From NCBI GenBank assembly GCA_011039385.1, contig DRBO01000033.1:1-32784 (forward strand): a DNA stretch of 32,784 nucleotides, in the 5' to 3' direction. Under the pieces are notes generated by a model. The model saw only the letters and a program-made list of their open reading frames with translations, made no database searches and had not been told where the DNA came from. The position numbers were made by a program, and so were the translations under genes. Source of the DNA: Chloroflexota bacterium. GTDB lineage: Bacteria > Chloroflexota > Anaerolineae > Anaerolineales > UBA11858. Numbering within the stretch: the first letter of the stretch is position 1; each line of letters opens with the position of its first letter. Positions 1 to 32,784 of this stretch are shown piece after piece.

Positions 1-73
1 AGTCTGGGTCCTGAACGGCATGCCGGAAACCGTAGCTGAGGCAGAAGCCCTGAGCACGGAAGTCCAGGAATAA
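1..73 (+). CDS. 3' end of a CDS truncated by the window edge (…VWVLNGMPETVAEAEALSTEVQE*)
   Basis: Open frame from base 2 to TAA at 71-73, followed by a strong terminator hairpin; too short to assign a family. Confidence 0.6.
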   Translation, partial: VWVLNGMPETVAEAEALSTEVQE

Positions 74-107
74 ATCGCTCACGATGCGGCATCATTTATC
101 CTGAAAT

Positions 108-136
108 TAAAAAGCCTCCCTCGGGAGGCTTTTTGA
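108..136. terminator. Bidirectional intrinsic terminator between convergent genes
   Basis: AAAAAGCCTCCC-TC-GGGAGGCTTTTT perfect stem with flanking A/T tracts. Confidence 0.9.
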
Positions 137-160
137 ATTCAAATAAATAATCTTGCTTGT

Positions 161-865
161 CTAGGGAGAGGCAAAGAGCGTATTTTCCAGGGTTTGCAGC
201 TTCGTTAATAGCAGTTCCAGATCGGTCAGGACAGTAGCCTCGTCATTCTCGATTTCGATCATGACCAATTCGTAGCGCTGGATCATGTTTTCCACAACCT
301 CTGCCTGTTCCGCGTTCAACAGGTCTTTGAGAGCATCCAGGGTGGAGCCGGTCTTGTTCAAGGCCAGTTTGGCGTCTGCCTGACGGCCCTGTTCCACAGC
401 CAGGGAAGCATCCGCCACGCTTGCCCGGGCACTGAGCAGAACCAGGTGGATGTTGAGCTGGTTGATCTCAGTTGACAAAGCTGTATTCTGGTCTTCGAAA
501 GCTCCCAGGCGCTCAATTTCCGCTTTCAGGGAATCAATCTCCGCCTGAGCCTCATCCAGGTCCACGAGCAGAACTGCAGTCCGGTCCTGTTCAGGTTGAT
601 AGCGCATCAATGTGTCCAGGAAAAAGCCGCCGGCAAAAGCGATGGCGATTACCACCAACCACGCCAGGACCTGCCTCCAGATTTTCCGGGCCTTAGAAAG
701 GCCTTTTCTCTCGGAAGGAGCCTCTTCCGCACTATCTTCCGGTACTACTTCAAAGGCAATGCTGCTTTCTTCTGTTTCTTCTGAGTCCTGTTGCTGAGCT
801 TCCAGTTCAGCCTCGCTGATCTTTTTTTCCAATTCATCCTTGGGTTTTTCCTCGTTCATTGTCAT
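161..865 (-). CDS. Hypothetical single-pass membrane protein with acidic N-terminus and coiled-coil-like extracytoplasmic region
   Basis: 234-aa ORF; hydrophobic segment VLAWLVVIAIAFAGGFFL followed by a Leu/Glu/Ala-rich heptad-like stretch. Confidence 0.75.
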   Translation of the reverse strand: MTMNEEKPKDELEKKISEAELEAQQQDSEETEESSIAFEVVPEDSAEEAPSERKGLSKARKIWRQVLAWLVVIAIAFAGGFFLDTLMRYQPEQDRTAVLLVDLDEAQAEIDSLKAEIERLGAFEDQNTALSTEINQLNIHLVLLSARASVADASLAVEQGRQADAKLALNKTGSTLDALKDLLNAEQAEVVENMIQRYELVMIEIENDEATVLTDLELLLTKLQTLENTLFASP

Positions 866-995
866 TCTATTCTCCTCGATTCTTTCCCAATCAATAATGA
901 GAATTATACCTGATTCCTTTTATTCTTCATCCAATCCTCTAACCAAGGTTCATAAGCTGAATGCATGAGGAGAATGCCCAATTCATCACACAGTT

Positions 996-1841
996 TCAGT
1001 AAGAAGGGAACTCTCCCGCATCCAAATCAAGCAGGTAATTTTCGACAATCTCTCGGAACCGGTTGGGTTGGTCCATATTGGGCAGATGGGCAGCATCCTC
1101 GCTGATCTCTTTTTGGACGGAGGGAATATGCTCGGTCAGATAATCGGCTACTGCATGCATATAACCCAGATCGTGAGAGCCAACAATGATCAGAACAGGA
1201 AAATTAATCACGCCCAAACACTCAGCGGTAGTTTTTATCGGGGCAGGTTGGCGTTTCCCGATCTTATTTCCTTCATAGCTTTTCACCGACCGCTGCATAT
1301 CGTACAGCAGGGCATGCATGCTGCAATCCACGTGCCCAGAATGCTGACTCATACTATCGAACCAGATTTGCGTTTCAATCTCAGCAAGCGGTTTGAGATC
1401 TCCTTCCTCAAAAGCCTTCTTAGCCTCAGAGAATTCTTTCGGTACCGCAACATCCAGATCCAATCCGCATAAACCGGGGCTGGCCATGATCAACGTTTTG
1501 ATTTTCTCCGGGTTTTCGATCGCGTATTCCATTGATAACAATCTTCCCATCGAACACACCATCAAAACAAATGGCGGCTGGATATCCAAGGTGTCGATCA
1601 GCGCTGTAAGGTCCTCAAGGTGAGTGAAAGGGCCTGTGACCTTTTTGCTCTTCCCATATCCTCGCAAATCGTACCTGATGACCTGGTACTCCTGTGAGAA
1701 ATAGGAAAATTCATCATCCCATTGTTGGCTGTCAGCCACCCCTGCCTGGATCAATAATAAAGGTGTCCCTGAACCCGCAGTTTCATAATAAAGCCTGTCC
1801 CGGGCGATATCTACAAAACCGTGTGATTTTGACATAGACAC
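996..1841 (-). CDS. Alpha/beta hydrolase fold protein
   Basis: YETAGSGTPLLLIQAG, YDLRGYGKS, nucleophile-elbow-like MVCSMG, VGSHD, DAAHLPNMDQP. Confidence 0.85.
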   Translation of the reverse strand: MSMSKSHGFVDIARDRLYYETAGSGTPLLLIQAGVADSQQWDDEFSYFSQEYQVIRYDLRGYGKSKKVTGPFTHLEDLTALIDTLDIQPPFVLMVCSMGRLLSMEYAIENPEKIKTLIMASPGLCGLDLDVAVPKEFSEAKKAFEEGDLKPLAEIETQIWFDSMSQHSGHVDCSMHALLYDMQRSVKSYEGNKIGKRQPAPIKTTAECLGVINFPVLIIVGSHDLGYMHAVADYLTEHIPSVQKEISEDAAHLPNMDQPNRFREIVENYLLDLDAGEFPSY

Positions 1842-1914
1842 CTCGCTTGGGAATAGAACACAAAACCCATCCTAATCTTGACGAATTTGGCTATTCATCT
1901 TTATTATATAGCAG

Positions 1915-1938
1915 AAGAGCCGGAATCTACCGGCTCTT
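1915..1938. terminator. Hairpin downstream of hsp20, probable terminator
   Basis: AAGAGCCGG-AATCTA-CCGGCTCTT perfect 9-bp stem; weak U-tract. Confidence 0.55.
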
Positions 1939-1971
1939 CAAACCATTAATCTTTGGAGAGATGCGGATGGT

Positions 1972-2367
1972 TTATTTTGTTTTGATCTTGATGGTCTTGG
2001 GGAGAGCTTCCTCAGCTACCGGCACCCGCAGGGACAGAATCCCTTTCCGCAGGCTGGCTTCAGATTTCTCCATATCCAGCGACTTGGGCAAACGGATCAC
2101 CCGGCGGAATCTGCCAGTGGGGCGTTCCTTGCGAAGGAATGTGACATCCTCATCCGCTGCCTTGAACTCGCCCTGGACAATGATGGTCTTCTCAACTATT
2201 TCGATCTCCACCTCATCAGGTTCCAGACCGGGAACGATCATTTCAATCACGTAGGCATCATCTTCAACGATGACATCCAACGGGACATGAACATCGGTTT
2301 CAACATTATTCCAGCGGTAAACTGGGTGGTTGTGGTATCTGGTATAAGGTTTAATGTACATGGACAT
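1972..2367 (-). CDS. Hsp20/alpha-crystallin small heat shock protein
   Basis: Alpha-crystallin domain pattern (DVIVEDDAYVIEMIVPGLEPDEVEIEIVEKTIIVQGEF…LRKGILSLRVPV). Start chosen at the internal ATG preceded by AAGGAG; the ORF itself extends to 2382. Confidence 0.92.
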   Translation of the reverse strand: MSMYIKPYTRYHNHPVYRWNNVETDVHVPLDVIVEDDAYVIEMIVPGLEPDEVEIEIVEKTIIVQGEFKAADEDVTFLRKERPTGRFRRVIRLPKSLDMEKSEASLRKGILSLRVPVAEEALPKTIKIKTK

Positions 2368-2528
2368 TTTGCACTCCTTCAACTAACAGTAAATGGGTTG
2401 TGATTTATCTACTCTACATCTTACTGCTTGACTGTTAGAGAAGGTTATGCAAAACGTTAGAGAAAGACAAATGCTTCATAGGTGTTTTGTTAACAGATTT
2501 TTCCCTTTAAAAGGATAAAGCAGGCTGT

Positions 2529-3287
2529 TTATTTCTGGCAGACCAAGACCAGGTAAGGTGAAGAAGTCGAGTAAGATGTCCCGGAATAATCCCCCAGGCA
2601 GAGCACATCGCTAAATCCGGCTTCTCCCAATTCAGCCACAATCGACTTCTGAGTAGTTGGAAAATGTTCCACCGTGACCAGGTTCCGTTCCACTAGCCCA
2701 TCCGGATACAGATGGTCATAGATCCAATCCCACAATAAACCTTCACTGGAAGCCCTCAAGCGGCTGCTGACCTGGACTGGAAATCCAGTCTCAGGATGAG
2801 TGATCACTGTCTCCAGGGCAGGGCTTTCTTCTTGGTCTATCCCGCGCAGCTCGGTAAGAATCTCTTCCATCCTCTTCGGATTGGGGAGGCTGGCTAGCAG
2901 CGATCCTCTTTCTTTCAGGCAGGAAAAGACTTTTTTATGCAAACGGGACCGGTCCTCGGAATTAAATGTGGAGTAGGTGTTGCAGGGAATGATCACCCCC
3001 CCGAACTGTATTTCGGGTTGGAAATCCAGGATATCCGCCTGGATCAGCGAGATCCGCTGACGACTCTGATCATCGATTTTTTCCAGAATTCTCTCTAGAT
3101 AAGCCAGGGATTCGTTGTCGCGGTCAACGCCTACCACAATGCGGCCTGCCTTTACCAAGGGCAGGGTTACCCGGCCGTGACCAGGTCCTATTTCCAGGAT
3201 GGGATCCAACCCTTCTGTACAGCTTATCCAGAAAGGAATATCATCCTTGTAGGCAGCGTGGTGAATACGGATCAAGTCTGAAATCAT
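2529..3287 (-). CDS. Class I SAM-dependent methyltransferase
   Basis: Motif I ILEIGPGHGRVTLPLVKAGRIVVGVDRD and downstream Rossmann methyltransferase features. Confidence 0.85.
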   Translation of the reverse strand: MISDLIRIHHAAYKDDIPFWISCTEGLDPILEIGPGHGRVTLPLVKAGRIVVGVDRDNESLAYLERILEKIDDQSRQRISLIQADILDFQPEIQFGGVIIPCNTYSTFNSEDRSRLHKKVFSCLKERGSLLASLPNPKRMEEILTELRGIDQEESPALETVITHPETGFPVQVSSRLRASSEGLLWDWIYDHLYPDGLVERNLVTVEHFPTTQKSIVAELGEAGFSDVLCLGDYSGTSYSTSSPYLVLVCQK

Positions 3288-3316
3288 GGGTAGAGTGAAG
3301 CTTGCGCTGGGCGTCC

Positions 3317-3345
3317 TTGACTATGGATATCATAAAGATTATACT
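3317..3345 (+). promoter_or_regulatory. Sigma70-type promoter for tRNA-Pro
   Basis: TTGACT - 17 bp - TATACT, ending 23 bp before the mature tRNA 5' end. Confidence 0.75.
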
Positions 3346-3368
3346 GCTTCCAGAATACAATTGGATTT

Positions 3369-3441
3369 CGGGGTGTGGCGCAGTTGGAAGCGCGCCGCGT
3401 TTGGGACGCGGAGGTCGACGGTTCAAGTCCGTCCACCCCGA
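3369..3441 (+). tRNA. tRNA-Pro (anticodon TGG)
   Basis: Cloverleaf: acceptor CGGGGTG/CACCCCG, D arm GGCGCAGTTGGAAGCGC, anticodon stem CCGCG-TTTGGGA-CGCGG, T arm with GGTTCAAGTCC; CCA not encoded. Confidence 0.95.
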
Positions 3442-3518
3442 CTTTTCATTTAAGGACCGCCAACCAATCCTTATCTGTGTTGAGAATTTTGATAGCTCTC
3501 ACAGGAGAGGATAGAGGC

Positions 3519-3527
3519 TGGTATAAT
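3519..3527 (+). promoter_or_regulatory. Extended -10 element (TGGTATAAT)
   Basis: TGnTATAAT 29 bp upstream of the 3556 ATG; no convincing -35. Confidence 0.45.
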
Positions 3528-3555
3528 CAAAAAAAACACCACAACAGGATGAACT

Positions 3556-4362
3556 ATGAGGACAATAGATTTATCCAAATTTCAAGCCAAACCAGGTTTA
3601 TCGGGATTCATAAATAATCTTCAAGGGTTAATGTCATACGGTTACTCCTGGCAGGAAAGCCGGAAGAACCAGGAAGAACTGGTGGAGATCCTTGGTTCGG
3701 TTTTAGGCAACGAATGTGTACTGCTGCGGGACGTGAACATTCCCAAAGTGAATCGCCCTATCCCGCTGGTCCTGATCACACCTGCCACTGTGATGGTGAT
3801 CAATCCCAAATCCCAGCAGGGATTTTTCAGAGCAGAAGGCAAACTTTGGGGGGAGCTGGGCAGGAATGATAAATATCGGCCTTCGCCGCATAATCTCATC
3901 CGGGAAACCTGGCTGTACCAAAAAACCATTGAGGGATATTTCAAACAACATAACTTTTCTGCCCCGATGGACCGGGGTGTAATGATCTTTGTATCTCCCG
4001 AGACAGTAGTGGAATCCATCCGTCCCCGGGTCCGGATCATTCAGGCTGATGGTATCAAAAATTTTGCCAGGGAGCTTTCAATCGCCAAGCCCGTTTTCAG
4101 CGACATTGATTTCAAGGCTGCCGTGAATCTACTCACCCACCCCAAACTTCCAGACAAGACCAAACAGAAAAAGTCCCCGCCGCCTGAGTTGATGGAGCCC
4201 CTGCCTTTATCTGAGCCACTGGCAAAAGTGGATGAAGGTATCACCAAAGCAGCCCGAAAAGTCAATTTCACCCGCCGGGAATGGATCATCATTGGCGTAT
4301 TGTCTGGCCTGTTGATCATTGTACTGATCGTATTAATCGTGTTAGTGACACTTTTCAGTTAA
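3556..4362 (+). CDS. NERD-like (nuclease-related domain-like) protein with C-terminal transmembrane helix
   Basis: GNECVLLRDVNIPKVNRPIPLVLITPATVMVINPKSQQGFFRAEGKLW resembles the NERD core; C-terminal WIIIGVLSGLLIIVLIVLIVLVTLF. Confidence 0.6.
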   Translation: MRTIDLSKFQAKPGLSGFINNLQGLMSYGYSWQESRKNQEELVEILGSVLGNECVLLRDVNIPKVNRPIPLVLITPATVMVINPKSQQGFFRAEGKLWGELGRNDKYRPSPHNLIRETWLYQKTIEGYFKQHNFSAPMDRGVMIFVSPETVVESIRPRVRIIQADGIKNFARELSIAKPVFSDIDFKAAVNLLTHPKLPDKTKQKKSPPPELMEPLPLSEPLAKVDEGITKAARKVNFTRREWIIIGVLSGLLIIVLIVLIVLVTLFS

Positions 4363-4372
4363 GAGTTTTTGA

Positions 4373-5104
4373 GTGCAACAGCCATTTCTATCCCTCATCA
4401 TCCCGGCTTATAATGAAGAGGCCCGCCTTCCAGACACCCTCCAGAAGGCAGGGGCTTTCCTTTGCGAGCAGCCATACACAGCTGAAATCCTGGTCGTGGA
4501 CAACAATAGCACAGACCAGACCGCTGAGATCATCCTGGATTTCTCCTCTCAATATAAATTTATCAAGGGGTTATTCGAAAGGAATCCCGGGAAAGGCGCT
4601 GCCGTGCGCTGTGGCATGCAACAAGCCCGGGGGGAATACCTCTTCATGTGTGACGCGGACCTCTCCATGCCCATTGAGGAAATCAACCAATTCCTGCCGC
4701 CGCGGCTGGAAGGATTCCAGGTAGCGATCGCTTCGCGGGAAGCGCCCGGATCTATCCGCTATGACGAACCCCTTTCCCGCCATCTGGGGGGTAGATTAAT
4801 GAACTGGCTGATACAGCTTTTCATCCTGCCAGGATTGAATGATACACAGTGTGGTTTCAAGTGTTTTACGCGTGAGTCTGCCAGAGACCTTTTTGGAAAA
4901 CAAACCCTTGATGGCTGGTCCTTTGACATCGAGTTGCTTTACATGGCCCGCCAGCGCGGATACAAGATCGTTGAAGTTGCCATACCCTGGATCTTCCACC
5001 AGGAAAGCAAAGTCCATGCCGTACGGGATGCCCTGCAAATCCTCCTGGATATTCGGACCATCCGGAAAAATCACATCCAAGGCATGTATGACCAGGAAAA
5101 TTGA
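4373..5104 (+). CDS. Glycosyltransferase family 2, dolichyl-phosphate beta-glucosyltransferase-like
   Basis: GTG start; LSLIIPAYNEEARLPDTL, VVDNNSTDQTAEI, NPGKGAAVRCGM, MCDADLSMP, DTQCGFKCF. Confidence 0.9.
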   Translation: MQQPFLSLIIPAYNEEARLPDTLQKAGAFLCEQPYTAEILVVDNNSTDQTAEIILDFSSQYKFIKGLFERNPGKGAAVRCGMQQARGEYLFMCDADLSMPIEEINQFLPPRLEGFQVAIASREAPGSIRYDEPLSRHLGGRLMNWLIQLFILPGLNDTQCGFKCFTRESARDLFGKQTLDGWSFDIELLYMARQRGYKIVEVAIPWIFHQESKVHAVRDALQILLDIRTIRKNHIQGMYDQEN

Positions 5105-5780
5105 TCCCGGACTGATCCCCCCTTCGCCCAATCTCCAGTTCGAGCGCGCTTTATGGAAAGCCAATCTTACAGCTATCGCCGGGATAGATGAAGCTGGCCG
5201 AGGCTGCCTGGCAGGTCCTGTCGCGGCTGCTGCTGTGATCCTCCCTGATGATGAGAAGATAATCAAAACAATGACTGGGATCAGGGATTCCAAACAGCTC
5301 ACGGCTGAAGAGCGCGAAAAAGGCAGGACCATCATCGAGAAATCCAGCCTGGCCTGGGCAGTTGGTTTTGCTGATAACCAGGAGATTGACCGGCTCGGCA
5401 TCGTGCCGGCAACTCGATTGGCTGCCTGGCGGGCACTGGATCAACTTGACCCGCTTCCTGAACACCTATTGGTCGATTACCTTGTTCTGCCAGACATCCC
5501 TCTCCCTCAAACCCGGCTGGTTAAGGGTGATGCCCGCTCCCTTTCTATTGCGGCAGCGTCCATTCTCGCAAAAACACACCGAGATGCCGTAATGGTAGCC
5601 AGTGCCAGCATCTATTCCGGCTATGGATTTGAGAAAAACAAAGGATACGGCACGATCTTCCATCGAAACGCAATTCGATCCCTGGGTGCCTGCCCCCTGC
5701 ACAGGATGAGCTTCGCACCTCTTCGAGTAATTGGAAATTGGGCTGAGACTGGAAGACCTGGAGACGGGGAGACTAGGTGA
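5088..5780 (+). CDS. rnhB: Ribonuclease HII
   Basis: AGIDEAGRGCLAGPVAAAAVIL, DSKQLT, KGDARSLSIAAASILAKTHRD. Start taken as ATG 5088, overlapping the GT2 3' end; the longer ORF from 4839 is an artefact. Confidence 0.92.
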   Translation: MTRKIDPGLIPPSPNLQFERALWKANLTAIAGIDEAGRGCLAGPVAAAAVILPDDEKIIKTMTGIRDSKQLTAEEREKGRTIIEKSSLAWAVGFADNQEIDRLGIVPATRLAAWRALDQLDPLPEHLLVDYLVLPDIPLPQTRLVKGDARSLSIAAASILAKTHRDAVMVASASIYSGYGFEKNKGYGTIFHRNAIRSLGACPLHRMSFAPLRVIGNWAETGRPGDGETR

Positions 5781-6004
5781 GGATCGACCATTTGTCATTG
5801 CGAGCGGACTCTGAGCCAAACGAAGAGGGAGCGCGGCAATCTCGGGCCGAAGGACTGGGCCGCTGAGATTTTTCACGGTCACCATCGGAGCAACGCGGTT
5901 TTCCATCAGCAGCTCTGCGGCTTAGGAAAGCATTAAGCGACCCACAAAGTCACCCCTGCATTAAATTAACAGCTGCCATCGGTATCTCTCCCAGTCCCCA
6001 AGTC
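5755..6004. repeat. Candidate REP/MITE-like segment bounded by imperfect inverted repeats
   Basis: 5755-5773 GACCTGGAGACGGGGAGAC versus reverse complement of 5986-6004 (GACTTGGGGACTGGGAGAG), 15/19 identical; internal GTCATTGCGAGC…GCGCGGCAATCTC arms. Confidence 0.4.
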
Positions 6005-6056
6005 AGATGAACACATAGTAAGATATAAGTAAATCGATTTACCAGATGAGATAAAC

Positions 6057-7958
6057 ATGGCGGATAAAATCCAGCTTCCTTATGGTCAGTGGCCTTCACG
6101 GATTACCCCCCAGAACACTGGAGGGTTGCTTGAGCTAAGTGAGCCAGCCTGGGATCGAAATGGAACCCTGTTCTGGCGGGAAAGGAATTCCACCCAGGGA
6201 TCCATCCAGATGGCAAGCCCTGACAATGGGGAAATCATCTCTATCAGTGGAGATATGAATGTCGGTGGCGGCCTGCTGTACGGGGGAGGGAGTTTTGGGA
6301 TCGGAGAGAATTGGATTTATTTCATTGACAAGCCTTCCCAACAGCTGTGGGGTGTCTCCCCCACAGAAGGAAACCCCATCCCGCTAACTTACGGACTGGC
6401 CCTGTCCGCCTCACCAGTGGTCTCCCCAGATAGCCACGCTGTCTTGTTCGTCCACTCGGATGGAGAACAGGACGCTATCTACCTCTTATCTAAGGATGGG
6501 GAGCAAGATCCAGTTTCCCTGATCAGCGGAGGGGACTTCTATAATTACCCCCGCTGGCACCCCCGGGGCCGGCAGATCGCCTGGATCAGCTGGAACCATC
6601 CCCATATGCCCTGGGATTCCAGCACGCTTTGGTTGGGTACGCTGGGTTTGTTCCCGAATGAGGAACCCCGGCTGGTATCTGAATCCCTGATCGCAGGAGG
6701 TGAGGGTATTTCTGTCCTTCAGCCAGAATTTTCTCCTGATGGCAGATGGCTGGCCTACATTTCAGATCAAAGTGGATGGTGGCAAATCCATCTCTATGAC
6801 CTGGTCACGGGGGAACACAGGCAGCTGACTGAAGCACCTGCCGAGCATGCCCTTCCCCCCTGGCTGCAGAACAGGAACGGGTACGGTTTCAGCCGGGACA
6901 GCCAGAAGATCTATTTCACCCGCAACCAGACGGGCATCCGCTCCCTGTGGGTTTGGGATCTTGAGATGGACCGGGAAAGCCGCCTGGAGCTGGATGAAAA
7001 CTACACCTGGTTGGACTGGTTTTCGATCTCTCCCCTGGAGGACCGCCTGGGGTTGATCGCTTCTGCCGGAGACCTACCTCCCAGGTTGATCACAGTTGAT
7101 CCATCTGGAAAAACTGTGATCATCCGCCAATCCGCCCAGGAAGAACTCCCCAGAACGCTCTTCTCCCTGCCGCAGCCCATCTCTTGGAAAAATCAGGATA
7201 GGAGTGAGGTACAGGGATTGTTTTACGCTCCGCACAACCCTGATTTCCAGGCAGAGGGACTTCCTCCCTTGCTGGTGATCATCCACAGCGGCCCTACCCG
7301 TCAAAAATCTGCTGATTATCAAGCCCGGACCCAGTTTTTCACAAGCCGGGGTTTCGCCGTGCTGGAAGTAAACTACCGGGGCAGCAGCGGATACGGCAGG
7401 GCCTACCGGCAGTCCCTGCAGAAGGGATGGGGGGTGATCGATGTCGAGGACTGCCTGAGTGGAGCCCTTTATGTCACAGAACAGGGTTGGGCGGATCGGG
7501 AGAAGATGGCCCTGCTGGGCAGCAGCTCGGGAGGATTAACGGTTTACCAGATCCTGGTCAGGTATCCGGGTGTCTTTCGGGTCGGGATCGTTCTCTACGG
7601 GATCGTGAATCAGCTTGATCTGCTAAAAAATCCCTCCAAATTTGAGCGCCATTATTCCCATTGGTTAATTGGCCCCTATCCTGAAGACGAGAAACTCTAC
7701 CGGGAGCGTTCCCCGATCTTCTTTGCGGATCGGATCCAGGATCCTATCGCTGTCTTCCAGGGCGGCAGGGACCCCATCGTTCCCCGCAATCAAGCCGATC
7801 AGATCATTCAGAAATTGAAAAAGAATAACGTCACTCACCTCTATGTGCTTTATCCGGACGAAGGACATGGGTTCAAAACCGCGGAGAACATCGAGGATTT
7901 TTACCAGCAAAGCCAGTTCTTTTTAGAGAACCACTTGTTTAGGGAAAAAGGAAATTAA
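6057..7958 (+). CDS. S9 family peptidase (prolyl oligopeptidase type; N-terminal beta-propeller)
   Basis: PD40-like repeats (FSPDGRWLAYISDQSGWWQIHLYD), nucleophile GSSSGG, Asp in GGRDPIVP, His in DEGHGF. Confidence 0.93.
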   Translation: MADKIQLPYGQWPSRITPQNTGGLLELSEPAWDRNGTLFWRERNSTQGSIQMASPDNGEIISISGDMNVGGGLLYGGGSFGIGENWIYFIDKPSQQLWGVSPTEGNPIPLTYGLALSASPVVSPDSHAVLFVHSDGEQDAIYLLSKDGEQDPVSLISGGDFYNYPRWHPRGRQIAWISWNHPHMPWDSSTLWLGTLGLFPNEEPRLVSESLIAGGEGISVLQPEFSPDGRWLAYISDQSGWWQIHLYDLVTGEHRQLTEAPAEHALPPWLQNRNGYGFSRDSQKIYFTRNQTGIRSLWVWDLEMDRESRLELDENYTWLDWFSISPLEDRLGLIASAGDLPPRLITVDPSGKTVIIRQSAQEELPRTLFSLPQPISWKNQDRSEVQGLFYAPHNPDFQAEGLPPLLVIIHSGPTRQKSADYQARTQFFTSRGFAVLEVNYRGSSGYGRAYRQSLQKGWGVIDVEDCLSGALYVTEQGWADREKMALLGSSSGGLTVYQILVRYPGVFRVGIVLYGIVNQLDLLKNPSKFERHYSHWLIGPYPEDEKLYRERSPIFFADRIQDPIAVFQGGRDPIVPRNQADQIIQKLKKNNVTHLYVLYPDEGHGFKTAENIEDFYQQSQFFLENHLFREKGN

Positions 7959-8035
7959 CATACCTGCACTCACTATTGAAAGTGTGGGAGTATTTGAAGT
8001 CGAAAAGGGAGTACACCTCTCTTGTCAGAACAGGC

Positions 8036-8761
8036 CTACTCCGCGGCAGCCAGTGCCGCTTCGATCGCTTGCCGGAAATTTTCATAGGGCTGATTTCCAC
8101 GCAGCATTACGCCATTAATGAAGAATGTCGGCGTTCCGGTGACACCCAGCTGAGATGCCGCTAACTGGTTTGAAGAAACCAGATCCTGGTATTTCCCTTC
8201 CTCGACACAGGTTTCAAACTCATCCACTTTCAACTCCAGCAGCTCTGCAAAAGACCTCATAGTCCTGGACACATCCGCCGTGCGGTTGGTGAACAAGCTC
8301 ACCTGATTGGCAAATAGAAGGTCATGGAATTGCCAGAAGGATCCCTGTTCGCCGGCACAATGGGCCGACTCAGCAGCCCGCTGAAGCGCTGGCGCTTGAG
8401 CCGGCGCTCCCACAGTGTGGAAAACCAGGACAGCTTTCCCGGTCTTAATATATTCCTCTTCGATCAACTTCTTGGTTTCCAGTGCAAAATCCGCACAATG
8501 GGCACAGCCGAAGTCGGAGAATTCCTCAATAACCACAGGAGCCTGGGGATCTCCCAAACTGCTGAGATCATATTGCTCCAATTCCGTCAAAGCAGGTTGT
8601 ACTATTTGTTTGGCAGTGAGATTTACCCGGCTGCTGGTGACCACCGCATAGATCACAGCGGCAAAGACCAGGGCAACACCTCCAGCCATCATCAGACTTA
8701 ATAAAGTGTTCTGCCGTTTGTGTTTTTGGCGTCTTTCTTCAAGATACTTGCGAGAGCTCAT
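8036..8761 (-). CDS. DsbA-family thioredoxin-fold protein, membrane-anchored
   Basis: N-terminal TM segment; VVIEEFSDFGCAHCADF redox motif; GVTGTPTFFINGVMLRG cis-Pro region. Confidence 0.9.
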   Translation of the reverse strand: MSSRKYLEERRQKHKRQNTLLSLMMAGGVALVFAAVIYAVVTSSRVNLTAKQIVQPALTELEQYDLSSLGDPQAPVVIEEFSDFGCAHCADFALETKKLIEEEYIKTGKAVLVFHTVGAPAQAPALQRAAESAHCAGEQGSFWQFHDLLFANQVSLFTNRTADVSRTMRSFAELLELKVDEFETCVEEGKYQDLVSSNQLAASQLGVTGTPTFFINGVMLRGNQPYENFRQAIEAALAAAE

Positions 8762-8887
8762 ACTACCTTCCTCAGTTGGTTTAGATAGCTATTCTATTCG
8801 ATTTCGTGCCAGGACCAGAAGTTCTAATAAATCATTTACTAATTGACTTATTGATAAATACAAGTGAAAGCCAACTATGATTAAAAT

Positions 8888-8916
8888 AAAATCCACCGCG
8901 GTGTAGTGGATTTTTT
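8888..8916 (-). terminator. Intrinsic terminator downstream of the P-type ATPase gene
   Basis: AAAATCCAC-CGCGGTGTA-GTGGATTTT stem, A/T-rich flanks on both sides. Confidence 0.7.
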
Positions 8917-8932
8917 TATATACTTACAATCT

Positions 8933-11740
8933 TCAGTGGTCCGCTTTTTTTGATCCAAAGATAATCTTTGTCAATTCGGCGGCGATAGAGGGTCCTAAGA
9001 GCAGGGGAAGAATGATCTCCCATTGGATCCAGCCCAGGGGGGCTGTATCAAATATAACCTGCAAGAAAGGAACATAAACCACGGCAATCAGCAGGACCAG
9101 GGAGGATAGAATCGCCCAGTTCATCACCTTGTTGGTGAATATACCGGCTTTTAGAATCGGGACCCGTTCTGAACGGGCTGTATAAGCCCGCAGCAGCTCT
9201 GAGAAGGAAAGGGTCACAAAAGCCATGGTTGGGGCCATCTCTGGAAAATTCCGCAAACCGATCCAGTAGGCGGTCAGCGTGACCGCTGTGATGGCGATGG
9301 TTTGAATGCCTATGCCGGTTAACATGAACCGATTTAAAATCGGTTCATCAGGATCGCGGGGAGGCTGCTCCATCAGATCCGGATCGCCTTTTTCCAGGCC
9401 TAGCGCCAGAGCAGGCGCACCATCCGTGATCAAGTTCAACCACAGCAGCTGAATCGCGCTCAAAGGCGATTTCCAGCCTATCATGGTTGCCAGGAAAATT
9501 GTTGCGATTTCAGCAATATTACAGGAAAGCAGGAAATACACAAATTTGCGGATATTGCTGTAGATGACCCGCCCCTGCTCTACGGCGGAAACGATGCTGG
9601 CATAGTTATCATCTGTGAGCACCATATCCGCTGTCTCTTTAGCCACATCGGTTCCCGTGATGCCCATGGCAATGCCAATATCCGCCTTCTTGATCGAAGG
9701 CGCGTCGTTAACCCCGTCACCAGTCATGGCAACTACTTCATTATTCGAGCGGAACGCATCCACGATGCGCACCTTGTGTTCCGGTGAAACCCGCGCAAAC
9801 ACGTCAGTAGTTCTGACCGCTTCCTTAAGATCCTCGTCACTGATCTCGTCCAGCTCTTTACCGGTCAGCACACCGTGACCCTCAGTTAGGAGCCCGATCT
9901 CCTGGGCAATCGCTCTGGCAGTATTGGGATAGTCACCAGTGATCATCGCTGTCCGAATACCAGCTTGCTTGGCAGTATTAAGGGCGGGAAGAACTTCCGG
10001 CCGGGCAGGATCGATCATGCCCAGCAGTCCGACAAAGATCAATTCCTGCTCGATGTTTTCGTGCAAGCTGCCGGTCGAATGATAATCTAAATCCTTGATC
10101 ACCCGATAAGCTACTCCCAAAACACGCAGGGCTTGATTGGTCATGCGGTCATTGGCAGCCAAGATGCGCCTGCGCTGCTCCTCATCCAGGGGAACAGCAA
10201 CGTCATCCCGGCGTTGATAATGCGTACAGCGCTCCAGAACAATATCGGGGGCGCCTTTTTGCGCTACCACGTACCAGGCTTCATGTTTCTGATCATAGAA
10301 TGGAGAGACATCCCCTGCCTCAGGGTTTTTGATCGCATGGACAGTGACCATTCGTTTTCGTTCGGAATCAAAGGGAATCTCCTCAATACGGGGATAGGCC
10401 TGGGCAAGAGGTGCAGGCAGTGCTCCCCCCTTGGCTGCAGCGACCAGCAGCGCGCCCTCTGTGGGGTCGCCAACCATTCGGATGGTTTTCCGTCCACCTT
10501 CATCATAGTCAGTCTCCAGGATGGCATCATTATTGAGGGCGCCAATCCACAGAGCAGTCCGGATGCCGGGATAATCCCGAGCTAAATCTACTACCTGACC
10601 ATCATATAAAAATTCGCCTTCCAGGTTGTAGCCTGTCCCGGTGATATCCAGAAATTCTCCATCCACAGCGATATTGGTGACGGTCATCTCATTCTGGGTC
10701 AGGGTGCCAGTTTTATCAGAGCAGATCACGGTCGCCGAACCCAGGGTTTCTACCGAGGATAATTTCCTGATCAGGGCATTGCGGGCGATCATCTCCTGCA
10801 TGCCCAGGGCCAGCGTGATGGTCACTACAGCAGGCAGTCCTTCGGGAACAGCGGCGATAGCCAGGCTGACGGAGATGATAAACATTTCCAGCGGAGGGGT
10901 TCCTGTGATCATGCCTTCCACAAAGACCACCCCACAGATGACCAGGGTCACCCAACCCAAAGTGCGTCCAAAACTGTCCAGCCTTTTCTGAAGCGGCGTA
11001 TCGCCCTCGTCCACATCCTGAAGCATGGTAGCGATCTGTCCTATCTCCGTTTCCATGCCAGTGTTGACCACCACGCCCACTCCCCGGCCGTAGCTGACGA
11101 CGGTACCGGTATAGGCCATGGTTTTCCGATCCCCCAAAGCGGCATCGTCTTCCAGCTCAAGGTTGGCGTTTTTTGTGACTGCTACCGATTCTCCGGTCAA
11201 GGCAGCCTCTTCGATCCGAAGATTGGCTGTTTCCAGCAGCCGCACATCAGCCGGCACATAGTTTCCCGCCTCCAGGAAAACAATATCACCCGGCACAACA
11301 TCCCGGGCTGGTATGGCCTGACGGTGTCCTTCCCGGAGTACGTTGGCATCCGGAGCCGACATCTTCTTCAGGGCGGACAGGGCTTCTTCCGCCCTGCTTT
11401 CCTGGACCACACCCAGGACGGCATTCAGCACCACGATAGTCATGATTGCCGCGGCTTCAATCCAGTCGCCCACCACGACCGAGATCAAAGCTGCAGCCAA
11501 CAGCAGGATGACCACAAAGTTGGCAAATTGCTCGTAGATCTTTACCCAGATGCTGGCGGGGGGGGCTTCCTGGAGTTCATTGGCCCCATAAGCGTCATAG
11601 CGTAATTGGGCTTCCGAATTGGAAAGACCCTCTTCGCGGTTAACATTCAAGATTGAGATGACCTGGTTCGCTTTAATCGCGAACCAGGCTTCTTTTTGTT
11701 GTTGAGTTTCTTGTTCGGGTTGAGTTAGTTCTTTGTCCAC
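8933..11740 (-). CDS. Cation-translocating P-type ATPase (P2, calcium-transporter-like)
   Basis: ICSDKTGTLTQNEMT, TGES, AMTGDGVNDAPSIKKADIGIAMG, full-length with N- and C-terminal cation ATPase domains. Confidence 0.95.
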   Translation of the reverse strand: MDKELTQPEQETQQQKEAWFAIKANQVISILNVNREEGLSNSEAQLRYDAYGANELQEAPPASIWVKIYEQFANFVVILLLAAALISVVVGDWIEAAAIMTIVVLNAVLGVVQESRAEEALSALKKMSAPDANVLREGHRQAIPARDVVPGDIVFLEAGNYVPADVRLLETANLRIEEAALTGESVAVTKNANLELEDDAALGDRKTMAYTGTVVSYGRGVGVVVNTGMETEIGQIATMLQDVDEGDTPLQKRLDSFGRTLGWVTLVICGVVFVEGMITGTPPLEMFIISVSLAIAAVPEGLPAVVTITLALGMQEMIARNALIRKLSSVETLGSATVICSDKTGTLTQNEMTVTNIAVDGEFLDITGTGYNLEGEFLYDGQVVDLARDYPGIRTALWIGALNNDAILETDYDEGGRKTIRMVGDPTEGALLVAAAKGGALPAPLAQAYPRIEEIPFDSERKRMVTVHAIKNPEAGDVSPFYDQKHEAWYVVAQKGAPDIVLERCTHYQRRDDVAVPLDEEQRRRILAANDRMTNQALRVLGVAYRVIKDLDYHSTGSLHENIEQELIFVGLLGMIDPARPEVLPALNTAKQAGIRTAMITGDYPNTARAIAQEIGLLTEGHGVLTGKELDEISDEDLKEAVRTTDVFARVSPEHKVRIVDAFRSNNEVVAMTGDGVNDAPSIKKADIGIAMGITGTDVAKETADMVLTDDNYASIVSAVEQGRVIYSNIRKFVYFLLSCNIAEIATIFLATMIGWKSPLSAIQLLWLNLITDGAPALALGLEKGDPDLMEQPPRDPDEPILNRFMLTGIGIQTIAITAVTLTAYWIGLRNFPEMAPTMAFVTLSFSELLRAYTARSERVPILKAGIFTNKVMNWAILSSLVLLIAVVYVPFLQVIFDTAPLGWIQWEIILPLLLGPSIAAELTKIIFGSKKADH
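9324..9348. repeat. Perfect inverted repeat inside the P-type ATPase CDS
   Basis: ATGAACCGATTT-A-AAATCGGTTCAT, 12-bp arms with 1-nt centre. Confidence 0.95.
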
Positions 11741-11785
11741 GCTGAACTTCCCCTGGACTTAATTCCATGGTGATCAGCAGGTGGT

Positions 11786-13492
11786 TTATTCCCCTGCTGA
11801 TTTGTCATTGGTCGGTTCCAGCCCGCCCGGCACCTCCACGAAAATATACCAATCCGTGATGGTATTGAGCCGATCAGAAGCCTTGAAAATCGGGCCGATT
11901 CGGACGCCCTTAACCTCTGCGGCAACACCGTAGCTGTACACAGGATAATAGAGCGGAAGGGCTGGCAGTTGGTCATGGAATCTCACCTGGAAATTTTTAT
12001 ACAGCCGGGCACGTTCCCCAAGATCAAGAACCAACCGGCCTTGTTCCAAATATTCACTGGCCCGCCGGTCGTTCCACGTGGAATAATTTTGCCCATTCGT
12101 CGCCTGGGTTTGATGCCAAAAAGGATAAGGATCCGGATCAGGCATACCGGTTAGATTTATATCAACCAGGGCAGCCTCATACTCCCGGGATTCAAGTCTA
12201 TCCATCAGTTCTTCATAGGGCAAGGAGCGCAAAGTGATCTTGAATCCAAGTGTCGTCCAATTTTCCTGGATAGCCCGGGCAATCTGAGCGTGAATTCCGG
12301 ATTCAGGGTAGATCAACTCCATTTCCAGGCGGTCCCCGTCTTCATTCTCGCGGGCAGTTACTCCTTCGCTCGGGAAGGTATATCCAAGGTCTTTGAGGAT
12401 CTCAATGGCGAATTCTGAGTCATACTCATAACGGGGTAAATTCTCGTAATAAGCCCAAGTTTTGGGGAAGACAGGACCATCTGCGATGATGGCTTGCCCC
12501 TGGTTGAGATGATCCACAAGATACTGACGATTAATACCCTGCAGCAAAGCTTTTCTCAGATCCACTTCCCTCAAAAAGGGAAGCTCCGGGTTGTTCAAAT
12601 TGAGCAGCACCAGGGTCATTTCGGGCAAGCGGCTGGTGTAAAAACGCAGATTTTCATCTGCCAGGGCATCTGCAAGAATGTCATCTGATATCTCCCCGAT
12701 ACCCTGGATTTCCCCTGCCTGATAAGCCTCCCAAACCGTATGGGAGTCCGGGAAGTATTTGAAAGCAACCTGATCCAGGTAAGCTTGCTGCCCGAAGAAA
12801 TCCGGATTCTGCTTGAGAATAACACCAGTAATTTGATCATCTTCAACGATCAAGCGGTCAAACTGAAAAGGTCCTGTGCCCACTGGCTGCAGATTAAAGG
12901 GCGCATCGACGATTTCCGTGGGGGAAAGATCCCCCAGCAAATGGGCAGGCAAAATACCAAAATCAAGGTATCCCAAAAATGGGGAATATGCCTCCGGGAG
13001 CCTGAACTGGAAATTTCTTTCATCCAGGCTGACAATTTCGATTTCCTCCCAGAATTCTGCCAGATCTTCAGGGACCGGAAACTCTGGATCCTTGAGCAAA
13101 TTGACCGTAAAGACCACATCCGCGCTGGTCACCGGCTCGCCATCATGCCAGAACACATCTGGCCGAAGGGAAAAGTTATATACATCTCCATCCGCCGAGA
13201 TTCCCCAGGCGCTGGAGAGATCCGGCTGCGGCAGGCCGGTGCTGTCGAAGCGGATCAATCCCCTGAAAAGCAGACTGACCGGATCCTGATCCGGGGGATT
13301 GAATTCCGCCAGGAGAGGATTCAACCGTATCAGGGAACCTACAATGCCTTCCGTGTATAATCCGCCGCTGGTAGGTTCTGGGGCTTCCACAAGCACAGGC
13401 TCAGCCTGCTGTCCCCAGAGGACAAAGCCAATCACAACCAGTGCCAGGACAATGATCAATATTTGCCAGCGCAGTTTTCTAATCAGTTTCAT
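11786..13492 (-). CDS. ABC transporter substrate-binding protein, peptide/nickel type (SBP_bac_5)
   Basis: N-terminal TM/signal; GGLYTEGIVGSLIRLNPLL, FSLRPDVFWHDGEPVTSADVVFTVNLLKDPEF, VGTGPFQF, LRKALLQGINRQYLVD. Confidence 0.92.
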   Translation of the reverse strand: MKLIRKLRWQILIIVLALVVIGFVLWGQQAEPVLVEAPEPTSGGLYTEGIVGSLIRLNPLLAEFNPPDQDPVSLLFRGLIRFDSTGLPQPDLSSAWGISADGDVYNFSLRPDVFWHDGEPVTSADVVFTVNLLKDPEFPVPEDLAEFWEEIEIVSLDERNFQFRLPEAYSPFLGYLDFGILPAHLLGDLSPTEIVDAPFNLQPVGTGPFQFDRLIVEDDQITGVILKQNPDFFGQQAYLDQVAFKYFPDSHTVWEAYQAGEIQGIGEISDDILADALADENLRFYTSRLPEMTLVLLNLNNPELPFLREVDLRKALLQGINRQYLVDHLNQGQAIIADGPVFPKTWAYYENLPRYEYDSEFAIEILKDLGYTFPSEGVTARENEDGDRLEMELIYPESGIHAQIARAIQENWTTLGFKITLRSLPYEELMDRLESREYEAALVDINLTGMPDPDPYPFWHQTQATNGQNYSTWNDRRASEYLEQGRLVLDLGERARLYKNFQVRFHDQLPALPLYYPVYSYGVAAEVKGVRIGPIFKASDRLNTITDWYIFVEVPGGLEPTNDKSAGE

Positions 13493-13543
13493 GGTATTTT
13501 TCCTGCAGTATTGTAGTTTTTCTTCCCCCTCCCGTTAAACCTA

Positions 13544-13575
13544 GCCGGAAAACATGGAAATCCATATTTTCCGGC
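13544..13575. other. Near-perfect long hairpin between secG and the SBP gene
   Basis: GCCGGAAAA-C-ATGGA-AA-TCCAT-A-TTTTCCGGC; one C/A mismatch, 2-nt loop, no U-tract. Confidence 0.7.
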
Positions 13576-13620
13576 AATCAGAGGCAGAACATGTCAACCT
13601 ATACCAAGCCGATCTTCCTA

Positions 13621-13845
13621 TTAAACTGTTACAATTACTGAGGCGATTGCCAATCCAAAAAACAATACACTGAGTCCGATAGTCACTCGGAATAAGGTCT
13701 TCTCAATACCCCGCCGAGCAGAAAACACACCACCTGCATCACCACCTGTTAATCCACCCAGACCAGCTCCCTTGCTCTGTAGAATTACACTGGCAATCAG
13801 GGCTGCAGAGGTAATAATCAATCCTATGTTCAGATATGTCGCCAC
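13621..13845 (-). CDS. secG: Preprotein translocase subunit SecG
   Basis: YLNIGLIITSAALIASVILQSKGAGLGGLTGG…SARRGIEKTLFRVTIGLSVLFFGLAIA; GTG start at 13845 with GGAGG upstream. Confidence 0.88.
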   Translation of the reverse strand: MATYLNIGLIITSAALIASVILQSKGAGLGGLTGGDAGGVFSARRGIEKTLFRVTIGLSVLFFGLAIASVIVTV

Positions 13846-14005
13846 AAAAACCTCCCAGACCAACAGAAAGCATAAGCTCAAACCAGTTTCTGTCAATCGT
13901 TTATTTTCACTGTTAATCTAATATCAAGCAGGGCGATTATACCTTCTCTACAGGGAGAACGTCAAGAAGCTCCCGTCTACCCAATACTATCAAGGGGAAT
14001 AGATC

Positions 14006-15070
14006 ATGTCAGAAATAATCATTAACTTGCACATACATACTGCACATTCAGATGGCACAGGCAGCCATCAGGAGATCGCTGAAGCTGCCCTGGACACCGG
14101 GTTGGACGCAGTGATCATCACTGACCACAATATCCTGGTACAGGGCCAGGAAGGCTACCACACCCGCGGAGATAAGCGCGTATTGGTGCTGGTTGGGGAA
14201 GAGATCCACGATGACAACACACCAGCCAGGAACAACCACTTGCTGGTCTTTGGCGCTGGTCAGGAACTCGCAGGCCTGGCATCGGATACCCAGCAGCTGG
14301 TGGATCGAGTCAATGACCTGGGCGGTCTTTCCTTCATAGCCCACCCGATCGATCCAGCAGCCGCCAAGTTCAACCAGGGTGATTTTTCCTGGGATAAATG
14401 GGATGTGATTGGGTTTACCGGGATCGAACTCTGGAATGGCTTCTCGGAATTCAAAACCAGGCTGAAAAACATCCCCTCCGCCCTGTGGTATGCTCATCTT
14501 CCGAAACGAATCGCCCGCGGTCCCATTCAGGAGACCCTTGCCATCTGGGACAGGCTGACCAGCAGCGGTTTGCGCGTTGTTGCTGTTGGTGGTTCCGATG
14601 CCCATGCCCTGCATGCCAGTTTGGGCCCTATCAAAAAGACCCTGTTCCCCTACCAGGTTCATTTCAAGTCTGTAAACACTCATCTGCTGCTGCCAACAGA
14701 ATTAACAGGTGGATTTGAGGTCGATCAGGGTTTAATATATCAAGCACTGCGCGCAGGGCATGCGTTTATTGGGTATGATCTCCCTTTCCCGACTACCGGC
14801 TTCCAGTTTACAGCCGCTTCTGGAGAGGAAGAAGCGATCATGGGAGATGAAATCCCCCTTCTGGATAGCACAACCCTGGAGATCAACATCCCCCTGCCCG
14901 GGGAGTGTGTCTTGATCAGAAACGGGATCATGGTCAAGAAATGGCGGAACCGTACCCGGTGCAGCATTGAGGTAACCTCTGCGGGAATTTACCGGGTTGA
15001 AGTTTACCTCCCTTATCGGGGCAGGCGCAGAGGATGGATATACAGCAACCCAATCTATATTCGTGAGTGA
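14006..15070 (+). CDS. PHP-domain metal-dependent phosphoesterase
   Basis: [52 protein letters not shown]. Confidence 0.9.
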
Positions 15071-15078
15071 GGAAGGTT

Positions 15079-17124
15079 ATGAAGTTTAAGTTGCAGGCCC
15101 CGTTCAAGCCCATGGGCGACCAACCCCAGGCAATAGAAAAACTCCTCCAGGGAATCAAAAACGGCCAACAGCACCAGGTCCTTCTGGGCGCGACCGGTAC
15201 GGGAAAAACCTATACGATTGCCAATGTGATCGAAAAGACCCAGATGCCTGCCCTGGTGATCGCCCACAACAAGACCCTGGCTGCCCAGCTTTATGCGGAA
15301 TTCAAGTCATTCTTCCCTGAAAACGCTGTGGAGTATTTTGTCAGCTACTATGATTACTATCAGCCCGAAGCCTATGTGCCCCATCAGGACCTGTTCATCG
15401 AAAAAGAAACTGCAATCAACGAAGAAATTGACAGATTGCGGTTGGCTGCTACCACAGCGCTGATGTCCCGCAAAGATGTAATTATCGTTGCCTCTGTCTC
15501 CTGCATTTACGGCCTTGGCAATCCCGAAGCTTACGGGAGTGTGGTTATTGAGTTGCGGGTCGGATCTGTTTACCGCCGCAACGCTCTGTTGCGCCAACTT
15601 ATCGAAGGACAATATTCCCGCAATGATATCGATCTCCGGCCGGGTTCTTTCCGGGTGAGAGGTGATACGCTGGAAATTGCCCCGGCTTATGACGACCAGT
15701 ATGTCTACCGGGTCTCCTTCTTTGGAGACGAAGTGGAGCGGATCTCACGAATTGACCGGGTAACAGCGGAAATCCTGGAAGAGGCCGGGGAAATCAATAT
15801 CTACCCAGCCAAACACTTCATCACAGAGGAAGAAAAACTCAAACGGGCGATCAAGGATATCGAAGACGAACTCATCGACCAGGTGATCACATTTAACCGC
15901 CACGGCAAGCTGCTGGAAGCCCAGCGCATCGAGCAGCGGACAAAATATGACCTGGAAATGCTGCGCGAGGTGGGCTACTGCTCGGGGATCGAAAACTATT
16001 CCCGGCATCTAGATCAGCGTCCAGTTAATTCGGCGCCCTGGACGATGATGGACTACCTGCCGCAGGAGTACCTCTTGATTCTGGATGAATCCCATATGAC
16101 CATTCCCCAGATCCGGGGTATGTTCAACGGCGATCGCTCTCGCAAAGCCACCTTGGTGGAATATGGATTCCGGCTGCCCTCCGCCCTGGACAACCGTCCT
16201 CTTAAATTCGAGGAATTCGAAAACAAGATGGGCTACACCATCTATACCTCTGCCACTCCCGGGCCTTATGAGTTGGGAAAGGTCGCTGAAGTGGTTGACC
16301 AGGTCATCCGCCCAACAGGCTTGATCGATCCAGAAGTGGTCGTTCGTCCTATCGAAGGGCAGGTAGATGATTTGCTGGGGGAGATCCACCAGCGTTCAGA
16401 AAGAGGTGAACGGGTCCTGGTAACAACCCTGACCAAACGGATGGCCGAGGACCTTTCCAAATATCTCGAGGAGAGCGGGGTCAAGGTTCACTATCTTCAC
16501 TCGGAAATTGACACCCTGGAGAGAGTTGGCATTCTGCGGGATTTGAGATTGGGTATCTATGATGTGATCGTGGGTATCAACCTGCTCCGGGAAGGACTGG
16601 ACCTGCCCGAAGTTTCCCTGGTTGCCATTCTGGACGCAGACAAGGCTGGATTCCTGCGTTCGGATACTGCCCTGATCCAGACTATCGGAAGGGCAGCCCG
16701 TCACGTCAAGGGCAAGGTGATCATGTACGCTGACTCGATCACACCAGCCATGGAAACTGCCCTGGAGGAAACTAACCGGCGGCGCCAAAAACAGGTCGAC
16801 TACAATCTGGAACACGGCATCGAGCCTGAGAGCATCAAGAAATCAATCTCGGACATCACTGAGAGGGTTAAGATGAGAGCGGTAGCTGAAAGCAGCGGGG
16901 AGTATCAGCCTGGCTTCGGGAATATCCCGTTGCCTGAACTGAAAAACATCATCACTGAGATGGAAAAACAGATGCTGGCCGCCGCCGAAAACCTGGAATT
17001 TGAAACCGCTGCTGGCTTGCGTGATCAGCTCTTCGAGCTGCGTGAGCTGCTGGCGCTGCAGACGGACATGAAGCCCTGGGAAAAGATCAATTTGCTGGCA
17101 GGGAAGGAACCCAGGAAAAATTGA
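15079..17124 (+). CDS. uvrB: Excinuclease ABC subunit B
   Basis: [15 protein letters not shown]…[25 protein letters not shown] beta-hairpin, helicase motifs, C-terminal UVR domain ([24 protein letters not shown]). Confidence 0.97.
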
Positions 17125-17625
17125 TCAGGGGGAGATCTTCCGGATCAAGTGCCTGAACGTGTGCCCGATGGGATTGGCCTGGTCTGCTGGAAACTCCTGT
17201 TCACAGATCTTCAACCAATTATCGGCGTCATACGCTGGAAAATATACATCCGCCTTGCTGGTGGTATGCACGTGGGATAAATACATCCTATCCGCTATCG
17301 GCAGGGCCAATTGATAGATTTCCGCTCCCCCGATCACAAAAACCTCACTATCCCCCGCATCCCGGGCGATTTGCAGCGCGTCCTGCAGGGATCCGGCCAG
17401 CCGGCTGCCTGTCAGCTTGTATTCCGGATTCCGGGAGAGGACAATCATCCTCCTCCCGGGGAGGGGCTTCCCAATCGATTGATAGGTCTTCCTTCCAAGA
17501 ATGAGGTGGTGACCCATAGTCAGCTTCTTAAAACGCCCCAGATCCACTGGTAAATGCCAGGGGATTTGATTCTTGAATCCGATGCCGCCCTCTTCATCCA
17601 GCGCGGCGATGATAGATAGGATCAT
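17125..17625 (-). CDS. folA: Dihydrofolate reductase
   Basis: [56 protein letters not shown]. Confidence 0.95.
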
Positions 17626-18416
17626 ACCGAAACCTCGGCCTTGATATGGGGATGAGCTTGATAATTCTCAAGTTGAAAGTCCTCGTATTCAAACCCAAAA
17701 ATCGAGTCCACCCGGGGGTTGATATTCATGGTTGGCAGCGGGTACGGTTTGCGTTCCAGCTGCAGGCGGGCATTATCCAGATGATCCAGGTAAAGGTGAG
17801 CGTCACCCAGGGTATGCACAAAATCACCCGGCTTGAGACCACAAACCTGGGCGATCATCAGGGTCAGCAGAGAATAGGAGGCGATGTTGAACGGCACGCC
17901 CAGAAAGACATCCGCTGAACGCTGGTAAAGCTGGCAGGACAATCTGCCTCCCGCAACGTAAAACTGGAACAATAAATGGCAGGGCGGCAGGGCCATCTTT
18001 TCAATCTGACCGACATTCCAGGCGCTGACAAGGATCCGGCGTGAGTTGGGATTGGTTTTGATCTGTTCGACCGCTTGCGAGATCTGATCAACGACACCCC
18101 CTTCGGGATCCTGCCAAAATCGCCATTGGAAACCGTATACGGGTCCCAGATCCCCGTTTTCATCCGCCCATTCATCCCAAATACGCACCCCGTGTTTTTT
18201 GAGGTATTGGATATTTGTATCCCCTTTTAAGAACCATAATAACTCGTAGATGATGGATTTGAGGTGCAGTTTCTTGGTAGTCAGCAGGGGAAATCCCTGG
18301 GCCAGATCAAAGCGCATTTGGTAACCAAACACCGATCTCGTTCCCGTTCCTGTCCGGTCCCCTTTTTCTACACCCTGATCCAGGATATGCTGCATTAAAT
18401 CCAGATATTGCCGCAT
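17622..18416 (-). CDS. thyA: Thymidylate synthase
   Basis: [49 protein letters not shown]; 4-nt overlap with folA. Confidence 0.97.
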
Positions 18417-18542
18417 GATATTCCCCTTTTATAATGGTTGATAATCTGCAAGGAATTCCTAAATAGCTTATCATATTTCCTGACTGACTGCGAGTTTGCC
18501 AGGCCTGCTACAATAGGGTTAAGGAAATCAAAGGGAAAATTC

Positions 18543-19010
18543 ATGATCAGCAATAATGTCACCAGACTGCTGGACAACCGCAAGATCATCTATCGGGCCT
18601 ATGAGCTTCCAAAACAGAAATTGGGCGCTGAGGAAACTGCCCGGCTGCTGGATGTTCCTCTCGAAATCGTGTTCAAGAGCATTGTCATTACGCGCAGGGG
18701 ACCGGGCAAACCCATTCTGGCTGTTGTCCCCGGGAACAAGGAAGTGGACCTCAAAGCTCTGGCCCGGGTATTAGGGGAAAAGAAAGTCTCCCCGGCGACC
18801 CAAAGCGAGGCGGAGAATTTCACCGGGCTGCAGGCAGGGGGCATTTCCCCTCTGGCGCTTGTCAACCGCGGATTTGAGATCCTGATCGATCAATCCGCAC
18901 TCAGTCATGAAGCCATCCATATCTCCGGGGGAGAACTCGGTTTGAATATCAGGCTGACAGGGGCGGATCTGATCCAGCTCACCCGGGGGAAAACCGCCTC
19001 TATCTGTTGA
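18543..19010 (+). CDS. ybaK: YbaK/EbsC-type Cys-tRNA(Pro) deacylase
   Basis: GAEETARLLDVPLEIVFKSIVITRRGPGKPILAVVPGNKEVDLKALARVLGEKKV; start at ATG 18543 rather than 18438. Confidence 0.85.
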   Translation: MISNNVTRLLDNRKIIYRAYELPKQKLGAEETARLLDVPLEIVFKSIVITRRGPGKPILAVVPGNKEVDLKALARVLGEKKVSPATQSEAENFTGLQAGGISPLALVNRGFEILIDQSALSHEAIHISGGELGLNIRLTGADLIQLTRGKTASIC

Positions 19011-19016
19011 AATTGA

Positions 19017-20477
19017 TCATCCCTTGATAACCACCAGGGGTTTTAAACGGGCTACCGGCGCTGCAATTCCTGCCTGGACAACCGTATCCACCACAACATC
19101 CACATCTTTGTACGCTGCGGGTGCTTCCTCAGCCAGGCCGGCCATTGAACCAGCCCGGATGGTAATGCCTTTTTTTTCCAGGCTCGCCCTAAGGTCTTCT
19201 CCCCTGATGGTTTTTTTAGCCTTCGAGCGGCTCATCACCCGCCCTGCCCCATGACAGCATGACCCTAATGATCGCCGCATGGCTCCCTCAGTGCCACGCA
19301 GCACCCAGGAGGAGGTGCCCATGCTTCCCGGCACCAGTACCGGTTGGCCGATCTTCCCATATTCCGACGGCAAGTCTTCTGCTCCGGGGCCAAATGCCCG
19401 GGTGGCGCCTTTGCGGTGCACACAGACTTCAATTTCCTTTCCGCCAATCGAATGGGTTTCAATCTTTCCGATATTGTGGGCTACATCATAGACCAGGCTT
19501 AACCCCCAATTTTTGACTCTGCCGGCCAGCACACTCTCAAATGCTTCCCGGGCCTGGTGACTCAGCACCTGGCGGTTGGCAAAAGCATAATTCGCAGCGC
19601 AGGCCATGGCTGAAAGGTAGGCTTCCCCTTCCGGCGTATCCATCGGAGCACAGACCAGGGCCCGATCCGGCAGCTGGATACCATAACGGTCCACAGCGGA
19701 TTGCAGGCTCTTGACATAATCTGAACACACCTGGTGTCCCAATCCCCGGGATCCGCAGTGGATCTGCAAAGCCAGATAACCTTCCTGGAGGCCCATCACC
19801 CGGGCGGCCTCAGGATCGAAAACACTCTCCACCAGGTCAATTTCGATAAAATGATTCCCGGCACCCAGCGAGCCCACCTGGCTGCTGCCCCGCTGCCAGG
19901 CTCGAGGGCTGATGTACCGGGGATCTGCCCCTGAGATCCGTCCCCCTTCTTCGGTCCGGCGCAAATCCTGATCGCTCGCAAATCCTTTCCTTCGAGCCCA
20001 TTGGGATCCATTCCGGCAAACCTCCCCGGTTTCCCGGAGGGAAAAGCGTTGCCTTCCCCCTGTTCCCACACCGCTGGGGCAGAACTGGTTGAGTGCAGTA
20101 GCCAGATCTTCCAGGTGGGGCTTGGCCTCCTGATAGAGCAGGCGGCTGGCCAGTAGGCGCACGCCGCAGTTGATGTCATAACCGATTCCCCCGGGAGATA
20201 TCACACCCTCCGGGTAGCGGGTGGCTGCCACCCCTCCAATTGGAAAACCGTATCCCTGATGCATATCCGGCATCACCAGCACTGCACTTGCCAATCCGGG
20301 CAGAGTAGCGGCGTTGACAGCTTGTTCCAGGGATTTATCACGGGTAATTTCCTGGAGCAGTTCTTCAGATGCAAAGAGGCGGACCGGGACGCGCATGTCC
20401 GGACGGTGAGAGACAGGAATCTCCCACTCATACGGGGTAATCTGCTGCAGATCAGATCTGGAAACCATGCAAGACAA
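19017..20477 (-). CDS. rtcB: RtcB RNA-splicing ligase
   Basis: [80 protein letters not shown]. Confidence 0.96.
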
Positions 20478-20493
20478 CCTTTAAATTTTCGAT

Positions 20494-20916
20494 TCAGATA
20501 TCAAAAACGATATTAACAGAATAGCCGTCCCTTGATTTCTTGATGTTTAGCCGGTGGTAAGTGACGGCTTTAATATCTCGCTGGTAAGATTTGATCTGAT
20601 TCCCCCGCAATTTCGCCTTAAGCGAGAAATTATCATTGATAGTGAGCTTCTTAATGTCAAAGAGCATGTAATCTTCAGTCAAGCGATAGAGAAGCTCTTC
20701 CAGGAAGAGAATCAGCAGTCCCTCAAAATCCATGGCGTTGAGGGAGATTTCCTCCCGGATAGCAGAAAATCCCTCCTCGTATTCCTCAATGCCTGAAAGA
20801 TGGAACATACCATCAGCTGCGGCACGAAAGAGGGAATTCAAATCTTTCCCCCAAGCTCTGATCTCAAGATCCGCAGTATGGGCTACTTCCTCAAATCCGC
20901 TGGAGTTGGTATTCAT
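20494..20916 (-). CDS. Archease (RtcB activator)
   Basis: VAHTADLEIRAWGKDLNSLFRAAADGMF, LLILFLEELLYRLTEDYMLF, IKAVTYHRLNI; immediately upstream of rtcB on the same strand. Confidence 0.92.
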   Translation of the reverse strand: MNTNSSGFEEVAHTADLEIRAWGKDLNSLFRAAADGMFHLSGIEEYEEGFSAIREEISLNAMDFEGLLILFLEELLYRLTEDYMLFDIKKLTINDNFSLKAKLRGNQIKSYQRDIKAVTYHRLNIKKSRDGYSVNIVFDI

Positions 20917-21105
20917 CTTATCCTTCAGTATACATAATTAAGTCCAATTTTCCAGCACCATTTTAAGATTTCAGAGATGATTCTCCAGTGACTCGGCGGA
21001 CAGAAGGGTGATGAATGTCAATCTTGTGGAATGGTTGGGGTTCTTCTATAATCTCAATATCGAGCCAATACAAACCAACAGGGCTGGTCATTCCCGGGAA
21101 TTTAC

Positions 21106-21978
21106 ATGAACACATCTCCTCTTTTTGCAGTCATCGGTGGATCGGGCTTGTATGAGATCCCCGGGCTTTTCAAAATCACAGAACATCTTCCGAAGACGCC
21201 ATTCGGACCTCCCAGCAGCCCCATCCTGGAAGGAGAAATGGCCGGGCAGCGGATCCTTTTTTTGGCCCGACACGGTCAGGGACATCCAATTAATCCCAGC
21301 CAGGTGAATTACCAGGCCAATATCTACGCCTTGAAATCCCTGGGAGTGACCCGGGTGATTAGCATCAACGCTTGCGGCTCCCTGCGCGAGGATTACAAAC
21401 CCGGCGACCTTGTCGTCCCAGACCAGATCATGGATATGACCAAAGGCCGTAAGAACACCTTCTTCGAGGACGGCTTTACAGCTCATGTAGGCACAGCAGA
21501 CCCCTACTGCCCAGATTTATCAAACTATCTGGTCAAGGCACTTAGAAGCACTGGGGGTAGAGTCCATGACCAGGGAGCTTTTGTGATCATCGAAGGTCCC
21601 CGTTTTTCTACCCGGGCTGAGTCTAACACCTTCCGCTCCTGGGGCATGTCAATCATCGGCATGACAGCCGCCCCGGAGGCATTCCTGGCCAGGGAAGCCG
21701 AGATGTGTTATGCAGCCATCGCTCACATAACTGATTATGATGTCTGGCATACCCGGGAAGAGGAGGTCTCAGTTGAAATGGTATTGAAGATCCTGGCCCA
21801 AAATACCGATCACGCCAAGAACGCGCTGGCCTATCTGGCAGAAAACCCGCCCGAAGAAAAACGCTCCTGCGGGTGCCAGTCCGCTTTGGAGAACGCCATG
21901 ATCACCAATCCGGCGGCCATGCCCGCTGCAACCAGGGGCAAATTGGATCTGCTGATAAGCAAATATCTGAAGGAGTAG
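21106..21978 (+). CDS. mtnP: S-methyl-5'-thioadenosine phosphorylase (PNP/MTAP family 2)
   Basis: FAVIGGSGLYEIPG, FLARHGQGHPINPSQVNYQANIYALKSLGVTRVISINACGSL, EGPRFSTRAES, GMSIIGMTAAPEA. Confidence 0.93.
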   Translation: MNTSPLFAVIGGSGLYEIPGLFKITEHLPKTPFGPPSSPILEGEMAGQRILFLARHGQGHPINPSQVNYQANIYALKSLGVTRVISINACGSLREDYKPGDLVVPDQIMDMTKGRKNTFFEDGFTAHVGTADPYCPDLSNYLVKALRSTGGRVHDQGAFVIIEGPRFSTRAESNTFRSWGMSIIGMTAAPEAFLAREAEMCYAAIAHITDYDVWHTREEEVSVEMVLKILAQNTDHAKNALAYLAENPPEEKRSCGCQSALENAMITNPAAMPAATRGKLDLLISKYLKE

Positions 21979-21982
21979 AAGC

Positions 21983-22603
21983 ATGAGAGAAATCACCATC
22001 CCCATCTCTCCGGAAACCATCCGGGAACTACATACTGGAGATACTGTGGTCCTAACAGGGGTCCTGGCTACAGGCAGAGACGCAGTTCATAAGTGGATGA
22101 TCGACACTTTTATCCGGAAAACCAGGGAACCCACTGGTGATGATCTGGAAGTTTACGAAGCCATTCAACCAATTTTTAAGGAAAGTTTAATCTACCACTG
22201 CGGACCAGTGGTGTCGGGATTGGACACCGGGGACTACAAATTTGTGGCTGCCGGTCCAACAACCAGCATCCGGGAGGAACCCTACCAGAGCGAAGTGATG
22301 CACCACTTTAATATGCGCGGGGTGATCGGGAAAGGGGGGATGGGAGCCAACACCCTCCAGGCTTGCCAGGATCTGCCCGCCGCCTATTTCCACGCTATTG
22401 GTGGTGCGGCCACCTTGATCGCGGAATCAGTGGAGGAAGTTATTGGTGTCTATAAGCTTGATTTTGGGGTTCCGGAAGCCATCTGGGTGTTAAAAGTCAA
22501 TCGATTCCCGGTTGTCGTTACCATGGATTCCCACGGGAATAGCATCCATGAGGATGTTGAAAGAACATCCCTGGAAAAATTGAAAGCCTTGATCGAGGGC
22601 TAA
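21983..22603 (+). CDS. Class I fumarate hydratase beta subunit / C-terminal domain-like (Fe-S hydro-lyase, TtdB-like)
   Basis: LHTGDTVVLTGVLATGRDAVHKWM, YHCGPVV, AAGPTTSIREEPY, VIGKGGMG, YFHAIGGAATLIAESVEEV. Confidence 0.9.
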   Translation: MREITIPISPETIRELHTGDTVVLTGVLATGRDAVHKWMIDTFIRKTREPTGDDLEVYEAIQPIFKESLIYHCGPVVSGLDTGDYKFVAAGPTTSIREEPYQSEVMHHFNMRGVIGKGGMGANTLQACQDLPAAYFHAIGGAATLIAESVEEVIGVYKLDFGVPEAIWVLKVNRFPVVVTMDSHGNSIHEDVERTSLEKLKALIEG

Positions 22604-22637
22604 GCTCCTGGAATGGAATAAGGCTGAATGAGTGGAA

Positions 22638-22661
22638 AAGGGCGATTGTTGAATCGCCCTT
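22638..22661. terminator. Hairpin terminator between convergent genes
   Basis: AAGGGCGATT-GTTG-AATCGCCCTT. Confidence 0.7.
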
Positions 22662-22729
22662 ATTAATTGCATTGGGGGAAGAAGACAGGGCAAAGCGCCA
22701 GCTGCTGGCTGGCAGAGAAGATACACCTG

Positions 22730-23407
22730 TTACCAGGACAAGCCAAGGGATTCGGTCAAAAATCGCATCAATGGAGCAGCGGTCTGGCAGGTTTCCACAT
22801 AATAATCAAGAAAATCCGGCCGGGTAGCGGTCCTTTCGTCTATCTCTATTGAAGCCAGGAAATCCTTCCTTTTAAGATCCTCGATCAGGGGGTGACCAGG
22901 ACCGATCCCCCGGGGAGGCCGCTTCAAGGACTCCCCCACCAGCTGGTAGAGAGAAGCGAATTTCTCTTCCTGCTTGGCGTAAATCCAACGCTGGGGATGT
23001 TCCAGGAGTACCCGCCTGATCCTCCCCAGGGATTCGTTGTTCGGCTTCCAGATCCCACAGCTGATGAACACGTTGCCAGGCTCGAGATGGAGATAATAAC
23101 CCGGGGAATGCACATCTCGAGCCCGCTCATGGCGGAAATGCATCCCCGCCCAGGTCTTATAGGGTTGTTTATCCTTGCTGAAACGGACGTCCCGGTAAAT
23201 GCGAAACAGTGATCCCCCGGTCACTTTGGGCACAGCCATGTAATAAGGGCTGATGGTGAGCAGCCGGTCAGCAAAAGCGGCGATAAAAGCCAGCAAGGGC
23301 TGTTTTAGGAATTTTTCATAGCGGTACCTGTTTTCCTGGAACCAGGGACGGTTGTTATTCTCCTTCAGATCGGATAAAAAAACGAATAGTTCCGGGGGAA
23401 TCCTCAC
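22730..23407 (-). CDS. DUF2461 / TIGR02453-like family protein
   Basis: FLSDLKENNNRPWFQENRYRYE…GSLFRIYRDVRFSKDKQPYKTWAGMHFRHE…PGYYLHLEPGNVFISCGIW. Confidence 0.85.
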   Translation of the reverse strand: MRIPPELFVFLSDLKENNNRPWFQENRYRYEKFLKQPLLAFIAAFADRLLTISPYYMAVPKVTGGSLFRIYRDVRFSKDKQPYKTWAGMHFRHERARDVHSPGYYLHLEPGNVFISCGIWKPNNESLGRIRRVLLEHPQRWIYAKQEEKFASLYQLVGESLKRPPRGIGPGHPLIEDLKRKDFLASIEIDERTATRPDFLDYYVETCQTAAPLMRFLTESLGLSW

Positions 23408-23520
23408 TATTTACTCCTATCGGTTAACATTATTCTTACTCTACTGCAAGGCTGATAGAACTAGTATACATGTTTTAAAAAAATCAAATTCAGCCAGGAA
23501 AAAAGTGGTATAAACAGGGA

Positions 23521-23979
23521 ATGGAATTTCTAAAACAACTCAAACCCGGATTATCAAAAAAATGGCTTTTATTAACCGCTGGGCTGATGTGGACTGGTGT
23601 TGGCATATTTCTGATTTCCCTGGCCTGGGGATGGATCTTTTCCCCAGCTGTGGATAAGGCCTGGATTTACTGGCTGCCTGGCGTATTCCTGGCCGGGCTG
23701 ATCTATTTTTTTGGCTTTTCCAGGCTGGCCCGGAAGAACAGCCACCGGATTCTTAATCTGTCAGTTGAGAAACCTTGTTTGTTTGCTTTCCAGGAATGGC
23801 ACAGCTATCCTTTGGTTTTATTTATGATCGCCCTGGGTATCACCTTGAGGAAATATACTCCCATCCCAAAACCCCTGCTGGGTATCCTCTACATCGGGAT
23901 CGGGGGCGGACTTGGGTTGGCGAGCATACAGTACTACCAGGCAATCATCAAGTGCCTCAAAAGACCTCCAGGAAGTTGA
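23521..23979 (+). CDS. Hypothetical integral membrane protein
   Basis: 152-aa ORF with several hydrophobic segments; extended -10 (TGGTATAAA) at 23506-23514. Confidence 0.7.
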   Translation: MEFLKQLKPGLSKKWLLLTAGLMWTGVGIFLISLAWGWIFSPAVDKAWIYWLPGVFLAGLIYFFGFSRLARKNSHRILNLSVEKPCLFAFQEWHSYPLVLFMIALGITLRKYTPIPKPLLGILYIGIGGGLGLASIQYYQAIIKCLKRPPGS

Positions 23980-24074
23980 TTGAGGGCGTTTTGTAAGGAC
24001 CTGGCCAGTCTTTTCCCCTTTCCTCACAAAGTTGTTATTTCCTGACCGTTGATAAAGCGGATTTCAATGCTACC

Positions 24075-24881
24075 ATGCTACAAAATAGATGGGGCTTTTT
24101 TTATCTAGAAAGCAAAGAGTTTATGCGTCATTTCATCAGCAAGATCGGTCAGATACGTACAGTTGCCTTGTTATCAGCACTAACAATCGCAATCGCCCTG
24201 GCGTCCACCTTGGCCTTCACCGTGCTAGTTATCAAACTCAATGTGGAACTTAACCTCAATACGGTGTTGTTGATCTCGGTTCTGGTGACCCTGACAATCG
24301 CACCGATGATGAGCTGGTTTATAGTCGGTTTGTTCTTAAAGGTAGACCGGCTGGAAGCCGAAATGCGCCTGTTAGCTACCTACGACTCTCTGACCGGACT
24401 GCTGACCAGACGGGAGTTTCTGGAACGAGCCAATTATTTTCATAAAGTAGCCCTGAGAGAAGGGTTGCCCTATGCCCTGATCATCGCTGATCTGGATAAC
24501 TTTAAAGAGATCAATGACCATTTTGGACATCTCACCGGCGACCAGACCCTGGAGTTTTTTGGAGAAGCGATCCTCGCCAACCTGCGCGAAAGCGACCTGG
24601 CCTGCCGCTTCGGGGGAGATGAATTCTTGTTCTTCTTGCCGAATACATCCAGGGATCAAGCTCAGCAATTTGGGGATCGATTGCACAGCGTCATCACTGA
24701 GACCATTGACTGCTCCGACCTGGAAATTGATCTCTCGATCAGCCTGGGAATTGCCTGTTATCCAGGCATCCCGGCAGAAAACGTGAAGGACCTGATCTCT
24801 GCGGCAGATAATGCCATGTACCAGGCAAAAAGGTCAGGGGGGAATAAAACCCAACATTACAGTCTTGCAAGCATCCAGTGA
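24075..24881 (+). CDS. Membrane-anchored GGDEF diguanylate cyclase
   Basis: Two N-terminal TM segments; DSLTGLLTRREFLERA, CRFGGDEFLFFLP, RESD in I-site position five residues before GGDEF. Confidence 0.93.
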   Translation: MLQNRWGFFYLESKEFMRHFISKIGQIRTVALLSALTIAIALASTLAFTVLVIKLNVELNLNTVLLISVLVTLTIAPMMSWFIVGLFLKVDRLEAEMRLLATYDSLTGLLTRREFLERANYFHKVALREGLPYALIIADLDNFKEINDHFGHLTGDQTLEFFGEAILANLRESDLACRFGGDEFLFFLPNTSRDQAQQFGDRLHSVITETIDCSDLEIDLSISLGIACYPGIPAENVKDLISAADNAMYQAKRSGGNKTQHYSLASIQ

Positions 24882-24924
24882 TAATTTAAGAAGTTGTTGT
24901 TACAATTCGGCAGTAATGGGAAAC

Positions 24925-24950
24925 CGTATCTAAATACTGATACCTGCGTC
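24925..24950 (+). promoter_or_regulatory. Putative ECF-type promoter upstream of the sigma factor gene
   Basis: CGTATC-N15-GCGTC; same elements and spacing at 25572-25597. Confidence 0.6.
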
Positions 24951-24965
24951 TTATTTTAGGCAGCT

Positions 24966-25520
24966 ATGTCCAGTAACCCGGAAAAACTCCTCCAGCAGGC
25001 TCGTACATTTGACCAGGAAGCCCTGGCCAGGATCTACGACCTGTACAGCGATGCCCTGTATGCCTATGCCTACAAACATGTCGGCACAGCCCAGGTTGCC
25101 GAGGATCTCATGGCGGAGACCTTTCGCAGGTTCCTTACTGCGCTGGAACACGGCGGAGGCCCCCAGGACCACCTGCGCGCTTATCTCTACCGCATCACCC
25201 ATAATTTGATCACCGACCTCTACCGCCGGGAGCCGCCTCCTGCTCAGGAACTGGATGAAGACCGCCTGGTTGAAGACAGCCCCGGACCATCGAGTATCCT
25301 GGATGAAAAGCAAGGTTCTGAAAGGGTACGCCAGGCTTTGCGGCTGATCACACCGGACCAACGCCAGGTCCTGACCCTGAAATACCTGGAAGGCTGGAGC
25401 TCAACTGAGATCGCCCAGACAATGGGAAAATCCCTGGGGTCAGTTAAAGCCCTGCAGCACCGGGGAGTGGCTGCCTTGCAGCGGATCCTGCTCGAGGGCG
25501 AAGACCCATCCCCGGGATAA
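24966..25520 (+). CDS. RNA polymerase sigma factor, ECF subfamily
   Basis: Region 2 (LARIYDLYSDALYAYAYKHVGTAQVAEDLMAETFRRFL…LRAYLYRITHNLITDLYRR) and region 4 (LRLITPDQRQVLTLKYLEGWSSTEIAQTMGKSLGSVKALQHRGVAALQRIL). Confidence 0.95.
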   Translation: MSSNPEKLLQQARTFDQEALARIYDLYSDALYAYAYKHVGTAQVAEDLMAETFRRFLTALEHGGGPQDHLRAYLYRITHNLITDLYRREPPPAQELDEDRLVEDSPGPSSILDEKQGSERVRQALRLITPDQRQVLTLKYLEGWSSTEIAQTMGKSLGSVKALQHRGVAALQRILLEGEDPSPG

Positions 25521-25571
25521 ATCAACCTGGTCCCTCAATAACAATCCCTATTTCTAAAAAATATTTTTACC

Positions 25572-25597
25572 CGTATCCAAACAGGGTATTTGGCGTC
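25572..25597 (+). promoter_or_regulatory. Putative ECF-type promoter upstream of the DUF5667-like gene
   Basis: CGTATC-N15-GCGTC matching the motif upstream of the sigma gene. Confidence 0.6.
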
Positions 25598-25631
25598 ATA
25601 TAGGGCAGAACCATTTATACGAGGATGACTT

Positions 25632-26450
25632 ATGAACAACCACGAAATCAATCCCAAATTGAAAAAAATGCTCGAAAGCTTGCAGGATGTTCCCATAAGG
25701 GACTTGCAGGCCAGCCATACAGGAAGGGAAGATTATATGGCGCAGGTGAAAAGCCTGAATCCGCGCCGATCTGCCTCTCGCAAGTCCGCCCGACAGGGGA
25801 AACCCCTGGGAAGGCGGGCCTGGGTGACGCGCTTTGCAGCCATCACAGCTGTGATCGTGGTCGCTCTCTCCAGCCTGGGCGGGACAATCTATGCAGCCCA
25901 GGCCGCTCAACCTGATGATCTGCTTTATGGGGTTAAAACTCTCACAGAAGAAATCCAGGTCACTCTGGAAAGTGATCCAGAGGAAAAGTTGGATCTCTAT
26001 ATATCCTTCGCGAACCGCCGCCTGCAGGAAATTCAAGCTCAAATGGCTGCTGGTGAGGAAGTATCCGACAAAGCACTCGCCCTCCTGGAAAAGCACACCC
26101 AAAAGGCGCTTGAACAGACCGCCAAAATGGAAAGCCAGGGCATGGAAAAAGCCCTCCGCCAGATCGAGAACAACTTACAGAAGCAGATCCAGATCATGAC
26201 GGAACATGGAAAAGAACATCCCCAGGGTGGACCTCCAGGGCTCCTGAAGGCTCAGGAAAAGGTCCAGGAACGCCTTGAGCTAGTCGAAAGCGGAATCAAA
26301 GATCCCAATATCTTCCGTGAGAAAATGGGCAAAGATAATCCCCACAAGCAAGGCAATGGCGTCCAGGACGGTCGGGGTAATCCTGATGGAGGCCAGAGCG
26401 GCACAGAAAATCCGGGAAACAGCCCTGGCAACGGATCCAGCGGGAAATAA
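25632..26450 (+). CDS. DUF5667-like single-pass membrane protein, possible regulatory partner of the ECF sigma factor
   Basis: Single TM AAITAVIVVALSSLGGTIYAAQAA followed by QPDDLLYGVKTLTEEIQVTLESDPEEKLDLYISFANRRLQEIQ; Gly/Asn/Pro-rich tail. Confidence 0.75.
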   Translation: MNNHEINPKLKKMLESLQDVPIRDLQASHTGREDYMAQVKSLNPRRSASRKSARQGKPLGRRAWVTRFAAITAVIVVALSSLGGTIYAAQAAQPDDLLYGVKTLTEEIQVTLESDPEEKLDLYISFANRRLQEIQAQMAAGEEVSDKALALLEKHTQKALEQTAKMESQGMEKALRQIENNLQKQIQIMTEHGKEHPQGGPPGLLKAQEKVQERLELVESGIKDPNIFREKMGKDNPHKQGNGVQDGRGNPDGGQSGTENPGNSPGNGSSGK

Positions 26451-26506
26451 GCTAAAGTCATTCGAATTCATCCATCCTAAACAAGCCTCAGTGATCGGAG
26501 GAAAAT

Positions 26507-28177
26507 ATGAAAAAGAAAATCAACCTATTCAAATCTCTTGTCATCCTGACCATCATGGTCCTCGGCACCGGAGCAGTAGCCGGCAGCGCCCTGGCGGGTA
26601 CCCCTGAGGATCTTACCGTATTCTTGGGGCACGAAGTAGACTGCAGCGGGGGTACCGGAGAACTGGAATTTAGCCTCAACTGGGAACCAGCTGAGGCAGA
26701 GTCCTATATCTATTACGTGGATTTCGGCGACGGGGACTCGACCGGATTGGTCCCGTCGGTTGAAGCAAATGTCACTCTATCTCACAGCTACATAGACCAG
26801 GGAGATTACGAGATTTCCGTGGAAGTATTCGAAGTCAATGGAGAGAATCGATCTGGAGAATTGGAAGAAACCCTGACCCTGGAAGGCCCAGAAGTTTCCC
26901 TCACCAGCGTGCCCTCTCCACCGGTTTTTGTTGTTGGGGAAGACGGCCAGGTTGCATTTACCGCGAATGCCACTGAGGGCACACTGCCCTATACCTATGA
27001 ATGGGATCTGGATGGTGGCGAAACTACAGGACCCCTTACTTCGGAAACCGCGGCCGCGACCTACTCTGAAGCCGGGAAGTATCATGTTAAAGCCACGGTG
27101 ACTGACGGCTGCGGTTTCACCGCCAGCGCATCCCTGCCGGTAGTGGTTGCTGATCCGGAAGACGCCTGCCATCCCACTGCCCAGAAAATTGCCGACGCAG
27201 TCAGCAGCATATTCCCTGACCAGGCTGACAAGGAATACAGCTGCGAGGATATTTACACCCTGTTCGACAATGAGGGAGAAGAGAATAACCTCGGTTTTGG
27301 TCGGATGTGGATGGCCTATAATTTGACGAAATCGATCGAGCTGACCTGGGAGGAAATCCTGGCCTGGCACATGGATGAAAGCGGCTGGGGCGGCCTGCTT
27401 CAGCTCAACCGCTTCGCAGAAGTGCTCGAGGAGCAGGGTATTGGGGATCTGATGGCTTTGGTAATGAGTGAAGACTACACCCTGGGTGATGTTCGTACCG
27501 CGATCCGTTCTGTGACCCACTTTGAAGCTGATTTCGACGACGCTCTGGCCCGGGTCACCGCAGGTGCCACACCCGGTGAACTTTCCCAATTCTATCGGCT
27601 GGCAGCTGACCTGGAAGCAGATTACGAGGTGCTGGACAAATATCTGGCGGACGGCATGACCCTCTCAGAGCTCAAACACGCTGCCAGCTTCGCAGAGCGC
27701 AATGAAGTGGACTGGACCGAAATTGCCGAGGCCCGGTTATCTGCCGACAGCTGGGGTGACCTCAAGCAGGCTTACTCCATGGCTACCGATGAGATCAGCG
27801 CGGCTGAGATCCTGATCATGGGTGTGCAGGAGTACCGCAAATCCCTCCGGGAAGACTCGAAAGCCGAACAGACTGAGAAAAAGAATCAAAAAACCGCTGA
27901 GCAGCTGGTCAAGAAATACTCAGCCGACACCGAATTCGTGATGGACTTGCTCAACGGTTGTGAAGGGAATTGGGCTTGTGTGCGGAGTGCCTTGCGGAAT
28001 CAAACCTGGGAGTCCTCGGCAGATGTATCCAAAAAAGATTCCCAAACCTCCCTGCAAATTTCCTCGAAATACGGCTACTCCCAGGAAGAGGTGCTGGCCT
28101 ACTACCAGGGACCCTGTGGAGGGAACTGGTCCTGCGCCCGGGCCCATTTCCGGGATTTGAATAGGGATTCGAAGTGA
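26507..28177 (+). CDS. Secreted PKD-domain protein with C-terminal degenerate helical modules
   Basis: Signal peptide; two PKD-like domains (YYVDFGDGDSTG…; YTYEWDLDGGETTG…YHVKATVTDGCG); C-terminal repeats ending in CEGNWACVR and CGGNWSCAR. Confidence 0.85.
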   Translation: MKKKINLFKSLVILTIMVLGTGAVAGSALAGTPEDLTVFLGHEVDCSGGTGELEFSLNWEPAEAESYIYYVDFGDGDSTGLVPSVEANVTLSHSYIDQGDYEISVEVFEVNGENRSGELEETLTLEGPEVSLTSVPSPPVFVVGEDGQVAFTANATEGTLPYTYEWDLDGGETTGPLTSETAAATYSEAGKYHVKATVTDGCGFTASASLPVVVADPEDACHPTAQKIADAVSSIFPDQADKEYSCEDIYTLFDNEGEENNLGFGRMWMAYNLTKSIELTWEEILAWHMDESGWGGLLQLNRFAEVLEEQGIGDLMALVMSEDYTLGDVRTAIRSVTHFEADFDDALARVTAGATPGELSQFYRLAADLEADYEVLDKYLADGMTLSELKHAASFAERNEVDWTEIAEARLSADSWGDLKQAYSMATDEISAAEILIMGVQEYRKSLREDSKAEQTEKKNQKTAEQLVKKYSADTEFVMDLLNGCEGNWACVRSALRNQTWESSADVSKKDSQTSLQISSKYGYSQEEVLAYYQGPCGGNWSCARAHFRDLNRDSK

Positions 28178-28215
28178 GCTGCTTGGAGATCCAGTCCATC
28201 CAGACATACTGATTC

Positions 28216-28253
28216 AAAAAGAACCAGGCCAGAACGAAGGCCTGGTTCTTTTT
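28216..28253 (+). terminator. Strong intrinsic terminator
   Basis: AAAAAGAACCAGGCC-AGAACGAA-GGCCTGGTTCTTTTT. Confidence 0.93.
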
Positions 28254-28290
28254 GTGTTATCAATCACAAAATCGATCAGGATTGCGAGGT

Positions 28291-29412
28291 TTAGAGATGT
28301 TTGATATATACCCGGCGGCGTTTATGCTGGCGGGTATTAAAATACTTCCACTGTGACCAAACCTTATTATTGGTCTCCAGCTGGGGATTGACATGGATCT
28401 TTTTCACACCGTTTTTTTGTAGTGCAAGGTAGAAAGTTTCCATCATGATGGCATTGACCCCCCTGCCCTGGTATTCCGGACGCGCCGCCCCCAGGTACAC
28501 ATCTACCCGGTCAAAGCGCTTCAGGGCCAGCAGCAGATGCAGGAAGCCCAACGGGAACAGCCGGCCTTTTCCTTTCTGCAGGGCCAGGGAGAGGGAGGGC
28601 ATGGCAATGGTAAACCCTACCATGCGCCCATTTTCATCCAGCACAACCGGCACCAGGTCTGGTAATACAAAACCAAAATACTGTTTGACATAGGCTTCGA
28701 CCTGGGCATCGGTAAGATGGATTACGCCGTAAAGGTGGCTGTAAGCCTCATTGATGATCTCAAAGAGTTCTGGCGTGTAAGGCAGGAGCTGGTTTTTATT
28801 TTTTACCTCCAGGACCCGGAGTTTATACCTTTTGCGGGCAATAGCCGCCACGCGGGAGATCCGTTCGTTAAGCTCGCTGGTCACATCCAGTTCATGCTCC
28901 AGCCAGTCAACGTCTTTCTGGTACCCCAGGTTTTCCAGATGCTGGTGGTAGTAGGGCTGATCATGGCGAGTGGCCAGGGTTCCCAATTCATGGAAACCTT
29001 CCACCAGCATGCCTTCCCGGTCCAGATCCGTAAATCCCAGGGGGCCGTGAACAGCAGTGCAGCCCAGCTCTGAAGCCCAGGATTCTACTCGATCCATCAG
29101 CGCCTTTGACACTTCAGTGTCCTCTATGAAATCTATCCAGCCGAACCGTAGAAAATTTTGGCCCCAGGTATCACGGTGCAGGGGATTGTAAATCGCTGCT
29201 ATGCGACCTACAGCTGTGCCGTTTTGGTATGCCAGGTAATAGCGGACCTGGCAGTGGTCGAAGGCCGGGTTGATATCCCAGTGGAGCGTGTTCATCTCAT
29301 CCATATCCAGGGGGGGCACCCAGGCATCATTTTCACGGGTAAGCGTATGGGGAAACCGGATAAAAGTCTTCAACTCCCGCCTGGTGGTAATTTCCTTCAG
29401 GGTGATATTCAT
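28291..29412 (-). CDS. GNAT-fold N-acetyltransferase-like protein
   Basis: YYLAYQNGTAVGRIAAIYNPLH, LGFTDLDREGMLVEGF, RPEYQGRGVNAIMMETFYLALQKNGVKKIHVNPQLETNNKVWSQW; start taken at ATG 29412. Confidence 0.82.
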   Translation of the reverse strand: MNITLKEITTRRELKTFIRFPHTLTRENDAWVPPLDMDEMNTLHWDINPAFDHCQVRYYLAYQNGTAVGRIAAIYNPLHRDTWGQNFLRFGWIDFIEDTEVSKALMDRVESWASELGCTAVHGPLGFTDLDREGMLVEGFHELGTLATRHDQPYYHQHLENLGYQKDVDWLEHELDVTSELNERISRVAAIARKRYKLRVLEVKNKNQLLPYTPELFEIINEAYSHLYGVIHLTDAQVEAYVKQYFGFVLPDLVPVVLDENGRMVGFTIAMPSLSLALQKGKGRLFPLGFLHLLLALKRFDRVDVYLGAARPEYQGRGVNAIMMETFYLALQKNGVKKIHVNPQLETNNKVWSQWKYFNTRQHKRRRVYIKHL

Positions 29413-29678
29413 GATCTTGTCCCAAGTTAGATTGGATGAAGCTATTAACAGTCGACAAATCAGGCCAATAGACAATACATCAATTATAACTAAATATTTG
29501 ATGGCAAGATGCGGTAGAACAACGGCCTTCTATCCTGAAGAATCAACAATTCAAAGGGTTTCTTCGCTCCAAAGTTAGGTCCAGCGGTCATTTCAGGATA
29601 AAATCATCCTAAGAAACAAAACGTTGTCAGACAGGGCTATTTAGAAGAAAAAATAAGCGCCCGGTCAAAGGAGCCTGG

Positions 29679-30026
29679 ATGAAATTTGCGTCGTTTTTTT
29701 CTATCACTGTAGGTGCTGGCATGATCGTCCAGTGGACGATGTCCTATCTCGGCCAACAAATCCCTGAACTAAAAACCGAACCCATCCGCATCTGGTTCCA
29801 TATCGCGGCCGAGATGATCACCGCTTTCTGTTTGCTGATCAGCGGTGTGGGGATCCTCCGTTCTGTTCCCTGGAGCCTGAACCTTTTTCTGATTTCCATG
29901 GGCATGCTCTTCTACACAGCAATCGTCAGCCCGGGTTATTTTGCTCAACAGGGAAAATGGGGCTGGTTGGCGATGTTCGGCACAATCACCATCCTGGGAG
30001 TGATAAGCATCCTGCTCATCCTGTAA
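29679..30026 (+). CDS. Hypothetical small integral membrane protein
   Basis: 115-aa ORF with about four hydrophobic segments. Confidence 0.65.
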   Translation: MKFASFFSITVGAGMIVQWTMSYLGQQIPELKTEPIRIWFHIAAEMITAFCLLISGVGILRSVPWSLNLFLISMGMLFYTAIVSPGYFAQQGKWGWLAMFGTITILGVISILLIL

Positions 30027-30071
30027 GGTCACGCCAGAACGGGATACAATCAAGATAACCAAGGAAAAGCC

Positions 30072-30875
30072 ATGGATAGATACCTCGTAAAACCCGGGAA
30101 ACCTTTGAACTTAAACCTATGGGACCCAAATGACAAAAGCCTGTTCCCAATCAGCAAGAAAGAGGGCAAAAAAAAGCTCCGCGAACTCAATCAAGAGCTG
30201 GAAGCCCTGCAGGAACTGCTCTTCGCAGAAGGCAAACATAAGGTCCTGATCGTCTTGCAAGCCATGGACACCGGCGGCAAAGACGGCACCATCCGGCATG
30301 TCTTTGAGGGAGTCAATCCCCAGGGCGTGAAAGTTGCCGGTTTCAAGGTCCCTACTTCCAAAGAGCTAGCCCACGATTACCTTTGGCGGGTGCACAAACA
30401 CACGCCCGGTAAGGGGGAAATCGTGATCTTCAACCGCAGCCATTACGAGGATGTGCTGGTAGTGCGGGTCCATAATCTGGTCCCTGAAGAAATCTGGTCC
30501 CGGCGCTATGAGCACATCCGGGCTTTTGAAAAGACCCTGGCTGAGGAAGGCACCACCATTCTGAAATTTTACCTGCACATCAACCGGGAAGAGCAGAAAA
30601 AGCGCCTGCAGGCCCGTCTGGACGAACCCCACAAGAATTGGAAATTCAGCCAGGGGGATCTGGCGGAAAGGGCATTATGGGACCAATACCAGGCAGCCTA
30701 TGAAGACGCGCTGATAAAAACCAGCACAGACAATGCTCCCTGGTATATCATCCCTGCCAATCGCAAATGGTACCGCAACCTGGTGGTTTCAACGATCATC
30801 ATAAACAAACTAAAAAGCCTGAAAATGGCTTATCCTGAACCAGAAGAGGGACTGGAAGGGATTGTCATTGAATAA
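30072..30875 (+). CDS. Polyphosphate kinase 2 family (polyphosphate:nucleotide phosphotransferase)
   Basis: KVLIVLQAMDTGGKDGTIRHVFEGVNPQGVKVAGFKVPT, FNRSHYEDVLVVRVH, WYIIPANRKWYRNLVVS. Confidence 0.95.
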   Translation: MDRYLVKPGKPLNLNLWDPNDKSLFPISKKEGKKKLRELNQELEALQELLFAEGKHKVLIVLQAMDTGGKDGTIRHVFEGVNPQGVKVAGFKVPTSKELAHDYLWRVHKHTPGKGEIVIFNRSHYEDVLVVRVHNLVPEEIWSRRYEHIRAFEKTLAEEGTTILKFYLHINREEQKKRLQARLDEPHKNWKFSQGDLAERALWDQYQAAYEDALIKTSTDNAPWYIIPANRKWYRNLVVSTIIINKLKSLKMAYPEPEEGLEGIVIE

Positions 30876-30876
30876 T

Positions 30877-31599
30877 ATGATGGATGAACCAACCCCTCCC
30901 GAGGGGGAAATCCAGTCCACTCGATCCCGTGTGCCCTGGACCACCCGGGATGTCTGGGTTGGCCTGGCCCTGTTCCTGGCCTGGCTGCTGGTTTCCCTGG
31001 GTTTTGGGATTGCCAGGGAAGCCTATGCCTGGGAATTTGATTTTGGGCTGTTCCTGGCCCTATGGGAACTGATGCTGATCATTCCCACCTGGTTATTGAC
31101 CATTCGCAAATATAAGCTCCCCTGGCGATCCCTGGGTTTGAGGAAATTCGACCTCACCACTGTGGCCGTCGGCTGCGGGCTGATGATCTTCTCCTTTATC
31201 TTTAACTTTTTCTACAACCTGGTCTTGCTGTTCAAAGGCATCCACTCCCCTTTCGAGATCGAAGGGCTATTTCATACCGCCGCTTCACCCTGGTTGATCT
31301 TTCTGACAGGCATCATCATCGCCCCGTTGGTTGAGGAGATCTTCTTCCGGGGTTTTCTTTATACCGGGCTGCGGGAAAAATATGGCTGGATGGCAGCAGC
31401 CTTGATCAGCGCTGGCCTGTTTGCGGTTGTCCACCTCCAGCCCATCACCATTCCCCCCATATTTCTGATGGGTTTGATCTTTGCTTATCTCTATCAGCGC
31501 ACAGAATCTATCTGGCCGGCGGTGATCATGCACTTTGCTACCAACACCCTGGGATTGGCGGCAGCATACGCGGTTTCGCAATTAGACTTCCTATCATAA
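30877..31599 (+). CDS. CPBP family intramembrane glutamic endopeptidase
   Basis: Multiple TMs; APLVEEIFFRGFLY (EExxxR) and downstream HLQ and HFATN motifs. Confidence 0.92.
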   Translation: MMDEPTPPEGEIQSTRSRVPWTTRDVWVGLALFLAWLLVSLGFGIAREAYAWEFDFGLFLALWELMLIIPTWLLTIRKYKLPWRSLGLRKFDLTTVAVGCGLMIFSFIFNFFYNLVLLFKGIHSPFEIEGLFHTAASPWLIFLTGIIIAPLVEEIFFRGFLYTGLREKYGWMAAALISAGLFAVVHLQPITIPPIFLMGLIFAYLYQRTESIWPAVIMHFATNTLGLAAAYAVSQLDFLS

Positions 31600-31638
31600 T
31601 AGCTTGTCTGAAGTCCTGTTTCTAGTTCAGGAAAGCAG

Positions 31639-31704
31639 CTGTCCACTTTTCAAGCTTAAACTGTCCAGTTTTCAGGTTTAAACTGTCCACTTTTGAATTT
31701 TAAA
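31639..31704 (+). repeat. Three tandem 22-bp direct repeats
   Basis: ctgtccacttttcaagcttaaa / ctgtccagttttcaggtttaaa / ctgtccacttttgaattttaaa, exact period 22. Confidence 0.95.
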
Positions 31705-31724
31705 TAACAGGCAAGCTCAAATAT

Positions 31725-31753
31725 TTGACTTCTCACTATCCGTTACCTATAAT
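31725..31753 (+). promoter_or_regulatory. Near-consensus sigma70 promoter
   Basis: TTGACT - 17 bp - TATAAT. Confidence 0.75.
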
Positions 31754-31884
31754 GAACTAACCGATATTACTCTGTCTGCTGCCATCAAACGCTCTCTTCG
31801 TTCCTTTCTTCATTGAACAGTAGATATCCCAAACCTGTATGACTTATTTCTCAACCGGATAATTTTGTTTACGAGGAGGGCATT

Positions 31885-32784
31885 GTGATCAGGAACCAAA
31901 AAAGCGCCTTGTTTGTTATCTGCCTGGGTTTGATCATGCTTATCTGCCAGGCATGCAGCCAATCGCCCAGTCCATCTGAAATATCATCCGCGCAAACCAG
32001 CCAACCGGACAGCTCTGATCAACCCTATCAGCCGGACAGGGCCGATCAAACGGTAGAGGATGTCAGAGAAGCCATGGTATTTGTCGTTGACCCCGACTAC
32101 AACCCGATCCCCAACGCGGTGATCGGCATCAACGGGAACTATACTGACATGTCTGGTGTCTTCTACGGCGAAGTCAAGGCCAATGACTCCGGCTGGGTGC
32201 CTGTCCAGGCCCTCGGCTATGTGACCAACTACGCCAAACCCAGCCCTTACAGCGGGGAATATGATTTGTATTTTGTCACCCTGGCACCGGTAGATGCCGG
32301 GTTTTATTATCAGGAGACATCAGAAACACATCTCCAGCTGGGTGACCAGGATTCGCCCAACCTAGCAGTGGATCTTGAACCAGGAGCTCTAACAGGACAA
32401 GAAGGGTTCCTTGAACTGACCGAGATCGACCCCCGGGAAATCTGCATGGATGATGCCTGGGCAGAGCTTGATAATCCTTATGGCGCTATTCTCTCCTTTG
32501 ACATCAGCGCCTGGGATCAGGATGGCGAAGCCATCAACCTGGCGGAAAACAAAACAGCCGTTGTATCCATTACGGATGATGAGCACGATGTTAATGATCT
32601 GGTCCTCCAATCCTTTGATCCCGAGAGCGGTGCCTGGATCGACCAGGAAGGGGCATGCACACGGTTGGATAGCGAGACAATTCAGTGTTCCCTGAACCAC
32701 TTCTCAATGCATAATTTCATGGATAAAAATCTTGAACCCTGGCAAATGGGAAGTCAAGAAATTGTTGACTTCAGAAACCGTTAT
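31885..32784 (+). CDS. Putative secreted lipoprotein, truncated by the window end
   Basis: GTG start after ACGAGGAGGG; MIRNQKSALFVICLGLIMLICQACSQSPSPSEISS… with lipobox-like Cys; open to the last base, hence absent from the ORF track. Confidence 0.85.
   Translation, partial: MIRNQKSALFVICLGLIMLICQACSQSPSPSEISSAQTSQPDSSDQPYQPDRADQTVEDVREAMVFVVDPDYNPIPNAVIGINGNYTDMSGVFYGEVKANDSGWVPVQALGYVTNYAKPSPYSGEYDLYFVTLAPVDAGFYYQETSETHLQLGDQDSPNLAVDLEPGALTGQEGFLELTEIDPREICMDDAWAELDNPYGAILSFDISAWDQDGEAINLAENKTAVVSITDDEHDVNDLVLQSFDPESGAWIDQEGACTRLDSETIQCSLNHFSMHNFMDKNLEPWQMGSQEIVDFRNRY

Follow-up and report, generated by a model that had tools for sequence, protein, structure and literature searches.

Introduction

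Anti-sigma genes with a promoter that depends on their cognate sigma factor have been described before. In Streptomyces, rsbN has its own BldN-dependent promoter (PMC4255298), and in Corynebacterium glutamicum, rshA has an extra SigH-dependent promoter that was proposed to shut the response down (PMC3489674). Autoregulated promoters of ECF sigma factors in general combine a -35 element with AAC and a -10 element with CGT (PMC8103513).

Here, we analyze a locus within a window of 32,784 nucleotides (the whole stretch of DNA under study) from a Chloroflexota bacterium of the order Anaerolineales. A sequence-only reading had noted two copies of the motif CGTATC-N15-GCGTC, one before an ECF sigma gene and one before the next, DUF5667-like gene, and had proposed that the neighboring sigma factor reads them. 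The locus resembles BldN / RsbN in that an ECF sigma gene is followed by the gene of a likely membrane anti-sigma factor with its own predicted sigma-dependent promoter. However, the window sigma reaches only 128.3 bits against the curated cut-off of 206.45 of the BldN family TIGR02952, although this is its best-ranked family, and no developmental genes were seen among the targets. A profile of the N-terminal segment of the DUF5667 protein, searched against the PDB for similarity to the sigma-binding domain of RsbN, gave no match at E up to 10. Since such domains diverge fast, this miss does not decide against an RsbN type. As in SigH / RshA, the anti-sigma gene would have a promoter dependent on its sigma, but the C. 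glutamicum promoter sits inside the sigma gene, whereas the site studied here is intergenic in the window clade and within the anti-sigma gene in relatives, and promoter sequence and anti-sigma type differ. With ECF promoters in general the window shares the predicted autoregulation and the CGTC of the -10 element, while its -35 element, CGTATC, has no AAC. Judged by analogy with rsbN and rshA, the arrangement in the window is thus of a known kind, an anti-sigma gene with its own sigma-dependent promoter.

Results

Two copies of a bipartite motif flank the sigma gene

A pattern scan found CGTATC-N15-GCGTC at 24925-24950 and 25572-25597, exactly where the sequence-only reading had placed the copies, and no other exact copy in the window. 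The start codons that it gave for the sigma gene (24966) and the DUF5667 gene (25632) were likewise correct. The features of the locus are as follows.

24925..24930, + strand: -35-like CGTATC of the predicted sigma promoter (scan; conserved upstream of the sigma gene in 86/115 orthologous loci)
24947..24953, + strand: -10-like CGTC plus TTA of the predicted sigma promoter, 15 nt ahead of the sigma ATG, giving a short leader that lacks a Shine-Dalgarno sequence
24966..25520, + strand: ECF sigma factor of 184 aa with just regions 2 and 4 (Pfam PF04542, PF08281)
25572..25577, + strand: -35-like CGTATC of the predicted anti-sigma promoter (scan; conserved in orthologs)
25594..25600, + strand: -10-like CGTC plus ATA of the predicted anti-sigma promoter (conserved core)
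25621..25625, + strand: Shine-Dalgarno-like GAGGA ahead of the anti-sigma ATG
25632..26450, + strand: probable anti-sigma factor of 272 aa with a single membrane helix and DUF5667 (PF18915, 2.5e-15; conserved linkage to the sigma gene)
25632..25760, + strand: putative sigma-binding segment, about residues 1-43 (two predicted helices; P-x-R-D...GR motif)
25812..25901, + strand: predicted membrane helix region, ending in a conserved YAAQ
25908..26207, + strand: DUF5667 domain, predicted to be entirely helical and placed outside the cytoplasm by the inferred topology
26507..28177, + strand: exported PKD-domain protein, probable operon member, 56 nt after the anti-sigma gene

Allowing at most one mismatch, the window holds three matches where 0.22 are expected, a number reached in 0 of 100 shuffles. 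With a scoring matrix built solely from upstream sites outside the window's genus, the two sites score 30.1 and 28.0 bits; the next-best site in the window scores 9.9 bits, and the top score over 60 simulated windows was 14.7 bits. The orthologous sites refine the motif as first formulated: CGTATC and its spacing to CGTC hold, while the G before CGTC, taken as fixed, is only about 50% conserved. CGTATC-N16-CGTC is the invariant part and CGTATC-N16-CGTC-(A/T)TA the better core, with a C before CGTATC also conserved; the sequence of the spacer is not.

A weak sigma-70-like site with TG before its -10 element lies at 24878-24906, just upstream of the predicted ECF promoter. From its sequence it could supply basal expression, the number of such sites found not being above chance. 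A GGDEF (diguanylate cyclase) gene at 24075-24881 also ends just upstream of the sigma promoter; in L261-L263 no GGDEF gene lies directly upstream of the sigma gene.

The sigma factor and its putative anti-sigma partner

The sigma protein matches PF04542 and PF08281 above cut-off with nothing between them; region 3 is absent, as in ECF (group IV) sigma factors. Its nearest solved relative is sigma BldN (6dxo, 2.6e-21), and its named relatives at 47-48% identity come from Anaerolineae genomes. The conserved, clade-specific motif upstream of its gene has the make-up of an autoregulated ECF promoter, as far as sequence can tell. That the -35 element lacks the AAC typical of ECF promoters speaks against reading it as a promoter, but AAC is not a strict requirement of the class, and some relatives do have CGTAAC at this position.

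At ECF promoters transcription usually starts 6-9 nt after CGTC. In the orthologous loci the distance from CGTC to the first possible sigma start is 5-26 nt (median 14, commonest 7; 15 nt in the window), and a Shine-Dalgarno-like stretch precedes the sigma gene in only 12 of 86 loci. Given these short distances and a start at the usual place, the sigma mRNAs would have little or no leader. For the anti-sigma gene of the window 34 nt separate CGTC from the start codon, and GAGGA is present.

The product of the next gene does belong to DUF5667, with 57.1 bits to PF18915 against a gathering score of 27. Linkage to the sigma gene and one-pass membrane topology make it a likely anti-sigma factor. 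In its N-terminal segment P-x-R-D...GR is conserved in an alignment of 26 family members, and helices are predicted at residues 8-17 and 25-42 in a model of modest confidence (pLDDT about 50-60 there). A class I (zinc-type) anti-sigma domain was not found, with no Pfam match and no cysteine in residues 1-90. A fold search with the anti-sigma model, itself only partly confident, gave no match below E 0.1, and a defence-system library gave no match. The gene order sigma, DUF5667, PKD recurs in the window's genus.

Both sites are conserved across the order

With the sigma protein as query, 251 genomes of the order yielded 117 distinct loci, chosen by this protein alone. Of 115 loci, 86 carry the core (at least 9 of 10 bases) in the 130 nt ahead of the sigma gene, and 71 of 117 carry it in the 330 nt behind; spacers of 14, 15 or 18 nt instead of 16 give counts of only 0-1. 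The loci are related, so that these counts are not independent; descent accounts least for the strictness of the spacing and, as described below, for the joint changes and the codon choice. In 30 genomes of the order two exact copies lie on the same strand about 650-970 bp apart (hand count). The motif is thus conserved at both positions of the orthologous sigma/DUF5667 loci. Some orthologs lack one or both sites; in L012, from the window's own genus, the upstream site matches at only 6 of 10 positions.

In the window genome only the two window sites rise above chance, which speaks against a random scatter of the motif; the genome is about 85% complete and further targets could be missing. A third exact match to CGTATC-N15-GCGTC, on contig C118, was rejected, as it is without TTA/ATA and lies inside a predicted reading frame. 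Across the window's genus one-mismatch matches, known sites aside, are fewer than those of a reversed control pattern. In other families single sites occur ahead of exported proteins, namely a protease-like and a Tad-like protein (names assigned by eye) and, in three genomes (L109, L125, L153), small DUF5666 proteins; DUF5666 and DUF5667 may cooperate at the envelope.

Most relatives carry the second site within the probable anti-sigma gene

The second site stands before the DUF5667 gene in the window's clade but, unforeseen by the sequence-only reading, inside it in most relatives (L098-L117, L158-L224, e.g. L111, L114, L103). Upstream of the entire anti-sigma gene it is found in one clade alone, the window's own, with six members and a support of 99. 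In 67 loci it lies within the DUF5667 gene, between the conserved N-terminal segment and the membrane helix. Here it keeps one reading frame in nearly all loci, as would also be seen if the DNA motif were the mere imprint of a protein motif, V-S-x5-R. We consider this unlikely, since the codon choice is extreme: at sites picked by DNA score the valine is encoded by GTA in 64 of 65 cases (9.4 expected) and the arginine by CGT in 68 of 68 (10.1 expected), and at positions picked by amino acids alone the counts remain 60/65 loci for GTA and 65/65 for CGT (hand count). Moreover, an internal Shine-Dalgarno sequence with an ATG just before the membrane helix accompanies the site, in 60 of 63 loci with it against 13 of 35 without (Fisher 4e-10, kinship of the loci ignored), and where the intragenic site is missing the amino-acid motif is almost always missing too.

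Read from the sequence, internal site and internal start predict a form of the DUF5667 protein that has the membrane or signal helix and lacks the N-terminal sigma-binding segment. For most family members, the window's clade excepted, we lean towards the view, at somewhat better than even odds, that the sigma factor drives a promoter inside the anti-sigma gene which would yield such a membrane-bound or secreted form. L122 (G174) and L150 (G199) contain DUF5667 genes that stand alone and lack the N-terminal segment; each of these genes has its own copy of the motif. In L264 (G008:C134) the sigma gene is followed by two full-length DUF5667 genes in tandem, of which the first lacks a site and the second has CGTAAC-N16-CGTCATA. 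G008 is the sister of the window's clade, and its tandem copies are a possible intermediate in the relocation of the promoter.

The sites co-vary with the adjacent sigma factor

Variants of the -35 element track the sigma tree. L177 and L179 have GGTTCC at both sites, and the recognition helix in region 4.2 of their sigma factors reads QRR instead of QHR (H-to-R); in a clade of six loci, AGTATC occupies both. Of 68 loci, 49 have the same -35 hexamer at their two sites, whereas 10,000 shuffles gave a mean of 35 and a maximum of 46; relatedness of the loci contributes to this agreement. A sister sigma clade (15), with a different region 4.2, mostly has CGTCA(C/T)-N16-CGT(C/T) before its sigma genes, as observed in L031, L199, L208, L217, L227-L229, L231 and L232. 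From these sequences the whole sigma supergroup looks autoregulated with clade-specific elements.

Two conserved half-elements at a fixed spacing could also form an operator through which some other DNA-binding protein regulates both genes. Yet neither an inverted nor a direct repeat relates one half to the other, and the sigma start follows at a short distance of 5-26 nt. ECF promoters typically have a -10 element of the CGTC type, and both sites change with the sigma clade and its region 4.2. Because of this co-variation the motif is tied to the adjacent sigma and not to another regulator, which we hold to be very improbable. Cross-talk, in which another ECF sigma of the same cell would mainly read the sites, is likewise very improbable. 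A search with the sigma protein gives 6 matches in the window genome, and related sigmas use similar -10 elements, but it is the clade of the adjacent sigma that the -35 element tracks, the joint shift to GGTTCC included. A chance likeness or a local duplication, which has nothing in its favor beyond the identity of the two sites itself, is refuted by the recurrence of both copies in orthologous loci across the order, and the spacers of the two copies differ.

Discussion

Two computational checks that the sequence-only reading had set for itself, on ortholog conservation and on random scatter in the genome, both came out in its favor, and co-variation with the sigma factor likewise supports the original proposal that the neighboring sigma reads the motif. 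We put the probability at about 0.92 that both sites are promoters recognised by the ECF sigma encoded at 24966-25520, one for its own gene and one for the adjacent DUF5667 gene. The position of the sites, their conservation, their spacing and their clade-specific co-variation are computed results. Their actual transcription, an inhibitory action of the DUF5667 protein and an envelope signal are inferred. The upstream promoter would drive the sigma gene itself, a positive feedback, from a transcript with little or no leader, and the second promoter would drive both the gene of the likely anti-sigma factor, a negative feedback, and the PKD-protein gene that follows. A signal at the envelope would free the sigma factor, upon which its own level and that of its inhibitor would rise, giving a sharp and self-limiting response.

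In the literature searched we found no description of a promoter inside an anti-sigma gene and no work on DUF5667 or on the ECF sigmas of Anaerolineae. For an ECF sigma group of the class Anaerolineae, the analysis offers a promoter code at the level of sequence. It also provides natural pairs of recognition helix and -35 element that are directly testable, namely GGTTCC with QRR, AGTATC and CGTCAC. If the intragenic promoter of the relatives is real, its use would produce more of the sensor part of the inhibitor without more inhibition. The surplus might act as a built-in decoy, or the inhibitor might itself monitor it as a product of the envelope. The promoter before the whole gene in the window's clade would then convert this output into ordinary negative feedback. 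The intragenic promoter in relatives suggests that the sigma factor can separate the sensor of its inhibitor from the brake.
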